DNA from: Verrucomicrobiota bacterium
Lineage (GTDB): Bacteria; Verrucomicrobiota; Verrucomicrobiia; Palsa-1439
Assembly (NCBI GenBank): GCA_003152315.1
Contig: PLZV01000030.1
Span: 227,248 to 291,247, forward strand
Direction: 5' to 3'
Length of the DNA stretch: 64,000 bases
The notes under the pieces were generated by a model. It made no database searches, was not told the DNA's origin, and saw only the letters and a program-made list of their open reading frames with translations. Made by a program: the position numbers and the translations under genes. Positions within the stretch are counted from its first letter, which is position 1; each line of letters opens with the position of its first letter. Of the stretch, positions 1 to 64,000 are shown one piece after another.

Positions 1-2776
1 TCTTCTTCACGATGCCCATCAGGAGAATGATGCCGATAAAAGAAACCAGCGAAAGGTCGGTACCAAAGAGCCTGAGTGCCAGCAGCGCTCCGACGCCCGC
101 CGAGGGCAGCGACAAGAGAATCGTGATCGGGTGAATCAGGCTTTCGTAGAGCATTCCCAAGACGATATACACGGCGAGGAGTGCCGCCACGACCAGTAGG
201 GGCATGGACGTCAGTGTGGCTTGAAAGACCTGGGCGGTGCCCTGGAAGCTGCCTTGTACGCTCGAGGGCATTCGCAGTTCCTGCGCGGCATTTTGGATCA
301 GCACCGCCGCCTGGCCGAGTGAGACGCCGGTGGCCAGGTTGAAGGAAATGGTGACCGCGGGGAATTGGCTCTGGTGATTGACGGACAGGCTGGTATTGCT
401 CGTGGTGAATTTCGCGACACTGGCCAGTGGCACTTGCCGTCCGGTGTTGGACTTCACATAAATTTTACTCAAGGAAGCCGGGTCCACCTGATACTCGGGA
501 GAGACTTCGAGGACGATGTGGTGCTGGTTGTATTGCTCGTAGATCGTCGCAACCTGTCGTTGCCCGAAGGCATCGTACAAGGTGTTGTCAATCGCCTGGG
601 GAGAGACGCCGAGACGGGCCGCCGCGTCGCGGTCGACGACGACGTTGGCTTGCAGCCCGCTCATTTGCTGGTCGCTGCCGACATCCCTCAGATCTTTGAT
701 CGTGCGGAGCTTGTCAACCAGCAGGGTGGACCAATGGCTGAGTTCATCGATGTCACCCGCCTGCAAGGCGTATTGGTACTGGGCCTTGCCGAGCCGGCCA
801 CCGACCCGGATATCCTGGACGGCTTGCAGGGACAGTGTGATGCCGGAGACATCCGCCAATTTGCGGCGAAGCCGGTTGATGACCTCATCCGCGCGCACTT
901 TTCTTTGCGAGAGCGGTTTGAGAGTGACAAACATGCGGCCGTTGTTGACTGTGGAATTACCGGAGGCGGCCCCGATGAACGAACCCACCGTGGCAATCGC
1001 CGGATCGGCGAGAATAATCCGGGCCACCTGGTTCTGGAGTTGGGCCATGGTGGCGAAGGAGATGTCCTGGGCCGCATCCGTTACACCGATCATCACGCCG
1101 GTATCCTGTTGAGGAAAGAAGCCTTTGGGTACAACGATGTAGAGCCAAACGGTCGCGATAATTGTCGCCGCCGTGACCAGCAACATGAAGCCCTGGTGGC
1201 GCAAGACCCATTTGAGGCCGCGCTCGTAGCCGGCCAATAGCCAATTGAACGCGCCTTCACACGCGCGATACAACCGGCTCGGCGGCCCGTAGGCAGATTC
1301 CGGTTTCAGAAAACGCGAGCACATCATCGGGGTCAGCGTGAGCGAAATCACGGCCGACACCAGGATGGCGAGGCTGAGGGTGACCGCGAATTCGTGGAAC
1401 AAACGTCCGACCAAACCGCCCATGAACAGCAGGGGAATAAACACCGCTACGAGAGAAGTGCTGATGGTGATCACGGTAAAGCCGATCTGCCTGGCGCCCT
1501 GGAGCGCCGCTTCCAGGGTGGTGTCACCCTTCTCGATAAACCGAAAGACATTCTCGATGACCACAATGGCGTCGTCGACGACGAAACCGACGGAGATGGT
1601 AATCGCCATCAAGGACAGATTGTCCACGCTGTAGTGCAGCAGATACATCATGCCGAAGGTGCCGGCGAGCGTCAGCGGCACCGTGACGCTGGCGATAAAC
1701 GTCGGCCAAAAACGGCGCAGGAAAAGAAAGATCACCATCACGACCAGGCTGATACTGAGGGCCAGAGATATTTCCACGTCGTTGACCGAGGCACGAATCG
1801 TGGTGGTCCGGTCGCTGAGAATCGAGAGCTTCACGGTCGGCGGGATCCAGCGCTCGAGTTGCGGCATGACCGCCTTGATCCGGTCCACGGTTTCGATGAC
1901 GTTTGCGCCCGCCTGCTTCTGGATGATGATCAGCACAGCGCGCTTGGTGCCTGCCCAGCCGCCGAGCAGGTTGTTCTCGACTCCCGCAACCACTTTTCCC
2001 AGGGAACTGAGTTTGATAGGGACATTGTGTCGTTGTGCCAGGACCAACGAGCGAAAGTCGCGGGCGTCCACCAGTTGGTCGTTGCTGACAATTGTGTAGG
2101 ACATCCGTTCACCGTCCAGGCTGCCCTTGGGAAGATCGACGGCGACCTGTCCGAGAAAGGAGCGGATGTCTTCGAGACTAATGCCGGTCGAGGCCAGCGC
2201 GGCGGGGTTGACCTGGACGCGCACGGCCGATTTCTCCGCGCCCGTAATGGTGACCTGGCTGACTCCTTCGACCTGGCTGAGTTTTTGGCCGATGATCGTA
2301 TCGCCGTATTCGAAAACCTGCTGTGGCAGCAGTGTATCGGAAGTCATCGCCAACACCATGATCGGCGCGTCAGCCGGATTCACTTTGCGATACGTCGGGG
2401 GATTGGGAAGGTCGAGGGGTAACTCGCTGGAAGCGGCGTTGATCGCGGCCTGCACGTCGCGGGCCGCGCCGTCGATATTGCGATTTAAATCGAACTGGAT
2501 GGTCACGGAGCAACCGCCGAGTGTGCTGATGGAAGTAATCTCCGAGACGCCGGAGATTTGGGCCAGGCGACGTTCCAGCGGAGCCGCCAGGGCGGAAGCG
2601 ACCGTGGCTGGTTCCGCGCCCGGCAACGATGCCGAGACGGAAATGATGGGATAGTCGACGCGCGGGATTGCCGCGACCGGCAGAAAATGATAGGCCACGA
2701 TTCCCATCAGGAAGAGCCCCGCGGCCAAGAGGGACGTCCCAGCGGGCCGGCGGATGAATGGCTCGGAAACGTTCAT
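1..2776 (-). CDS. mdtC: RND efflux permease, second of a pair (MdtC-like), partial
   Basis: Inner-membrane proton-driven drug/metabolite exporter subunit of the AcrB/MdtBC (HAE1) family. The frame starts with ATG at 2776 (MNVSEPFIRRP) and stays open to the left edge, giving about 925 residues of the usual 1020-1050, so only the last membrane segments are missing. The TM4 proton-relay signature VDDAIVVIEN and the family block FIPLLFMGGLVGR are readable. The start overlaps the stop of the upstream RND gene by 4 bp (ATGA), so the two permeases are translationally coupled. The two-permease-plus-adaptor order matches mdtABC, where MdtB and MdtC form a heterotrimer. The substrate cannot be predicted. 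The symbol rests on gene order and family only. Confidence 0.93.
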   Translation of the reverse strand, partial: MNVSEPFIRRPAGTSLLAAGLFLMGIVAYHFLPVAAIPRVDYPIISVSASLPGAEPATVASALAAPLERRLAQISGVSEITSISTLGGCSVTIQFDLNRNIDGAARDVQAAINAASSELPLDLPNPPTYRKVNPADAPIMVLAMTSDTLLPQQVFEYGDTIIGQKLSQVEGVSQVTITGAEKSAVRVQVNPAALASTGISLEDIRSFLGQVAVDLPKGSLDGERMSYTIVSNDQLVDARDFRSLVLAQRHNVPIKLSSLGKVVAGVENNLLGGWAGTKRAVLIIIQKQAGANVIETVDRIKAVMPQLERWIPPTVKLSILSDRTTTIRASVNDVEISLALSISLVVMVIFLFLRRFWPTFIASVTVPLTLAGTFGMMYLLHYSVDNLSLMAITISVGFVVDDAIVVIENVFRFIEKGDTTLEAALQGARQIGFTVITISTSLVAVFIPLLFMGGLVGRLFHEFAVTLSLAILVSAVISLTLTPMMCSRFLKPESAYGPPSRLYRACEGAFNWLLAGYERGLKWVLRHQGFMLLVTAATIIATVWLYIVVPKGFFPQQDTGVMIGVTDAAQDISFATMAQLQNQVARIILADPAIATVGSFIGAASGNSTVNNGRMFVTLKPLSQRKVRADEVINRLRRKLADVSGITLSLQAVQDIRVGGRLGKAQYQYALQAGDIDELSHWSTLLVDKLRTIKDLRDVGSDQQMSGLQANVVVDRDAAARLGVSPQAIDNTLYDAFGQRQVATIYEQYNQHHIVLEVSPEYQVDPASLSKIYVKSNTGRQVPLASVAKFTTSNTSLSVNHQSQFPAVTISFNLATGVSLGQAAVLIQNAAQELRMPSSVQGSFQGTAQVFQATLTSMPLLVVAALLAVYIVLGMLYESLIHPITILLSLPSAGVGALLALRLFGTDLSLVSFIGIILLMGIVKK

Positions 2777-5700
2777 GATGCCGGGGGAGGCAGGACTTCG
2801 CTTTCCAGTTCGCCCGCGCTCGCCAAGCCGGCGGAAGCGCGCCAGCGGCGCACCCATTTTTCACAGCGATCCATGTACAGGTAGATCACCGGCGTTGTGT
2901 ACAACGTGAGGAATTGGGACAGGAGCAGGCCGCCGACAATGGAGATCCCCATCGGGCGGCGCAATTCCGAGCCGGTGCCCGTTTCCAGTGCCAGCGGCAG
3001 CGCGCCGAGCAGCGCGGCGGCTGTGGTCATCATAATTGGACGAAACCGCAGGAGGCAGGCCTGATAGATCGATTTCTCCGGCGGCAATCCCTCCACGCGT
3101 TCGGCTTCCAAAGCGAAATCGATCATCATAATTGCGTTCTTTTTGACGATGCCGATCAGCAGGACGACCCCAATCAGGGCAATCATCGAGAAGTCGATGC
3201 GGCAGATAAGAAGCGCCAGCAGCGCTCCCACGCCCGCCGAGGGCAGGGTGGAGAGGATGGTGATTGGATGGATATAGCTCTCATAGAGCACACCCAGGAC
3301 GATGTAGATGACGACGACGGCAGCCAGGATCAGGAAGGGCTCGCTTTTCAGCGAGGTCCGGAATTCCGCGGCACTGCCGGAAAACGTCGTCATCACCGTT
3401 TCCGGCAAGGCGATTTCTTTTTCCGCACGTTGAATCGCGTCGATCGCCGTGCCCAGCGAGCTGCCCGGACGCAGGTTGAAGGACAATGTCACCGCCGGGA
3501 ATTGACCTTCGTGAACGATCGCAAGCGCCGCGGTCGTCGTACGCAAGTGGGTGAACGCGCTCAGCGGCACCATTTGGCCGGTGGAGGATTTGACATAAAT
3601 CTTGTCCAACGACCCGGGATTGAGTTGGAAATGAGGTTCGGCTTCGAGAATGACGCGATACTGGTTGAGCTGGGTGAACATGATCGACACCTGTCGCTGC
3701 CCGAAGGCATCGTAGAGCGTGTCGTCGATGGCCTGCGGCAGAATGTTCAGGCGCGCGGCGGTGTCCCGGTCAACATCGATGCTCAGTTGCAGGCCGCCGG
3801 CTTGCTGATCGGTGGCGAGATCGACCAGATCCGGCAAGGTGCGCAGTTTATTGAGCAATGTCGTCGACCATTGGGAGAGTTCGGCTTCATCGGCGTCCTC
3901 CAGCGTGTATTGGTACTGGGTGCGGCTGACCCGGCTATCGATCTGAACATCCTGCACGGCCTGCATGAAAAGCGAAATCCCCTCGACGTCTTTGGTTGCA
4001 TCGCGCAAGCGATCGATGATTTCGCTGGCGCTGGCTTTGCGTTGGTCGCGCGGTTTGAGATTGATATAGAGATGGCCGGTGTTGGCCGTGGCGTTGACCG
4101 TTCCCGCCCCCACGAACGAGGCCACGCTGACGACATCCGGATCCTTGCGCACGGCCTCGGCGATGAGCCGCTGGCGTTCGACCATGGCCTTGAATGAGAT
4201 GGATTGCGCGGCGTCGGTCTCGCCGACGATCAAACCGGTGTCCTGTTGGGGCAGCAGGCCCTTGGGGATGATGACATAGAGCCAAATCGTGGCGATCAGG
4301 GTCACGACGGCCACGAAGAGCGTCAGCGGCTGATGTTTCAGCACCCACTTGAGACCGCGCTCGTACCAATCCAGCATGCCCTGGAACATTCGCTCCGTCA
4401 GGTTGTAAAAGCGCCCGCGCTCTTCTTTGGTTTCCTGCTTCAACAAGCGGCTGCACATCATGGGAGTGAGGGTCAACGAGACAACAGCAGAAACCGCCAC
4501 CGCCACGCTCAAGGTGATGGCGAATTCCCGGAAGAGCCGGCCGACGATGCCGGTCATGAACAGCAGGGGAATGAAGACGGCGATCAGCGAGATACTCAGC
4601 GAAATGACCGTGAAACCAATCTGCTTGGCGCCCTTGAGCGCGGCCTCCATGGGCGGGTCCCCGGCTTCGATGAAGCGGACGATGTTTTCGATCATCACGA
4701 TGGCGTCGTCCACTACGAACCCGGTGGAGATCGTCAGGGCCATCAACGAGAGGTTGTCGAGACTGAAGCCAACCACTTTCATGACGCCGAACGTGCCAAT
4801 GATGGCCAGCGGCAGCGCGACGCTGGGGATGACGGTCGCCCAGAATTTTCGGAGGAAGACGAACATGACCATGACGACCAGAAACACCGTGAGGATCAAG
4901 GTGAACTGCACGTCATGGACGGAGGCGCGGATGGTGGCGGTGCGGTCCGTCAGGATGGAAACCTTGATCGCGGGCGGAATGGAGGCGCTGAGCCGGGGCA
5001 ACAACGCTTTCACGCGATCGGCGGTTTCGATGATGTTGGCGCCCGGCTGGCGCTGGATATCCATGATGACCGACGGTGTGTTGCCCACCCAGCCGGCGAG
5101 GCGCACGTTCTCCACGTTATCGATCACTTCCCCAATGTCACCGAGTCGAACCGGGGAGCCGTTCGTGTACGCCACAATCACGGGCCGGTATTCCTCGGCG
5201 GACAGAATCTGATCGTTCGCGCCGATGGCGTAGGATTGCCGCGGGCCGTCGAAGCTGCCCTTCGGCGCGTTGATATTGTTTTGCGTGAGGGCGGTGCGCA
5301 CGTCCTCGAGGCTCAGGCCGAGGGAAGCGATTGCCGCCGGGTTAATACGAACGCGAACGGCGGGTTTCTGGTTGCCTTCGATGGTGACCAAGCCGACCCC
5401 GGTCACCTGGCTCAGTTTTTGGGCGAGGACGGTATCGGCGAGGTCGTTGACTTTTTCCAACGGCAACGTGTCGGAGGTGATCTGCAAGGTGAGGATGGGA
5501 GTGTCGGCCGGGTTGACCTTGCTATAGGTCGGCGGGTTCGGCATGTTTTTCGGCAGGACACCGCTGGCGGCGTTGATCGCGGCTTGCACATCCTGCGCGG
5601 CAGCGTCGATGTCGCGGTCGAGGTTGAATTGCAGAATGATGGTTGAGTTGCCAAAGGAACTCTGCGAGGTCATCTGGGCCAGGCCACTGATCTGGCCGAA

Positions 5701-5910
5701 CTGGCGTTCGAGGGGAGTGGTGACCGACGAAGCCATCACGTCCGGACTCGCGCCGGGGTACTGGGCGGTCACCTGGATCGTGGGAAAATCAACTGGCGGC
5801 AACGCCGAGATGGGCAAGAGGATATATCCCAGCAATCCCATCAGCACCACGCCCGCCATGAGCAGCGAGGTGGCGACCGGCCGATGGATGAAAGGTTCCG
5901 AAATGTTCAC
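2773..5910 (-). CDS. mdtB: RND efflux permease, first of a pair (MdtB-like)
   Basis: Full-length (1045 aa) HAE1-family RND permease, expected to work as a proton antiporter in the inner membrane together with the adaptor upstream and the second permease downstream. The protein opens MNISEPFIHRPVATS with a first TM helix near residues 12-30, and has the TM4 signature VDDAIVMIEN and the block FIPLLFMTGIVGRLFREFA. The start codon is GTG at 5910, only 12 bp after the adaptor stop. The short gaps and the 4-bp overlap with the next gene support one operon. Both permeases have the two large porter domains repeated, as expected for an internal duplication. A link to bile salt or drug resistance is known for MdtBC but is only inference here. 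Confidence 0.95.
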   Translation of the reverse strand: MNISEPFIHRPVATSLLMAGVVLMGLLGYILLPISALPPVDFPTIQVTAQYPGASPDVMASSVTTPLERQFGQISGLAQMTSQSSFGNSTIILQFNLDRDIDAAAQDVQAAINAASGVLPKNMPNPPTYSKVNPADTPILTLQITSDTLPLEKVNDLADTVLAQKLSQVTGVGLVTIEGNQKPAVRVRINPAAIASLGLSLEDVRTALTQNNINAPKGSFDGPRQSYAIGANDQILSAEEYRPVIVAYTNGSPVRLGDIGEVIDNVENVRLAGWVGNTPSVIMDIQRQPGANIIETADRVKALLPRLSASIPPAIKVSILTDRTATIRASVHDVQFTLILTVFLVVMVMFVFLRKFWATVIPSVALPLAIIGTFGVMKVVGFSLDNLSLMALTISTGFVVDDAIVMIENIVRFIEAGDPPMEAALKGAKQIGFTVISLSISLIAVFIPLLFMTGIVGRLFREFAITLSVAVAVSAVVSLTLTPMMCSRLLKQETKEERGRFYNLTERMFQGMLDWYERGLKWVLKHQPLTLFVAVVTLIATIWLYVIIPKGLLPQQDTGLIVGETDAAQSISFKAMVERQRLIAEAVRKDPDVVSVASFVGAGTVNATANTGHLYINLKPRDQRKASASEIIDRLRDATKDVEGISLFMQAVQDVQIDSRVSRTQYQYTLEDADEAELSQWSTTLLNKLRTLPDLVDLATDQQAGGLQLSIDVDRDTAARLNILPQAIDDTLYDAFGQRQVSIMFTQLNQYRVILEAEPHFQLNPGSLDKIYVKSSTGQMVPLSAFTHLRTTTAALAIVHEGQFPAVTLSFNLRPGSSLGTAIDAIQRAEKEIALPETVMTTFSGSAAEFRTSLKSEPFLILAAVVVIYIVLGVLYESYIHPITILSTLPSAGVGALLALLICRIDFSMIALIGVVLLIGIVKKNAIMMIDFALEAERVEGLPPEKSIYQACLLRFRPIMMTTAAALLGALPLALETGTGSELRRPMGISIVGGLLLSQFLTLYTTPVIYLYMDRCEKWVRRWRASAGLASAGELESEVLPPPAS

Positions 5911-5922
5911 GGACGTCAGCGG

Positions 5923-7200
5923 TCAGGGTACGGCATCCGCCGGCTTGGCGGATTGAGCCGGCTTCACGTGCGAACCGATTTGCAGTCGGTACTGGCCATC
6001 GACTACAATGTTTTCGTTGGGCTTGAGCCCTTGATCGATCAGCGCCTCGCCCTTTTCGATCTGTGCGACTTTGATCGGGCGGACTTCCACCGATTGATCG
6101 TCCTTGATCACGAAGATGTACGAGCCATCGGGTCCGCGCTGCACCGCGGAGGCCGGCACGATGAGGCCGCCCTTGCGCGTGGTCAGCAGGAGACGCGCGT
6201 TCACAAACTGGCCGGGCCAAAGCCGCAGGTCATCGTTCGCAAACGTGGCCTTGAGCCGGATGGTGCCGGTGGTGGTGTCGATTTGATTATCGATGACCGC
6301 CAGCTTGCCTTCGCCCAACTGCGTGGTGTTGTCGCGGTCCACTGCCAAGACGGTCACCTCGCTCGACGACATTTCTTTTTGAATCTCGTTGAGCGATTGT
6401 TCCGGCAGCGTGAAGACCACGGAAATCGGGTGCAGTTGGGTGATGACCACCAAGCCGTTGGCGTCCACGGCATGAACGATGTTTCCCTGGTCAACCTGGC
6501 GAATGCCGGTGCGGCCATCGAGGGGGGAGTTGATCGTCGTGTAGTCGAGCTGGACCTTGGCGCTACCGATCGCCGCTTGGTCGGCTTTGACGGTGGCCTC
6601 CAGTTGGGCGACGAGCGCTTTCTGGGTGTCGTACGCCTGCTGCGTGGCGATTTTTTGGGCGATCAGGTCGGCGTCCCGCTGCAGGTCGACCCGGGCATTG
6701 GCCAGTTGCGACTCGTCTTGCGCCTTTTTGGCTTCGGTCTGCTCAAGCTGGGTCCGAAACGGATCGGGGTCGATCTGCGCGAGCAGGTCACCCGCATGCA
6801 CGTCCTGTCCCTCCACGAAAGCGACTTTCTGCAATTCACCATCGACACGGACGTGGACGGTCACGGTATTGAAGGCCTGAACGGTGCCGAGTCCATCCAC
6901 ATAGATCGGCACGTCTTTCTGGACAACCTTGCCCTCGACCACCGGTACCGTGGGTGGCGCGGCGTGAGCGGCGGCAGCCTTTTTTGCGGAAGCGGCGCGG
7001 TAGTAATGCACCGCCCACACAATTCCCGCCACGAACACGATTCCTGCTACGACCAGGGCGCAAAGGACGCCAATGCCCAGGCTCCTCGTTGAAGAGGTCT
7101 TAAGTTCTGGGGGCTGATAATGGGTGCGCGCTTCGCCAGCCTTGGGTGAGTCGGGCTGGTCCAAACGTTGACGCTCTTGAACTTGGTCGTGTTTCAGCAT
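5923..7200 (-). CDS. mdtA: Periplasmic adaptor (membrane fusion protein) of RND pump, MdtA-like
   Basis: 425-aa HlyD/AcrA-type membrane fusion protein that links the RND permeases to an outer membrane channel. The N-terminus is a cytosolic tail of about 45 residues followed by one TM helix (IGVLCALVVAGIVFVAGIVW), so it is an anchored adaptor and not a lipoprotein. Next come a lipoyl half-motif (FVEGQDVHAGDLLAQIDPDPF), an alpha-hairpin rich in Q/A/K (residues about 145-205), the second lipoyl half (SPLDGRTGIRQVDQGNIV) and beta-barrel and membrane-proximal domains. It is the first gene of the operon. No TolC-like outer membrane factor is encoded in the window, so one must be supplied from elsewhere. 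The unusually hydrophilic N-terminal tail is the only oddity. Confidence 0.93.
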   Translation of the reverse strand: MLKHDQVQERQRLDQPDSPKAGEARTHYQPPELKTSSTRSLGIGVLCALVVAGIVFVAGIVWAVHYYRAASAKKAAAAHAAPPTVPVVEGKVVQKDVPIYVDGLGTVQAFNTVTVHVRVDGELQKVAFVEGQDVHAGDLLAQIDPDPFRTQLEQTEAKKAQDESQLANARVDLQRDADLIAQKIATQQAYDTQKALVAQLEATVKADQAAIGSAKVQLDYTTINSPLDGRTGIRQVDQGNIVHAVDANGLVVITQLHPISVVFTLPEQSLNEIQKEMSSSEVTVLAVDRDNTTQLGEGKLAVIDNQIDTTTGTIRLKATFANDDLRLWPGQFVNARLLLTTRKGGLIVPASAVQRGPDGSYIFVIKDDQSVEVRPIKVAQIEKGEALIDQGLKPNENIVVDGQYRLQIGSHVKPAQSAKPADAVP

Positions 7201-7384
7201 GGTTTTAGACAGGTCCGGTCAGATGGACGTTCAGTTTAACACCATATCCAAGCGATAGTTACCAAAATAGGTGACGAGCGGACGATGTCAAATGGCAGGC
7301 TTTACAATAGCAGTTTCAAAGAAGACCCGCAACCAAACAATCGGCCGAATGGACGCTCAAGCGGCGCGAGCATCAAAGGGCGCT

Positions 7385-9001
7385 TCATTGCCGCGAAGTT
7401 CGGCGGCGCGCCTTGTCGATTTTGGCTTGCAACGCGGATACAGCATTTTCTGTTTCAAAGACGGATTCGGTTTTCACGGTCTTGCCACGGGTATAACCAA
7501 CGTAGTCCAGCCAGCCGGCGGAACGCTTCTCGCGTTGCTCACGGATCAATTGGAACAAAGGGTCGGCTTCAATCTTCTGCAACTCGGCTTCGAGATCGCC
7601 CCCGCCGACTTCGACGCCGACGGCGCGCAAAATTGTCTGCGCCATGAGCAAGTGTCCGAGTGGCGACGGATGGATGCCGTCCTTGCCGAAACCAAACCGC
7701 GGATTTTTCCCGCGCTGGATGGCGAGGAAATCCTCCAAAGCGGAATGCAGATCCACGACGACGCCCCCATCGTTCACGGACGGGCCCATTTCCCAGGCGC
7801 TGTAATCGTTCAGCACCGAGTCGTAATTGGTGAAGGGATTCCGATAGCTGAAGTCCGGTGCGGTTTCCGGCAGAACATTTTTCACCGGCAACGGATCAAA
7901 TGGCGGCGGGGTCAGCAAAATCAATTCCGCCGCGGCCGATGGCACGACGGCGCACAAATGAGATATGCCGTCCTGAAACGCCCGCATCCGTTCCTTGCTT
8001 TGTGGGTGATAAATCCCGTCATTCATGCCGTAGCAGGCGACCACCGTGGCCGGTTTCACGGCGTCGAGCGCGCGTTGCAGACGATCGAACAGGCACGGGC
8101 GTGGAAACGGGTGCGTCTTTTCCGATAGACCGGAAACAGTCTCGCTGCCCAGGCCGATGCTGACGAAGTCGAAATCCTGTCCGGGAAATTTCTTTTCCAG
8201 GTAATACTCGACGAATGAGACATACTGCCCGTCCTGTGTGATGCTGTCCCCCAGCCACAACACGCGGCGGTTCATCAGCAACAAGGCCGCGGCATCGGGA
8301 GTGTCCGGCGGCTCCTGCCCGCGCAACGCACGATAGACCGCCGCCGCGATAAGCTTCGCGCCATCATCGTTCGGATGAACGGTATCGGGAAACAATCCCG
8401 CCCTGCCCGACAGCGCCGCGTAGAGATCAATTATTTTTGCATCCGAATCCTTCGCGACCGTGCGGACCATCGGAATCATCTCTTCGCGGATGGTCTGGTC
8501 GTTGATCCCCCAACGTCCCGGAAAATCCGGCGTCGGAAAACAAACAAAAAACTTTACCACCGGGTTCGCCTTCCGAAACGCGGCCAGCATCACCTCGTAA
8601 TCCGCGACGTAGTTCGTGCTGTATTGCCAGTTGTTGACGGCATTGGGGTTGTCAGCGTCAGGATGTTTGCTGTCATTCGCGCCGAGGTCGATAATTACGA
8701 TGTCGGGTTGGAATGCCAGCGCGTTGGGGTAAGCCCACTGCTTGATGTAAGGATAGTCGCCGAGCGTGAGCATGGTCGTCCCGCTGACGCCGAAGTTGCG
8801 CACATCGTAACCTCTCCCCATCCAACGAGCCAAGCGCGCGGGCCAGACATTTGCCCTGCGATCCCGCACACCGATACCCGCCGTAATGCTGTCGCCAACA
8901 CAAGCCACGCGGACAATATCCGCGGCGTTTGCCGACACGGTGATCGCAACCATCGCGACGAAAAGGCCGCGACGAAAAAGAATTCGCGCGGGAGAATTCA
9001 T
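7385..9001 (-). CDS. Secreted tandem SGNH/GDSL hydrolase
   Basis: 538-aa exported esterase or acetyl-esterase-like protein with two complete SGNH domains in one chain. A signal peptide (residues 1-27, ending SANA-AD) precedes domain 1 (about 30-225): block I GDSITAG, block II GVSG, block III GANDS, block V DTVHPND. Domain 2 (about 245-470) repeats the pattern: LGDSITQDG, GLGSE, GMNDG and DGIHPSPLGH. Each domain therefore keeps the Ser nucleophile, the oxyanion Gly/Asn and the Asp-x-x-His pair. The C-terminal ~60 residues are charged and probably helical. In Verrucomicrobia and Planctomycetes such proteins often act on acetylated polysaccharides, but the substrate here is not predictable. It is monocistronic, and the upstream region carries no clear promoter. 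Confidence 0.88.
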   Translation of the reverse strand: MNSPARILFRRGLFVAMVAITVSANAADIVRVACVGDSITAGIGVRDRRANVWPARLARWMGRGYDVRNFGVSGTTMLTLGDYPYIKQWAYPNALAFQPDIVIIDLGANDSKHPDADNPNAVNNWQYSTNYVADYEVMLAAFRKANPVVKFFVCFPTPDFPGRWGINDQTIREEMIPMVRTVAKDSDAKIIDLYAALSGRAGLFPDTVHPNDDGAKLIAAAVYRALRGQEPPDTPDAAALLLMNRRVLWLGDSITQDGQYVSFVEYYLEKKFPGQDFDFVSIGLGSETVSGLSEKTHPFPRPCLFDRLQRALDAVKPATVVACYGMNDGIYHPQSKERMRAFQDGISHLCAVVPSAAAELILLTPPPFDPLPVKNVLPETAPDFSYRNPFTNYDSVLNDYSAWEMGPSVNDGGVVVDLHSALEDFLAIQRGKNPRFGFGKDGIHPSPLGHLLMAQTILRAVGVEVGGGDLEAELQKIEADPLFQLIREQREKRSAGWLDYVGYTRGKTVKTESVFETENAVSALQAKIDKARRRTSRQ

Positions 9002-9270
9002 ATTTGTTGGAATTATAGCGTTGTCCTTTCTTCAAGTTCAACTCATGAGCGAAGCACCCACCCTTCATCCCCTCCGATGCGGGGAGCCCGCCTAACTATC
9101 GAATAAAGATATTTCTTACTGGACAGGGTGCGGCGGGATGGGTATTGTCGGCGTGTGAATTGTGAATTGAGGCGTAACGGAGGCAAACGGACGGCGAGAA
9201 AGTACAGGCGAGACGCCTCTTCAACTCGATGCCGGGAAACCACAGGCGGGACCCCCGCGCCATTGCGCCG

Positions 9271-9307
9271 ACAGCACGTATTCGGCGCGTCTCGTCGGAC
9301 TCGGCTA
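9271..9307 (+). repeat. Short degenerate repeat, copy 1
   Basis: The segment ACAGCACGTATTCGGCGCGT followed by CTCGTCGGACTCGGCT resembles 9608-9636 (ACAGCGTGCGGCGTCTCGCG then GACTCGGCT). Allowing short gaps, the shared core is GGC-GTCTCG-CGGACTCGGCT. Both copies lie in the same non-coding stretch around repeat element A. They may be remnants of a second dispersed repeat family. The identity is low enough that this is tentative. Confidence 0.45.
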
Positions 9308-9330
9308 TCGGCGGGAAAGATGGGGGCCTA

Positions 9331-9458
9331 TATACGTTTCTGCGAAACGAACCCACCGATTTGGAAGGCGTTTTTGTGTGTATCATCCTTATGTAAAAAT
9401 ACTTATGCCGTTTGCAGAAGGGGTTTGCAGGTGGGTTCGTTTTGGAAAACGAACCCAC
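9331..9458 (+). repeat. REP-like dispersed hairpin element, copy A
   Basis: A 128-bp element that also occurs, inverted, at 44123-44250. The first 25 bp (TATACGTTTCTGCGAAACGA then ACCCA) and the block ACTTATGCCGTTTGCAG are identical in both copies, while the middle is diverged. It begins with a small hairpin (GTTTC-TGC-GAAAC) and ends with a near-perfect one at 9430-9459 (arm GGTGGGTTCGTTTT, its complement after GG). The motif AACGAACCCACC of the final hairpin already occurs once at the start (9346-9357), so the GGTGGGTTCGTT arm could pair with either copy. Translated, this gives KTNPP-type spurious peptides. Confidence 0.85.
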
Positions 9459-9607
9459 CGGGAGGGGTTTTTGGGGGTGGTTTCATGAAAAGTGGAGTCA
9501 TTTTGGGTCGAAAGTGGGTTCGTTTTACCTCGAAACTCAAGAGGCGAACCTTCAAACCCCTCACCTTAATCCTGTGCCGTATACGACAACGGGTTTGCCG
9601 CGGGAGT

Positions 9608-9636
9608 ACAGCGTGCGGCGTCTCGCGGACTCGGCT
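9608..9636 (+). repeat. Short degenerate repeat, copy 2
   Basis: Partner of 9271-9307, sharing the core GTCTCG-CGGACTCGGCT in the same orientation. It is followed by GC-rich non-coding sequence up to the psd start. Confidence 0.45.
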
Positions 9637-9808
9637 CGTCCAACCCGGCTCCCCCGGAGGGGAGAGGAGATGGCTGAGAGGTGCGGCTGCGGCGAGTATC
9701 GCGACAGAAGTATCGCTCCCGCGTTCAGGTCCGAAAAGGATTCAAAGTGAGTGGCCGCAAGAATTGGTTTCACAAGCGGGTGGGTTCGGTTAAGATGGCG
9801 GCCTTCGC

Positions 9809-10462
9809 ATGTTTACCGCACGCACATTGCTCGCTGGGAAGTGGCCGATCTTGATTTTCGCGGCGTTGACCGTTGGGGCGATATACCTGCCCTGCGGCGT
9901 GTGGCTGCGGGTGATTCTTACAGGCATTTCAGCGGTGCTCTTGTTGTTCACCATTTCATTTTTCCGCGATCCCCAGCGTGCGGGGCCGGCGGACCCGAAG
10001 GCCATTGTCGCGCCAGCGGATGGCACGATTGTGGAGATCCGGACGGTGCACGAGCCGTATTTCCTGAACGGCGAGGCGACGATGGTGGCAATCTTCCTGT
10101 CGGTTTTCGACGTGCACGTGCAACGCGCGCCGATCGACGGCGAAATCAAGTTTGTGAAATACAACAAGGGTAAGTATCTCGATGCCCGTAACATGAACGC
10201 GTCGCTGGAGAACGAAAACCGCGTGATTGGCCTTGTCGCGGCGGACGGGTTTCGCGTGACGGTGCGGCAAATCGCGGGGCTGATCGCGCGGCGCATCGTG
10301 GGTTGGGCCGATCCCGGCACGAAACTGACCCGGGGCGAACGGTTCGGGATGATCCGGTTCGGCTCGCGCGTGGAGTTGTTCCTGCCGCCGGGCGTGCCGG
10401 TCACGGCGCAGGTGGGCGATTATGCGAAAGGTGGTGAGACGATCCTTGCCAGAAGAAAATGA
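9809..10462 (+). CDS. psd: Phosphatidylserine decarboxylase (short form)
   Basis: 217-aa membrane-associated decarboxylase that converts phosphatidylserine to phosphatidylethanolamine. Two N-terminal hydrophobic segments (about 10-50) precede the catalytic domain, which has the family blocks ISFFRDP, VAPADGTIVEI, FLSVFDVHVQRAP and GMIRFGSRVELFLP. In this short family the proenzyme is autocleaved at the Gly-Ser of RFGS to create the pyruvoyl cofactor, and that site is intact. The length fits the ~210-aa short Psd type and not the ~300-aa E. coli type. The 3' end overlaps pssA by 41 bp, so substrate-making and substrate-using enzymes are coupled in one operon. Confidence 0.93.
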   Translation: MFTARTLLAGKWPILIFAALTVGAIYLPCGVWLRVILTGISAVLLLFTISFFRDPQRAGPADPKAIVAPADGTIVEIRTVHEPYFLNGEATMVAIFLSVFDVHVQRAPIDGEIKFVKYNKGKYLDARNMNASLENENRVIGLVAADGFRVTVRQIAGLIARRIVGWADPGTKLTRGERFGMIRFGSRVELFLPPGVPVTAQVGDYAKGGETILARRK

Positions 10463-11309
10463 CAAGTCCTTGCGCCCGGAAGGGCGCCCTGAGAAGCCGA
10501 AACTTTCGCCGGAAAGTGACGAGCGAGTGCAGATCTATTTTCTGCCCAACCTGCTGACGGCGGGCAACCTGGCGTGCGGATTCTTCGCGCTGACGTGGAT
10601 TTTCAAATACGAGCGCGCCCTTGGTTTCGAGCCGATCCTGATCGCCATTCGATTGATCCTGGCGGCCTTCGCCTGCGACTTCCTGGACGGTCGACTGGCG
10701 CGGCTGGCGAAGAAGGAGTCGCATTTCGGACGCGAGTTTGACTCGTTGGCGGACATTGTGAGTTTTGGCGTCGCGCCGGCGTTTTTAGTTTACCGCATCG
10801 TCCTCTATCAATTTGAAAGGTCCGGCTGGCTGATTGCGGCGATTTACCTGGTGTGCGGCGGGATTCGCCTGGCGCGGTTCAATGTATTGAGCATGCGGCC
10901 GGAGAGCCACAAGGGCCTCGAGTTTGTCGGGTTCCCCATCCCTTCCGCGGCGGCGGTGGTGGTGAGCGTGGCGATGTTCATGATGTGGATGGTTGGCCAG
11001 GGGCACGAACTGGGGCCGTCACGCTACGCCCTCGCCGGCTTAATGGTCCTGCTTTCGATCCTGATGGTCAGCAATGTGCGCTACCCCACGTTCAAGTATA
11101 TCGACTGGACGCCCGCGCGGTCGGTCGCGGCGTTTGCCGGCGCGGCCGTGGTGGGGCTGTTGCTGGTATCGGAGTTCGAGGTGACACTGGCGGCGTTGTT
11201 CGTCGCCTACTTGTTATACGGCCTGGTGCGCCCCTGGGTGAGTAAACGCTGGCGGCGCGAAATCGAGTCGGACGAATCGGACGAAGGGGACGATACCGTG
11301 GAGGGGTAA
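10422..11309 (+). CDS. pssA: CDP-diacylglycerol-serine O-phosphatidyltransferase
   Basis: 295-aa integral membrane enzyme making phosphatidylserine from CDP-diacylglycerol and L-serine, the step before psd. The CDP-alcohol phosphatidyltransferase signature is complete: DG-x2-AR-x8-G-x3-D-x3-D, seen as DFLDGRLARL, then GREFDSLAD. About seven hydrophobic helices follow an N-terminal charged tail of about 35 residues, and the C-terminus is acidic (ESDESDEGDD). The ATG at 10422 lies inside psd. A start some 10-25 codons further in is possible, because the first residues have no counterpart in the catalytic domain. Together psd and pssA form the phosphatidylethanolamine pathway. Confidence 0.93.
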   Translation: MRKVVRRSLPEENDKSLRPEGRPEKPKLSPESDERVQIYFLPNLLTAGNLACGFFALTWIFKYERALGFEPILIAIRLILAAFACDFLDGRLARLAKKESHFGREFDSLADIVSFGVAPAFLVYRIVLYQFERSGWLIAAIYLVCGGIRLARFNVLSMRPESHKGLEFVGFPIPSAAAVVVSVAMFMMWMVGQGHELGPSRYALAGLMVLLSILMVSNVRYPTFKYIDWTPARSVAAFAGAAVVGLLLVSEFEVTLAALFVAYLLYGLVRPWVSKRWRREIESDESDEGDDTVEG

Positions 11310-11320
11310 GCGACAGCGCC

Positions 11321-11968
11321 GTGGAAGACTACCTTCAACCGCTTCTCGCAGGATTCATCGCCGGGTTTGTCGTGGCCGTGCCCGTAGGACCTGTCAATCT
11401 CACCGTCATCAATCAGGCACTGCGCCGGGGATTTGGCACGGCGTTCCTGGTCGGCATCGGAGCGATGTGCGCCGAGACGGTGTACGCGTCGCTAATGCTC
11501 TGGGGACACGCCTCGATTCTCGATGCGCCGCGGGTGGTGCTCGCGATGCGCATCATCGCCGTCGTGGTGATTGCCGCCATGGGCGTCCGCTACCTGCTTT
11601 TCAAATCCACACGAGTCGGCGACAGCGAGGTCGCGGCCCAAAAACTTGACGAGCGCTGGCATCATCCGCAGTCGTTCTTCCTCGGGTTCGCCCTGACCAT
11701 TTCGAACCTGATGCTGGTCGTCGTCTGGGCGACGGTGGTCACGCTGCTCTTCGCGCATGAGTGGGTCATCCCTACCCGCGCGAGCCGGGTGCTGTGTGCG
11801 CTGGGGGTGCTCGCCGGCGGATCGACGTGGTTTCTGCTGCTGGCTTTCTTCGTGTCGCGCGCGCATCGGCGCGTCAAGGACCAAACCCTGACTGTGCTGG
11901 TGCGTTGCTGCGGGGTATTGTTCCTCGGGTTTGCCGCGTGGCTGGCCTGGAAGCTTTTTCGGCGCTGA
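11321..11968 (+). CDS. LysE/RhtB-family translocator
   Basis: 215-aa inner-membrane protein of the LysE superfamily, whose members export amino acids or related small metabolites. The N-terminus has the family signature (FIAGFVVAVPVGPVNLTVIN, then QALRRGFGTAFLVGIGA) and six hydrophobic stretches are visible, with a hydrophilic loop near residues 90-115. The gene begins 11 bp after pssA and may be co-transcribed with it. The substrate is unknown. It converges on lpxD, separated by 12 bp. Confidence 0.85.
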   Translation: MEDYLQPLLAGFIAGFVVAVPVGPVNLTVINQALRRGFGTAFLVGIGAMCAETVYASLMLWGHASILDAPRVVLAMRIIAVVVIAAMGVRYLLFKSTRVGDSEVAAQKLDERWHHPQSFFLGFALTISNLMLVVVWATVVTLLFAHEWVIPTRASRVLCALGVLAGGSTWFLLLAFFVSRAHRRVKDQTLTVLVRCCGVLFLGFAAWLAWKLFRR

Positions 11969-11980
11969 GGCCCGATGACT

Positions 11981-12970
11981 TTACTTGCCGAGTTTTCGCA
12001 ACAAGTCCGGCAGTTTTCGCAAGGCGATGATCTGGCGCTTGGTTTGCATGACCGGCTGCGCGGGCGTCCCAAACACGATCGAGCCGGGGGGCAAATCCTC
12101 GGAGACACCGCTCTGCGCGGCCACGACGGAGTTGGCGCCGATCTTGAGGTGGTCGGCGATGCCGGCCTGGCCGGCCAGCGTGACATTGTCGCCAATCTCC
12201 ACGCTGCCCGCGACACCGGCTTGCGAGATCACAATGCAGTTCTGGCCGACCGTGACGTTGTGGGCGATCTGCACGAGGTTGTCGATCTTGGTCCAGCGCC
12301 GGATGATCGTGGAATCCATTGTCGCGCGATCGATCGCCACGTTCGCGCCGATCTCCACGTCGTCCTCGATGATCACATTGCCAACCTGTGGAATCTTCAG
12401 CCGCTCCGCGCCGTCCTGCACATAACCGAAGCCGTCGCTGCCGATCACCGAGCCGGCGTGAATGCCGACGCGGTTGCCGATGCGGATGTTGTGGTAGATG
12501 GTGACATTCGGGTAGAGCAGGCAATCGTCGCCAAGGCGGCTGCCTTCGCCGATGACGCAATGGGCTTCGATGACCGTGCGGTCGCCGACTGTGACGTTAT
12601 CGCGCAAGACCACGTACTCACCGATAAACACGCCCTCGCCAAGGCGCACGTTGCGGCCGAGTTGCGCGGTGGGATGGACCTGCGCGGGATAGAGACGCGG
12701 CGGACAAAAAACCGCCAGGGCCCGCGCAAACGCGGCGCGCGGGTTTTTTACCCGGATCAGCGTCTTCCGCGAGGCGGGCGCGCCCAGCGGGACGATGACG
12801 ACGGCGGCGGCGCACCCTTCCGCGGCGGCGCAGTGTTTGGCATTTTCCGCAAACGTGATCTCCGTGGCTTGCGCCTGCGGGATCGGCGCGATGCCGGTAA
12901 GCGGGATGTTCGCGTCGCCTTCCACCTTGCCACCGATCCGCGCCGCGAGATCTTGAACGGTAATGGGCAT
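11981..12970 (-). CDS. lpxD: UDP-3-O-acylglucosamine N-acyltransferase LpxD
   Basis: 329-aa third enzyme of lipid A synthesis, which transfers a hydroxyacyl chain from ACP to the 2-amino group of UDP-3-O-acyl-glucosamine. The start at 12970 gives [19 protein letters not shown], the typical N-terminus. An in-frame ATG at 13006 would add 12 residues that look untranslated. The N-terminal uridine-binding domain (1-100) is followed by about ten left-handed beta-helix hexapeptide repeats and a short C-terminal helix. The catalytic His lies in the block [11 protein letters not shown]. Length and order fit the family. This gene is good evidence for a lipopolysaccharide-type outer membrane. Confidence 0.95.
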
Positions 12971-13538
12971 TATGCGCAGGGTAACAGAAGCCCCGGACGA
13001 TGGCAATGTTTGGAAGCTTTCACAAGGTCTTGCAGCGTATGCCCGTATACATTCGGTTTCGAGAAGCCACCATCATCGAACGAGCAGCAGCCTCGGTTGG
13101 TTACCAGTATCCTGCCGACCGGAACACTCCGAGTGTCCAATTGTACTGGACACCTGTGTACAATGTGTAAGGCCTGCTGGACACTCGTAGGGTTGAGAAC
13201 TTAGTCCCAGAGATGCTTATCGATTTAAGCAGGGGCTGGCCAAGTATCACCGACCGTAGCGGTTATAATTAGTTTGACTTCGCAGCCCGCAAACGCTTAA
13301 TCTGTTTGGCACGCAGGACGCTAGGTGGATGTAGTGGTAATCGGAGAAGCGCACTCGATTGGATTTGGAATCGAGAGAAGGGTAGGGGTGTCGTGTATAG
13401 GCGAGTAGTGCGTGAGAGCTTTGCTGAAAATGGCTCGGTGACAGTTGTGCGGCCATTTTTAGAAGTGTGCTTTCAGATTACTCCAGACATTGCTGCCTTA
13501 CTCTCAAGGCAGGCTTTAATCAAGGATGGTAGCCGTAA
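12971..13538. other. Divergent intergenic region lpxD / tadE-like genes
   Basis: About 570 bp upstream of both lpxD (minus) and the TadE-like genes (plus). It contains palindromic repeat E1 (13133-13195) and, at 13264-13269, a TATAAT box without a good -35 at 17 bp. A 78-codon frame (13306-13542, TTG start) ends in an ATGA overlap with the first tadE start, but its composition is unconvincing. A perfect 7-bp inverted repeat (CTCGATT/AATCGAG) lies at about 13357-13378. Confidence 0.6.
13133..13195 (+). repeat. Double-palindrome repeat E1
   Basis: About 60 bp made of two nested inverted repeats: GTGTCCA-N7-TGGACAC (13133-13153), then GTGTACA-N15-TGGACAC. It aligns without gaps to E2 at 16039-16101, sharing GTGTCCAATTG, ACTGGACAC, GTGT, TGTAA and ACACTCG. 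The half-site GTGTNCA recurs four times. It lies ~400 bp upstream of the first TadE-like gene. It could be an operator or a mobile repeat. Confidence 0.75.
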
Positions 13539-14045
13539 ATGAAAAAGAGCCATAGCATGGGAAAATTTTATTCCAGAGCGCGGCGAAACTCGAAGAGAAC
13601 CCGAGGGGAGGGCCTCGTTGAATTCGCGGTAGTTTTGCCCTTCTTTTTCCTGTTGATGTTCGGGATTCTCGATCTGGGTCATCTTTACTTCGTACAGGTA
13701 ACTCTTGAAAACGCCATACGCCAGGCCGGTCGCTACGCGGTGACAGGCGCACATGAGAACGGTAAGTCTCGGGTGGCTTCCATTCAAGACGTCGCCACGA
13801 AAGCGGCCATGGGCCTGGACATCACGCAGTGTATTGTCAGCAGCTCCTCAGGCACCGAGACGGGAGGGGTCGGCAATGTCAACTCGGCCGGCTTGCCAGG
13901 GGAGAATGTGACCATCTCGCTGACGACTCATCTAACGCTCTTCACGCCCATGACAGACCACATTTACGGTACCAACAGCGTAGGCACTTTCACCGAGAGC
14001 GTCACCTTCCGCAATGAACTGTTTCCCTACGGCCAGAGAATTTGA
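13539..14045 (+). CDS. TadE-like pseudopilin-related protein
   Basis: 168-aa protein of the TadE family, small inner-membrane pilin-like proteins associated with Flp/Tad pilus systems. A positively charged N-terminus (1-25) is followed by the signature GEGLVEFAVVLPFFFLLMFGILDLGH, given here in part: the Glu-x-Ala-hydrophobic helix spans residues 28-50. The remaining ~115 residues are polar and probably extracytoplasmic. An AAGGA box lies ~12 bp before the ATG. The gene is followed after 6 bp by a second TadE-like gene, so the set is an operon. No Tad ATPase, secretin or prepilin peptidase is found nearby, so assembly may differ from classical Tad pili. Confidence 0.85.
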   Translation: MKKSHSMGKFYSRARRNSKRTRGEGLVEFAVVLPFFFLLMFGILDLGHLYFVQVTLENAIRQAGRYAVTGAHENGKSRVASIQDVATKAAMGLDITQCIVSSSSGTETGGVGNVNSAGLPGENVTISLTTHLTLFTPMTDHIYGTNSVGTFTESVTFRNELFPYGQRI

Positions 14046-14051
14046 CGTATC

Positions 14052-14645
14052 ATGAACTGCATACTTCAAAGAGCAAAACGAACCGTTTCGCGGGTTTCCG
14101 GACGCGGGGAAAGCGGCCAGGCGCTTATCGAATTCACCCTCGTGGCCCTCCTGCTGATCGTCCTGATATTCGGGGCGATTGATTTTTGCCGCGCGATCTA
14201 CATGCGGCAGTTGTTGATCAACCTGAGTCGAGAGACGGCGAATTTGGAAGCGCGGGGCGTGGGCTCAACCACGGCGGAGATCATGACCAACGCCTTGAAT
14301 GCCGCGATTCTCGAGTCTTCGCCCCTGACCTTGAACTCCACCAACGGGATGGTAATTGTGACGGCTGTCACCAACCTTACTACTGTTGTTAACAAGAAAA
14401 GCACTGCCACCTATACCATCAGCCACCAATTCCATTTGGGCACGCTGGGGACTTTCCAGAGCGCGGTGGGAACAGGTTCAAACACCACGGCGAGCCTGCC
14501 GAACACGGGCATTTTGCCAGCGAATCGCACCGTTTATGTGGCTGAGATTTACTATAAATTTGCCCCGATTACCCCGGTGGGCAAACTTCTCAACATCGTC
14601 TTGCCAGACCATTTTTACGATGCCGCGTACTTTTCAGCTCTTTAG
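14052..14645 (+). CDS. TadE-like protein, second copy
   Basis: 197-aa TadE-family protein. After a basic N-terminus come GESGQALIEFTLVALLL and a hydrophobic helix to about residue 52 ending in DFCRAIYMR, the usual TadE N-terminal domain. The C-terminal 140 residues are Thr/Asn-rich and probably face the periplasm. It is encoded 6 bp after the first TadE-like gene and 15 bp before the TadG-like gene. Sequence outside the helix differs from its neighbour, so the two are probably different subunits and not a recent duplication. The role is inferred from family and context only. Confidence 0.83.
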   Translation: MNCILQRAKRTVSRVSGRGESGQALIEFTLVALLLIVLIFGAIDFCRAIYMRQLLINLSRETANLEARGVGSTTAEIMTNALNAAILESSPLTLNSTNGMVIVTAVTNLTTVVNKKSTATYTISHQFHLGTLGTFQSAVGTGSNTTASLPNTGILPANRTVYVAEIYYKFAPITPVGKLLNIVLPDHFYDAAYFSAL

Positions 14646-14660
14646 GACCGAGGACAAAAC

Positions 14661-16022
14661 ATGAAATCACTCCACAGCCAAGGCTCACGATATGGCCGCA
14701 ACGATGGCCAGGTGCTGGTTTTATTTGCCCTCTTTTCCCTCGTGTTGATCCTGTTTGTCGGGTTGGGGCTCGATCTGGGTTTCGCTTATATTACCAAGGC
14801 CCAGTTGTCAAAAGCTTTGGACGCCTCCAGCCTGGCGGCGGTCAGTAACTACTCGGGGGCGGACAAAGGCGCGAAGGCGATTACCGTCGCACAAAGTACG
14901 TTCTACGCCAATTATGGCAGTAACGGCATTGTCGGACGGGCTGTGGGAGGGCAGGTGACCCCGGTCGGCAATTTCTGGACGGACCCAGCCGGCAATCTTA
15001 TCTACACGAACAGCGCCTCAACCAAAATCAACACGTACTTTCTTAGGGTACTCGGGGCACTTCCTGGCGCTTCCCAATGGAAAACGTTGACCGTGGGCGA
15101 CACAGCCGTGGCCACCCGTGCCCCGGTCGTCATGACGCTGGTGTTGGATCGTACCGGGTCCATGGACCCTAATGGCCCTGCCCCGAGCAACTGTGGCCTT
15201 ACGACGCAAGGAGGCAAGTATTTACCGGGCGCAGTTAAGGAGTTTATCGATATTTTCGATGAAACCCTTGACCGCGCAGCGCTCGTTACTTTCTCGGTAT
15301 CGGCGAGAAATGATGTTCCCATGACGGCTAGTAAAGGCTTGTTCAAGCAGAACATCATCAATACAGTTAACGGCTTGAATTGGGCAGGTAACACCTGTTC
15401 GATCGCCGGTCTAACCAATGCGCTGGTCATCCAGAATGGCGTTAACGTCGCCTCAAATGTAGTCAAGGTTGTGGTATTTTTCACCGACGGTCGGGCCAAC
15501 ACGAGTATGTACAAATTCCCTACAAGCCCACCTGGCGGGATAACTCTCACCTTCGGGGGAAACGATCCGATCCAAGCTAATTGCCCTCCGTTTCCGGATC
15601 CCGGCGCTAGTTTTTGGCTCACGAACGGGAATAATTCTACGTGCAAATCTATCAACTGTGGTGATTCTAACCTTTGTACTGTCGGTAATATGACACCAAC
15701 TCAAGTGTGGACCAATGCGAACGGAGTAGAACATTATTTTTGTGCATCTTGGATCACAGAGGACGCCACAAACCGCTGCGTTCTGATTGCCAACCAGACG
15801 CGGGCTTCCGGCAACTTTGTTTATGCGGTCGGGTTGACGGCAGGTGTCAACGCCTTTGCTCCACCGACCATCGAGACGCTACAAGAAATGGCGAATGATC
15901 CGGACAGTTCGTCGTTCGACCCGTCGCAACCGGTCGGCGCGGCCTTTTTGAGCCACGGAGAGGACCTCTCGGAAGTATTTCAACAGGTCGCCGCTGATAT
16001 CATCCTGCGGCTGGTTCAATAG
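14661..16022 (+). CDS. TadG-like protein with von Willebrand A domain
   Basis: 453-aa protein that combines a TadG-type N-terminal pilus domain with a VWA domain. The N-terminal helix has the TadG pattern (DGQVLVLFALFSLVLILFVG, then LGLDLGFAYITKAQLSKALD). From about residue 150 a VWA domain follows (VVMTLVLDRTGSMDP), whose MIDAS motif D-x-T-G-S differs from the usual DxSxS only by a conservative Ser/Thr change. Several Cys residues (CGLTTQ, NCPPFPD, CKSINCGDSNLC) suggest disulfides in the exported part. Third gene of the operon. VWA-TadG fusions are known as adhesive minor components of Tad pili. The stop codon is 17 bp before palindromic repeat E2. Confidence 0.85.
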   Translation: MKSLHSQGSRYGRNDGQVLVLFALFSLVLILFVGLGLDLGFAYITKAQLSKALDASSLAAVSNYSGADKGAKAITVAQSTFYANYGSNGIVGRAVGGQVTPVGNFWTDPAGNLIYTNSASTKINTYFLRVLGALPGASQWKTLTVGDTAVATRAPVVMTLVLDRTGSMDPNGPAPSNCGLTTQGGKYLPGAVKEFIDIFDETLDRAALVTFSVSARNDVPMTASKGLFKQNIINTVNGLNWAGNTCSIAGLTNALVIQNGVNVASNVVKVVVFFTDGRANTSMYKFPTSPPGGITLTFGGNDPIQANCPPFPDPGASFWLTNGNNSTCKSINCGDSNLCTVGNMTPTQVWTNANGVEHYFCASWITEDATNRCVLIANQTRASGNFVYAVGLTAGVNAFAPPTIETLQEMANDPDSSSFDPSQPVGAAFLSHGEDLSEVFQQVAADIILRLVQ

Positions 16023-16362
16023 CCGCCTTACCCTTCCTGTGTCCAATTGCACTGGACACTGGTGTTCAGACTGTAAAGTTGGGTGAACACTCGGACGGCC
16101 CGTTTTGACGTGGAATTGCCTCCCGGTAAAACAGTTGAAGGGCGATTGAGGCGTGCAACCTCCACACTGACTGCTGGTTACATTTCCCACGAAGTAACCA
16201 CCTTCAATCCCTTATTTTTATTGGCATAGCGGTCGCTAATGGATAGGATGGTCGGGGTCACTTGGAGAGGTATGCGGTTGGGTTGCGGGTTGGAGACAGG
16301 GTCCCGCGTGGCCTGTTGTCATCCACCAAACCCGGAATGCGAGCAGGGGTAGGGTGTTCACT
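16023..16362. other. Intergenic region between tadG-like gene and sigma-like gene
   Basis: About 340 bp. It holds repeat E2 (16039-16101) and a perfect 7-bp inverted repeat TGGTTAC-N12-GTAACCA at 16175-16200. The promoter of the sigma-like gene must lie in the second half, but no clear -35/-10 pair is evident. No open frame here looks coding. Confidence 0.55.
16039..16101 (+). repeat. Double-palindrome repeat E2
   Basis: Second copy of the element seen at 13133-13195, same orientation. It has GTGTCCA-N7-TGGACAC (16039-16059) and a second perfect pair GTGTTCA-N15-TGAACAC (16062-16090). The second palindrome is perfect here but has one mismatch in E1. It begins 17 bp after the TadG-like stop codon, so it could also act as a transcription end structure, but no T-tract follows. 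Confidence 0.75.
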
Positions 16363-16914
16363 ATGACTGAAAATCACATTGTCCGCCAATTGCATGGGAT
16401 CGCGGAGAAGCTGACGACCGATCCCGATCTTCAGAAGGACCTGATGCAGGAGATGTTCGTGCATCTTGTCCGAATCCAAACCGCCGAAGCCGGCCAGACA
16501 TTGAGCTGGTACCTGAAGAGTTGTGAGTTTCACGGGCGCAACCGCCTCAAGCTCGGCCCCGGCATCGAGCCGGCAATGCGCGCCGACAACGGCGAGGTGC
16601 GCGGCAATGGCGGTGCGCACTCTCCAGCGACCGCTGCGATCGAAATCCAGGGCGAACTGATCACCAACGACATCGCCAACCGCATCGTTCCCCGGCTCTC
16701 CGACATGCAGCAACACATCCTCTTCCTGTTGATGAAAGGCTGCGGCGTCCGCGAAACGGGCCGCGAAGTCGGCATCACCCATCCGGCGGTCATCAAGCAC
16801 CGTAAAAAGATCGCCCGCGTCGCTCGCGAACTTCTGCAGGAGTCCACCGTCGTGGACCTCGCGCGGCACAATGGCACCGATGGCAACGGCAAGGGCGAGG
16901 CGCAGAGCAACTAG
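16363..16914 (+). CDS. Sigma-70-family (ECF-like) RNA polymerase sigma factor
   Basis: 183-aa small sigma-70-like regulator. Residues about 20-60 resemble a region 2 core (DLQKDLMQEMFVHLVRIQ, then LSWYLKSCEFHGRNRL), and residues about 115-160 form a region-4-like helix-turn-helix (MQQHILFLLMKGCGVRETGR, then EVGITHPAVIKHRKKIARVA). The linker (65-100) is Gly/Ala-rich. I chose ATG 16363 because AGGG lies 8 bp upstream. A GTG at 16354 would add three residues. No anti-sigma factor is adjacent. Its place directly after the Tad-like genes suggests a regulatory link, but that is inference. It is shorter and more divergent than RpoE-type factors. Confidence 0.72.
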   Translation: MTENHIVRQLHGIAEKLTTDPDLQKDLMQEMFVHLVRIQTAEAGQTLSWYLKSCEFHGRNRLKLGPGIEPAMRADNGEVRGNGGAHSPATAAIEIQGELITNDIANRIVPRLSDMQQHILFLLMKGCGVRETGREVGITHPAVIKHRKKIARVARELLQESTVVDLARHNGTDGNGKGEAQSN

Positions 16915-16961
16915 TTCATTTCCAGTTGTGACAAACCCGTCCCGGCGGGTAGACTGTGGCC

Positions 16962-17648
16962 ATGCTTTATGGCCAAACGCCGAAGTGGATCGACTGGCTT
17001 GATCGCCGGCTGCCGGGTTTCGGGATTCCAAACCTGGCCCTGTACCTGATTGGGGCGCAGGCGTGCGGTTTTCTGCTGACGTTGGCCAACCCGAACGCGA
17101 TCTTGCTCCTCATGCTTGATCCCTCGCTGGTGCTGAAGGGCGAGGTTTGGCGGCTGGTCACCTTCCTCGCCGTGCCACTGACGCTCAGTCCACTGTGGAT
17201 GGTCTTTACGCTCTATTTCCTGTACTTCATCATCAATGGGATCGAAGCGGAATGGGGCGAGTTCCGCACCACGTTGTACGTGCTGGTAGCGGTGTTGTTT
17301 ACCATCGTTTTTTCGTTCGCCTTTCAGGTGCCGATCTACAACACCGCCGTGCTCGGGTCGACACTCTTTCTCGCGGCCGCCACCATCGCGCCGGAGTACC
17401 AAATCCTGTTGTTCCTGGTGCTTCCGGTGAAGATGAAATGGCTGGCGTGGTTGACGGTCGTGTATATCGTTTATGCCCTGATCGTCGGCTCGTGGTTGAG
17501 TCGCCTGTATCTGTTGACCATGTACGCCAACTACCTGCTATTCTTCGGCCCGTATTTCGCGGGACGGCTCAAGGCGTTTTACCGGCGGAAGAAATTTCAG
17601 CAGGAAATCGCTGCCGGTCGCGTCGGCGGAGACAAACCAACGGAATAA
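16962..17648 (+). CDS. Rhomboid-like multi-pass membrane protein, probably non-catalytic
   Basis: 228-aa inner-membrane protein with about six hydrophobic helices. The segment LKGEVWRLVTFLAVP and the following helix and GIEAEWGEF resemble the start of rhomboid-fold proteins (G-E-x-WRL-T and the E-x-x-WG loop). However, the catalytic GxSG serine motif and the TM6 histidine are not present; the corresponding stretch reads VLGSTLFLAAA. It therefore looks like a pseudo-rhomboid (iRhom/Derlin/TMEM115-like), of unknown function. The C-terminus is basic. The start is ATG 16962, with GTG 16956 two codons upstream as an alternative. It is followed after one base by the aldo/keto reductase gene, suggesting co-transcription. 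Confidence 0.7.
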   Translation: MLYGQTPKWIDWLDRRLPGFGIPNLALYLIGAQACGFLLTLANPNAILLLMLDPSLVLKGEVWRLVTFLAVPLTLSPLWMVFTLYFLYFIINGIEAEWGEFRTTLYVLVAVLFTIVFSFAFQVPIYNTAVLGSTLFLAAATIAPEYQILLFLVLPVKMKWLAWLTVVYIVYALIVGSWLSRLYLLTMYANYLLFFGPYFAGRLKAFYRRKKFQQEIAAGRVGGDKPTE

Positions 17649-17649
17649 T

Positions 17650-18846
17650 ATGCAAATCCCAATGAAATACCGTCGTTTTGGCCGTACCAATCTCTCCATG
17701 CCCGTCATCTCCTGCGGGGGAATGCGCTATCAGCATTCGTGGAAAGACGAGGATGCCGGCGGCATCACTGCCGAAGGCCAGGCCAACCTCGAAGCCACCA
17801 TCCACCGGGCGCTCGAACTCGGCATCAACCACATTGAAACCGCGCGCGGGTACGGCACTTCGGAGGTCCAGCTCGGGAAAATTCTCCCGCGTCTGCCGCG
17901 CGAGCGGATGATTATCCAAACCAAGGTCAGCCCGTGCGCCGATCCAAAGGAATTTCTGGCCACATTCAACAAGTCGATGGGCAACTTGCAGCTCGACCAT
18001 GTCGATCTGCTGGGCCTTCACGGTATCAACAATGAAGAGGTACTCGATTTTGCCATGCGTCGTGGCGGGTGTCTCGCGGTCGCCCGCCAGCTCCAGAAAG
18101 AAGGCCGCGTCCGCTTCATTGGCTTCTCCACCCACGCCGTGCCGCGCGTGATTACCAGCGCCATCGAATCGGGCGAATTCGACTACGTCAACCTGCACTG
18201 GTACTTCGTCAATCCGCTCAACTGGTCGTCGGTGGAGGCGGCGACGAAGCGCGATATGGGCGTGTTCATCATCAGCCCGAACGACAAGGGCGGCATGTTG
18301 CAGAACCGGCCGGCCAAAATGGCGGAGTTGTGCGCGCCGCTGACGCCGATGCAGTTTAACGACCTCTATTGCCTTGCGCGACCCGAGGTCCACACGCTCA
18401 GTTGCGGCGCCGCGCGCCCCACCGACTTTGATGAACATATTGCTGCGCTGGAGTTCTATGGTCGCGAGGCGGAAACGATCGCGCCCATCGAACGCCGGCT
18501 GCGCGCGGAGATGGAGCGGACGCTCGGCGCTGACTGGTGCGCACACTGGGCCGAGGGCTTGCCGGAGTACTCAGAAGCTCCCGATCAGGTAAACGTCATC
18601 GAAATCCTACGGCTCTGGACCTATGTGAAATCCCTCGATCTCGTGGAGTGGGGAAAGATGCGGTACAATTTGCTCGGCAACGCCGGCCATTGGTTCCCGG
18701 GTGAAATGGTCAGCAAAATTGCAGACGATGGGAAATTACGGCTGGCCATCTCCAAAAACCCATTCGCTTCACGAATCCCGGAAATTCTCCGCGAAGCCCA
18801 CCAATTGCTTTTCACGGAACCAAAGAAGCGGCTCAGCCAGAGTTGA
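17650..18846 (+). CDS. Aldo/keto reductase with degenerate ferredoxin-like C-terminus
   Basis: 398-aa NADPH-type aldo/keto reductase. The TIM-barrel (1-290) begins MKYRRFGRTNLSMPVISCGG. The catalytic tetrad is recognisable: ETARGYG (Tyr present, with Glu where Asp is usual), QTKV (Lys) and LLGLHG (His). The C-terminal ~110 residues follow the layout of the AKR subgroup that carries a 4Fe-4S domain (GLP, then IEILRLWTYV, then RYNLL), but the CxxCxxCxxxCP cluster has collapsed to WCAHWAEGLP, leaving one Cys. So it probably lacks a cluster. An internal ATG at 17662 is an alternative start. It converges with the isomerase operon. The substrate is unknown. Confidence 0.85.
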   Translation: MQIPMKYRRFGRTNLSMPVISCGGMRYQHSWKDEDAGGITAEGQANLEATIHRALELGINHIETARGYGTSEVQLGKILPRLPRERMIIQTKVSPCADPKEFLATFNKSMGNLQLDHVDLLGLHGINNEEVLDFAMRRGGCLAVARQLQKEGRVRFIGFSTHAVPRVITSAIESGEFDYVNLHWYFVNPLNWSSVEAATKRDMGVFIISPNDKGGMLQNRPAKMAELCAPLTPMQFNDLYCLARPEVHTLSCGAARPTDFDEHIAALEFYGREAETIAPIERRLRAEMERTLGADWCAHWAEGLPEYSEAPDQVNVIEILRLWTYVKSLDLVEWGKMRYNLLGNAGHWFPGEMVSKIADDGKLRLAISKNPFASRIPEILREAHQLLFTEPKKRLSQS

Positions 18847-18865
18847 GCGCGCGGCGCGGTCGCGA

Positions 18866-19681
18866 CTACGATGCTAATGGGATGCCGTTTTCCCGCGCCA
18901 GTTTACGCAACGCGGTTACGGCCACCCCGAAAAGCTCAGGTCCGCTGAAGCCTGAAGATTGTCCCGCGATGGACAGGTGGGGCTCGAAGCTCAGGAATCC
19001 GTTGTATCCGCTGGCATAGGCATCCTTGAGAATCTCGGCGACGTGTCCATCCCCCTCGCCCGCCGGCACGACCTTGCCGCTGCCGTGAAGGGCGTCCTTG
19101 ATATGGATGTGCGCCGTGTACGGTTTCAGGAGCGGCCAGTTGTCGAGCGGGTCCTCACCGGCTTGGACGAAGTTGGCAAAATCGAAGGCGGCGCGGAACT
19201 TGGGCGAGTCGAGGTTCTGATGCAGGTCGAGGCACGACGCGCCTAGCTCGCCGTAGATGTGCCTTTCGTTTTCGTGAACGAGCACCGGGCGATAGGACTG
19301 GACATAATCGATCTTTTCTTGCAAGCGACGCAGGACTTCCGCGCGCCCGTTCGGGAAGGCTTCGTAATAGCTGAAGATGCGAACGAAGGGCGCATCGAAG
19401 AATTCCGCCAGCTCCACGGCAAGTTTGAAGCGCTCAAAATGCGGCCCGAATGGCTCGCTCAGCTTGACCTTTCCAATGGGCGAACCGATGCCGATCACGC
19501 CCAGGCCATTGTCCGCGAGCTTCTGCTTGATTTCCACGCGCATCGATTTGTCAAAATCGAGCACGTTCTTGCCGGCCACGCCGCGCAATTCAATATGCGT
19601 GACACCCTGTCTCTTGCACTCGGTAATCTGCACGTTCAGGTCCGGCGAGATCTCGTCGGCGAAGGCGGCTAGGCCAAGCAT
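18866..19681 (-). CDS. Sugar phosphate isomerase/epimerase family TIM-barrel protein (third operon gene)
   Basis: 271-aa xylose-isomerase-like TIM barrel (AP endonuclease 2 superfamily). The start at 19681 (MLGLAAFADEISPDLN) is preferred to a frame that extends upstream through the preceding gene, because it matches the usual N-terminus and overlaps the previous gene by only 13 bp. Metal-site candidates are the Glu in VLVHENE, the His in AHIHIKDAL and the Glu in FLSFEPHLS near the C-terminus. It is the last gene of a three-gene unit with a Gfo/Idh oxidoreductase and a second isomerase-like protein, a common arrangement for sugar or inositol-like catabolism. The specific substrate is unknown. 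Confidence 0.87.
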   Translation of the reverse strand: MLGLAAFADEISPDLNVQITECKRQGVTHIELRGVAGKNVLDFDKSMRVEIKQKLADNGLGVIGIGSPIGKVKLSEPFGPHFERFKLAVELAEFFDAPFVRIFSYYEAFPNGRAEVLRRLQEKIDYVQSYRPVLVHENERHIYGELGASCLDLHQNLDSPKFRAAFDFANFVQAGEDPLDNWPLLKPYTAHIHIKDALHGSGKVVPAGEGDGHVAEILKDAYASGYNGFLSFEPHLSIAGQSSGFSGPELFGVAVTALRKLARENGIPLAS

Positions 19682-20442
19682 AGATTCTTCTTGGTGTAGA
19701 CGAAGCTTTGCTTCAGCGAGTCGAACGGATCGCCGGGACACGTGTCCTGCTCGATACAGAACCATTTGCAACCAGCCGATTCCGCCGCGGGGATGATTCG
19801 CTGCCAATCGAGATTGCCATTGCCGATTTCCGCAAAGGTCGCCTGATTGTCGGTGTTCACGGTGTAATCTTTCATGTGCAGAATCGGTAATCGGCCCTTG
19901 AGCCGGTTGCACCACGCCACAGGATCGCCTCCGCCATGCTGCACCCAGTACGTATCAGGTTCGCCCTGCAGATAGCGCGGGTCGGTCTCCTCGAAGAGAA
20001 TTTCCAACACTGGCTTTCCGCCCAACCGCCGAAATTCGATGTGATGGTTGTGGTAGCACAACACCTGTCCCGCCGCATGCAGCACTTTGCCCGCGGCATT
20101 GAGCCGGGCTGCAAACGCTTTCACATCGGGTAGCGTGTCGAACTTAATGCCAGCCGGCCACGCATACGCGGTAAGATCGCAACTGAGCTTCTGAAGGTGC
20201 TCGACGACACGTTGCGGTTCGTTCAGGATCATGTTCCCATCTTCGTGCGTCGCGCAGCAGGTCAGGCCTTCCCCCTTCAGCATGGCGACCAACTCACTTT
20301 CCCCAATCGGGCCGAGGCCGCTGATTTGCACTGCCTCGTAGCCGATCGCGCGGATCTTTTTCAGCGTCTTCGCGATTTCAGGGGGCGTTTTGGCGAAATC
20401 ACGAACGGTGTACAATTGGGCGGCGATTTGGTGAGTTTTCAT
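19669..20442 (-). CDS. Sugar phosphate isomerase/epimerase family TIM-barrel protein (second operon gene)
   Basis: 257-aa xylose-isomerase-like TIM barrel. It starts MKTHQIAAQLYTVRDFAKTP, the typical N-terminus of these cytosolic epimerases. Likely metal or substrate residues lie in YHNHHIEF (residues about 125-132), ILHMKDY and CIEQDTCPGDPF. There is no signal peptide. The ATG overlaps the stop of the upstream Gfo/Idh gene by 4 bp, and its own 3' end overlaps the next isomerase gene by 13 bp, so translation is coupled throughout. It shares the fold with the neighbouring protein but little sequence, so the pair probably performs two different steps of one pathway. Confidence 0.88.
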   Translation of the reverse strand: MKTHQIAAQLYTVRDFAKTPPEIAKTLKKIRAIGYEAVQISGLGPIGESELVAMLKGEGLTCCATHEDGNMILNEPQRVVEHLQKLSCDLTAYAWPAGIKFDTLPDVKAFAARLNAAGKVLHAAGQVLCYHNHHIEFRRLGGKPVLEILFEETDPRYLQGEPDTYWVQHGGGDPVAWCNRLKGRLPILHMKDYTVNTDNQATFAEIGNGNLDWQRIIPAAESAGCKWFCIEQDTCPGDPFDSLKQSFVYTKKNLCLA

Positions 20443-21599
20443 CGTTTGTAGGAGGAGGCCATGTCGTCGGTTATTACGCCGTGGGCGTGTTTGGCTCCCG
20501 GCTTGAATCGTGAGGTGCTGATTTTACTTTGGAGGAATTTTTCGTAGGCGGCGGCATCCAACGGCAATTCAACAGTCTGGTTGTGCGCCGCGGAAAGCAT
20601 GATTGCGTTGGCCAGTTCGACGGAATGAATTCCCTCGGGGGCGGGTGCGACGAGCGGCCGGCCGTCGAGAATGGCGTCGACGAAATTCTGCAGCATTTCG
20701 GCATGTTGGCCGCCGTGGCTGGGGAAAGCGAACTCAAATTCCTTCGTCGCGGGAGTCGCGAAGGGCCTGGTCGCTGTACGGCTGAATTCACTCATCGGCG
20801 TTTCGTTCTTGGTGAAGGTGAGCATGTCGTTCTCGAATACCAGTCGGCCGTTCTCGGCAGCGACCTCCAGGCGGTTCGTACCCGGCGCCTCGCCTGTGGA
20901 TGTGATAAACACAGCGGTTGCGCCGTCGGCGTATTCAAAGTACGCGGTCACGTCGTCCTCCACCTCGATGTCGTGGTAGCGACCGACTCCGCAAAACCCC
21001 CGCACGCGCCGCGGCATCCCGAATAACCACTGGAATAGATCGAGGTTATGCGGACATTGGTTGAGCAGCACGCCGCCGCCTTCGCCGGCCCACGTTGCGC
21101 GCCAGCTGCCCAGCTTGTAATACGCTTCGGTGCGATACCAGTTCGTGATGATCCAGTTGATCCGGCGAATCCGGCCGAGTTCGCCATCTTGGATGAGTTC
21201 GCGCACCTTTTTGTAGTAGGGGTCGGTGCGTTGTTGGAACATGACGGCGAAGACCAGTTTCGGGTCCTGCCGCGCGGCGATGAGCCGTTCGGCGTCGGCT
21301 TTATGGACGGAAATCGGTTTTTCCACGAGCACGTGCAGGCCGGCCTGCAGGGCGGCGATGCCGCTAACGGTGTGATCGAAGTGCGGCGTGGCAATGAGGA
21401 TGGCATCGACGGCGTCCGAACGAATCAGCTCCTCACTGCGAGTGAAGCCTTTGGCGTGCGGGAAGCGCGCGACCTTTTCCGGGGCCGGATCACAAACGGC
21501 GGTGATCTCACAACGGCTGACCTTGCCGGACATGATGTTGTCGGCATGTCCCACGCCCATGTTGCCGAGGCCGATGATTCCTAATCGAACGGGTTTCAT
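20439..21599 (-). CDS. Gfo/Idh/MocA family oxidoreductase
   Basis: 386-aa NAD(P)-dependent oxidoreductase of the Gfo/Idh/MocA family, cytosolic, probably acting on a sugar or cyclitol. The Rossmann domain (1-125) opens RLGIIGLGNMGVGHADNI with GxGxxG, and the family motif EKP is present in LVEKPISVHKADAE. The C-terminal alpha/beta domain contains the GVLLNQCPHNLDLFQWLFG block, whose Asp/His pair (Q-C-P-H-N-L-D) is typical of the catalytic region. It is the first gene of the operon with two TIM-barrel isomerases downstream, joined by ATGA overlap. Together they look like an oxidation-isomerisation route for an unusual sugar. No regulator is adjacent. Confidence 0.9.
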   Translation of the reverse strand: MKPVRLGIIGLGNMGVGHADNIMSGKVSRCEITAVCDPAPEKVARFPHAKGFTRSEELIRSDAVDAILIATPHFDHTVSGIAALQAGLHVLVEKPISVHKADAERLIAARQDPKLVFAVMFQQRTDPYYKKVRELIQDGELGRIRRINWIITNWYRTEAYYKLGSWRATWAGEGGGVLLNQCPHNLDLFQWLFGMPRRVRGFCGVGRYHDIEVEDDVTAYFEYADGATAVFITSTGEAPGTNRLEVAAENGRLVFENDMLTFTKNETPMSEFSRTATRPFATPATKEFEFAFPSHGGQHAEMLQNFVDAILDGRPLVAPAPEGIHSVELANAIMLSAAHNQTVELPLDAAAYEKFLQSKISTSRFKPGAKHAHGVITDDMASSYKR

Positions 21600-21941
21600 A
21601 AAACTCGCCCTTGCGAGCCTCTTTAATCCTATGCCACGAGCGGCGCGTCAAGCGTGTTTTCCCTGCGAAGAGTAGCCGAATATGGTTGACAGAATCACCC
21701 TGCTCTGCAATCATTTGCAACGAAGGCGAGGATAGTTGTCACATTATCAGCGGAATAGGTTCAGGTAGGCAACTTGTGTTACCAGCAAAGCGACTTGGTC
21801 CGTTCCTTTATGCGCCAACGACCCTAAAGTACAATAGACGCATCTTGTTATGGATGTGGTGGTTAGTGGTAAAACTTGTGCAGCGGTTGCGAGCCGCTGA
21901 CGTCGTAGGGAAAAACAAAAAAGAGGCGAAAGGATCAAATT
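21600..21941. other. Intergenic region upstream of the PEP-CTERM gene
   Basis: About 340 bp between divergent genes, presumably holding both promoters. A perfect 6-bp inverted repeat CAGCGG-N7-CCGCTG lies at 21881-21899, ~40 bp before the PEP-CTERM start. AAAGGA seven bases before ATG 21942 is a strong ribosome binding site. No sigma-54 type -24/-12 pair was seen. Confidence 0.55.
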
Positions 21942-22595
21942 ATGAGAATAACAACCATCACCTGTTTGACGATTCTTGCGGGACTCGTCATCGGGAACAC
22001 AGCGCGGGCACAGGTTGTCAATGGGGGGTTTGAAACTGCTTCAGGTGCCTATACCACCGGCGCTTTGGGCTGGAGCGACTTCAGCACCCCTGCCAACAAT
22101 GGGAGCACGGCTTCGGCACAGCGAAGCCTTACGGATCCTTTTGCTGGTGTCGCGGAATTAACGTTGACGTATCAGAATAGTGCAAACCCGGGCATCGGTC
22201 CGTCTGTGATTGGCCAGTCAGACTTTTTTGGCGGAGTGTCACCTGGCGCGGAAACCTTGACCTTCGAAGCCAAGCATGTCGTGGCAGGAACCGAGAATAA
22301 TCAAGTGCAGGTTCAGTGGTTTGATGCCGGCAACGTTTTCCTCGGTGCCACTGGCTTTTCAAGCTACAACGGGACTCTCACTGCCGCTTATTCATTACAA
22401 ACCAAGAATTATGTGGCACCGGCCAATACGGCTAAAGCACTCGTTCAGTTCCTGTCAGCGGGGGGTGCTGTTGCGAACGACACCGCGACAGTGCGGATTG
22501 ATAACGTTACAATGGTTCCCGAGCCAACAACCGTGACGCTGGTCGGTCTGGGATTGGTTGGCGCGATTGCGTTGGGACGCAAGCGCAAGTCGTAA
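21942..22595 (+). CDS. PEP-CTERM sorting domain protein
   Basis: 217-aa secreted protein. A signal peptide (1-23, ending ARAQ) precedes a ~165-residue Gly/Ala/Thr-rich beta-domain starting VVNGGFETASGAY, typical of small matrix proteins with a CBM/jelly-roll-like N-terminal strand. The C-terminus is a textbook PEP-CTERM: VPEPTT, a hydrophobic helix (VTLVGLGLVGAIALG) and the basic tail RKRKS. Such tails are processed by an exosortase (EpsH/XrtA type), which is not encoded in this window. The gene is monocistronic, with a good ribosome binding site and a hairpin terminator. Its role in exopolysaccharide or floc matrix is inferred from the family. Confidence 0.93.
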   Translation: MRITTITCLTILAGLVIGNTARAQVVNGGFETASGAYTTGALGWSDFSTPANNGSTASAQRSLTDPFAGVAELTLTYQNSANPGIGPSVIGQSDFFGGVSPGAETLTFEAKHVVAGTENNQVQVQWFDAGNVFLGATGFSSYNGTLTAAYSLQTKNYVAPANTAKALVQFLSAGGAVANDTATVRIDNVTMVPEPTTVTLVGLGLVGAIALGRKRKS

Positions 22596-22609
22596 TTCAA
22601 GCTTTTGTC

Positions 22610-22642
22610 TGGGAGGGGCTAACCGCGAGGTTACCCCTCCCA
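22610..22642 (+). terminator. Hairpin terminator after the PEP-CTERM gene
   Basis: TGGGAGGGGCTAACC-GCGA-GGTTACCCCTCCCA forms a 12-13 bp stem with one bulge, 15 bp after the stop codon. The following bases are not a pure T run, so termination efficiency is uncertain. Confidence 0.7.
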
Positions 22643-22729
22643 ATATTGGCCCATCTTTGAATGGTGTACGTCCACGTAAATCGTGGGCGTTTTTCGCGCC
22701 CTGTACAATTCTTGGCGAAACCCAATTCT

Positions 22730-23704
22730 ATGGTTAAATCGCTCACCACCCATCGCTTGGGAAAGTCCGGCACTGAGGTCTCCGTCATCGGGACGGGCTT
22801 GTGGGCAGTCGGCGGAGGCTGGGGAGCGGTAGATGACAAGCAGGCGCTCGGCGCCATCGACGCTTCGTTGGATGCCGGTATCAACTTCTTCGACACCGCC
22901 GACGTCTATGGCAACGGCCACAGCGAGGAATTGCTCGGCAAAGCCATGCGGGGGCGACGCGAACGATTTGTGGTGGCGACCAAGATTGGCTGGGTCGGCT
23001 ACGACGGCCAGAATAACCGCTCGCAATACGACAACGTGGAAAAACTGATCGCGGGGGTCGAGGAAAGCCTGCGACGGCTGCAGACGGACCACATCGACCT
23101 GATCCAGAACCACATCTTCTATCGCGAGCCAAACACCGGCGTCTTCATCGAGGGATTCCGACGGCTACAGCGTGATGGGAAGGTGCGTGCCTACGGCCTG
23201 AGCTCAAGCGACTTCGCCTTCATCAAGGATTTCAACCGCAATGGCCACTGCGCGACGTTGCAGATTGACTACAGCATCCTCAATCGAACGTCGGAGAGCG
23301 AGATCTTCCCGTATTGCCAGAAGAACAATATCGGTGTGATCGTTCGTGGGGCTCTGGCGATGGGTATTCTCGCCGGCAAGTTTACCACCGAGACGCGCTT
23401 TCCCGAAGGTGACTTCCGTCGCAACTGGCACGAGAAGCCCGACGAGCGCCGGGTTTTTCTTGAAGACCTCGACAAGGTCGAACGCCTGCGTACGCTCACC
23501 AACGGCCGCACACTGTCCCAGCTCGCGTTGCGTTTCGTCGTTGACCACCCTGCCGTCTCGACCGTCATCCCCGGGGCGCGTTCGCCCAAGCAGGCGCGCG
23601 AGAATGTGCAGGCGGGTCTTCTGCCTCCGCTCACGGCAGCGGAGCGTCAGCAAATCGATTCCATCACCCCACCAGGAGGCGGCCGCAAAATCTGGCCCGC
23701 ATAA
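22730..23704 (+). CDS. Aldo/keto reductase
   Basis: 324-aa cytosolic aldo/keto reductase of the YajO/IolS-like group. I chose ATG 22730 (MVKSLTTHRLGKSGTEVSVI); an open frame reaches back to 22661 but those residues do not fit the fold. The catalytic tetrad is complete: Asp in FFDTADVYG, Tyr in the same block, Lys in VVATKIGW and His in LIQNHIF. The cofactor region near the C-terminus reads STVIPGARSPKQARENV. It is followed 11 bp later by the beta-helix protein, suggesting co-transcription. The pairing with a secreted polysaccharide-active protein hints at processing of a released sugar, which is inference. Confidence 0.9.
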   Translation: MVKSLTTHRLGKSGTEVSVIGTGLWAVGGGWGAVDDKQALGAIDASLDAGINFFDTADVYGNGHSEELLGKAMRGRRERFVVATKIGWVGYDGQNNRSQYDNVEKLIAGVEESLRRLQTDHIDLIQNHIFYREPNTGVFIEGFRRLQRDGKVRAYGLSSSDFAFIKDFNRNGHCATLQIDYSILNRTSESEIFPYCQKNNIGVIVRGALAMGILAGKFTTETRFPEGDFRRNWHEKPDERRVFLEDLDKVERLRTLTNGRTLSQLALRFVVDHPAVSTVIPGARSPKQARENVQAGLLPPLTAAERQQIDSITPPGGGRKIWPA

Positions 23705-23715
23705 ACATCCTCAAC

Positions 23716-26625
23716 ATGAATCAGAAACATGCCGCCCTGATTCTCACCGCACTTTTGGTCACAATCCCCGTGCATGCTGCTTCCTACTACCCGGTCCGTC
23801 TGGATGATCCCAAAGCTGTTTACCTCACACGGCACGATTTTCCGGTGCACGCCGATGGTGTCGCGGACGATGCCGACGCGTTGCAGCGGGCCATCAACCG
23901 CGTCCAGGAAACCACGCACCAGGGCATCGTTTTCGTTCCCGAAGGAAAATACCGCCTTAGCAAAACCGTTTACGTCTGGAACGGAATCCGGTTGATCGGG
24001 TATGGCAGCCACCGACCCGTCTTCATCCTCGGCGAAAATACCCCCGGCTTTCAGGAGGGCGTCGGCAAGTATCTGGTGCACTTCGTCAGCGACCGCCCAA
24101 AAAAGGGTCTGCCCATCCGCGACGCCAACCCTGGCACGTTCTACACCGGGATGAGCAACATCGACATTGAGATTCGGGATGGCAACCCGGCCGCTGTGGG
24201 TGTCCGCTTTCACGTGGCCCAGCACTCCTACCTGGCACACATCAACTTTCGAATCGGCTCGGGCCGGGCAGGCATCGAGGAGGTGGGCAACGAGGCGGAA
24301 GACTTGCACTTCTTTGGCGGCGAGTTCGGCATCACGATGCACAAGCCTTCGCCGAGCTGGCCGTTCCTACTGATCGACTCCTCGTTTGAAGGCCAGCGAC
24401 AGGCGGCCATCGAAACCGAGGAGGGGGGTCTGACGATCATTCGCAACCAGTTCAAGGGTGTACCCACCGCCATCGCCATCCGCGAAAACCGCGCCGAGGA
24501 ACTCTGGATGAAAGACTCGCGGCTAGAGGATGTCGCTGGTCCAGCGCTGATCATTAGCGACGAGAACAACGCGCGGACCGAGATCAACCTCGAGAACGTC
24601 GTCTGCTCGGGGGTACCAATTCTTGCCAGCTTCCGTGAGAGTGGAAAGACCGTTGCGGGCACCGGCCCCACGTACCAGGTCAAGGTGTTCACGCACGGCC
24701 TGCACATCGCCGATCTTGGTGACGCGCCGGAAATTAAAACCACTTGCGACACCGCCGAATTGCCGTCGCTGCCACCACCGGTCAAGTCAGACATCCCCGC
24801 CCTACCCTCCGCCGCCACGTGGGTCAACATCCGGGCTCTCGGCGCCAAAGGCGACAGCCGCACAGATGACACAGCCGCTCTCAAAGATGCCATCGCCAAA
24901 CACCGCGCGATTTATCTGCCGTCGGGTCGTTACCGCGTAACCGATACGCTCGCTCTCAATCCGGATACCGTGCTCATTGGGCTACACCCCTTCGCTACGC
25001 AGCTCGTGCTCACGGATTCCACGCCGGCATTCGTGGGTCTCGGTGGCCCCAAACCGTTGCTTGAAACCCCCAAGGGCGGTTCCAACATCGTCACCGGCAT
25101 CGGCTTGGACACGGGTCAGAACAGTCGCGCGGTCGCCGCAAAATGGATGGCTGGAAAGGACTCGTTGATGAACGATGTCCGCTTCCTCGGTGGCCACGGC
25201 ATGTACAATCCCGACGGCACGCGTCTCGTCGTTTACAACAACAATCGCACGGGCGATCCCGATGCGACGCGCCGCTGGGATTCCCAGTATTGGAGCCTTT
25301 GGATCACCGACGGCGGCGGCGGAACTTTCAAGGATATCTGGACGCCCAACTCTTTCGCCCAGGCCGGCGTCTACATTTCTGATACTGCGACCGAAGGCCG
25401 CATCTATGCCCTGTCCAGCGAGCACCACGTCCGCAACGAGGTGAAGTTGCGCAACGTCTCCAACTGGCAAATCTACGCACTGCAAATGGAGGAAGAACGC
25501 GGGGAAGGCCCCAATTGTTTGCCCGTGGACATCGACAATTCGAGCAACATCACTTTCGCCAACCTCTACCTGTACCGTGTCGCCAGCAATGCTCCATTCC
25601 CGTATGCGGTGAAGCTCACTTCCTCCCGCAATCTCCGCTTTCGTAACGTTCACGTTTACAGCCCCGGCAAGTTCACCTTCGACAACACGGTCTTCGACCA
25701 AACCCACAACGTCGAAATCCGCTCTCGCGAGATCGCGTCGCTAAACATTTCCGGAAACCAGCCCCAAGCTTCACCGCCGCGCGAATCGCCGGTCCTGGCA
25801 CCCGGGGTAAAGGTCGAGAAACTGGCGGGTGGTTTTAATGGCATCGACGGTGCCACGGTCGATGCCGCGGGTAATGTTTATTTCGTCGATGCGCGTTTTC
25901 ACCACATCTACCGCTGGTCGCCGGAAATTCGCGCCCTGACGCTCGTCCGCGACAGCCCGCTTGAACCTGTTGGGTTGGCATTCGACAAGTCCGGCAATCT
26001 CCTGGTCGTGACGCGCCTCAACAGGGTGTATTCTTTTCGTCCGGATGGCCGGAGGGATGAGATTACCGTTCTTCAACCCGAGCCCGCGATTCCGCGGCCG
26101 GGACTTGTGCCGATTCTGCCGATCAACCGCTGGCGCGACGCGCACGACTTCATCAAGGCCAACACCCAGCCATTGCCGCTGCAATACCTCTCGCCAGACG
26201 GCACCACTTTCATACCCGTTATGAAAGACTTCAAGAGCACGGGGCCGACGAGATCCTTCCCGCCGGCGATTGACCTGATTAGGGCCTACGGATTGGCTAT
26301 GGCGACAACCAACCAGCCATTTTATGTTGCTGATGAGTTTGGACAGAAGACGTGGTCATTCACAGTGCTGCCCGACGGCTCGCTTGCCAACCCCAAGCTT
26401 TTTGCCGAAGAAGGCGAGGCTGGCATCACGACGGACACGGATGGAAATGTTTATGTCGCGGCCGGTAATATTTTTTTCTTTGATCAGTCAGGCAAACAAA
26501 TCGACCTGATCGAGGTTCCCGAACGTCCAACCAGCCTTGTATTTGGCGGCAAAGATCGCCAGACTCTTTTTATCGCCGCACGCAGTTCGCTCTATGGGGT
26601 ACGCACCAAATTCAATGGTTCGTAG
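23716..26625 (+). CDS. Secreted double beta-helix (pectate lyase-3 type) and beta-propeller fusion protein
   Basis: 969-aa exported protein with a signal peptide (1-21, cut after VHA). Two right-handed beta-helix domains of the pectate lyase 3/rhamnogalacturonase superfamily follow: the first from about 30 (DFPVHADGVADDADALQRAI) and the second from about 370 (IRALGAKGDSRTDDTAALKD), each with the characteristic G-D-x-x-x-D-D-T-x-A-L start. From about residue 690 to the end is an NHL/SMP-30-like beta-propeller (FNGIDGATVDAAGNVYFVDA, and VGLAFDKSGNLLVVTR). No catalytic residues can be assigned with confidence, so it could be a lyase, a hydrolase or a binding protein for a plant or algal polysaccharide. 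The propeller fusion is unusual for this fold. Confidence 0.82.
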   Translation: MNQKHAALILTALLVTIPVHAASYYPVRLDDPKAVYLTRHDFPVHADGVADDADALQRAINRVQETTHQGIVFVPEGKYRLSKTVYVWNGIRLIGYGSHRPVFILGENTPGFQEGVGKYLVHFVSDRPKKGLPIRDANPGTFYTGMSNIDIEIRDGNPAAVGVRFHVAQHSYLAHINFRIGSGRAGIEEVGNEAEDLHFFGGEFGITMHKPSPSWPFLLIDSSFEGQRQAAIETEEGGLTIIRNQFKGVPTAIAIRENRAEELWMKDSRLEDVAGPALIISDENNARTEINLENVVCSGVPILASFRESGKTVAGTGPTYQVKVFTHGLHIADLGDAPEIKTTCDTAELPSLPPPVKSDIPALPSAATWVNIRALGAKGDSRTDDTAALKDAIAKHRAIYLPSGRYRVTDTLALNPDTVLIGLHPFATQLVLTDSTPAFVGLGGPKPLLETPKGGSNIVTGIGLDTGQNSRAVAAKWMAGKDSLMNDVRFLGGHGMYNPDGTRLVVYNNNRTGDPDATRRWDSQYWSLWITDGGGGTFKDIWTPNSFAQAGVYISDTATEGRIYALSSEHHVRNEVKLRNVSNWQIYALQMEEERGEGPNCLPVDIDNSSNITFANLYLYRVASNAPFPYAVKLTSSRNLRFRNVHVYSPGKFTFDNTVFDQTHNVEIRSREIASLNISGNQPQASPPRESPVLAPGVKVEKLAGGFNGIDGATVDAAGNVYFVDARFHHIYRWSPEIRALTLVRDSPLEPVGLAFDKSGNLLVVTRLNRVYSFRPDGRRDEITVLQPEPAIPRPGLVPILPINRWRDAHDFIKANTQPLPLQYLSPDGTTFIPVMKDFKSTGPTRSFPPAIDLIRAYGLAMATTNQPFYVADEFGQKTWSFTVLPDGSLANPKLFAEEGEAGITTDTDGNVYVAAGNIFFFDQSGKQIDLIEVPERPTSLVFGGKDRQTLFIAARSSLYGVRTKFNGS

Positions 26626-26711
26626 AAATCTTCGGAAAACTTTCGCATTCAGTGTTATAGCAGTCTGCCGACGGGAAGGGGTTTGGGTCTTGAATCGATT
26701 GAGCTTGCCTT

Positions 26712-28610
26712 ATGAAACGCTCGCTTGCTACAATCGTTTGCAACTTGGGAATGTCTGGGGATTACGTTATGTTGTTTGGGGTTGGGCAATCGCTGTCATC
26801 ACTGTCTGTCTGCGGGTTATTGATCTTCGGTATTCTTGATAGCTGGGCTCCTCCGGTTTACGCCGTCACCAACCTTGTCTGGAGCGACGAATTTAACGGT
26901 TCCAGTAGTAATGTAGACACGACAAAATGGGGCTTTGACCTTGGCAACACCAGCACTATTGCGGGCGACGGGTGGGGCAATAATGAAAAAGAGACGTACA
27001 CCAGCCGCACCAACAACGCGTATGTCGCGAACGGTTTCCTCCACATCGTCGCCTTGAACGATCAAGGAGGCGCTGCCCCCTACAGTTCCGCCCGGCTGAG
27101 AACATTGGGTCTCTTCTCGCTTACCTATGGACGTATTGAAGTCCGCGCCAGGCTGCCCCGTTTATCCAACTATTGGTGGCCGGCGATTTGGATGTTGGCA
27201 ACCAATTATTCGGGCACTACGGGTCCCGTCAACTCGTGGCCCGAGTGCGGCGAGATCGACATGGTGGAGAGCAAGGGAAGCACCCCAACCAAGAACTCGG
27301 CGACCCTCCACCATGACTTCGCCGGCGGTCAGGGCACTGATCAAGCATCTCAAGTGACCTATACCTTCCCAACAGGGGACGCCAACACCAATTTTCATAC
27401 CTACGTTACAGAATGGTCGAGTAATTCCTTCCATTGTTCCGTCGATAGCAATACGGTCCTCTACAGTAATGGCGGGACCATAAACAGTTGGTCAAGTTCC
27501 ATTGGAACTTTCCCCACTCCATTTAATCATCCGTTTTACATCATCATGAACCTGGCTGTCGGCGGCAACTTTGTGGGGAATCCCGGCACCGCCGCGATCA
27601 ATGGCGCCACCACGTTCCCCGGAGATATGCAGGTCGATTACATCCGCGTTTACCAGGACCTTCCCTTGGGCCCGCCCTTGCTCCTGTCGATCAGTCCCAC
27701 CAATGGCTGCGCAAGTGGCGGCACGGCGATTACTCTTACCGGGAACAACTTCCAAAATACCTCAACGATCACCATTAACGGCGCGAACGCCACAAGTGTC
27801 ACCGTTATAAATATCAATACGATTACGGCCATCACCGCTGCCAATTCTGCGGGGACGTACAGTGTCGTGCTCAAGACTACCGGCCAACCTCCGACAACAC
27901 TCACCAACGGATTTGCCTACGCCAGCCCGCCTCTTTTCGCGGGACCGGGTAGTATCACCCCTGCAATTGAAGGCGCGACGTTAACTTGGGCCGCCGCGTC
28001 AGGCTTCACACCGTTAAACTACGGAGTGTATGAGGCAACCAATAGCGGTGGAGAGATCAATCCTTTGCTGACCACCAACGCTCTATCGATATTCATTCCG
28101 CTGTATCCGGGAAGCAACAGCCCGATTACCTACTTCTTCAAGGTGAAAGCGGTTGATGGTTGCGGTACGACCGATACCAATCTTGTAGAGCTGTCTACCC
28201 AGCCACTCTTCGACCCGACCAAGAGCCAGGTCGGTGACGGGATTCCCAACAGCTGGAAGCAACAATACGGCTTCAATCCCTTCGATCCGACCGTTGCCGC
28301 CGCCGACCCCGATGGCGATGGCTTGTCCAATCTCCGGGAATTCCTCCTCGGCACCAACCCGACTGACAGCAGCTCTCCCTTCCACATCACCGGCATCACG
28401 CTGGAGGGGAGCGATGTGCGAATTACGTGGATGACAGCGGGAGGACTGACGAATGCAGTGGAGACCACGCCCAACCCCGGTGGTAGCTATTCCAATATCA
28501 GCGGGAACATCATTATCACAGGCAGCAGCGTGACCACGACAAACTATCTCGACTCGGGCACCGTCACCAATACACCGCTTCAGTTCTATCGAATCCGCTT
28601 GATTCCCTAA
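26712..28610 (+). CDS. Secreted family 16 glycoside hydrolase with IPT/TIG and C-terminal module
   Basis: 632-aa extracellular endo-beta-glucanase-type enzyme. After a hydrophobic export segment, the GH16 domain spans about residues 55-315 (LVWSDEFNGSSSNVDTTKWG at the start, DYIRVYQ at the end). The catalytic signature ExDxxE is intact as GEIDMVES, with a Trp-rich substrate cleft (WWPAIWML). This points to beta-1,3- or mixed-linked glucans, though GH16 also covers agarases and carrageenases. Next come an IPT/TIG immunoglobulin-like domain (about 320-400), a Fn3-like segment, a TSP3-like calcium motif (DPDGDGLSNLREFLLGTNPT) and a tail ending FYRIRLIP. ATG 26769, with GGGGA upstream, is a possible alternative start. 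Confidence 0.9.
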   Translation: MKRSLATIVCNLGMSGDYVMLFGVGQSLSSLSVCGLLIFGILDSWAPPVYAVTNLVWSDEFNGSSSNVDTTKWGFDLGNTSTIAGDGWGNNEKETYTSRTNNAYVANGFLHIVALNDQGGAAPYSSARLRTLGLFSLTYGRIEVRARLPRLSNYWWPAIWMLATNYSGTTGPVNSWPECGEIDMVESKGSTPTKNSATLHHDFAGGQGTDQASQVTYTFPTGDANTNFHTYVTEWSSNSFHCSVDSNTVLYSNGGTINSWSSSIGTFPTPFNHPFYIIMNLAVGGNFVGNPGTAAINGATTFPGDMQVDYIRVYQDLPLGPPLLLSISPTNGCASGGTAITLTGNNFQNTSTITINGANATSVTVININTITAITAANSAGTYSVVLKTTGQPPTTLTNGFAYASPPLFAGPGSITPAIEGATLTWAAASGFTPLNYGVYEATNSGGEINPLLTTNALSIFIPLYPGSNSPITYFFKVKAVDGCGTTDTNLVELSTQPLFDPTKSQVGDGIPNSWKQQYGFNPFDPTVAAADPDGDGLSNLREFLLGTNPTDSSSPFHITGITLEGSDVRITWMTAGGLTNAVETTPNPGGSYSNISGNIIITGSSVTTTNYLDSGTVTNTPLQFYRIRLIP

Positions 28611-28804
28611 CGGCGGAAGAAGTCATTTTCCCCCAGACTGTTCTTGGGGGGCAATGATGATGCCTCCCAGCGCGTATCCATCAGCGATTTGCGGACACGC
28701 TGTTCAAACTCTTCGCAACAGGTGACAATGTCGATGTGGAACGTATTGAATCTCCCGCCTTCGACTTCAACCCAGGCGTTCTTGTGGTGGTAGGGACACC
28801 GCAT
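28607..28804 (-). CDS. Small conserved-looking protein with MRCPYH...CCEEF core
   Basis: 65 residues from ATG 28804: MRCPYHHKNAWVEVEGGRFN, then TFHIDIVTCCEEFEQRVRKS. The alternation of Cys/His near the N-terminus and a CC pair followed by an amphipathic helix recalls small single-domain proteins that begin 'CP.H' and carry 'GCC(E/D)', but I cannot name the family with certainty. An ATG at 28927 with a GAGAGG box 4 bases upstream would give 106 residues, with an N-terminal stretch that looks less protein-like. It converges on the GH16 gene with a 4-bp overlap of stops. Function unknown. Confidence 0.5.
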   Translation of the reverse strand: MRCPYHHKNAWVEVEGGRFNTFHIDIVTCCEEFEQRVRKSLMDTRWEASSLPPKNSLGENDFFRR

Positions 28805-29023
28805 CTGGGAAACGGTTGTCGCATAATTCCATCTGATTTGTTCGACCGTCCCCTCAAATCGCACGTTCAATCCAAACCTCGCATAATGAATGTTGAACCT
28901 TATCGACAGGAACAGGGCAAAGGACATGCAGCCTCTCGCCAGTTGCTGCGGACGATTCGAGTAACAAACAACGGCTGGCCTGTCGAGATAATTCTCGTCA
29001 ACCGCAGGGCATACCTCGCTATA

Positions 29024-29170
29024 TCAACTGCGTTGGGTGGGGACGGCACGCCAGACTATCGGAAGCCACACAAGACCGGCGAGTCCTTCCAAAACGGCCA
29101 AAAACAGTTGGGTCACCCAGGTTGCGCCATGACGAATCCGGCGAATCAAAAAAATGGTCAGGCCAAACAA
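29024..29170 (-). CDS. Possible 48-aa membrane peptide or gene remnant
   Basis: A short frame following an in-frame TAG, beginning at TTG 29170, reads LFGLTIFLIRRIRHGATWVT, then QLFLAVLEGLAGLVWLPIVW. It has two hydrophobic stretches separated by basic residues and ends RAVPTQRS. This composition is like a small two-helix membrane protein and unlike random translation of the region. No ATG start or clear ribosome binding site is present, so it may be the 3' end of a decayed gene. It lies upstream of the small CCEEF gene on the same strand. Confidence 0.3.
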   Translation of the reverse strand: MFGLTIFLIRRIRHGATWVTQLFLAVLEGLAGLVWLPIVWRAVPTQRS

Positions 29171-29231
29171 AATGTGCTAGGCATATACACTCTATGCAAG
29201 GGGTCTGCGGTTGAGGGAAAGAGTGCCAAGA

Positions 29232-32200
29232 ATGTTTGTGGATTCATTCGGAAGTATGGGAAGGACACGCTTGGGCGGAATGGCCCTGGCTTCTCTCCGT
29301 GTTTTCGTCCGAGCCCTCCAAGTCCTGTCCGTGCTTCTTCTGTTGGCGTCACCAACGGTCGCACCGGCCATGAATGTTCTCACGCAGCACAATGACAACT
29401 TTCGCACGGGCGCGAACCTGAGCGAGTCTGTGCTGACTGTCTCAAACGTCAGCACCAGCCAGTTCGGCAAGCTGTTCACACGCACGGTTGACGGCCAGAT
29501 TTACGCGCAGCCCCTTTATGTCAACGGCCTGACGATTTCCAACAAACTCCACAACGTCGTGTACGTCGCGACCGAACACAATAGCGTCTATGCGTTCGAC
29601 GCCGATGACCCGGCGGGTTCGAACGCGTTGTGGCACGTGAACCTGGGCACATCGGTTCCGATCGCCGACATTAACGGCTGCGACGACCTCAAACCGGAAA
29701 TCGGCATCACCAGCACTCCCGTCATCGACCTGGCCAGCAATACGATGTATCTCGACGCCAAGACCAAGGTGGGGTCCAGCCATTTCCAATACTTGCACGC
29801 CCTCGACATCTTGACAGGAACGGAGAAATTTGGGGGGCCGGTGCCGATCCAGGGGTCGGTGCCGGGAACCGGAACCGGGAGCGACGGCGTGACTCTCACG
29901 TTCGATCCGCTATTTCAACATAATCGCGCCGGCCTGCTGTTGCTGAGCAACACGGTCTATGTGGCCTTCGGATCCCACTGTGATTATGGGAACTACCACG
30001 GTTGGCTGTTCGGTTACAATGCGACGAACTTGCAACAGAGCACGCTTTTTTGCACGACGCCCAACGGCGGAGGGCCAGCCGGGCCAGGCGGGGATAATGG
30101 CGGCGGCGGCATTTGGGGCAGCGGCATGGGGCCGGCGGCTGACAGCAACGGCAACATCTACGTCACCACCGGCAATGACAAACTCGACACCGGCAACGTG
30201 GATTACGGCGATTCACTGCTCAAGCTCGGCGTTTCCAACAACACGCTGGTCGTCGTGGATTGGTTTTCACCTCATGATCAGGCCAACATGTTCACAAATG
30301 ACCTGGACCTCGGGGCGGGCGGGCCGGTCGTGATCCCCAGCACAAACTTGCTCGTCGTGATTGGCAAGACCGGAATGGTGTACCTGATCAATCGTCAGCA
30401 TCTCGGCGGTTTTGTCAATTTCTCCAGCGATACCAACATCGTGCAAGAGTTCTCGGCAGTATCGCCTATCCCCTACACTATTGGCCAGAGCCCGGTTTAC
30501 TGGAAAGGGCCAACGAATGAGTTTCTATATTTTTGGACTCACGGCATGCCGGTGCAAGAATACTCGTTCAACGGCACGAGCATCAACACCACCCCGGTGG
30601 CCATCGGGAACTCAGTCCAGAGCGTGGACCGGGTCGGCGGGATTTCACTCTCGGCCAACGGAAACACATCCGGAATCCTTTGGGGCAACGAAACCGGCAG
30701 CCCCACAAGCCTGCATGCCTATGACGCGACCAATGTGGCCCATGAACTTTGGAACAGCCTGCAAATCCCGGCGCGCGATACCGTGACCAACGCCACCAAG
30801 TTCTGCGCCCCAACCATTGCCAATGGGAAGGTGTATGTGGTAACGACCAACTCCACCCTGGTGGTGTACGGCTTGTTGGGCACACCCGCTCAGGGTGTAT
30901 CGCCCGCGAGCTACAACTTCGGCACGCTCGCGACCGGCACGACCGCACAAACCAGCTTCGTCGTCACCAACACCGGCGGTGGGGAGTTGATGGGCACGGT
31001 GGCCACGGCCGGGTCGTTCGCCATCGTGAGTGGCGGTTCCTACGCCCTGGCCGGCGCTGGCTCGACCAATGTAGTCGTCAGCTTCACGCCGCCGAGCGTG
31101 GGGAGCTTTACCACGAGCGTAGTGTATGTGTCCAACGGCGGCGACTACACCAATGCCGTCACCGGCAGCGGCGCGGCGTTTCCGTCCGCGTTATTCAGCG
31201 CGAGCCCCACCACTGGCGCGGTTCCGTTGGCTGTCACGTTCACCGACAATTCGACCGGTACGATCACCAACCGGTTCTGGAGTTTCGGCGACGGGGCCAC
31301 CTCCAACCTTACACTCGCCACGGTGGCCCATACCTACAGCGTCGCCGGGACCAATACGGTCCGCCTGATCGTCAGCGGCCCGCTGGGGGACAACACCAAC
31401 ACGCAAGTCAATTTGATCGTGGCCGTGAATCCGCCACAGTTGATGGTCAGCCCGGCCAGCCAGAATTTCGGCACGGTCGTGGTTGGCCAGACCAGCAACC
31501 GATTTTTCTCCGTGATCAACATCGGTGGCCTGGCGCTGACCGGCTCGGCAACTGTGGCCGGCGCGCCGTACTCCATTACAGCCGGCAGTCCATTCACTGT
31601 CGCTCCGGGACAAACGCAGAATGTGACGGTCGCGTTTGCACCCCTTGCGGCCGGCACTTTCAGTACCAACCTCATCGTGGCCAGCAACGGCGGCGCATCC
31701 ACCAACGCCCTCACGGGTCTAGGCGTGACGCCGGCCCAACTGGCCGTCAGCCCATTGAGTTGGAACTTTGGTGCCATTACAACGGGCGGCGTGGCCTACG
31801 CCAGTTTCATCGCGACCAACTCAGGCGGTGCCCCGCTCAGCGGCACCGCCAGCGTCGGTCTCCCGTTCGCCGTGGTGACCAACGGCAGTTTCAGCGTGGC
31901 CGGTTTCGCGTCCACCAATGTCGTCGTGCAGTTTGCGCCGGCGATAACCGGGACATGGACCAGCAACGTCGTGTTCACCACCACCGGTGGCAGTTCGACC
32001 AACGCAGTCAGCGGTGTGGGCCTGACACCGGGCAGCATCGCGGTCACGCCCGCAACGCTGAACTTCGGGGTGCTGGCCACGGGCACGACCGCTCAAGCCA
32101 GTTTTGTAGTGACCAATTCCGGCGGCACGGCGGTCAGCAACGGCACGGCGATAGTGAGCGGTGGGCCGTTCACGATCGTATCCGGCGCGGCCTTCAGCGT

Positions 32201-33017
32201 GTCGGGTCTGGGTTCAACCAACGCGGTGGTGCGGTTTGCACCGGTCAGTGCCGGCGGGTTCACCAATAGCGTGGTGTTCACCACAGCCAACGGCGGGAAC
32301 GCCACGAACACGGTGAGCGGCGCGGGGGCGGTTGGGCCCGTGGCCAGTTTCACCGCCCACCCAATCGCCGGCACGGAACCGTTGGGCGTGACCTTCTCGG
32401 ACACCTCGACCGGCACGCAGCCGCTAACTCTGTATTGGAATCTGGGCGACAGCGTCCTCGTGACCAACTCGGGCAGTGCCAATTTCAACCACACGTACGC
32501 AGCTGGCACCTACACGGTGGCGTTGACGGCCAGCAATGCGTTCGGCACGAGTACGCTGGTATCGAACAACGTGATCTCAGTGGTCACGGCGTTGCAGGCG
32601 TGGCAACTGCACTACTTCGGCTGCACCAACTGTGCGCAGGCGCAACCAAACGCGGATCCGTACGGCACCGGCATGAGCAACACAAACAAATTCCTGGCGG
32701 GCTTCAATCCCACCAACCCAGTGGCGTACCTGCACATCATCAACATCGCCAACACGAACACCACGGACATTAACGTGATTTATCTGGGGGCCAATGGCGA
32801 CAACACTTGGTCGCCAGGTATTGCGTCGCGTACCAACGTGCTGGAGTTGACGGCGGGCACGGCCGGTGGTGGCTACTCAAGTAATTTTGTGAGCGCCAAC
32901 GTAACCAATATTCTCAGTGGCGGGACCGGAACCGGCATCGTGACCAACATGGTCGATGCTGGCGGAGCGACCAACACACCGTCGCGGTACTATCGGGTCC
33001 GCGTGCTGGTTCCGTAG
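29232..33017 (+). CDS. Large secreted PQQ-like beta-propeller protein with ASPM/HYDIN-like and PKD repeats
   Basis: About 1260-aa exported protein. A hydrophobic signal segment (RALQVLSVLLLLASPTVAPA) precedes a PQQ-like/quinoprotein-type beta-propeller to about residue 550 (VVYVATEHNSVYAFDADDP). Four related ASPM/HYDIN-like Ig repeats follow, each with a NFG...TT...F..TN.GG core (starting near 30895, 31437, 31738 and 32035). They are interrupted by one PKD domain (WSFGDGAT) and followed by a second (LYWNLGD). The C-terminus carries a TSP3-like segment and ends YYRVRVLVP. Probable cell-surface or matrix protein; no catalytic site is evident. Start choice is uncertain: ATG 29232 has a GAGGGAAAG box upstream, while TTG 29211, ATG 29256 and ATG 29280 are alternatives. 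Confidence 0.85.
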   Translation: MFVDSFGSMGRTRLGGMALASLRVFVRALQVLSVLLLLASPTVAPAMNVLTQHNDNFRTGANLSESVLTVSNVSTSQFGKLFTRTVDGQIYAQPLYVNGLTISNKLHNVVYVATEHNSVYAFDADDPAGSNALWHVNLGTSVPIADINGCDDLKPEIGITSTPVIDLASNTMYLDAKTKVGSSHFQYLHALDILTGTEKFGGPVPIQGSVPGTGTGSDGVTLTFDPLFQHNRAGLLLLSNTVYVAFGSHCDYGNYHGWLFGYNATNLQQSTLFCTTPNGGGPAGPGGDNGGGGIWGSGMGPAADSNGNIYVTTGNDKLDTGNVDYGDSLLKLGVSNNTLVVVDWFSPHDQANMFTNDLDLGAGGPVVIPSTNLLVVIGKTGMVYLINRQHLGGFVNFSSDTNIVQEFSAVSPIPYTIGQSPVYWKGPTNEFLYFWTHGMPVQEYSFNGTSINTTPVAIGNSVQSVDRVGGISLSANGNTSGILWGNETGSPTSLHAYDATNVAHELWNSLQIPARDTVTNATKFCAPTIANGKVYVVTTNSTLVVYGLLGTPAQGVSPASYNFGTLATGTTAQTSFVVTNTGGGELMGTVATAGSFAIVSGGSYALAGAGSTNVVVSFTPPSVGSFTTSVVYVSNGGDYTNAVTGSGAAFPSALFSASPTTGAVPLAVTFTDNSTGTITNRFWSFGDGATSNLTLATVAHTYSVAGTNTVRLIVSGPLGDNTNTQVNLIVAVNPPQLMVSPASQNFGTVVVGQTSNRFFSVINIGGLALTGSATVAGAPYSITAGSPFTVAPGQTQNVTVAFAPLAAGTFSTNLIVASNGGASTNALTGLGVTPAQLAVSPLSWNFGAITTGGVAYASFIATNSGGAPLSGTASVGLPFAVVTNGSFSVAGFASTNVVVQFAPAITGTWTSNVVFTTTGGSSTNAVSGVGLTPGSIAVTPATLNFGVLATGTTAQASFVVTNSGGTAVSNGTAIVSGGPFTIVSGAAFSVSGLGSTNAVVRFAPVSAGGFTNSVVFTTANGGNATNTVSGAGAVGPVASFTAHPIAGTEPLGVTFSDTSTGTQPLTLYWNLGDSVLVTNSGSANFNHTYAAGTYTVALTASNAFGTSTLVSNNVISVVTALQAWQLHYFGCTNCAQAQPNADPYGTGMSNTNKFLAGFNPTNPVAYLHIINIANTNTTDINVIYLGANGDNTWSPGIASRTNVLELTAGTAGGGYSSNFVSANVTNILSGGTGTGIVTNMVDAGGATNTPSRYYRVRVLVP

Positions 33018-33029
33018 AAACAACTCTAA

Positions 33030-33234
33030 CCGGGTCCTCTTCGCCACGAATATTTCGTACACGATCCAGGTCTCCAGCGACATGGCCACTTGGAACTCTG
33101 GTCCTGCTTACACTGCCCAAATCGGTCCACCGATCGACAATGGTGACGGAACCCAGACCATCACCGTCCAGAATTTGGTACCCGTTAATTCGGCTACCAA
33201 TCTTTTTATTCGCGTCGAAATCAGTCATCCGTAG
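33030..33234 (+). pseudogene. Orphan C-terminal domain fragment of a secreted protein
   Basis: Just after the stop of the large propeller gene, in a different frame, a ~68-residue stretch reads NRVLFATNISYTIQVSSDMA, then TWNSGPAYTAQ, GDGTQTITVQNLVPV and LFIRVEISHP before a stop. This is the recurrent C-terminal module of secreted Verrucomicrobia-type proteins, like the end of the Calx-beta protein at 41240. It has no start codon, signal peptide or upstream domain. It is most simply the remnant of a deleted or frameshifted gene, or a swapped tail of the preceding gene. Confidence 0.6.
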
Positions 33235-33367
33235 TGTGTCACCGGTGTTGGCTCTCGGAACTCGGCGACCGATTCTATCGAACCCGCACGCGTAGCCCGT
33301 TTTAGACAATCAGATGCCTTCCAGAATTGCGGCATAACCCATGCTTCTACCTACGGCCCATTAGGTT

Positions 33368-33739
33368 ATGAAGTTGAATGGCTTGTGGAAACCGAGAGAG
33401 GCCTTCACTCTTGTGGAGATCATGATCGTAGTGGCGATCATCGGGCTCCTGGCTGCTCTGATCCTGCCAAGCTTCCTCAAATCACGCAAGCAATCTCAAG
33501 GCCAACGGATCGTCAATGATGCCCGCCAAATGGATGCAGCGATAGATCAATGGGCTATGGAAACCGCTCAAGCGGATGGGGCAGCCGTCAACACCGTGGC
33601 GGCTTCGTCCTACCTCAAGACCGCGTGGAAGACTTCAGACTTATTCGGTAGTCGGTATAGAATCAGCACTGTCGGCACGAATCAAATCAAGATTTCCAAT
33701 CGAACCAAGCGGGCACTGGCCGGTGTCGGGATTGACTGA
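33368..33739 (+). CDS. Type II secretion-like pseudopilin with N-terminal methylation motif
   Basis: 123-aa prepilin-type protein. The leader ends REA, and the mature protein starts FTLVEIMIVVAIIGLLAALI with Phe13 at +1 and Glu17 at +5, the classical prepilin peptidase site. The rest is a short soluble domain (SQGQRIVNDARQMDAAIDQW) of the kind seen in the very abundant stand-alone pseudopilins of Verrucomicrobia and Planctomycetes. No secretion ATPase or secretin is near. It probably forms part of a type II/IV pilus-like system encoded elsewhere. It sits between secreted-protein genes and has about 130 bp of non-coding sequence upstream. Confidence 0.85.
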   Translation: MKLNGLWKPREAFTLVEIMIVVAIIGLLAALILPSFLKSRKQSQGQRIVNDARQMDAAIDQWAMETAQADGAAVNTVAASSYLKTAWKTSDLFGSRYRISTVGTNQIKISNRTKRALAGVGID

Positions 33740-33820
33740 AGCCACTACTGACGAACTCTTCGGTGACTTGCAGATAGGGCTGTAAATCCGGTTCGCAAAC
33801 CTGTATGGATTTCGGTTGCC

Positions 33821-35464
33821 ATGCTGCGCGCATTCAACCGCTGCCTTAAATCTTGTCTCGGAAGTTTCGTATTGCTGGTTGCATTGACCGGGCCAGCTGG
33901 CGCCGCGGAGGTATCTGTCGAGCAATGGGGTATTTTTGACGTCTCGCTCTCCGGGTCGACCAACGGCAATCCGTTTGTGGATGTCCAGTTTTCCACCCAC
34001 TTTTCGTTCGCTACTTCGACGGTCGAGGTGGCCGGTTTTTATGACGGCGACGGGATCTACCGTGTGCGGTTCATGCCGGACAAGCCTGGGCCCTGGCATT
34101 ACACGACACGCAGCAACCGCCCCGAACTGGACGCCAAAACAGGCGAGTTCACTGTCACCGCACCGTCTGTTGGCAACCATGGATCGGTCCAAGTAGCCAA
34201 CACGTATCACTTTGCCTACGGTGACGGCACGCCGTTCCGTCCGATTGGCACGACTTCTTACAATTGGGCGCACATGGTCGACGCGCTGGAGGAGCAAACA
34301 CTCGTCAGCCTGGTGGCCTCACCCTTCAACAAGATCCGCATGTGCATTTTTCCCAAACATAACCCGGAGAACACCAACGAACTGGCGCTTTACCCGTTTG
34401 CCGGAACGCCGCCAAAGACGTGGGACTTTTCCCGCTTCGATCCGCGGTTTTTCCAGCACTTGGAAAAGCGTGTCGGCGATCTTCGCGACCGAGGCATCGA
34501 GGCGGAACTGATTTTATTCGATCCTTACGACAAGGGCCGGTGGGGATTCGATCGAATGCCGGCGGAAGTCGATGACCGATACGTGCGCTATCTCGTCAGC
34601 CGTCTGGCCGCGTATCGTAACATCTGGTGGTCGTTGTCCAACGAATACGACTTCAACAAGCAGAAGAAGGAGTCGGATTGGGATCGCTTGTTTCGAGTCT
34701 TGCAAGCCGCTGATCCCTACGGCCATCTACGTTCCATCCACAACGGCTTCCTCATTTACAACCACACGCAGCCATGGGTCACGCACGCCAGTATCCAAAA
34801 CGGAGCGGCGGTGGAGGACGCGGGGCGCGCCGAGTTATATCGCGATGTGTATCGCAAGCCGGTCGTTTACGACGAGGTGAAATACGAGGGCAACATTTGG
34901 AAACGCTGGGGCAACCTTTCCGCCGAGGAAATGGTGTTTCGTTTCTGGCAGGGTACCGTCGCGGGCACATACGTGACTCACGGCGAAGTCGTGACGAACG
35001 AACAACATACGCTGTGGACTTCTGAAGGCGGCAAGCTCTTCGGGCAGAGCCCTTCCCGGCTGGCGTTCCTCCGCCGGGTGCTCGCGGAAAGTCCGGCAAC
35101 CGGCATTGACCCGATTGATAAATGGCAGGACTCAAACATGGGCGGCAAACTCGGCGAATACTATCTGCTTTATTTCGGTAAACAAATGCTGACGTCGTGG
35201 CCTTTTGAACTCTATAAGGATCACATCGCCAACGGCATGAAATTCAAAGTCGAGGTACTCGACACGTGGGCCATGACCATCACGCCGGTCGAGGGCGAGT
35301 TCGTGACGAAGAAAAAGGACAACTACCATTTCGTCGACGAGGAAGGCCGCACCATCGCCCTGCCGGGAAAACCCTACATGGCGTTGTGCATTCGCCGCGT
35401 GCCGGAGCCAGCGGGTTCAAGTTTGAAAGGCCCGCCACCACCGGCGGATGTGCCACCGGAATAG
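33821..35464 (+). CDS. DUF5060/DUF4038-type secreted glycoside hydrolase
   Basis: 547-aa exported protein with a signal peptide (1-28). The N-terminal beta-sandwich (about 30-125; EVSVEQWGIFDVSLSGSTNG) matches DUF5060, followed by a TIM barrel of the DUF4038/apiosidase-like clan (YHFAYGDGTPFRPIGTTSYN) and a C-terminal beta domain (DUF5605-like). Acid/base candidate Glu275 lies in SNEYDF after a beta-strand (IWWSLSNE), and nucleophile candidates are Glu352 or Glu356 in VVYDEVKYEG. Known relatives act on plant glycans such as apiose- or rhamnose-containing side chains, but specificity is not readable from sequence. It lies just upstream of the tartrate dehydratase/DctA genes (36 bp gap) and may be co-transcribed. 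Confidence 0.85.
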   Translation: MLRAFNRCLKSCLGSFVLLVALTGPAGAAEVSVEQWGIFDVSLSGSTNGNPFVDVQFSTHFSFATSTVEVAGFYDGDGIYRVRFMPDKPGPWHYTTRSNRPELDAKTGEFTVTAPSVGNHGSVQVANTYHFAYGDGTPFRPIGTTSYNWAHMVDALEEQTLVSLVASPFNKIRMCIFPKHNPENTNELALYPFAGTPPKTWDFSRFDPRFFQHLEKRVGDLRDRGIEAELILFDPYDKGRWGFDRMPAEVDDRYVRYLVSRLAAYRNIWWSLSNEYDFNKQKKESDWDRLFRVLQAADPYGHLRSIHNGFLIYNHTQPWVTHASIQNGAAVEDAGRAELYRDVYRKPVVYDEVKYEGNIWKRWGNLSAEEMVFRFWQGTVAGTYVTHGEVVTNEQHTLWTSEGGKLFGQSPSRLAFLRRVLAESPATGIDPIDKWQDSNMGGKLGEYYLLYFGKQMLTSWPFELYKDHIANGMKFKVEVLDTWAMTITPVEGEFVTKKKDNYHFVDEEGRTIALPGKPYMALCIRRVPEPAGSSLKGPPPPADVPPE

Positions 35465-35500
35465 CCGATGGCCGGCCTTATTTAGTCAAGGAGATTTGAA

Positions 35501-36667
35501 ATGCGCATCGTGGAAATCCGGGAAAAGACAGTTTCTATCGCCTCGGCTATCACCAACGCGTATATCGATTTTTCAAAAATGACGTGCTCGGTGGTTGCGT
35601 TGATGACCGATGTCGTGCGCGACGGGAAGCCGGTAGTCGGTTATGGTTTCAACTCGAATGGCCGCTATGGTCAGGGCGCGTTGATGCGCGAACGCTTCTT
35701 TCCACGCCTGATGGCCGCCAACCCCAAGACGTTGGTGGATGAGACGGGCGAGAACCTGGATCCATTCCGCATCTGGGCCACGCTGATGGCCAACGAAAAA
35801 CCCGGGGGGCACGGCGAGCGTTCGGTTGCGGTGGGCACCATCGACATGGCGGTGTGGGATGCCGTCGCCAAGATCGCGGAAAAGCCGCTGTACCGACTAC
35901 TGGCGGACCGCTATCGCGGGGGACACGCGGATGACAAGGTTTGGGTCTATGCCGCCGGTGGTTATTATTATCCGGGCAAGGACATGACCGCTTTGCAGAA
36001 CGAGATGAAGGGCTACCGCGACATTGGTTATCAAGTGGTGAAAATGAAAATCGGCGCGGTTCCCCTCAACGAGGACATCCGACGCATTGAGGCGGTGCTC
36101 GCGGTGGTAGGTGAAGGCAAATTCCTCGCGGTTGATGCGAATGGCCGTTTCGACCTGGACGCTGCCATTGCTTATGGCGAGGCGCTGAAACCGTACGAAC
36201 TGTTTTGGTATGAAGAGGCGGGTGATCCTCTGGACTATGCCTTGCAAGCGGAGCTTTCCAGGCATTACGACTTGCCGATGGCAACGGGTGAGAATCTTTT
36301 TTCGCATCAGGATGCCCGCAACCTGGTTCGCCACGGCGGCATGCGTCCCGATCGTGATTGGCTGCAATTTGATTGCGCGCTGTCCTACGGCCTCGTCGAA
36401 TACCTGCGCACACTGGAAATGCTTCAGCAGTACAGTTGGTCAACGCGCCGGGTCGTGCCGCACGGTGGCCATCAGATGTCGCTCAACATCGCCGCCGGGT
36501 TGCATCTCGGCGGCAACGAATCCTACCCGGGCGTCTTCCAACCATTCGGCGGATTCGCGGACGATATTGAGATCAAGGATGGATTTGTCGGTTTGCCGAA
36601 TGTCCCGGGTGTAGGTTTTGAAACCCGGGCCGAACTCTTCAAGTTGATGAAATCGTTGAGCGACTAA
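35501..36667 (+). CDS. tarD: D(-)-tartrate dehydratase (enolase superfamily)
   Basis: 388-aa member of the mandelate racemase branch of the enolase superfamily, strongly resembling D-tartrate dehydratase, which makes oxaloacetate from D-tartrate. The long block EKPGGHGERSVAVGTIDMAV and the block GGMRPDRDWLQFDCALSYGL are as I remember them for TarD. Catalytic features are all present: KMK with Lys183, metal ligands Asp212 (VDAN), Glu238 (WYEE) and Glu264 (TGEN), and the base His321 (VPHGGHQ). There is no signal peptide, so it is cytosolic. dctA follows after 3 bp, which fits uptake and degradation of tartrate or a related diacid. AGGAGA lies ~8 bp before the ATG. Confidence 0.9.
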   Translation: MRIVEIREKTVSIASAITNAYIDFSKMTCSVVALMTDVVRDGKPVVGYGFNSNGRYGQGALMRERFFPRLMAANPKTLVDETGENLDPFRIWATLMANEKPGGHGERSVAVGTIDMAVWDAVAKIAEKPLYRLLADRYRGGHADDKVWVYAAGGYYYPGKDMTALQNEMKGYRDIGYQVVKMKIGAVPLNEDIRRIEAVLAVVGEGKFLAVDANGRFDLDAAIAYGEALKPYELFWYEEAGDPLDYALQAELSRHYDLPMATGENLFSHQDARNLVRHGGMRPDRDWLQFDCALSYGLVEYLRTLEMLQQYSWSTRRVVPHGGHQMSLNIAAGLHLGGNESYPGVFQPFGGFADDIEIKDGFVGLPNVPGVGFETRAELFKLMKSLSD

Positions 36668-36670
36668 ACC

Positions 36671-37954
36671 ATGGGCAAACCTCGCGGCAAGGCGGCATCC
36701 TTATTCGGTCATTTGTACTTCCAAGTAATTCTGGGTGTCCTGCTTGGCGTCATCATCGGCTTTCTGAATCCCGGCCTGGGGGAATCGCTCAAGCCGCTTG
36801 CTGATGGTTTCATCAAGCTCGTCAAAATGGTGCTGGCGCCGATCATCTTCGGGACGATTGTTGTCGGCATTGCGAAGATGGGGAACCTGAAGGAAGTGGG
36901 GCGGGTTGGCGTCAAGGCGCTCATCTATTTCGAAATTGTTTCCACGTTGGCCCTCATCATCGGGCTTGTCGTCGTGAACGTCCTGAAACCGGGGGCCGGG
37001 ATGAACGTCGATCCCAACACGTTGGACACAAAATCGCTCGCCTCGTACACTTCGGCCGTCAAATCACCGGATGCCGTCAGCTTCTTCATGGACATCATCC
37101 CCACCAGTATCGCGGACGCATTCGTCAAAGGGAACATGCTGCAAGTCCTGTTGTTTTCGGTGCTGTTCGGCCTGGCTTTGGCGCAACTTCCTGATCGGGG
37201 GAAATTGATCGTGGACGTAATCGACTCGGTCCTACACGGCTTGTTCGGTATCGTGCGCTTTATCATGCGACTGGCCCCTCTGGCCGCGTTCGGTGCCATG
37301 GCTTTCACTATCGGGAAATACGGACTCAGCACCCTAAGTTCATTCGGTAAGCTCATCGGTTGCGTTTATCTTGCCAGTCTCGCCTTTGTCGTGATCGTCC
37401 TTGGTGGCATCGCGCGGATGAACCACATCTCTCTCTGGAAGTTTCTCCGGTTTATCAAAGATGAAATATTCATCGTCTTCGCCACCACTTCAACCGAAGC
37501 CGTGCTACCACAGATGATGGTCAAGCTGGAGCAACTAGGCTGCGCCAAACCCGTCGTTGGCTTGGTGCTACCGGCGGGTTACACCTTCAACGCGGGTGGT
37601 ACCGCGATTTACCTGACGATGGGTGCGATCTTCGTCGCCCAGGCCACCAACACGCCGTTGACACTTTGGGACCAGCTCGTCGTCCTCGGAGTTTTGCTGT
37701 TCATGTCCAAGGGGTCTGCGGGAGTTGCCGGAGCCGGGTTCGTGACCCTCACCGCAACATTGGCTTCCATGGGCAAAATCCCCGTCGCCGGCATGGTGTT
37801 GTTGCTCGGAGTCGATCGCTTCATCAATGAGGCGCGGGCCGTGACCAACCTTATCGGCAATGGCATCGCCACCATCACCGTCGCCCGCTGGGAAAAAGCC
37901 TTTGACGAGCAGCAAGCCGCGGCGGTACTGAACGGCGTCGGTGTAAAACCATGA
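36671..37954 (+). CDS. dctA: Dicarboxylate:cation symporter DctA
   Basis: 427-aa inner-membrane transporter of the DAACS family (glutamate/C4-dicarboxylate symporters). The family helical-hairpin motif appears as TTSTEAVLPQMMVKLEQLGC, followed by LPAGYTFNAGGTAIYLTMGA and the HP2 region SKGSAGVAGAGF. The TM8 motif DRFINEARAVTNLIGNGIAT matches DctA better than GltP, as does the C-terminal VARWEKAFDE. Likely substrates are succinate, fumarate, malate or tartrate. The immediate upstream neighbour tarD makes tartrate or a similar diacid plausible. The 3' end overlaps the HAD gene by 4 bp (ATGA). Confidence 0.92.
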   Translation: MGKPRGKAASLFGHLYFQVILGVLLGVIIGFLNPGLGESLKPLADGFIKLVKMVLAPIIFGTIVVGIAKMGNLKEVGRVGVKALIYFEIVSTLALIIGLVVVNVLKPGAGMNVDPNTLDTKSLASYTSAVKSPDAVSFFMDIIPTSIADAFVKGNMLQVLLFSVLFGLALAQLPDRGKLIVDVIDSVLHGLFGIVRFIMRLAPLAAFGAMAFTIGKYGLSTLSSFGKLIGCVYLASLAFVVIVLGGIARMNHISLWKFLRFIKDEIFIVFATTSTEAVLPQMMVKLEQLGCAKPVVGLVLPAGYTFNAGGTAIYLTMGAIFVAQATNTPLTLWDQLVVLGVLLFMSKGSAGVAGAGFVTLTATLASMGKIPVAGMVLLLGVDRFINEARAVTNLIGNGIATITVARWEKAFDEQQAAAVLNGVGVKP

Positions 37955-38649
37955 CCACACCAAACAAAGTCGTTTTCCTGTTCGATGTGGATAACACGTT
38001 GCTCGACAACGATCGCGTCACCGCCGACCTGCGGCGCCATCTGGAGACGGAAGTCGGCAGCGAAGGGTCGCGCAGTTATTGGAACATCTTCGAACAGTTG
38101 CGGAGCGAGCTGGGTTACGCGGACTACCTCGGCGCGCTGCAGCGTTACCGTAGCGAAAACCCACACGATCCGCATCTCTTTACAGTTTCTCATTTCCTGA
38201 TCGGCTATCCGTTCGCCAATCGCGTGTTCCCTCACGCCCTCGACGTCATCGAACTCGTCAAGCAATCGGGCCCGGCGGTAATCCTGTCCGATGGCGATGT
38301 GGTCTTTCAACCGCGCAAGGTGGAGCGGTCGGGACTTTTCAAGGCCGTGGATGCTAACGTACTAATCTATGTGCACAAGGAGCAAGAACTCGATGACGTG
38401 GCACGACGTTTCCCCGCAGATCATTACGTGATGGTGGACGACAAGCTGCGCATCCTGGCGGCCATCAAGAAAATCTGGAGCGAGCGGGTCACAACCATTT
38501 TCGTGCGCCAGGGACACTACGCAGTCGACCCGAAGATTACGGCGGCCTATCCACTCGCGGATGTTGCCTTCGACCAGATCGGCGACCTGCTCAACGCCGC
38601 GGATCTTTGGGCGCGATTCAATCAGACCCCTGGACCGCCTACTATATGA
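37951..38649 (+). CDS. HAD-superfamily hydrolase
   Basis: 232-aa cytosolic phosphatase-like protein of the haloacid dehalogenase superfamily. Motif I FDVDNTLLDND carries the nucleophile Asp and the acid/base Asp, motif II is the Ser in VILSDGD, and motif IV is MVDDKLRIL, with a Lys in between (HKEQELDDV). An alpha-helical cap fits the insertion at residues about 20-90. Its start overlaps dctA by 4 bp and its stop overlaps the HNH gene by 4 bp. The substrate is unknown; a role in tartrate use is not evident. Confidence 0.87.
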   Translation: MTTPNKVVFLFDVDNTLLDNDRVTADLRRHLETEVGSEGSRSYWNIFEQLRSELGYADYLGALQRYRSENPHDPHLFTVSHFLIGYPFANRVFPHALDVIELVKQSGPAVILSDGDVVFQPRKVERSGLFKAVDANVLIYVHKEQELDDVARRFPADHYVMVDDKLRILAAIKKIWSERVTTIFVRQGHYAVDPKITAAYPLADVAFDQIGDLLNAADLWARFNQTPGPPTI

Positions 38650-39053
38650 AACCCAAAGGGCCGTTACCAGATCCGGAAAAGCAGGACCAAATCCTTGCCG
38701 GGCTTCGACGAGACGCGGAAATCCGGCAGAAGAGTTATCGGGAGCGGGCTCTGCGGATGTTCCCCCACGTCTGCGGCAGTTGTGGACGCGAATTCTCGGG
38801 CAAAAAACTTCGCGAGCTTACCGTTCATCACAAGGACCACAATCACAATAACAATCCTACCGACGGCAGCAATTGGGAATTGTTATGCATTTATTGCCAC
38901 GATCATGAACACGAAAAGTACAAGCTAAAGGGCTACGTGGACGGATCGGCGCCAGACGTCAGCCCGGAAAAACCTCCCATCGCGAACCCGTTTGATAATC
39001 TGGATAACTTACTGAAGGCCAAGACCAAGGATCCGGGCACGGAGCCCAAATGA
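38646..39053 (+). CDS. YajD-like HNH nuclease family protein
   Basis: 135-aa HNH-fold protein. Starting at ATG 38646 (overlapping the HAD stop as ATGA), it begins MKPKGPLPDPEKQDQILAGL. The core is a zinc-stabilised HNH: CGSCGREF and CIYCHDHEH provide two CxxC knuckles, and HHKDHNHNNNP gives the catalytic His pair with a downstream Asn (GSNWELLC). The Asn-His-rich spacing matches E. coli YajD. C-terminal ~35 residues are polar and probably flexible. Activity on DNA is inferred from the family only. Coupling to a metabolic operon is unexpected. Confidence 0.85.
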   Translation: MKPKGPLPDPEKQDQILAGLRRDAEIRQKSYRERALRMFPHVCGSCGREFSGKKLRELTVHHKDHNHNNNPTDGSNWELLCIYCHDHEHEKYKLKGYVDGSAPDVSPEKPPIANPFDNLDNLLKAKTKDPGTEPK

Positions 39054-39075
39054 AGCTAATGGGTGGATGCTCGTA

Positions 39076-39591
39076 ATGCCTCGCAACGTCGAAATCAAAG
39101 CGAGGATTCACGATCTGGCGCAGCTTTACACCCGGGTGCAGTCTGTCGCGGATGGCGGGCCGATGGAGATACAGCAGGACGACACTTTTTTTGAGTGTCA
39201 CAACGGCCGATTGAAATTGCGGACCTTTTCGGAATCGCAAGGCGAACTCATCTTTTACAAACGCGATGACTCACCCGATCCCAAGGAATCCCAATACGTC
39301 ATCACACCAATTTCCACTCCCTACGAATTGCGCGAGCTGCTGGTCTTGGCCTTGGGAGAGTGCGGTCGAGTTCGAAAAAAACGCACCCTCTTCCTCGCCG
39401 GAAAAACCAGGATCCACCTCGATGAAGTCGAGGGTCTTGGTCACTTCATGGAACTTGAGGTTGTATTGTCAGGCGGCGAAACGGTCGCTCAGGGAATTGA
39501 GACTGCTCACCGCGTCATGCGACAACTGGGAGTCAGTGACCAGGATCTGGTGGATCGAGCGTATGTCGATCTCCTCAAGGCGACTCGGTGA
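39076..39591 (+). CDS. CYTH-domain protein (CyaB/ThTPase type)
   Basis: 171-aa triphosphate tunnel metalloenzyme. It opens MPRNVEIKARI, with the ExExK-like signature reduced to VEIKAR, and the tunnel strands RLKLRTFSE, LIFYKRDD, RIHLDEVEG and FMELEVVL place Arg, Lys and Glu residues at alternating positions. The pattern DRAYVDLL near the C-terminus is also typical. Members hydrolyse thiamine triphosphate or inorganic triphosphate, or make cAMP (class IV cyclases); which applies cannot be told. ATG 39076 is preferred to 39067 because the family N-terminus starts there. It converges with the EamA gene, with 15 bp between stops. Confidence 0.86.
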   Translation: MPRNVEIKARIHDLAQLYTRVQSVADGGPMEIQQDDTFFECHNGRLKLRTFSESQGELIFYKRDDSPDPKESQYVITPISTPYELRELLVLALGECGRVRKKRTLFLAGKTRIHLDEVEGLGHFMELEVVLSGGETVAQGIETAHRVMRQLGVSDQDLVDRAYVDLLKATR

Positions 39592-39606
39592 AGGTCAAGT
39601 GGGTCT

Positions 39607-40029
39607 TTAGGGCTTGAGTCCCACAAGCACGGTGCCAATGGCGATTAGAATGATGCCGGCCCAGTTGCGAAACAGCAGTTTTTCACCCAGAAACAACACG
39701 CCGAGCAACGCCACCAAAACCACGCTGAGTTTGTCGATGGGCGCCACGAGGGAAGCATTGCCCAGCTTCAGCGCGCGGAAGTAGCACACCCAGGACGCAC
39801 CGGTCGCCAGCCCCGAGAGGATGAGAAACAAATAAGTTCGCAGGGGAACGGAATCCAGCCGCTGGTACTGGCCCGTCATACCAAGAATGGCTGCCAATGC
39901 CACCAGGACAACAATTGTTCTCACAAAAGTTGCGAAGTCGGAGTTGATGTTTTGAACCCCCACTTTCGCGAGGATTGCGGTCAGAGCGGCAAATGCCGCC
40001 GATAAAAGCGCCCAAGCCTGCCATGACAT
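39607..40029 (-). CDS. Half-size EamA (DMT) transporter
   Basis: 140-aa small membrane protein of the drug/metabolite transporter superfamily. It contains one EamA unit of about five helices, starting MSWQAWALLSAAFAALTAIL, with the family block SWVCYFRALKLGNASLVAPI and the closing GEKLLFRNWAGIILIAIG. Typical EamA proteins have two such units (~300 aa), so this half-size version must dimerise, as SMR-like members do. Starting at ATG 40029 gives the usual N-terminus; ATG 40044 or 40113 are upstream options. The substrate is unknown. Confidence 0.85.
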   Translation of the reverse strand: MSWQAWALLSAAFAALTAILAKVGVQNINSDFATFVRTIVVLVALAAILGMTGQYQRLDSVPLRTYLFLILSGLATGASWVCYFRALKLGNASLVAPIDKLSVVLVALLGVLFLGEKLLFRNWAGIILIAIGTVLVGLKP

Positions 40030-40143
40030 GTGAGTTCCTTTCATCTGAATTACTCCGCGACCAAGAATATGCCACGTTTCACGCTTAGCAAAGCAAACAG
40101 AAGTTCCCCACATATCCTGAATGGGGGTGCAACACGGGAGAGG

Positions 40144-40998
40144 TCAGGACTTGCCGACGGCATTCGTGCTCTCACTCGCTTCCACGCGACGGCGGAGCTT
40201 GCGCAGGGCAATTTCCTGAATCTGGCGGACGCGCTCGCGGGTCACCTTGAATCTCTTACCGACCTGCTCCAGCGTCCGTGGTGACTGACCGTCCAGTCCG
40301 AAACGCAACGTCAGGATTTCCGCTTCGCGCGGGGCCAGGTACTTGACGTGCTCGCGAATCTCTTGTCGCATCGTCTTCATGCGAAGCAGTTCGTACGGGG
40401 TTAGGGCACCCTCGTCCTGGACAATATCACTGAAATGGCTGTCGTCCTCGTCCCCAATTGGAGCGTCAAGACTGATGGGACTTACGCCAAGCTTGCGGAG
40501 TGCGGCACACTTGGCCGTCGAAATGTCCAGGGACTTGGCTAATTCAACATCGCTTGGCTCGCGACCGAGTTTCTCCGTGAGTCTCTGGATGACGCGATTC
40601 ATTTTATGCACCTTATCTACGATGTGGACGGGCAACCGAATTGTTTTCGACTGGTTCGAAAGAGCACGGCGAATCGATTGCTTGATCCACAAAGCGGCGT
40701 ACGTGGAAAGTTTGGCGCCTTTCCGGGGATTGAATCGCTCGACGGCTTTCATCAGGCCGATATTGCCTTCGTTGATCAAATCCAGCAGCGGCATTCCGTA
40801 GTTCGCATAATCGTGGGAGATTTTCACCACCAGGCGCAGGTTGGCCTTAATCATCTGTTCGCGGGCACGCTTGCTGCCACGCTGAACCTGTGAAGCCAAC
40901 TTGTTTTCTTCCTCGCGCGTCAACAGCGGGGTCTTGCCAATCTCCCGCAAATAGAGCTGGAGGGCATCTCCGCTTTCGCTGTATCGGTCAATAACCAT
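40144..40998 (-). CDS. RpoD/SigA-type RNA polymerase sigma factor
   Basis: 284-aa sigma-70 factor with regions 1.2 through 4. Region 1.2 is DALQLYLREIGKTPLLTREE, region 2 contains NLRLVVKISHDYANYGMPLL and DLINEGNIGLMKAVERFNP with KLSTYAALWIKQSIRRAL, region 3 follows, and region 4.2 is TLEQVGKRFKVTRERVRQIQ. The acidic region 1.1 of the primary sigma factor is missing, so this is a group 2/3 (RpoS/RpoH/SigB-like) alternative factor or a short primary one. The N-terminus starts MVIDRYSESGDALQL. No anti-sigma or stress gene is adjacent. Confidence 0.9.
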   Translation of the reverse strand: MVIDRYSESGDALQLYLREIGKTPLLTREEENKLASQVQRGSKRAREQMIKANLRLVVKISHDYANYGMPLLDLINEGNIGLMKAVERFNPRKGAKLSTYAALWIKQSIRRALSNQSKTIRLPVHIVDKVHKMNRVIQRLTEKLGREPSDVELAKSLDISTAKCAALRKLGVSPISLDAPIGDEDDSHFSDIVQDEGALTPYELLRMKTMRQEIREHVKYLAPREAEILTLRFGLDGQSPRTLEQVGKRFKVTRERVRQIQEIALRKLRRRVEASESTNAVGKS

Positions 40999-41239
40999 GA
41001 TTTCTTTCTTGTTTCCAGGCTACGCCCATGCCGATAGGGACAGGCAACTACTGCGACACCATCTGCCTCATTAGATGCGACACAGCCGAATTTGGTTCAA
41101 AAACCTCGAAGTAAGGTGGTTACCGTTGACTTCATCCATCGACAGCTTGAAGTGGAAATCCATTGGCACGGGGTTGCTGCTCAATGGGTTGGGAGTATCG
41201 TCAGGGCGCCGCGAACCGAAGAATACGAGCGGAGGATAA

Positions 41240-42370
41240 TTATTGGCGTGTGACTCGAAGATGCATAAATCTCTTGCCGCTGGTGGCGATCGGATTCCCT
41301 GCGTCGCTGGCTTTGTTGGTTTGGGTCACGCCATCGCTGCCGAGCACGGCTTGCGTAAGGCCGTTTGTACTCCATGGTCCGCCGGGGTCATTGGCGGCTT
41401 CGACGGTGTAGTTAAGGTCGATCGCAGAAAGGACTTTGGTGTAGGTCAGCGTCAAGCAGCCACAAGCCGGGTCAATCTGCGCCGTCGGCAACCCGGTTCC
41501 GCTGGCCACATTCGGATTCAAATTCAGCGCGTATTCCAGCAGGTTCACGATTCCGTCGGTATCCGGGTCGGTGAGATCACCACTGATGGCGGCATTGTTG
41601 GCGTTAGTGCCGAACTCTGTAAGCAGCCACGCGTTGAATGGCGTGTCGTGGATCGTGACCGTGGCGCTTATAGGCGCGGCGAGGTTGTAGGCTGTTGAAT
41701 TGAACAAGGTCAGCACCACCGTCTTGTCTCCTTCAACCCCGCCGTCCGCCAGCGGGATGATGGCAATATTCGACGGGGTAGAATCCGCGCTTGTGACATA
41801 ATTCGTGATCGAACTGTAATTGACCCCATTGCTGGCCGTACCGCTGATTGCATAATTCACAACGAGGCCGAGATCGCTACCGCCAACACACGTAACAACA
41901 AAGGAGCCGGGCTGCGCCCCGAATTTGTAAGCGTCGGCGACGTTCGCCTGGATGCTGACGTCGATCGTCGAGATCTGAAATGGCAGTGTCGCCAGGTTGC
42001 TCGCGGCAAAGATGTTCGACCCGCCCAGGATGGTGACGGCCCCGAAGTAGTCGCCCGCCGGAGTCGTGGGGTTGATGGTCACTCCAAAAACGACATCGCT
42101 GTAGGTCTGGCCGGCGGACAAGATGCCGGGAACGTTGGCGTAGAAAGCGTTTGTGTCGGGCGTGAAATTGCTATTGGCAATAAACTGGATGGCGTTCAGA
42201 TACAAATTGTTGGTTGGGTCCGTGTTACTCAAGATGCCAGCGAAAAAGACTTCGTTGCTCCGGGCGGACACCCGCACCGACGGTGTCAGGACAAACGACA
42301 AATCCGCCCGCGCCGCGGCGCCGGAGAGCGCCAGCGTGAGACTGAATAAGAGAAATAATTTGAGGCGCAC
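41240..42370 (-). CDS. Secreted Calx-beta/TSP3-like protein with C-terminal sorting-like tail
   Basis: 376-aa exported protein with a signal peptide (1-22, ending ARA-D). The N-terminal ~150 residues form a beta-rich domain (LTPSVRVSARSNEVFFAGIL). A Calx-beta-like Ca-binding repeat lies at about 150-250 (YAISGTASNGVNYSSITNYV, and GDKTVVLTLF). Next is a TSP3-like segment (DPDTDGIVNLLEYALNLNPN), and a tail domain (SAIDLNYTVEAANDPGGPWS) ending RFMHLRVTRQ, the same module as the orphan fragment at 33030. Probable cell-surface protein. It starts 12 bp after the stop of the propeller gene upstream and is co-transcribed with it. Confidence 0.78.
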   Translation of the reverse strand: MRLKLFLLFSLTLALSGAAARADLSFVLTPSVRVSARSNEVFFAGILSNTDPTNNLYLNAIQFIANSNFTPDTNAFYANVPGILSAGQTYSDVVFGVTINPTTPAGDYFGAVTILGGSNIFAASNLATLPFQISTIDVSIQANVADAYKFGAQPGSFVVTCVGGSDLGLVVNYAISGTASNGVNYSSITNYVTSADSTPSNIAIIPLADGGVEGDKTVVLTLFNSTAYNLAAPISATVTIHDTPFNAWLLTEFGTNANNAAISGDLTDPDTDGIVNLLEYALNLNPNVASGTGLPTAQIDPACGCLTLTYTKVLSAIDLNYTVEAANDPGGPWSTNGLTQAVLGSDGVTQTNKASDAGNPIATSGKRFMHLRVTRQ

Positions 42371-42382
42371 GATTCGCTTCCC

Positions 42383-43930
42383 TCACTGGCCGATAACAAA
42401 CAAAATGGCGTTATTGATCGCGTACACGGTCCCGTCGACCCCGATCAGCGTGGGCGTGTAGGCTTCGCCAATTCCCGTTGTCAGCGTGAATGTTTCAGAG
42501 AGCGTATTGGAGGTCAAATCCCAGCGATAGAGTTTGCCATCCTCGCTGCCGGCCAGCACGGACCTGGTGAAGGGATCGACCACCGCGGTATTGATGCACC
42601 ACTCCCTGACGCCGGCCTGACCGGTGTTTGGAGTGGGCCCGAGCACCGTCAGTATTTCCTTCATCACGGTCGCACCGGTGACCGGATCGGTTTCCGTATC
42701 ATTCGGATCCAGAACAGCGACTTTGTTGGATCCGTTCCCTCCAATTCCCGGGTCGGAATAATTGTTGTATTTGGTCACCAGTAAATACGACGAACTGCCG
42801 TGATAGGAGGAAACGAGTGAGGCGGAGACGATGGACGCTGTGTCGTCCCAGCCGAAGGCTCCGGGAATCTTTGTCTGGCTCAACGAGCCATTGAAATGCA
42901 GAAGCCACCCCCGATCGTGGTTCACGCAGCATGAATATTCGAACACACCGAAATAAACATCGTCGTCCGGCCCGACAGTGGGCGAGGCCGTGCCGTCGTC
43001 AGGCAGACTCGCATCGTGTGTGGGGAATCCCGCATCCTTTAGCCGAATCCTGGCGATGGGCGCGAGCGTGCGGCTGTCCACTGCCACCAGGTAGCCGTAA
43101 CTGAAATTGCCGCCGTTCACGGCGAAATACAACGTCTTGTGATCGTTGGCCAGCGCCGGGGAGCAGTTCTGAACAACCTTGTTCATCGCGGCATCGCCGG
43201 CCACCGTGCTGGCGGCAACCCACGTCCCCGTCCCGTTTACGTCAATACGAGCAATACCACCCTGGAGGTTTAGCGGTGTGGAGTTGGTGACTTGAAAGCC
43301 GAAGTAGATGTTTCCATACCGGTCCGATGTGATCGGCGTGTCGATGAACACATTCGAGAGATACGCATTGGTGTTGGCGTTGTAATTCGCCAGCCCGTAA
43401 AAGACGATTTGACCGATGACAGGATGATTGGTCGAGTCAGGAGAGTCACAATAGTAAACCGTGCCGCCGCCGCCGGGAAAATAGATGCGGTTTCTTGGTG
43501 TCAGCGTTGGCGAAAAGCTCGGGTACCAACCGTGTGGCGGAGCAGTATAGTCCGAGGACTGCATCCAATTCGTCGCGCCCGTGCCGCCAACGCGTGATTC
43601 GATGCGAAATCCGCCTGCACCGGTTGTTTTCACCGGCACGATGACAGTGTTGGAACGCGTGATCAGCGGCGAGCCGTAGTGGATGAATAATTCGCCCGTG
43701 TTATTGGTGGGCACACTCAAGTCCACCGATGTCTGCCAGATGACGCGATGGAGCGGCTGCGACGCTACCGGCGAGATGGCGGTGTGTTGTGGATCGTGGG
43801 CGTAATCGCTCCAGGGCACCCGGATGCTTTGCGCAGGCGCGCTCCCGGGCAACAGCAAACCACCGACCGCTGCCGCGCGCAATGCAACCTTTAACCTGCC
43901 AGCAACCCTATCAAGCATGCCCTGCCCCAT
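42383..43930 (-). CDS. Secreted PQQ-like beta-propeller protein
   Basis: 515-aa exported protein. From ATG 43930 (MGQGMLDRVAGRLKVALRAA) the N-terminus has a signal peptide ending APAQS, then a WD/PQQ-like beta-propeller with repeated blades (WQTSVDLSVPTNNTGELFIH, RNRIYFPGGGGTVYY, DGTVYAINNAILFVIGQ). The open frame continues to 44344, but those 138 extra codons run through repeat element B and translate it into KRTHF/KRTHFGG, so that extension is an artefact. ATG 43918 is a slightly shorter alternative. The role is unknown. It is upstream of the Calx-beta gene with a 12-bp gap. Confidence 0.78.
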   Translation of the reverse strand: MGQGMLDRVAGRLKVALRAAAVGGLLLPGSAPAQSIRVPWSDYAHDPQHTAISPVASQPLHRVIWQTSVDLSVPTNNTGELFIHYGSPLITRSNTVIVPVKTTGAGGFRIESRVGGTGATNWMQSSDYTAPPHGWYPSFSPTLTPRNRIYFPGGGGTVYYCDSPDSTNHPVIGQIVFYGLANYNANTNAYLSNVFIDTPITSDRYGNIYFGFQVTNSTPLNLQGGIARIDVNGTGTWVAASTVAGDAAMNKVVQNCSPALANDHKTLYFAVNGGNFSYGYLVAVDSRTLAPIARIRLKDAGFPTHDASLPDDGTASPTVGPDDDVYFGVFEYSCCVNHDRGWLLHFNGSLSQTKIPGAFGWDDTASIVSASLVSSYHGSSSYLLVTKYNNYSDPGIGGNGSNKVAVLDPNDTETDPVTGATVMKEILTVLGPTPNTGQAGVREWCINTAVVDPFTRSVLAGSEDGKLYRWDLTSNTLSETFTLTTGIGEAYTPTLIGVDGTVYAINNAILFVIGQ

Positions 43931-44122
43931 GTTCTCACCCGCGATCCGCGAGCTACAGTCTACCAGCACTGGGCCCACCGGGCAAACTGAATCCGGGCCA
44001 TCCACGTAGTGCCCTGCTTCGATAAGCGAAGCGCAGCACTGACTGAGCGACCCGCGACGGCGACGTTTTCGCGGCAATTCTTCTCGTAATCCGCTACCTG
44101 ACCCCCATTTTATCCCCCCAAA

Positions 44123-44250
44123 ATGGGTTCGTTTTCCCAGAACGAACCCATTTGCAAACGCTCCTGCAAACGGCATAAGTCTCTGTAAATAAAAGTGGTA
44201 CAGCAAAAACTCCACGAAAATAAAATGGGTTCGTTTCGCAGAAACGTATA
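44123..44250 (-). repeat. REP-like dispersed hairpin element, copy B
   Basis: Inverted relative to copy A (9331-9458) and exactly as long (128 bp). In minus-strand reading it starts TATACGTTTCTGCGAAACGA, contains ACTTATGCCGTTTGCAG, and ends in a hairpin whose full arms (44121-44153) are AAATGGGTTCGTT and its complement around a 7-base loop. The outer stem bases differ from copy A (A-T pairs where A has G-C pairs) but remain complementary. Repeat B lies inside an apparent 5' extension of the propeller gene. Confidence 0.85.
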
Positions 44251-44502
44251 GGGGCCCCTTGCCTGGCCTTCGACTCGTCCGCCAGAGCACGAAATGCGAC
44301 GGCGTAAGCTCGAAAACAAGGCTGATCGCAAGTTGAACGTTCATCTGTTTCGCGGACTATATCTCTTCCCCCAAACAGTGTCTAGTAAAATTATCAATCA
44401 ACGATATAAGGGTCCGTCGCCGGTAGCGCGACACGATGCGTCGTGGTTTTGCCCGGCAGGTCTCGCAGGACCAAATTCGCGCACTACCCCATCCATCATT
44501 GC

Positions 44503-44530
44503 TTGCGGAATTTCCCATTTCGTGTAGAAT
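44503..44530 (+). promoter_or_regulatory. Candidate sigma-70 promoter of the DUF1326-like/aldehyde oxidoreductase operon
   Basis: TTGCGG (44503-44508), a 16-bp spacer and TAGAAT (44525-44530) lie about 36 bp before the ATG at 44567. The -10 matches TATAAT at five of six positions and the -35 matches TTGACA at three. This is the only promoter in the window with acceptable boxes and spacing that I could place. Confidence 0.5.
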
Positions 44531-44566
44531 ACCAGGAGTGGCATCGCAGACAGGGGTTGATGGCGA

Positions 44567-45289
44567 ATGAAAATGTTGGTGGCGAGTATCGCGGTTGCTT
44601 TTTTCCTGACGGGCGCGTCTCTTCGCGCCGAGGAGAATCCCCATGGCGATCTTCTCGAACTGCATTCATGTCAATTGTACATCGGTGGCTGCATCGCCTC
44701 GTCGGAATCGCCACAAGATGGTAGATATTTGCTGCGGGTCTGGAATTTCGCCGGCGGATCGCGTGACGGGACCCCGTTGCGCGGTTTGCAGGTAGCGCTG
44801 CTGGAGGTCGCCGACGAGAATCTTGCAATTCGCGAAACGAAGCCAAACGCCGCCATGGCCTACCTGCCGCAATCCGCGACCCCCGCGCAAACCGAGGCGC
44901 TCCTCGATTGGCTGAAGTCCACCAATCCGGAACTTGCGCGCCTGAAATTGCCAACGCGCACCGTCCCGATGCAGTTTACCAGCACGTGTGGAATGGCTTC
45001 GTTTTCCGCTGGCGATTTCCTGCAGATGGCGGTCCAGCCGTTCCAGTGTTGCGGCCTTGTCAGTTGCGGCGAATCACTTTGGTACACCCCGCGCTCCGCT
45101 ACCGCCCCTTACACTTTCGGCGTCACCAGCAAATCCGTCGTCCACGAACCGGCCCTTGCCCTGCGGTGGATTGACCACGGCAAGAACAACGTCTTTCAGG
45201 GTCGTTTCGGCGAAGTCACAACCGTTCCATCCATATTTCAGTCACCCGCGTTTGTTTGCGCTGTGACCGATCATCCCGCGCATGAGTGA
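44567..45289 (+). CDS. Exported DUF1326-like protein
   Basis: 240-aa protein with a signal peptide (1-21, ending LRA-EE). The mature N-terminus HSCQLYIGGCIASSESPQDG followed by RYLLRVWNFAGG resembles DUF1326-type proteins, which begin with a Cys-x(6)-Cys motif before a beta-rich core. More Cys residues occur later (STCGMASF, QCCGLVSCGES), suggesting metal or disulfide bonding. The start of the 2Fe-2S subunit gene lies 8 bp inside this gene, so the two are translationally coupled. Together with the downstream genes this suggests a periplasmic accessory role, which is inference. The family assignment is tentative. Confidence 0.65.
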   Translation: MKMLVASIAVAFFLTGASLRAEENPHGDLLELHSCQLYIGGCIASSESPQDGRYLLRVWNFAGGSRDGTPLRGLQVALLEVADENLAIRETKPNAAMAYLPQSATPAQTEALLDWLKSTNPELARLKLPTRTVPMQFTSTCGMASFSAGDFLQMAVQPFQCCGLVSCGESLWYTPRSATAPYTFGVTSKSVVHEPALALRWIDHGKNNVFQGRFGEVTTVPSIFQSPAFVCAVTDHPAHE

Positions 45290-45947
45290 ACCCTCCCATA
45301 ACGACCCGGGCCACGCCGAAATCAGCCGCCGTTCGTTCCTGAAGGGGTTGGGTACTGTCGTCGTCGCTTCCGCCGCTGTACCGGTGGGCGCAGTCGCCGC
45401 GGGCGTCGAGGAAATGGGAAATCTCGGCGTCGAGAAGACCTTTGGCCCCGGCGCGATCCCGGTCACTCTCAATGTCAACGGCAAGCAACTCAAACTGAAT
45501 CTCGAACCGCGTGTCACGCTTCTGGACGCGCTCCGCAATCACACCAGCCTGACCGGCACGAAGGAGGTCTGCGACCGGGCCACCTGTGGCGCCTGCACCG
45601 TGTTGCTGGACGGAACACCGGTGTATTCGTGCATGAAACTCGCCGTCGAGGCGCAAGGTCACGCGATTACGACCGTCGAGGGTTTGGCAGTCGATGGCAA
45701 ACTCACGACCGTGCAAAAGGCGTTCGTCGAAGGTGACGCGCTGATGTGCGGCTACTGCACGCCCGGCTTCGTGATGACCGTGACGGCCCTTTTGAAGAAG
45801 AATCCTCACCCCACGGCGGACGAAGTGCGCACCGCTTGTTCGGGCAATCTCTGCCGATGCGGCGCGCAAGTGGGCATCCTTACGGCCACGCTGAAGGCCG
45901 CCGGCGTGAAAGTCGCGAACACAATCGAGGTCGTCCGTCATGCTTAG
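45282..45947 (+). CDS. Tat-exported 2Fe-2S subunit of PaoABC-like aldehyde oxidoreductase
   Basis: 221-aa iron-sulfur subunit of a xanthine oxidase-family molybdoenzyme. The N-terminus has a Tat motif SRRSFLKG followed by a hydrophobic stretch (TVVVASAAVPVGAVAAG), so the complex is exported folded. Two 2Fe-2S domains follow: CDRATCGACTVLLDGTPVYSC (plant-type ferredoxin, given in part) and CGYCTPGFVMT with CSGNLCRCG. This combination matches E. coli PaoA, the periplasmic aldehyde oxidoreductase small subunit. Gene order is small, large (Moco), FAD subunit, which differs from paoABC. It overlaps the next gene by 8 bp. Confidence 0.92.
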   Translation: MSEPSHNDPGHAEISRRSFLKGLGTVVVASAAVPVGAVAAGVEEMGNLGVEKTFGPGAIPVTLNVNGKQLKLNLEPRVTLLDALRNHTSLTGTKEVCDRATCGACTVLLDGTPVYSCMKLAVEAQGHAITTVEGLAVDGKLTTVQKAFVEGDALMCGYCTPGFVMTVTALLKKNPHPTADEVRTACSGNLCRCGAQVGILTATLKAAGVKVANTIEVVRHA

Positions 45948-48027
45948 CTGGCCGGAAAAACGCGACGTGATCGGGCAAAGTACGCCACGTGTCGATGCCC
46001 CCGCAAAAGTCACCGGTGCGGCCAAGTACAGTTCCGACGTCCAGCCCGAGGGCTGGCTCTACGGCATGATTTACCGGTCGCGGTGGCCGGCCGCGAAGGT
46101 AACGGGCATCAACATCGAAAAGGCCAAACAGATTCCCGGCATCAAGGCTGTCGTTGTTGAACGCGATGGTGAGCGGACCGTCCGCTTCTACGGCGAAGAA
46201 CTGGCCGCGGTCGCGGGCACGTCGAAGCAGGCGTGTCTCGATGCGCTGCTCGTCATCGAAGTCGAAGCCACGCCGCTGCCGTTCGTGGTGAAGGAGGAAG
46301 CCGCCAGAAATCCGAATTCGCCGCGGGTCTGGCCTGATGCGGCCAATCTCCCTGAACCGAATGTCCGTGAGAAGGGCGACGTCGACAAGGCGTTCGCCGC
46401 GGCGGCGGCCGTTGTCGAAGGTTTCTTTACTACACCGACCCAACTTCACCAACCACTCGAAACCCACGGCAACACCGTTTCCGTAACCTACGACGGTGTG
46501 ACCTGCTGGGCTTCGACTCAGGGCATCTTCAGCGTCCGCGACGGCCTGGCCGACTATCTCGAAGTGCCTCATGAAAAGGTTCGCGTCATCACCGACCACA
46601 TGGGGGGCGGTTTTGGTGCGAAATTTGGCCCGGGTGCGGAGGGCGGCCTCGCGGGACGGCTCTCCAAGGCGGCCGGTGCGCCGGTTAAGTTGATGTTGAC
46701 GCGCTTCGATCAGTCTCTGGCGGTTGGCAATCGTCCTTCGTCTTTTCAACAAATCAAACTGGGTGCGGATGCCGACGGCAAGATGGTGGCGTTTGAGATG
46801 AATTCCTTCGGCACCGCCGGCATCGGCGCGGGCGCGTCCTCGGCGGGCGGTGGTGGCGGCGCTGGCTTCCCGGCGCCTTACATCTATGTGGTTCCCAATA
46901 TCCGCGTGAAGCAATCCTCGGTCGCCATCAATGCCGGCCAGGCCCGCGCGTTCCGCGCGCCCGGCCATCCCATCGCCTCGTTTGGCATGGAATCGATCGT
47001 CGACGAACTCGCGGTGAAGTTGAAGATGGATCCGGTGGAACTGCGGTTGAAGAACGACCCGAATAAGATTCGCCAGCGCGAATATGCCATCGGCATCGAG
47101 CACTTCGGTTGGAAGCAAAAATACAAACCGCCGGGCTCCTCGCCGGGGCCGATCAAGGTGGGCGTCGGCTGCGCGGGCGCAACCTGGGGTGGTGGCGGAC
47201 GGGGCACGCAGGCCGATGTGCAAATCAATCCCGACGGCAGCGTGGAGGTCCGTTGCGGCACTCAGGATCTGGGAACGGGCACGCGCACACTCGTGGCTGT
47301 CGTCGCGGCGGAAGTCTTCGGGCTCAAGCCGGAACAGATAAGCGCGCGGATCGGCGACACCCAGTTTCCGCCATCGGGCGGCAGCGGCGGCAGCACGACC
47401 GCGGCGTCCGTCTGCCCCGCGATCTTTGATGCCTGCACGAACGCGCTCCAGGATTTGCAGAAGAAGACGGGTGTGGCCGACGCGCGCGGCTCAAACTGGT
47501 CGGCGGCCTGCCGAAAGCTCGGTGTCAATCCTCTTACATCACATGGTAAGTGGCAAGAAGGGCTATCTTCCAGCGGCGCGGGCGGCGTTCAATTCGCCGA
47601 GGTCGAGGTGGATACTGAAACCGGCTTCGTGAAGGTCCGCAAAATCTTGTGCGTGCAGGACTGCGGACTCATCGTGGACAAGCTCACCTGCGAGACGCAA
47701 ATCAATGGCGGCGTCATCATGGGCTTGGGCTACGCGCTCTACGAAGAACGCGTGATGGACTCCGCCACGGGTGTCGTGTTGAATCCCAATTTTGAGACCT
47801 ACAAGGTACCCAATTTCGCGGATGTTCCAGAAATTGAAGTGATCCTGGTGGATATGCCCGAGCGCGGCGTAATCGGTGTCGGTGAACCCGCCACCATCCC
47901 GACCGCTGGTGCCATTGCGAACGCCGTCGCCAACGCGCTGGGCGTTCGTGTCAGCAGTCTACCGATTACCCCGGCGCGTGTGCTCGCCGCATTGGGCAAG
48001 GTCGGGAAGGTTGGCTCAAAGGCATGA
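45940..48027 (+). CDS. Molybdopterin-binding subunit of PaoABC-like aldehyde oxidoreductase
   Basis: 695-aa large catalytic subunit of the xanthine oxidase family, the Moco-MCD site that oxidises aldehydes or similar substrates. Family blocks are present: GGGFGAKFGPG (Moco binding), RAFRAPGHP, GTQDLGTGTRTLVAVVAAEV, and the C-terminal GVGEPATIPTAGAIANAVAN, in which the Glu of GVGE is the conserved catalytic base. No signal peptide, as expected for a subunit that hitch-hikes through Tat with the 2Fe-2S subunit. Overlaps both neighbours (8 and 4 bp). The specific substrate is unknown. PaoC-type enzymes prefer aromatic aldehydes, but that is only family knowledge. Confidence 0.93.
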   Translation: MLSWPEKRDVIGQSTPRVDAPAKVTGAAKYSSDVQPEGWLYGMIYRSRWPAAKVTGINIEKAKQIPGIKAVVVERDGERTVRFYGEELAAVAGTSKQACLDALLVIEVEATPLPFVVKEEAARNPNSPRVWPDAANLPEPNVREKGDVDKAFAAAAAVVEGFFTTPTQLHQPLETHGNTVSVTYDGVTCWASTQGIFSVRDGLADYLEVPHEKVRVITDHMGGGFGAKFGPGAEGGLAGRLSKAAGAPVKLMLTRFDQSLAVGNRPSSFQQIKLGADADGKMVAFEMNSFGTAGIGAGASSAGGGGGAGFPAPYIYVVPNIRVKQSSVAINAGQARAFRAPGHPIASFGMESIVDELAVKLKMDPVELRLKNDPNKIRQREYAIGIEHFGWKQKYKPPGSSPGPIKVGVGCAGATWGGGGRGTQADVQINPDGSVEVRCGTQDLGTGTRTLVAVVAAEVFGLKPEQISARIGDTQFPPSGGSGGSTTAASVCPAIFDACTNALQDLQKKTGVADARGSNWSAACRKLGVNPLTSHGKWQEGLSSSGAGGVQFAEVEVDTETGFVKVRKILCVQDCGLIVDKLTCETQINGGVIMGLGYALYEERVMDSATGVVLNPNFETYKVPNFADVPEIEVILVDMPERGVIGVGEPATIPTAGAIANAVANALGVRVSSLPITPARVLAALGKVGKVGSKA

Positions 48028-48986
48028 AACCCTTCCAATACGCCGCTCCGCGCACCGTCGATAGCGCCGTCTCGCTGGCAGCCGACCAGGGCCGCTTCCT
48101 GGCGGGCGGCATCGACATCCTCGGTGAGATGAAGGACTACATCGCCAGCCCGCGGTTGCTGGTGAACGTCAAGGACCTGCCTGTCACCCGCGAGATTACC
48201 CCCGGCAAGGAATCCTGGACGATAGGCACGAACGTCACCATTTCGGAAATCGAACAACACGCGGAATTGAAACGCATTTTCCCCGGCCTGCAGCAAGCAG
48301 CGGCGGAAGTTGGTTCGCCGCAGATTCGCAACGTCGCGACCGTCGGCGGCAATCTCGCGCAGCACTCCCGCTGCTGGTATTACCGGCATCGCGACATCCA
48401 CTGTTTGAAAAAAGGCGGTGATACGTGTTACGCGCACGACGGGGAGAACAAATACCACAGCCTTTTCTCGGGTAATCCGTGCATCAGCCCGGTGGTGTCC
48501 AATCTCGCGATCGCGTTGGCCGCGCTCGATGCCAGGGCGATCGTCCGCCGCGGCAGGGAAGAAGTTGCGCTCTCCATCGCCGACCTGTACGCGAAGGCTT
48601 GGGAGAATCCCGAGGCGCACAACTCCCTGACGGGAACCGACCTGATTCTCCGCGTCCAAATTCCCGACGCGGGCCGTCGAAGCGCGTACCAACAGGTCAG
48701 CGAGAAGGCCAGCTTTGACTGGGCCCTGGTTAGTTGCGCCGCCGCCGCGACAGTCGAGGGAACGAAGTTGAGCAAAGTGCGCGTCGTCCTCGGCGCGGTG
48801 GCGCCGATTCCCTGGCAGGTCCAGGCGGCGCACGACTTTCTCGAAGGAAAGAAGTTGGACGACGACGTCGCCACGCAAGCCGCCGGGATTATTCTGAAAG
48901 ACGCCACTCCGCGGGAGCACAACGGCTACAAGGTGCCCATCGCCCAGGCGCTGATTCGCCGAACTTTGAAACAACTCGTCGGGTGA
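48024..48986 (+). CDS. FAD-binding subunit of PaoABC-like aldehyde oxidoreductase
   Basis: 320-aa FAD subunit. It opens MKPFQYAAPRTVDSAVSLAA and has FLAGGIDILGEMK and ATVGGNLAQ, which are the FAD-binding motifs of the XDH medium subunit. The insertion RCWYYRHRDIHCLKKGGDTC, with YHSLFSGNPC, supplies Cys residues in the pattern of PaoB/YagS, which binds an extra 4Fe-4S cluster. This feature distinguishes the PaoB group from xanthine dehydrogenase and supports the PaoABC assignment of the operon. It begins within the stop of the large subunit (4 bp overlap) and is followed after 3 bp by a small Cys-rich protein. Confidence 0.92.
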   Translation: MKPFQYAAPRTVDSAVSLAADQGRFLAGGIDILGEMKDYIASPRLLVNVKDLPVTREITPGKESWTIGTNVTISEIEQHAELKRIFPGLQQAAAEVGSPQIRNVATVGGNLAQHSRCWYYRHRDIHCLKKGGDTCYAHDGENKYHSLFSGNPCISPVVSNLAIALAALDARAIVRRGREEVALSIADLYAKAWENPEAHNSLTGTDLILRVQIPDAGRRSAYQQVSEKASFDWALVSCAAAATVEGTKLSKVRVVLGAVAPIPWQVQAAHDFLEGKKLDDDVATQAAGIILKDATPREHNGYKVPIAQALIRRTLKQLVG

Positions 48987-48989
48987 ACC

Positions 48990-49196
48990 ATGAACACGCC
49001 CCTCTGCAAATATCTTCGCACGAAGAAAATGTTTGTCCCCGTTCACGAAGCTGAAGCGCTGACCGAGGCGGCAGAAGCCGGCACCGAAGCGGATGCCTTC
49101 TACTGGTGTAACTGCACGCTCAGTGAGATCGGCGCCGACGACAAACCCGCGCACCTCCGCGCCTGCATCCCCGGCCGCATCTGCTTCAAGGAATAA
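48990..49196 (+). CDS. Small Cys-containing protein downstream of the aldehyde oxidoreductase
   Basis: 68 residues starting MNTPLCKYLRTKKMFVPVHE. Five Cys residues (6, 40, 42, 59, 65) include a CNC motif (YWCNCTLSEIG) and CIPGRICFKE at the end. There is no signal peptide or membrane helix. It sits 3 bp after the FAD subunit gene, in the same orientation, and looks like part of the operon. I do not recognise the family. Metal or cluster binding, or a maturation role, are possible but unproven. The well-defined start and tight spacing argue that it is a real gene. Confidence 0.72.
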   Translation: MNTPLCKYLRTKKMFVPVHEAEALTEAAEAGTEADAFYWCNCTLSEIGADDKPAHLRACIPGRICFKE

Positions 49197-49238
49197 CTTT
49201 TTCATTCGCGATCCCGGCAAAAAGGAGTGTTCCGTGTC

Positions 49239-50585
49239 ATGATCCAATTCATTGGAAGAAATGTTCGTTTGGAGCTGATCGTAGCTCTCGGAACTGAACT
49301 ACTGGCTTGTAACCTGAGCGTTGCACAGCCTGACGGAACGAAAAGTGATCTGCGTACCCATCAGGCGGCCATGAGCGACTGGACCACCGACGCACCGGGG
49401 GTGCGCCGCCTCATTACCGTTGATGATCTGATGCCTCCGTATGCCACTTCGTCCACCGACAATGGCCCAAGGGTGGTCCCTCGACCGCCGGGTACGTCAC
49501 CAAAAGTGCCAGCGGGGTTTGAAGTCGATCTTCTGGCCGAGAAATTGAACAATCCACGCAAGATCATCACCGCCCCGAACGGTGACCTGTTCGTTGCCGA
49601 AAGCGGGCCGGGTCGGCTGAAAGTGCTGCGCCAGGGAGCGGGTGGCAAGGTGGCGAGCACTACGATTTTTACCGATCACCTTCACCAACCGTTCGGCATT
49701 GCCTTCCATCCACCTGGACCCAATCCGCAGTACGTCTACGTCGGTAACACCGACTCGATTGTTCGTTTCCCTTACCAAAATGGCGATCTGACAACGCGTG
49801 GTCCGGAAGAAATGATTGTCCCTGATATTCCCGGCGGCGGACGTCTGCGCGGCGGGGGGCACTGGACGCGAGACGTTGTTTTCAGTTCTGACGGCAAAAA
49901 GATGTTCGTATCCGTCGGGTCGCATTCCAACGTCAGCGACGATGAGTTGGAAAAAAACCGCGCCGATGTGTTGCAATATAATCCCGATGGGACCGGGTTT
50001 CGCATCTATGCCTCCGGTATTCGCAACGCCGTGGGATTGGCGATTGAGCCGACGACCGGCGAGTTGTGGGGCTCCGTCAACGAGCGTGACGGACTGGGTG
50101 ACGATCTTCCGCCGGACTACATCACGCGTATCCGTGAGAATGGCTTCTATGGGTGGCCATGGTATTACATCGGCAATCATCAGGACCCCCATCACAAGGG
50201 CAAGAATCCCGAACTGGCCGGGAAAATCATCGTGCCGGATGTGTTGCTGCAGGCACATTCAGCTTCCCTCTGCATGACGTTCTACACCGCACAGCAGTTT
50301 CCCGCGCAGTATCATGGTTGGGCATTCGCTGCCGAACATGGCTCGTGGAATCGTGCTCGCCGCACGGGATACAAGGTCATTTGCGTCCCGGTCCACGATG
50401 GAAAACCGACTGGTGAATACGACGACTTCCTGACGGGTTTCGTGGTGGATTCAGACAGCGTCTGGGGCCGTCCCGTCGGCGTGACGGTCGATAACCAGGG
50501 ATCGCTTATCGTCGCTGATGACGGAGGGAATTGCATTTGGCGCGTTCGGTACACGGGTGTCACAAGCGTTGCACCCCAGCGATGA
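49239..50585 (+). CDS. PQQ-dependent sugar dehydrogenase-like (GSDH/sorbosone-type) protein
   Basis: About 448-aa exported protein related to soluble glucose/sorbosone dehydrogenases. After an export-like hydrophobic N-terminus (LELIVALGTELLACNLSVAQ) and a linker, a six-bladed propeller begins with FEVDLLAEKLNNPRKIITAP and contains the family blocks HQPFGIAFHPPG, SGIRNAVGLAIEPTTGELWG, GWPWYYIGNHQDPHHKG and FAAEHGSWNRARRTGYKV. The conserved His/Asp/Arg pattern needed for PQQ and Ca binding seems present, but PQQ dependence is not proven. ATG 49239 has AAAGGAG ~12 bp upstream; GTG 49227 is an alternative. Following the aldehyde oxidoreductase, it may be another periplasmic oxidising enzyme feeding the same electron acceptors. 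Confidence 0.85.
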   Translation: MIQFIGRNVRLELIVALGTELLACNLSVAQPDGTKSDLRTHQAAMSDWTTDAPGVRRLITVDDLMPPYATSSTDNGPRVVPRPPGTSPKVPAGFEVDLLAEKLNNPRKIITAPNGDLFVAESGPGRLKVLRQGAGGKVASTTIFTDHLHQPFGIAFHPPGPNPQYVYVGNTDSIVRFPYQNGDLTTRGPEEMIVPDIPGGGRLRGGGHWTRDVVFSSDGKKMFVSVGSHSNVSDDELEKNRADVLQYNPDGTGFRIYASGIRNAVGLAIEPTTGELWGSVNERDGLGDDLPPDYITRIRENGFYGWPWYYIGNHQDPHHKGKNPELAGKIIVPDVLLQAHSASLCMTFYTAQQFPAQYHGWAFAAEHGSWNRARRTGYKVICVPVHDGKPTGEYDDFLTGFVVDSDSVWGRPVGVTVDNQGSLIVADDGGNCIWRVRYTGVTSVAPQR

Positions 50586-50702
50586 TCCCTATAACCTGCT
50601 TCTCCCGAGGCACTTGACCCATCTGCTAGAATTGAACGTAGTCGCCACAGCCCCTGTCAAAAAAGTCAGCTTCTGGGCTGTGAACCTCAAGAGGAAGGAA
50701 TA

Positions 50703-51692
50703 ATGGAACAAGGAATCGGTGCAATTAACGAACAGGTCAAACGCGAAAGTGAATTTGTAAGGGTGCTGGTCGGCGAGATCAGCAAGGTCATCGTCGGCCA
50801 GAAATATCTCATCGAGCGATTATTGATCGGGTTGCTGGCGGACGGGCACGTCTTGCTGGAAGGTGTGCCGGGGCTCGCGAAGACGTTGTCGGTGAAAACG
50901 CTGTCCGCGGCGATCCAGACGACGTTCCATCGCATCCAGTTCACACCCGATCTGCTGCCCGCCGATGTAATCGGCACGCTGATCTACAATCCCAAGGACG
51001 GCGAGTTCCGGATCAAGAAAGGTCCCGTGTTCGCCAACCTGATTCTCGCTGATGAAATCAATCGCGCGCCGGCAAAGGTGCAAAGCGCGTTGCTCGAAGC
51101 GATGCAGGAACGCCAGGTCACCATCGGCGACCAGACCTTCAAGCTGCCCGACCCGTTCCTGGTGCTCGCCACGCAGAACCCGATTGAACAGGAAGGCACG
51201 TATCCGTTGCCGGAAGCGCAGGTTGATCGCTTCATGCTCAAGCTGTCGATCGATTATCCAAGCAAGCAGGAAGAGCGCGAGATCATGGATCGCATGGCCG
51301 AGACCGGCAAGCACATCGTCACGCAGGCCGTCGTTACGCCGGAGCAGATTTTGCGGGCGCGCAAGGTGGTCGATTCCATCTACATGGACGAGAAGATTAA
51401 GAATTACATTGTGGACCTGATCTTCGCCACGCGCGACCCCAAGTCCTACAATATCGATGTCGCCGGCCTCATCCAGTACGGGGCCTCACCGCGCGCCACG
51501 ATTTACCTGGCCATCGCCGCGAAAGCGTATGCGTTCCTCCAGGGCCGCGGCTACGTGACGCCACAGGACGTGAAGTCGATCGGCATGGATGTGCTGCGCC
51601 ATCGCGTCATCGTCAGCTACGAAGCCGAAGCTGAGGAGATGACCAGCGAAGACGTCATTAAACGAATCTTCGACGAAGTACCTGTACCGTGA
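50703..51692 (+). CDS. moxR: MoxR-family AAA ATPase
   Basis: 329-aa AAA+ ATPase of the MoxR group, usually chaperones for VWA-domain partners. Walker A is GVPGLAKT with a downstream Lys/Thr, Walker B ILADEINRAPAKVQSALLEA, and sensor 1 is ATQNPIEQEGTYPLPEAQVD. The C-terminal lid domain follows (about 240-329). It is the first gene of an eight-gene unit with DUF58, a small membrane protein and five Bat proteins. Such MoxR-DUF58-Bat operons affect oxidative stress tolerance or envelope integrity in Bacteroides and Francisella, but the role here is not known. The stop overlaps the DUF58 start. Confidence 0.94.
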   Translation: MEQGIGAINEQVKRESEFVRVLVGEISKVIVGQKYLIERLLIGLLADGHVLLEGVPGLAKTLSVKTLSAAIQTTFHRIQFTPDLLPADVIGTLIYNPKDGEFRIKKGPVFANLILADEINRAPAKVQSALLEAMQERQVTIGDQTFKLPDPFLVLATQNPIEQEGTYPLPEAQVDRFMLKLSIDYPSKQEEREIMDRMAETGKHIVTQAVVTPEQILRARKVVDSIYMDEKIKNYIVDLIFATRDPKSYNIDVAGLIQYGASPRATIYLAIAAKAYAFLQGRGYVTPQDVKSIGMDVLRHRVIVSYEAEAEEMTSEDVIKRIFDEVPVP

Positions 51693-52573
51693 TCCCCAAG
51701 GAAGTCCTCAAAAAAGTCCGGCAGATCGAAATCCGCACGAACCGTGAAGTCACGGACGTGCTCGGCGGGCAATATCATTCCGTCTTCAAGGGACACGGGA
51801 TGGAGTTCGAAGAAGTGCGCGAGTATCTGCCGGGCGACGAGGTGCGTTCCATCGATTGGAACGTCACGGCCCGCTTCGGTCATCCGTACATCAAGAAGTT
51901 CAAGGAGGAGCGCGAACTCACCGTCATGTTGATCGTCGATGTCAGCGCTTCGGGCCAATTCGGCAGCGTGCGCCAGACCAAGAATGAGTTGGCGGCCGAA
52001 CTCGCTGCCGTGCTCGCGTTCTCCGCCATTCGCAACAACGACAAGGTCGGCCTCATCATGTTCACCGACCAGATTGAGAAATATGTGCCCCCGAAAAAAG
52101 GCCGGCGTCACGTGCTTCGTGTGATCCGCGAGATCCTGGCGTTTCAACCGAAAGGGCGCGGAACAAACTTGAAAGCGGCGCTCGATTATCTCAACCACGT
52201 CCAATCACGGCGCGCGGTCACTTTTGTGCTCTCGGACTTCCAAGTGGAGGACGAGGAAGTCGTTCGCAAGAAACTGCGCGTCGCCAGCAAGCGCCACGAT
52301 GTCGTCGCCCTCAGCTTGCGTGACCCGCGCGAAGAAGAGTTGCCGGCAGTTGGGCTGGTGGAACTCCGTGACGCGGAAACGAACGAGCGGGCACTGGTTG
52401 ACACCTTCGATCGAAACGTCCGCGAACAGTTTGCCGTTAAATCGCGACTGCGGCTGGAAGCACTGCGCCGCCTGTTGCGGTCGGCCAGTGTCGACCACGT
52501 AGAGATTCGCTGTGAGACGGATTACATGCTGCCGTTGATCAAATTCTTCAAAATGCGCGAGCGCCGAATCTAG
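51689..52573 (+). CDS. DUF58 domain protein
   Basis: 294-aa soluble protein with the DUF58 core, a VWA-like fold. N-terminal block VTDVLGGQYHSVFKGHGMEF followed by EVREYLPGDEVRSIDWNVTA is the diagnostic DUF58 segment. The VWA-like MIDAS is degenerate (LIVDVSASGQ). A GTG start at 51689 overlaps the MoxR stop (GTGA). It is normally a partner of the MoxR ATPase. No export signal or membrane helix was seen. The stop codon is immediately followed by the next ATG, so the operon is tightly coupled. Confidence 0.93.
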   Translation: MIPKEVLKKVRQIEIRTNREVTDVLGGQYHSVFKGHGMEFEEVREYLPGDEVRSIDWNVTARFGHPYIKKFKEERELTVMLIVDVSASGQFGSVRQTKNELAAELAAVLAFSAIRNNDKVGLIMFTDQIEKYVPPKKGRRHVLRVIREILAFQPKGRGTNLKAALDYLNHVQSRRAVTFVLSDFQVEDEEVVRKKLRVASKRHDVVALSLRDPREEELPAVGLVELRDAETNERALVDTFDRNVREQFAVKSRLRLEALRRLLRSASVDHVEIRCETDYMLPLIKFFKMRERRI

Positions 52574-53080
52574 ATGGAAGACATCCACGACATCAAGGGA
52601 CTCGTCCCGCTACCCCACAATTGGTGGTGGCTGTGGTCGCTGCTCATTCTCGCCGCGGTACTGGCCCTGGTGTACTGGTTGTGGAAGCGCAAGCAGCCAA
52701 CCGACGCGACCAACGCGCCTCCTCCGCCGACGCCTTACGAACTGGCAATTCGCGCGCTCCAACAACTGCGCGAGGAAAGTCCACCGGTTGAAGAGTTTTA
52801 CACCCGACTCTCGGACATCGTCCGTCGCTACCTTGAAGGGCGCTTCCACTTGCGCGCCCCAGAGCAGACGACGGAGGAATTCCTGTACGAGGTCTCACAG
52901 GACAATGCGTTGGCCCAGGAACACAAGGATTTACTCGGCGCATTCCTACAGGAATCGGACCTCGTAAAATTCGCGCGGCATCATCCGGAGCAATCGGACA
53001 TGCAGCGGGCATTGGAGGCAGCCGAGAAGTTTGTCCGCGATACGCAACCCCGGGCGCAGGAGGTGGTCGCACCGGCATGA
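52574..53080 (+). CDS. Bat-operon membrane protein (DUF4381-like)
   Basis: 168-aa protein with a single strong N-terminal TM helix (WWLWSLLILAAVLALVYWLW, residues about 15-35) after a short cytosolic start, then a soluble helical domain (ELAIRALQQLREESPPVEEF, and YTRLSDIVRRYLEGRFHLRA). It closely fits the DUF4381-type small proteins found between DUF58 and BatA genes, though the assignment is by context and layout. It begins right after the DUF58 stop codon and overlaps batA by 4 bp. The function is unknown; it presumably helps assemble the Bat complex in the membrane. Confidence 0.8.
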   Translation: MEDIHDIKGLVPLPHNWWWLWSLLILAAVLALVYWLWKRKQPTDATNAPPPPTPYELAIRALQQLREESPPVEEFYTRLSDIVRRYLEGRFHLRAPEQTTEEFLYEVSQDNALAQEHKDLLGAFLQESDLVKFARHHPEQSDMQRALEAAEKFVRDTQPRAQEVVAPA

Positions 53081-54069
53081 AGTTCGCGAGTCCATGGTTT
53101 TTGCTGTTCTTGCTGGTGTTGCCACTATGGCTTTGGCGGGAGCAACGTGTGACGCGACAGGGCGGCCTGAAATTCTCCTCCGTCGCGACCGCCCGGTCGT
53201 TGTCGTCCTTTTGGGCGGCATTGGGTCCAGCGTTGTTGCTCCTGTTGCGCGGGGCAACACTACTGTTGGTCGTGGCCGCGTTGGCGCGTCCGCAGTTGGG
53301 CCGCAGCGAGAGCAAAATCAGGACCGAAGGCATCGACATCCTCCTGGTCCTGGACATTTCAGGAAGCATGTGGGCAAGAGATTACCAAAAGGGAGGGCAG
53401 CTGGAGTCGCGAATTAACGCGGCCAAGGACGTGGTGCGCGAATTCATCCGCGCCCGCCCCAACGACCGCATCGGGATGGTTGTGTTCGGGACTCGCGCGT
53501 ATGTGGCCAGCCCGTTGACGCTCGACCACGATTGGCTGGAACGCAACCTCGATCGGGTTCGCATCGGCCTGGTGGAAGGCAACACGGCGATCGGAGCCGG
53601 TATCGGCACGGCAGTCAACCGATTGCGCGACACAAAGGCGAAGAGCAAGGTGATCGTGCTGTTAACGGACGGCGGTGAGAATGTTTACAACCCGCCGGCT
53701 CTCGAAGCCGCCAAAGCGGCGCGGGAATTTAACGTCCGTGTTTATGCCGTGGGTGCGGGCTCTGATTACAAAGGGCCCATACAGGTAATTGATGATGACG
53801 GCAATTTCCGTGGAATGATCCGTGCCGATCTGGACGAAGATTTGCTGAAACAAATCGCCACGGCAACCGGCGGACAATATTTCCGTGCCGCGGACACCGC
53901 GTCGTTGCGCAAAACCTATACGCAGATTGACTCGATGGAAAAACAAAAGGTCGAGATGCTCGCTTATGAGGAGTGGCAGGAGTTGTTCCCGTGGTTTCTA
54001 GCGCCGGGGCTGGGATGTCTGCTCCTGGCCGTCACCTTGGAACAGACGCGACTACGGAGGTTGCCGTAA
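53077..54069 (+). CDS. batA: BatA: membrane VWA-domain protein
   Basis: 330-aa aerotolerance-type protein. N-terminal TM helix (FASPWFLLFLLVLPLWLWRE), a second membrane segment (ALLLLLRGATLLLVVAALAR), then the VWA domain with an intact MIDAS LVLDISGSMWARDY and the second ligand region GNTAIGAGIGTAVNR plus VLLTDGGEN. A C-terminal hydrophobic stretch (PWFLAPGLGCLLLAVTLEQ) anchors the other end. It is expected to expose the VWA domain to the periplasm or cytoplasm as part of the Bat complex. TAATG overlap with batB suggests translational coupling. Confidence 0.93.
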   Translation: MKFASPWFLLFLLVLPLWLWREQRVTRQGGLKFSSVATARSLSSFWAALGPALLLLLRGATLLLVVAALARPQLGRSESKIRTEGIDILLVLDISGSMWARDYQKGGQLESRINAAKDVVREFIRARPNDRIGMVVFGTRAYVASPLTLDHDWLERNLDRVRIGLVEGNTAIGAGIGTAVNRLRDTKAKSKVIVLLTDGGENVYNPPALEAAKAAREFNVRVYAVGAGSDYKGPIQVIDDDGNFRGMIRADLDEDLLKQIATATGGQYFRAADTASLRKTYTQIDSMEKQKVEMLAYEEWQELFPWFLAPGLGCLLLAVTLEQTRLRRLP

Positions 54070-55070
54070 TGCAATTTGGCAATTCGACGTCATTCTGGCT
54101 GCTGCTCCTGGTGCCGGCGCTGGCAGTGCTTCTGGTTTGGGGATTCCGCGCGCGCCGGCGGGCACTGGCGCGGTTTGCCGCCCCGCCACTGGTCAAACGG
54201 CTCGCGGATTCCGTTCGACCGGTCGCGCGCCGGTGGAAGGCAACCCTGATTGTCGCTGCGGTGCTGCTGGTAGCTCTGGCGCTGACCCAACCGCGCTGGG
54301 GGTTCGAATGGCGCGAGGTGAAACGTAGCGGCGTGGACGTCGCGGTCTTGCTCGACGTGTCGAAGAGCATGTTGACCGAGGACGTACGGCCGAATCGGTT
54401 AGAGCAGGCAAAATACGCCGTGCAGGATTTGCTCGAGAAACTCCGGGGCGACCGGATCGGCTTGATCGCGTTTGCGGGAACGGCCTTCGTGCAATGTCCG
54501 CTGACCGTGGACTACGAGGCGTTTCGCCTGACGTTGAAGGACGCCGATCCACGAATTATCCCGCGCGGTGGCACGGCGATCGGGGTGGCCATTCGCACCG
54601 CCCTCAAGGCATTCGAAGCGGGTGAGGGACGAGACCACGCGATCGTGCTGATTACGGACGGCGAAGAAACGGAAAGCGACGCGCTGGCGGCGGCGGATGA
54701 AGCGGCAAAGGCCGGTGTGAAGATTTACGCTATCGGCGTAGGCACGGCGGAGGGCGAATTGATCCCCGTGCGGGAAGAGGGGAAGCCAATGGAGTTCCTG
54801 AAAGACCGCGAGGGCGCAGTGGTGAAGTCGCGGCTTAATGAAGAGTTGCTGAAACAACTCGCGTTGAAGACGGGCGGCATCTATGTACGCAGCGTGCCCG
54901 GCGACTTCGGCATCGACACAATCTATGAGAAAGGCATCGCACAATTGCAGCGCAAGGAGTACCAGGCGAAGCTGCAGAAGCGTTACTTCGAGCGCTTCCA
55001 ATGGCCCTTGGGCCTCGCATTTGCCTTGCTGGTCGTTGAATCGTTCGTCAGTGACAGGAGGACAGCATGA
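54069..55070 (+). CDS. batB: BatB: membrane VWA-domain protein
   Basis: 333-aa paralogue of BatA. ATG 54069 sits in TAATG with the batA stop; a frame opening at 53973 extends inside batA but lacks a sensible start. Architecture: TM (FWLLLLVPALAVLLVWGF), basic stretch, second TM (ATLIVAAVLLVALALTQ), VWA with MIDAS VLLDVSKSMLTED and VLITDGEETESD, and C-terminal TM (WPLGLAFALLVVESFV). BatA and BatB are thought to form a membrane complex via their VWA domains. A 4-bp ATGA overlap leads into batC. Confidence 0.93.
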   Translation: MQFGNSTSFWLLLLVPALAVLLVWGFRARRRALARFAAPPLVKRLADSVRPVARRWKATLIVAAVLLVALALTQPRWGFEWREVKRSGVDVAVLLDVSKSMLTEDVRPNRLEQAKYAVQDLLEKLRGDRIGLIAFAGTAFVQCPLTVDYEAFRLTLKDADPRIIPRGGTAIGVAIRTALKAFEAGEGRDHAIVLITDGEETESDALAAADEAAKAGVKIYAIGVGTAEGELIPVREEGKPMEFLKDREGAVVKSRLNEELLKQLALKTGGIYVRSVPGDFGIDTIYEKGIAQLQRKEYQAKLQKRYFERFQWPLGLAFALLVVESFVSDRRTA

Positions 55071-55849
55071 GATACTGGTGTCTCCTGTTACTACTCCCAT
55101 CCGTCGCGGTGGCGAAGACTGAAACCTGGCCGCGGCTTTACAATGATGGTGTGACGGCTTATCACAGCAACGATTTCACGCGCGCCGCGACGCTGTTTGA
55201 AAGCGCTACCTCCTCTCCCGACCGCGACTTGCAACAACGCGCGCTCTACAATCTGGGAAATACCAGCTACCGCCTCGGCGAAGCCAAAACGCCACAGGCG
55301 CAACAACTCTGGCAGCGGGCCATCAAGAGCTATGAAAGCGCGCTCGCCCTTGACCCTCACGATGCCGACGCCAGATTCAATCATGACTTCGTGAAGAAGA
55401 AGCTCGAAGAACTGAAGAAACAGCAACAACAACAGCAGCAGAATCAACAGAATCAGCAAGATAAGAAACAAGACCAGAAGAAGGACGACCAACAGCAGAA
55501 ACAGCAACAACGGCAAGATTCGCATAACCAGCCCCAAAAGCCTGAGGACAAGCAATCGGAACAGCAAAAACAGCAGCAACAGCAGTCACAGGATCAACAG
55601 AAACAAGAACAAGAGAAGCAAGATCAGGCTCAGAAGGATGAGCAGCAGAAGCAACAGGCGCAGCAACAAAAGGAATCGCCACCCGAACAGCAACCCCAAC
55701 CACAGAGCGGCCAACCCGAGGATAACGAAAAACGACAGGCCGCCGCATTGCTCGACAACCTGCGCGAGGATGAACGCAACTGGAATTTCTTCCCGGAAGT
55801 CCAAATGAAGGACTTGAAAGACTCTGGCGAACCGGCCAAGGATTGGTAA
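55067..55849 (+). CDS. batC: BatC: TPR protein with long Gln-rich region
   Basis: 260-aa exported protein with a short hydrophobic N-terminus (CLLLLLPSVAVA) followed by two or three TPR units (YNDGVTAYHSNDFTRAATLF, YNLGNTSYRLGEAK, YESALALDPHDADARFNHDF). From residue about 108 to 215 the protein is dominated by Gln with Lys/Asp (KKQQQQQQQ type), probably extended or coiled. The end (RQAAALLDNLREDERNWNFF) is the conserved BatC terminus. The CAG/CAA-rich DNA tract (about 55405-55675) is repeat-like but coding. In Bacteroides BatC is a periplasmic TPR partner of BatA/B. Confidence 0.88.
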   Translation: MRYWCLLLLLPSVAVAKTETWPRLYNDGVTAYHSNDFTRAATLFESATSSPDRDLQQRALYNLGNTSYRLGEAKTPQAQQLWQRAIKSYESALALDPHDADARFNHDFVKKKLEELKKQQQQQQQNQQNQQDKKQDQKKDDQQQKQQQRQDSHNQPQKPEDKQSEQQKQQQQQSQDQQKQEQEKQDQAQKDEQQKQQAQQQKESPPEQQPQPQSGQPEDNEKRQAAALLDNLREDERNWNFFPEVQMKDLKDSGEPAKDW

Positions 55850-55851
55850 CA

Positions 55852-57549
55852 ATGCGATTTTGCCTGATCATCGGGTTCCTGCTGGCAGCGACGCGCGTCT
55901 TCGCCGATGTGTCCGTCGTTGCGTCGGTGGATAGGAACCGGATCAGTTTCGGCGAATCCGTCACGCTGACTGTCGCCGTGCAAGGCGCGCATAACGGTGA
56001 GCCATCCATCCCGAAGGTGGACGGTTTGACTTTTAACGGCCCCTCCACGTCGACCAGTTTTTCTTTCGTCAATGGGCAAACCAGCCAATCGATTAGCTAC
56101 ACCTATCAGGTCACGCCGGGACGAACGGGCGAGTTCATCATTCCGGCAATTGGAGTGAACATTGGGAACAATACGTATTCCACCACGCCGATCAAGCTGG
56201 TCGTTGAAAAAGGCGGTTCGCAAGGAGACCTGGGGCAGACGCCTTTCGGTCGCGTTGTTCTCCCTTCGCAACAAGTTTACATCGGACAGACGGTGCCGTT
56301 GGATGTGTACATTATTTGGCGACCAGAGGTTCCTTTACGCGGTTCCGGTGGGTTCAACTATCAAGCGGAAGGATTGGGCTACAAGTTTCTCCCGAACCTG
56401 AAATCCGGCAGCCAGGTCATCAACGGCGAGCAATTCAACGTCGGTGTGTTTCAGGGAGCTATCTCGCCGACTACCACCGGCACGTTGAATTTCGGGCCTT
56501 GTTTCTTGAGAGTGCAACTAACGGTCCCGAATCGTGGGGGTAACTCGTTGTTTGATGACATGTTTGGACGGACGCAGGTGCGTGAGGTGCCGATCACCAT
56601 CGACGCCGTGCCGGTCACGGTCTTGCCGCTGCCCGAAGAGGGCCGACCGTCGGACTTTTCCGGCGCGGTGGGTCAATGGAACCTCGAAGTGACGGCCAAG
56701 CCGGCGGAAGTTGCTGTTGGCGACCCGATCACGTTCACGATTAAAATCAGCGGCAACGGCAACATTGATACCGTCCCGACGCCAAAGCTCGGCGCGCTGG
56801 ACGAATTCAAGACCTACGAGCCGACCACGAAGACGACGAAGGACGATTTGAACACGACGGGCGAGCGGGTCATCCAGCAAGTCCTCATTGCCCGCAGCAC
56901 CGAGATCAAACAACTTCCGGAAGTGCGGCTAACGTACTTCGACCCGGTGGCAAGAGCCTACAAAGTCGCCACTCAGGCGCCCATAAAGCTTGTCGTGAAG
57001 GCTGGTAGCGGCGGTCAAAGCACGATCGTCAGCGGTGGCAACCGATTGCGGCCGGAAGAAAAACTCGGACAGGACATCGTGTATCTCAAAGGCGATCTCG
57101 GCCCGGTCCCATTGGCCACGCCCTTCTGCGCCACGCCGACGTTTTGGGCACTGAACACCATGCCCGTGCTCGCCCTGCTCGGTGGAATAGGTTGGAAGAA
57201 GCGCTCGGACAAGTTCCGGGGCGATGTCGCCTACGCCCGTCGCGTGCGCGCCGCCAGAGACGCGCGTAAACTTCTGGCCGCCGCGACAAACTACGACGAG
57301 GTGCAACACGCGATGCAGAATTATCTCGGCGACCGCCTGAACATCCCCGCCGCCGGCATCACGGCTTCTGTCGCGGAAGAACAACTCCTGCCACGCGGCG
57401 TAGACACACAACTGGCAGCGGATTTAAAGGCGTGTTTTGAGGCTTGCGACACCGCGCGCTTCGCTGGCCAAAGCGCTGATACGGGCCTGGCCGCCACACG
57501 GAAAAATGTGGAACGACTAATTGATGAACTTGAGAAGACACATTTATAA
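55852..57549 (+). CDS. batD: BatD: oxygen-tolerance family membrane protein
   Basis: 565-aa exported protein of the BatD family. A signal peptide (CLIIGFLLAATRVFADVS) precedes several Ig-like beta domains (VVASVDRNRISFGESVTLTV, YTYQVTPGRTGEFIIPAIGV, and AKPAEVAVGDPITFTIKISG). A single TM helix lies near residue 440 (FWALNTMPVLALLGGIGW), then a cytosolic helical tail. No enzymatic motif. It starts 3 bp after batC. The batE start lies 26 bp before its stop, so the two overlap. Confidence 0.9.
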   Translation: MRFCLIIGFLLAATRVFADVSVVASVDRNRISFGESVTLTVAVQGAHNGEPSIPKVDGLTFNGPSTSTSFSFVNGQTSQSISYTYQVTPGRTGEFIIPAIGVNIGNNTYSTTPIKLVVEKGGSQGDLGQTPFGRVVLPSQQVYIGQTVPLDVYIIWRPEVPLRGSGGFNYQAEGLGYKFLPNLKSGSQVINGEQFNVGVFQGAISPTTTGTLNFGPCFLRVQLTVPNRGGNSLFDDMFGRTQVREVPITIDAVPVTVLPLPEEGRPSDFSGAVGQWNLEVTAKPAEVAVGDPITFTIKISGNGNIDTVPTPKLGALDEFKTYEPTTKTTKDDLNTTGERVIQQVLIARSTEIKQLPEVRLTYFDPVARAYKVATQAPIKLVVKAGSGGQSTIVSGGNRLRPEEKLGQDIVYLKGDLGPVPLATPFCATPTFWALNTMPVLALLGGIGWKKRSDKFRGDVAYARRVRAARDARKLLAAATNYDEVQHAMQNYLGDRLNIPAAGITASVAEEQLLPRGVDTQLAADLKACFEACDTARFAGQSADTGLAATRKNVERLIDELEKTHL

Positions 57550-58285
57550 GGTTGTCATCCTTGTTTGGTTGCTGGGCTTGTCCGTGGCGATCGCCGCGCC
57601 AAGTGACGACCTCAAAGCGGCCAACCAGCTTTACGACGCCGGCAAATTCGCCGAGGCTGCGGTGGCTTACGAGAAAATTGAACCGAAAGCGGCGCATGTA
57701 TATTACAACCTGGGTAATGCCTGGTTCCGCCAAGACAAACTGGGTCTGGCGATCCTCAACTATGCGCAGGCGCGTCGATTGGCGCCGCGCGATCCAGACA
57801 TACTCGCGAATCTCAAGTTTGCCCAACAACGGCTCGGAGTGGATGACGTAAATACGCCACCGCGCGCGACGCAGAGATTCTTGCGTTCTGTCATCGAGCG
57901 TTGCACCGCCAGCGAGTGGAGCGCCGGTGAACTGGTGGGACTTTGGTTGCTGGCATTGGCGATTGGCGCTTGCGTTTATATCCCAAAGGCGCGGGCAGCA
58001 TTCCTGGTCATCGCGGTGGCAGGTTTCTTCGTGTTCGGATTCTCGAGCTTTGCCCTCAGCGACCAAGTGATCAGCAATCACATCGCCCCCCAGGCAATCG
58101 TCGTGGCGGCCGAGACGGAGGCACGCTTCGCCCCGCTGTCTGATTCGACGGTGCATTTCCGGCTCGCGGAGGGCACTAGAGTGGCCATCCGGGAAGATCG
58201 GGGCCAATGGCTCTTTGTGGAACGCGCTGATGGTCAGCAGGGGTGGGTCAAAGCGGAATCGATTGGACGAATCACGAACTTCTAA
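57524..58285 (+). CDS. batE: BatE: TPR plus SH3-like membrane protein
   Basis: 253-aa protein. After a signal/TM segment (VVILVWLLGLSVAIAAPS), TPR units are visible (ANQLYDAGKFAEAAVAYEKI, YYNLGNAWFRQDKLGLAILN, YAQARRLAPRDPDILANLKF). Two further TM helices follow (LVGLWLLALAIGACVYI, and AFLVIAVAGFFVFGFSS), then an SH3b-like domain at the C-terminus (ARFAPLSDSTVHFRLAEGTR, and WLFVERADGQQGWVKAES). This is the BatE arrangement of Bat operons. ATG 57524 is within the 3' end of batD. It is the last gene of the operon. Confidence 0.88.
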   Translation: MNLRRHIYKVVILVWLLGLSVAIAAPSDDLKAANQLYDAGKFAEAAVAYEKIEPKAAHVYYNLGNAWFRQDKLGLAILNYAQARRLAPRDPDILANLKFAQQRLGVDDVNTPPRATQRFLRSVIERCTASEWSAGELVGLWLLALAIGACVYIPKARAAFLVIAVAGFFVFGFSSFALSDQVISNHIAPQAIVVAAETEARFAPLSDSTVHFRLAEGTRVAIREDRGQWLFVERADGQQGWVKAESIGRITNF

Positions 58286-58386
58286 GGATCCTTCACTGGA
58301 AATTGGTCGGCCGCATCCGGTAGACTTGACGTGCGGATGAATTCCGACGACAAATACATGGAGCGGGTGGCAATGGCGGTTTTACT

Positions 58387-59673
58387 ATGGAGGGGTTGGC
58401 CATGATGAATCTGGACACTCGAGTGCATGAATTCGTTCGGGAAGGATTTGCCCACAAGTCTGGCAAGTCCACCGTAAAGGTGAAAGACGACCCCGAGTGG
58501 CGCAAAGTACGAGACGCGGGGACGCGGTTGTGGCTCGACACGGGCGACATCGATGAGGCAGCCAAGTTGTGGAATTCGTCATTCGACGCGTTGACGACCA
58601 ATAACACGCTGCTCAATAAGGAAATCCAAAAAGGGATCTACGACGACCTTGTCGCCAAGGCCGCTCGCGTTGTCCTCGAGGCCGCACCGAAAATCAGCGA
58701 GACGGACCTCATCCTGGAAATCGCGTTCATTCTCAATGCCCACCACGCGTTGCGGCTCGTCGACCGATTCAATGCGTTCGTCAGCGTCGAGTTGCACACC
58801 GATCTTTCCAACGATGTCGAGCGCACGGTCGCCTACGGCAGACGCTACTTCGCAATTTGCCCCGAAAGATTCTATGTGAAAGTGCCGCTCACGCCGGCGG
58901 GTTATCTCAGCGCGCGCAAGCTCGCGCAAGCAGGGATCCCGCTCAACTTCACGCTCGGCTTCTCCGCGCGACACAATTACGTCGCCGCCTTGCTGACCAA
59001 ACCCGACTACGTGAATGTGTTTCTCGGGCGGCTGAATTCGGTCGTAGCCGACAACAAGTTGGGGGATGGTCGGAACGTCGGCGAGAAAGCGACGCTGGCC
59101 ACCCAGCGCGAATTGCTCAACCTCCGCAAGGCGGGCCGCACGAAAACGAAACTCATCGCCGCCAGCATCCGCTCGGGCGCCCAAATTGGCGACCTCGCCG
59201 GCGTCGACGTCTTCACGATGCCGACCAAGGCGGCTGCCGAGTACCACGCCAGCCCGCGCCCGCAGGTGGCGTCGCAAGTGAACAACGACCCCACTGTTCC
59301 GCTCGCCAATGGGGTCACGTTCGCACAATTTGGCGGGGAAACACTTTGGAATGTGCCGCCGAAATTCAAGGACGCTGTCGAAGACTTGTTGAAGAAGAAT
59401 CTGGATTCACTCAAGCCTGAAGACCTGCAAGCGCATTTCGAAAAAGCCGGGTTTGGCGGTTTCCTGCCACGTTGGTCCACTGCTGACATCCAGACCGCAA
59501 CGAAAGACGGCAAAATTCCCGTCTATGCGACGTGGAAGGATCGCCTTGCGTCCGGCAAGGTCGGGTTGGACGCCTTGATGAATCTCAGCGCGCTGTACTC
59601 ATTTGCGACCGACCAAAAAGCCCTCGACGACCGTATCCATTCGCTGCTGAAGACCGCGAAAATCCTGGGCTAG
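58387..59673 (+). CDS. tal: Transaldolase-family enzyme
   Basis: About 428-aa class I aldolase of the transaldolase family, for the non-oxidative pentose phosphate pathway. The block LWLDTGDIDEAAKLWNSSFD and TTNNTLLNKEI correspond to the substrate-binding Asp and Thr/Asn region, and FYVKVPLTPAGYLSARKLAQ contains the Schiff-base Lys. Further blocks IPLNFTLGFSARHNY and KLIAASIRSGAQIGDLAGVD fit the barrel. It is about 100 residues longer than E. coli TalB, with extra helices at the N- and C-termini, so it belongs to a longer transaldolase subfamily. Alternative starts are ATG 58402 and 58405. Convergent with ilvA. Confidence 0.85.
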   Translation: MEGLAMMNLDTRVHEFVREGFAHKSGKSTVKVKDDPEWRKVRDAGTRLWLDTGDIDEAAKLWNSSFDALTTNNTLLNKEIQKGIYDDLVAKAARVVLEAAPKISETDLILEIAFILNAHHALRLVDRFNAFVSVELHTDLSNDVERTVAYGRRYFAICPERFYVKVPLTPAGYLSARKLAQAGIPLNFTLGFSARHNYVAALLTKPDYVNVFLGRLNSVVADNKLGDGRNVGEKATLATQRELLNLRKAGRTKTKLIAASIRSGAQIGDLAGVDVFTMPTKAAAEYHASPRPQVASQVNNDPTVPLANGVTFAQFGGETLWNVPPKFKDAVEDLLKKNLDSLKPEDLQAHFEKAGFGGFLPRWSTADIQTATKDGKIPVYATWKDRLASGKVGLDALMNLSALYSFATDQKALDDRIHSLLKTAKILG

Positions 59674-59684
59674 GGAACAGGCCG

Positions 59685-60911
59685 CTACGCATTCTCAAAC
59701 GTCAACACGCGGATCTTCTTCTCGCGGAGTTTGAGGACCAACTCCGCGATGTGATCGTGGCCGCGCGTTTCCAGAATCCAATCGATCTCCACGCCACCGG
59801 GCTCGACGCGACCAAACGAGCGGTTGTGGCGCACATCTTTCACACTGGCGCCACAGTCAGCGATGATGCGACCGATGGCGGCGAGCTGGCCGGGTTTGTC
59901 ACTGACGAATGTGCGCAGCCAGGCCAATCGGCCATCCTTCACCAGACCGCGCTCGATGATATTGGACATCATATTCACATCGATGTTGCCCCCGGAAAGC
60001 GGCAGCACGATGGTCTTCCCGCGTAAATCCACTTTCCCCGTGAACATTGCCGCCAGGGGCGTCGCGCCTGCGCCTTCGACGACAGTTTTCTCCACCTCCA
60101 GTAACATAAGAATCGCCTTCGCGATTTCGTCTTCCGTAACCGTCACCATCTCGTCGATCACCGGTGCCGCGATTTCCAGCGCATTCACGCCGACGCAATT
60201 CACAGCCAACCCATCCGCGATGGTCGGCGCTACTTCAATAGTGACGGGTTTACGCGCCTTCAATGCCGCTACCATCGACGCGTACCGCTCGGGCTCGACG
60301 CCAATGACCTTCGCTTCTGGCCGCAGGGCTTTTATCGCCGTGCCTACGCCCGCAATCAATCCGCCACCGCCGACCGGCACAATCACAGCATCCAGATTCG
60401 GCACGCTCTCAACAATCTCCAGCCCGAGGGTTCCTTGTCCTTCGATTACCGCCAGGTCATCGAACCCGTGGATAAATACCCGACTTTCCTCGCGCTCGAT
60501 CTCGCGAGCCTTGCTCAGCGCGTCTGCATACGTATCGCCGTAAAGCACGATGGTTGCACCGAGACGGCGGACGTTCGACTGCTTAATAAGCGGCGCACCC
60601 TTCGGCATGACTATCGTGGCCGGGATGCCCAGCTTCTTTGCCTGGTACGCAACGCCCAACCCGTGATTGCCCGCGCTCGGTGTGACCACTCCGTGTTTCC
60701 GTTCCGTGGCGGTGAGTTGCACGAGCTTGTTGGCCGCGCCACGCTCCTTGAAAGAGCCGGTGGCCTGCAGATTATCGAGCTTCACGAAGACGCGCGCCCC
60801 GAATATCTCGCTCAAGCGAACGGAGAATTCGCATGGCGTCCGCGCAATATACTGACCAATCCGCTTCTGTGCTTGCTGTATCGACTGGAGGGAAAGCTTC
60901 GCCGTCGTCAT
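59685..60911 (-). CDS. ilvA: Threonine ammonia-lyase (threonine dehydratase)
   Basis: 408-aa PLP enzyme converting L-threonine to 2-oxobutanoate and ammonia, the first step of isoleucine synthesis or a catabolic route. The start at ATG 60911 (MTTAKLSLQSIQQAQKRIGQ) fits the fold; an upstream ATG at 60947 does not. The PLP Lys lies in ATGSFKERGAANKL, the cofactor phosphate loop in PVGGGGLIAGVG, and substrate contacts in SAGNHGLGVAYQ. The C-terminal ~75 residues form a single ACT domain (RTFVSDKPGQLAAIGRIIAD), as in the short catabolic-type or single-ACT enzymes. Confidence 0.93.
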   Translation of the reverse strand: MTTAKLSLQSIQQAQKRIGQYIARTPCEFSVRLSEIFGARVFVKLDNLQATGSFKERGAANKLVQLTATERKHGVVTPSAGNHGLGVAYQAKKLGIPATIVMPKGAPLIKQSNVRRLGATIVLYGDTYADALSKAREIEREESRVFIHGFDDLAVIEGQGTLGLEIVESVPNLDAVIVPVGGGGLIAGVGTAIKALRPEAKVIGVEPERYASMVAALKARKPVTIEVAPTIADGLAVNCVGVNALEIAAPVIDEMVTVTEDEIAKAILMLLEVEKTVVEGAGATPLAAMFTGKVDLRGKTIVLPLSGGNIDVNMMSNIIERGLVKDGRLAWLRTFVSDKPGQLAAIGRIIADCGASVKDVRHNRSFGRVEPGGVEIDWILETRGHDHIAELVLKLREKKIRVLTFENA

Positions 60912-60975
60912 GTGCGGGAGTCTAACGGAATCACCTCGCGACCGCAACGGCTCGTGAGTCCCACGCGAAAACCGC

Positions 60976-61179
60976 TTATGGCTTCGGCGCAGCGGCGCCG
61001 GTAGAATTTGTCTGTCCGTTCATCGACGAAGAGTTACCAGGAGGTCCCAGCAGTGAGCGCTTACTGCTATAGGAACTTGCCGGCGAAGCTTCGCACCCAG
61101 ATATGATCAAAGCCAAGCACCCCAACAACCCTACCAAACCAATCTGTTTCAGGATCTTTTCTCCGATGCGCATGCCCAT
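60976..61179 (-). CDS. Small putative lipoprotein
   Basis: 67 residues with a basic N-terminus and hydrophobic stretch ending in a lipobox (LIISGC, Cys at about 29), then a Ser/Pro-rich tail (ASPASSYSSKRSLLGPPGNS). This is the pattern of small envelope lipoproteins. ATG 61179 is preceded by ATAGGAA, giving little spacing; ATG 61173 is an alternative. It lies between ilvA and pgk, on the minus strand. No function can be given. Confidence 0.6.
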   Translation of the reverse strand: MGMRIGEKILKQIGLVGLLGCLALIISGCEASPASSYSSKRSLLGPPGNSSSMNGQTNSTGAAAPKP

Positions 61180-61322
61180 TTCCTATCACTATAGTAATGG
61201 TCGGACAAGCCGGGAATGAACTCACGAAGAGCGCAGCCGCCACGTTTTGAGTTTGACTCAGCGGCGTGATTCGATACCCTGCTCAGACCTCGTTTGTGTG
61301 GATTCTGCGGAGATTTTGAATT

Positions 61323-62522
61323 ATGGCGAAGCTTTCCATTGAAGATTTGAAGGACTTTCGAAACCAGCGCGTCCTGGTTCGCGTGGATTATAACGTGCCG
61401 CTCGATGAGAATGGCGGGATTACCGACGACAAACGCATCAAGGCGACCGTGCCGACGCTCGATCATCTGGTGAAGGGTGGGGCCAAGATCATCCTGTGCT
61501 CACATCTGGGCCGCCCGAAAGGCAAGCGGGACCCCAAACATAGCTTGCGGCCAGTGGCGCAGCGCCTGGCGGAGATCCTCGGCCGACCCGTCGCCTTTGT
61601 GGACGATTGCATTGGCGAGAAGGTGGATAAGACGATTGGAATCATGCAGCCGGGCGATGTGGTTCTTCTGGAAAACCTCCGTTTCTACGCCGAGGAAGAG
61701 AAAAACGACCCACCGTTCGCCGAGAAGCTTGCGAGGAATGCCGATTTGTATGTGAATGACGCTTTCGGCTCGGCCCACCGCGCCCATGCCTCGACAGAAG
61801 GCGTGGCACAAATAATCAAGAAACGTGGGGGTAACTGCGTAGCCGGCTTCCTGATGGAGAAAGAGTTGAAATACCTTGGAGGGGCACTTAGTTCCCCTAC
61901 TAGGCCGTTCGTTTGCATCCTCGGCGGAGCGAAGGTTTCGGACAAAATCGCAGTCATCGAGAACTTGCTTACGCAAGCCGATGCGATTCTCATCGGTGGT
62001 GCAATGGCGTACACGTTCTTAAAGGCGCAGGGATTTGGGGTTGGAAGTTCCCTTGTGGAGAACGACAAACTCGAAATGGCGAAGTCGTTGCTCGGCAAGG
62101 CGAAAGGTAAGACGTTCCTCTTGCCTAGCGATCACCTGCAAGCGACCAAGCCCACAGCGGGCGCGACGACCCGTATTACCGATGGGCCGAGCATTGAAGA
62201 CGGTTGGTGCGGCGTGGACATCGGTCCCGAGACGATTGCGCGCTACAATAGAGAGATCGCCTCGGCCAAGACCATCGTCTGGAACGGTCCCATGGGCATT
62301 TTTGAGATCCCCGAGTATTCGAAAGGCACGTTTGAGGTTGCCAGGGCCGTGGCCGGGAACAAAAATGCGATTTCGATCATCGGCGGCGGCGATAGCGCAA
62401 AGGCCGCGAAGAAGGCGGGCGTGGACAAACAGGTCACGTTCGTCAGTACCGGCGGGGGTGCATCCCTCGAGTTTTTGGAAGGGAAAGAATTGCCCGGCGT
62501 GGCCGCACTCAGCGACAAGTAA
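61323..62522 (+). CDS. pgk: Phosphoglycerate kinase
   Basis: 399-aa glycolytic enzyme, 1,3-bisphosphoglycerate + ADP to 3-phosphoglycerate + ATP, cytosolic. Typical N-terminus [20 protein letters not shown] and the signature [20 protein letters not shown], with the substrate block SHLGRPKG, hinge [11 protein letters not shown], and C-domain nucleotide loop [15 protein letters not shown] plus [13 protein letters not shown]. Length is standard (about 390-400). GGAG lies ~10 bp before the ATG. tpiA follows 20 bp downstream and secG next, the common pgk-tpiA-secG order. Confidence 0.97.
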
Positions 62523-62542
62523 TCATCAATCTGGCAAAATCA

Positions 62543-63313
62543 ATGAATTCAAATCGCAAACCGATTATCGCAGGCAACTGGAAGATGTACAAAACGGCGT
62601 CGGAAGCGCTCGCTCTGGTTAACGGACTTAAGAGCGAACTCGTCGGCGTGAGGGATTCGGACGTGGAGGCCGTGGTCTGTCCGCCGTTCACGGCGCTTTA
62701 CGCGGTGAGCACCCTGCTGCAGGAATCGAACATCCAGCTTGGCGCACAAAACGTACATTGGGAGAAGGAAGGCGCATTCACAGGCGAAATTGCCGCCCCG
62801 ATGCTCAAGGAGTTGGCTGTCCGTTATGCCATCGTCGGTCACAGCGAGCGGCGACAGTTCTTCGGCGAAACAAACGAAGGGGTCAATAAACGCGCCAAAG
62901 CCGCACTGGCCAATGGTATTCGCCCGATCATCTGCGTAGGCGAAATGCTCGCGCAACGTGAAGCCGGGCAGACGGAAGCGGTTGTGCGCGATCAGGTAAC
63001 GGGCGGTCTTGCAGGTTTCACCAAAGATGCTATGCTCGACGTGGTGATCGCGTATGAGCCCGTCTGGGCGATTGGTACGGGAAAAACAGCCACGCCCGCG
63101 CAGGCGCAGGAAGTACACGCGTTCATCCGTGAACTGCTCGCGGCAATGTTCGATTCGGTGGTGGCCGCCAAGGTGCGCATTCAGTATGGCGGCAGCGTAA
63201 AAGCGGCGAACGCGAAGGAATTGATGAGTCAGGCCGACATCGACGGCGCGCTGGTTGGCGGCGCGAGTCTGGAACCGAAAGGGTTCGCGGATATCATTAA
63301 AGCCACCCTATAG
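62543..63313 (+). CDS. tpiA: Triosephosphate isomerase
   Basis: 256-aa TIM-barrel enzyme interconverting dihydroxyacetone phosphate and glyceraldehyde 3-phosphate. All catalytic residues are visible: Lys in GNWKMYK, His in [13 protein letters not shown], Glu in [15 protein letters not shown], and the phosphate loop [15 protein letters not shown] with [13 protein letters not shown]. The typical length is 250. It is co-oriented with pgk and secG. Confidence 0.97.
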
Positions 63314-63371
63314 TGCATGGGATTGGCGCAACGGTGGATATGAAGTCACCCGGCAAACGAAAGAAAGACTC

Positions 63372-63821
63372 ATGAATATTTTGATCGGAATTCTAACGGC
63401 GGTGCACGTGTTGGTGGCGTTATTTGTGATCGTGCTGGTGTTAATGCAGAAGTCGTCAGAGCAGGGCGTCGGCGCGGCATTTGGCGGCGGCGTGACCGAA
63501 ACCGTCTTCGGCGCGGGCACGACCACCGCATTGGTGCGGATGACGATTTATTGTGCGTGCGCGCTATTGGCAACGACATTGATCCTGGCCGTGCTACATT
63601 CGCATCGCGGAAAGGGAGGCGGCTCGCTGATGCAGCGCTCCCTCGCGACGATGCCGATGGCGCCCGCTCCACAATCGGCGTTCCCGCTCACAACACCGCC
63701 CTCCGCGCCGGCTCCATTCGAAACAGTCCCGGTGACGCCTGCAACGGCAACACAAGCTCCGGCGGCACAGCCGCAAGATGCGCCGGCCACGACCCCCGCC
63801 GCGCCAGAAAAGAAACCGTAG
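63372..63821 (+). CDS. secG: Preprotein translocase subunit SecG
   Basis: 149-aa small membrane protein of the SecYEG translocon. Two TM helices are visible (NILIGILTAVHVLVALFVIV and ALVRMTIYCACALLATTLIL), with the characteristic SecG motif LMQKSSEQGVGAAFGGG between them. ATG 63372 is chosen; the frame extends back into tpiA but those residues do not belong to SecG. The C-terminal ~60 residues form a Pro/Ala-rich tail, longer than in E. coli SecG (110 aa), as often seen in other phyla. Confidence 0.93.
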   Translation: MNILIGILTAVHVLVALFVIVLVLMQKSSEQGVGAAFGGGVTETVFGAGTTTALVRMTIYCACALLATTLILAVLHSHRGKGGGSLMQRSLATMPMAPAPQSAFPLTTPPSAPAPFETVPVTPATATQAPAAQPQDAPATTPAAPEKKP

Positions 63822-63839
63822 GTCTCTTAACGCTTCACG

Positions 63840-64000
63840 ATGCGCTCGCCCTTGGCGACTTCACGGTTACTAACAACAGTCGTTGTCGCCGTGATGTTGG
63901 TCGGGGCTTCGACGCGCGCTGCACAACTCCGCAACAACGTCCTGTATTCTGTCGGGGCAGATTTCAAAGGGTTTGATCCCGCAGATTCCGGTGATGTGAT
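63840..64000 (+). CDS. Start of a periplasmic substrate-binding protein, partial
   Basis: The frame from ATG 63840 is open to the right edge (53 codons). It begins MRSPLATSRLLTTVVVAVML, a Sec signal peptide ending AQ around residue 29, then RNNVLYSVGADFKGFDPADS. The segment resembles the start of family 5 extracellular solute-binding proteins (peptide/nickel ABC transporters), where an 'FDP' motif often follows the first strand. The gene lies 18 bp after secG. With so little sequence the family is tentative. Confidence 0.6.
   Translation, partial: MRSPLATSRLLTTVVVAVMLVGASTRAAQLRNNVLYSVGADFKGFDPADSGDV

Follow-up and report, generated by a model that had tools for sequence, protein, structure and literature searches.

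Dispersed repeats in bacterial genomes are usually read either as dead sequence or as REPs driven by RAYTs. In REP/REPIN-type elements two inverted conserved ends enclose a variable spacer, and the whole is moved in trans by a RAYT tyrosine transposase. A GTAG/CGTC tag marks most REPs, and a survey of such tagged repeats reports GTAG repeats in Verrucomicrobia (PMC3733652).

Here we describe a family of about 50 to 150 dispersed elements per genome, found in one genus of Verrucomicrobiota, for which an Rfam search returned no match above the gathering score and of which we found no description in the literature searched. Two copies lie in the window – the stretch of 64,000 nucleotides analysed here – and we judge from the sequence, at a probability of roughly 60%, that they are members of a genus-specific family of dispersed structured non-coding RNA genes.

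A preliminary description had placed two inverted copies at 9.3 and 44.1 kb of the window, and both are found there: copy A at 9331–9458 on the plus strand, and copy B on the minus strand, where the 19-mer TTTCTGCGAAACGAACCCA spans 44244–44226. The window holds just two matches to this 19-mer, against 0.02 expected. Direct reading also confirms that the copies share an identical first 25 bp (TATACGTTTCTGCGAAACGAACCCA) and an identical central block (ACTTATGCCGTTTGCAG), that both end in a GGGTTCGTT../..AAACGAACCC hairpin, and that the outer stem is built of G-C pairs in copy A (GGTGGG/CCCACC) and of A-T pairs in copy B (AAATGGG/CCCATTT). Two features had been overlooked. The first arm of the hairpin (arm b) also pairs with a 5′ arm (arm a), AAACGAACCCA, some 85–95 nt upstream, which gives b two complementary partners, a and c; and a promoter-like block lies upstream of the copies (Table 1). 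Folded as a single sequence, copy A is moderately better than its shuffles (z −2.4).

Table 1. Features of the two copies in the window.
Feature	Position	Strand	Sequence	Basis
Copy A promoter-like block	9120..9148	+	−35 TGGACA (9120-9125), 17-nt spacer, −10 TATTGT (9143-9148)	Flagged independently by a generic promoter scan; also present upstream of the orthologous copy in G002
Copy A structured element	9325..9470	+		Covariance model R1, 127.9 bits, E 3.3e-28; copy A (read from locus L029) belongs to the R1 training alignment
Copy A arm a	9345..9357	+	AAACGAACCCACC	Direct reading; pairs with arm b
Copy A arm b	9430..9442	+	GGTGGGTTCGTTT	Direct reading; complementary to arms a and c
Copy A arm c	9447..9459	+	AAACGAACCCACC	Direct reading; b–c is the hairpin of the preliminary description
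Copy B promoter-like block	44356..44384	-	−35 TAGACA (44384-44379), 17 nt, −10 TATAGT (44361-44356)	Direct reading; also picked up in the family promoter scan
Copy B structured element	44111..44256	-		Covariance model R1, 123.4 bits, E 3.8e-27; copy B belongs to the R1 training alignment
Copy B arm a	44223..44236	-	AAACGAACCCATTT	Direct reading
Copy B arm b	44141..44153	-	AAATGGGTTCGTT	Direct reading
Copy B arm c	44121..44134	-	AAACGAACCCATTT	Direct reading

These are far from the only two copies. A genome-wide count, as the preliminary description had proposed, gives 172 places matching the 19-mer at ≤3 mismatches in the 4.89-Mb draft genome to which the window belongs (G000), against 2 for the reversed pattern. 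From 80 fetched stretches of G000, mostly of 20 kb and about 1.42 Mb in total, 101 full copies were extracted, none of them (0/101) inside a gene as called by a simple caller of our own. Their consensus runs from a left flank (AAAACATGYG or GGCCYATATACG) through arm a (TTTCTGCGAAACGAACCC) and a hypervariable interior to arm b (GGGTTCGTTT), which begins 93–96 nt past the first conserved base of the element; in many copies a third arm c, AAACGAACCC, follows. Interior identity to the nearest neighbour is 0.84 at most (median 0.71): the copies are not near-identical duplicates. The layout is that of a REPIN – two conserved inverted ends, a variable spacer, an extragenic location and high copy number. 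The conserved sequence reaches past the inverted arms; a MITE has its terminal inverted repeats at the extremities, together with a target-site duplication. There is also a shorter subfamily with the same left end, TTTCTGCGAAACGAA, then CCCCCAGTTAAG...GGGGG and another inner hairpin (L035, L038, L039 and L076 in G000; L105 and L155 in G002).

The preliminary description had held that stem pairing is kept despite sequence change, and a covariation test of the kind it suggested is strongly positive on the 101 copies. The a–b stem has 13 pairs, with 98% of 1313 cells paired and compensatory changes at six pairs; changes on both sides number 189, compared with 66.6 ± 8.5 after shuffling, and none of 500 shuffles reaches 189. 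The covariation score of a–b is 0.341, that of slid versions at most 0.065. Of the 60 copies with an arm c, 37 have a b arm that fits it at the three variable positions. Compensatory changes in the stem exceed the column-composition controls and the core has changed independently in a congener (G001, below), as in a structured RNA family. In one cluster of 22 copies (cluster 5), the RNA strand also forms an interior helix rich in U-G pairs (−8.5, against −0.7 ± 0.9 shuffled and 0.0 for the other strand), while the other clusters are not clearly above shuffles. Forbidding G-U in the folding removes this inner helix, which makes G-U-free folding unusable as an unbiased strand test.

The scarcity of G-U pairs in the outer stem (4 of 1313 cells) is also compatible with palindrome repair or gene conversion at the level of DNA. 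Perfect pairing would then be kept by quasi-palindrome correction or by conversion among copies rather than by selection on an RNA, and it accords with this that whole arm blocks switch jointly (AATT to CACCG types) at orthologous loci and that modules swap between copies. We nevertheless hold this explanation to be very improbable, for it leaves unexplained the conservation of promoter and boxA, the strand-specific helix of cluster 5 with its many U-G pairs, and the equal architecture that the G001 family builds on another core. Other candidates were tried and rejected. Peptides such as RWVRFGKRTHR seemed conserved by eye, but 3-base periodicity is absent and stops occur in every frame; and the interiors, considered as antisense guides, are no more similar to the rest of the fetched loci than shuffled interiors are, except in the upper tail (best 139 bits).

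The promoter-like block came to light through 10-mers found upstream of the copies. It reads TGGACA-N17-TATAGT and lies upstream on the same strand in 62 of the 101 copies, mostly 67–241 nt away and with the exact 17-nt spacing in 58 of the 62; in the other 39 the stretch searched holds no match. A tight version of the pattern has 51 matches in the fetched loci, which were chosen around elements, and 44 of these fall ≤400 nt upstream of a same-strand element. Across whole genomes, at ≤2 mismatches, there are 60 matches in G000, 23 in G002 and 14 in G001, and none in 21 other genomes or with the reversed control; by hand comparison, about 48 of the 60 in G000 stand just upstream of a listed copy. 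On these counts, the block is nearly confined to these elements and to one genus. A boxA-like sequence, GTTCTTTGACA, follows 4–8 nt past the −10 block in 28 of the 62 (0 in a control window), though in neither window copy. It is one base off GYTCTTTAANA, the boxA consensus of gamma-proteobacteria (PMC5725501); the fetched loci, searched for the boxA of the host's own rRNA leader, hold no 16S. In boxA-controlled transcripts, a boxA close to the 5′ end recruits NusB/NusE. An operator-like palindrome, ATCGnATTnCGAT, occupies the spacer of 16 of the 62 promoters (e.g. at L017, L028, L034 and L096), and the remaining promoters have a TATCG..GATA-like sequence 5′ of the −35 block, hinting that the promoters may be regulated in common.

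How the family is inherited can be followed in two congeners. G002, about 85% identical to G000 in aligned stretches, has 72 pattern matches, and for most of its comparable copies the orthologous site in G000 is occupied as well, both window copies included. At some of these sites the flank has stayed and the interior, or the type of arm, has been replaced as a unit, which points to exchange between copies. In the more distant G001 the G000-type element is seemingly absent, yet there are 14 promoter blocks, 13 of them with a boxA-like sequence, and they precede an element of the same layout with another core, AAACRAAGCC..GGCTTYGTTT. The second arm stands at 89–90 nt in nearly all units, and a second b arm is found in place of c. 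G001 has at least 50 units with this core, and other genera have none. Counted by hand, the R/Y position is G-C in about 25 units, A-T in 16, G-T in 5 and A-C in 2. With a covariance model trained on G000 copies, 13 of the 14 G001 units are recovered on the RNA strand at E values of 1.7e-13 to 1e-4, and the remaining one at 0.028. Of the other 382 genomes of the class that were searched, none contains the G000-type inverted-arm pattern in its exact form.

At one locus, a G001 unit lies inside 914 bp between convergent genes that are only 43 bp apart in G000, the empty site spanning the entire 0.9-kb region; over longer times, units thus seem to appear and disappear as blocks. A search for nested insertions within G000 found no clean empty sites. 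On the best reading, the family would be passed down at fixed sites between close species and gained or lost between distant ones.

Similar sequences occur further afield. A distant member of the class, G020 (CAIQCK01, L125–L144), has about 21 copies of TTTYTGCGAAACGAACC(CAAAT), with the second arm a direct rather than an inverted repeat, and three of its congeners have none. The sequence TTTTTGCGAAACGAACCC has 64 matches (≤2 mismatches; control 0) in a Bryobacterales MAG, G384 (L259, L263, L266 and L269), and 28 in an Acidobacteriaceae MAG; the Bryobacterales copies have a boxA-like TTCTTTGACA on the opposite strand, about 100 nt away or nearer. TTTTTGCGAAACGAACCC also stands upstream of genes that resemble, as judged by eye, AbrB-type and CopG-type antitoxins; these cases come from an Acidobacteria MAG and from a soil viral contig (L178/L264, L189).

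The element had initially been read as REP-like. What survives of this is a multi-copy, dispersed, structured element; what does not is its identity as a REP or BIME and its mobilisation by a RAYT. In favour of a REP stand the inverted conserved ends, the variable spacer of fixed length and the more than 100 intergenic copies; Y1 transposases, too, are at hand, with 11 matches to Y1_Tnp (PF01797) in G000 and three RAYT-like genes that have an element copy 313–667 bp upstream. A search for RAYTs, which the preliminary description had recommended, thus does find such genes; read by eye, they adjoin GTAG palindromes of their own, and they do not track the copies. G002 combines 72 copies with 0 matches to a 155-aa RAYT type, two further genomes (G003 and G006) have six RAYT matches each and 0 copies, and no contig of G020 bears both a Y1 gene and a copy. 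An unpaired GTAG or CGTC tag is absent from the consensus of the 101 copies. The dedicated promoter-like block, the inheritance at orthologous sites and the absence of recent near-identical copies also count against a REP/REPIN moved by a RAYT, which we consider distinctly unlikely. G000 too has GTAG repeats. Each of the RAYTs at L019:2132–2599, L025 and L021 has a GTAG palindrome family of its own next to it, and four GTAG-type motifs run with the GC skew in 18 of 69 cases, a lean opposite to that of the element.

The element itself follows the skew. In G000, 86 of 110 copies are oriented along the G-rich strand (p=2e-9), with no relation between orientation and gene strand (rho 0.03); in G002, 21 of 26 run with the GC skew (p=0.0025), the rank correlation there not being significant; and the copies of G020 show no such bias. 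A bias of this kind fits expressed RNA genes co-oriented with replication, and it fits insertion into the lagging-strand template equally well. The latter would be expected of a non-autonomous, hairpin-ended element moved through single-stranded DNA by an IS200/IS605-like or unknown enzyme and now mostly inactive, its promoter being cargo. Presence and absence between species would also agree with this, as would the relation of the left hairpin to the right one: in G000 both are direct copies of a single motif, and in G020 they are plain direct repeats. We think it unlikely, in part because strongly expressed RNA genes can give an equal strand bias and G020 is unbiased; moreover, none of the 11 Y1 matches was seen to have ends matching those of the element, no conserved target tetranucleotide could be made out, and a dead transposon would need neither compensatory evolution of its stem nor retention of its promoter over speciation.

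Since arm b is the complement of a as well as of c, the element could instead be a cis-regulatory leader, in which b alternates between the two partners and attenuates transcription of the gene downstream. That gene is co-oriented in 62 of 89 copies, and in divergent regions copies lie closer to it. This, too, seems improbable: 20 of 58 promoter-bearing units face an oppositely oriented gene, the G001 unit between convergent genes can serve as leader to neither of them, a second b arm takes the place of c in G001, and the genes around the window copies are unrelated (psd, a GDSL hydrolase, DUF1326 and one without a match).

We therefore return to structured non-coding RNA genes as the preferred reading. 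The sequence itself shows how many copies there are and that they are intergenic, the co-evolution of their arms, the promoter-like block, the bias towards one replication strand, the inheritance of sites, and a site occupied in one genome and empty in another. A full unit would comprise a sigma-70-type promoter (TGGACA-17 nt-TATAGT), a boxA-like 5′ end (in roughly every second unit that bears a promoter), a leader of variable length, about 70–400 nt, and then the folded RNA element. In this element the 5′ arm (AAACGAACCC or AAACRAAGCC) would pair with a 3′ arm starting 89–96 nt downstream, the two enclosing the hypervariable interior of nearly fixed length, while the third arm could compete for the second. 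The units are presumably transcribed, boxA may act as an antiterminator, and the paired arms could be what a shared RNA-binding factor recognises, in which case the copies would act in trans on that factor and not on neighbouring genes. A sponge or scaffold role in trans is our best guess, preferred because the copies are not consistently oriented with respect to neighbouring genes; it is conjecture, and the least certain part of the proposal. Units seem to be gained and lost as blocks, and modules to be exchanged by recombination in the conserved arms. Such units might even represent a SINE-like bacterial class – self-contained modules of promoter, boxA and folded RNA that multiply through the genome as transcribed units and are afterwards retained as functional non-coding RNA genes, their mutually complementary arms evolving in a concerted, compensatory way – a reading that we offer only tentatively.

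If the preferred reading holds, this would rank among the larger groups of related non-coding RNA genes in one bacterial genome, with its own promoter, a compensatory stem, a core replaced between congeners and a replication-linked orientation; and whether such repeats are retained for a function or spread as transcribed units would become a testable question.

Among known systems, REPINs and BIMEs (PMC3116915) share with the element inverted conserved ends, a variable spacer of near-fixed length and more than 100 intergenic copies. The likeness is structural only: the element is untagged (no GTAG), lacks a cognate RAYT and has its own promoter-like block, its arms covary across subfamilies, and orthologous sites are retained while recent duplicates are absent. 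GTAG-/CGTC-tagged REPs (PMC3733652) are likewise dispersed palindromic repeats, but of 20–40 bp, whereas the element is about 130 nt long, untagged and promoter-linked. With boxA-led non-coding transcripts, namely rRNA leaders (PMC5725501), a subset of elements shares GTTCTTTGACA directly after the promoter, although the boxA is putative here and it heads not rRNA operons but some 100 dispersed short units.
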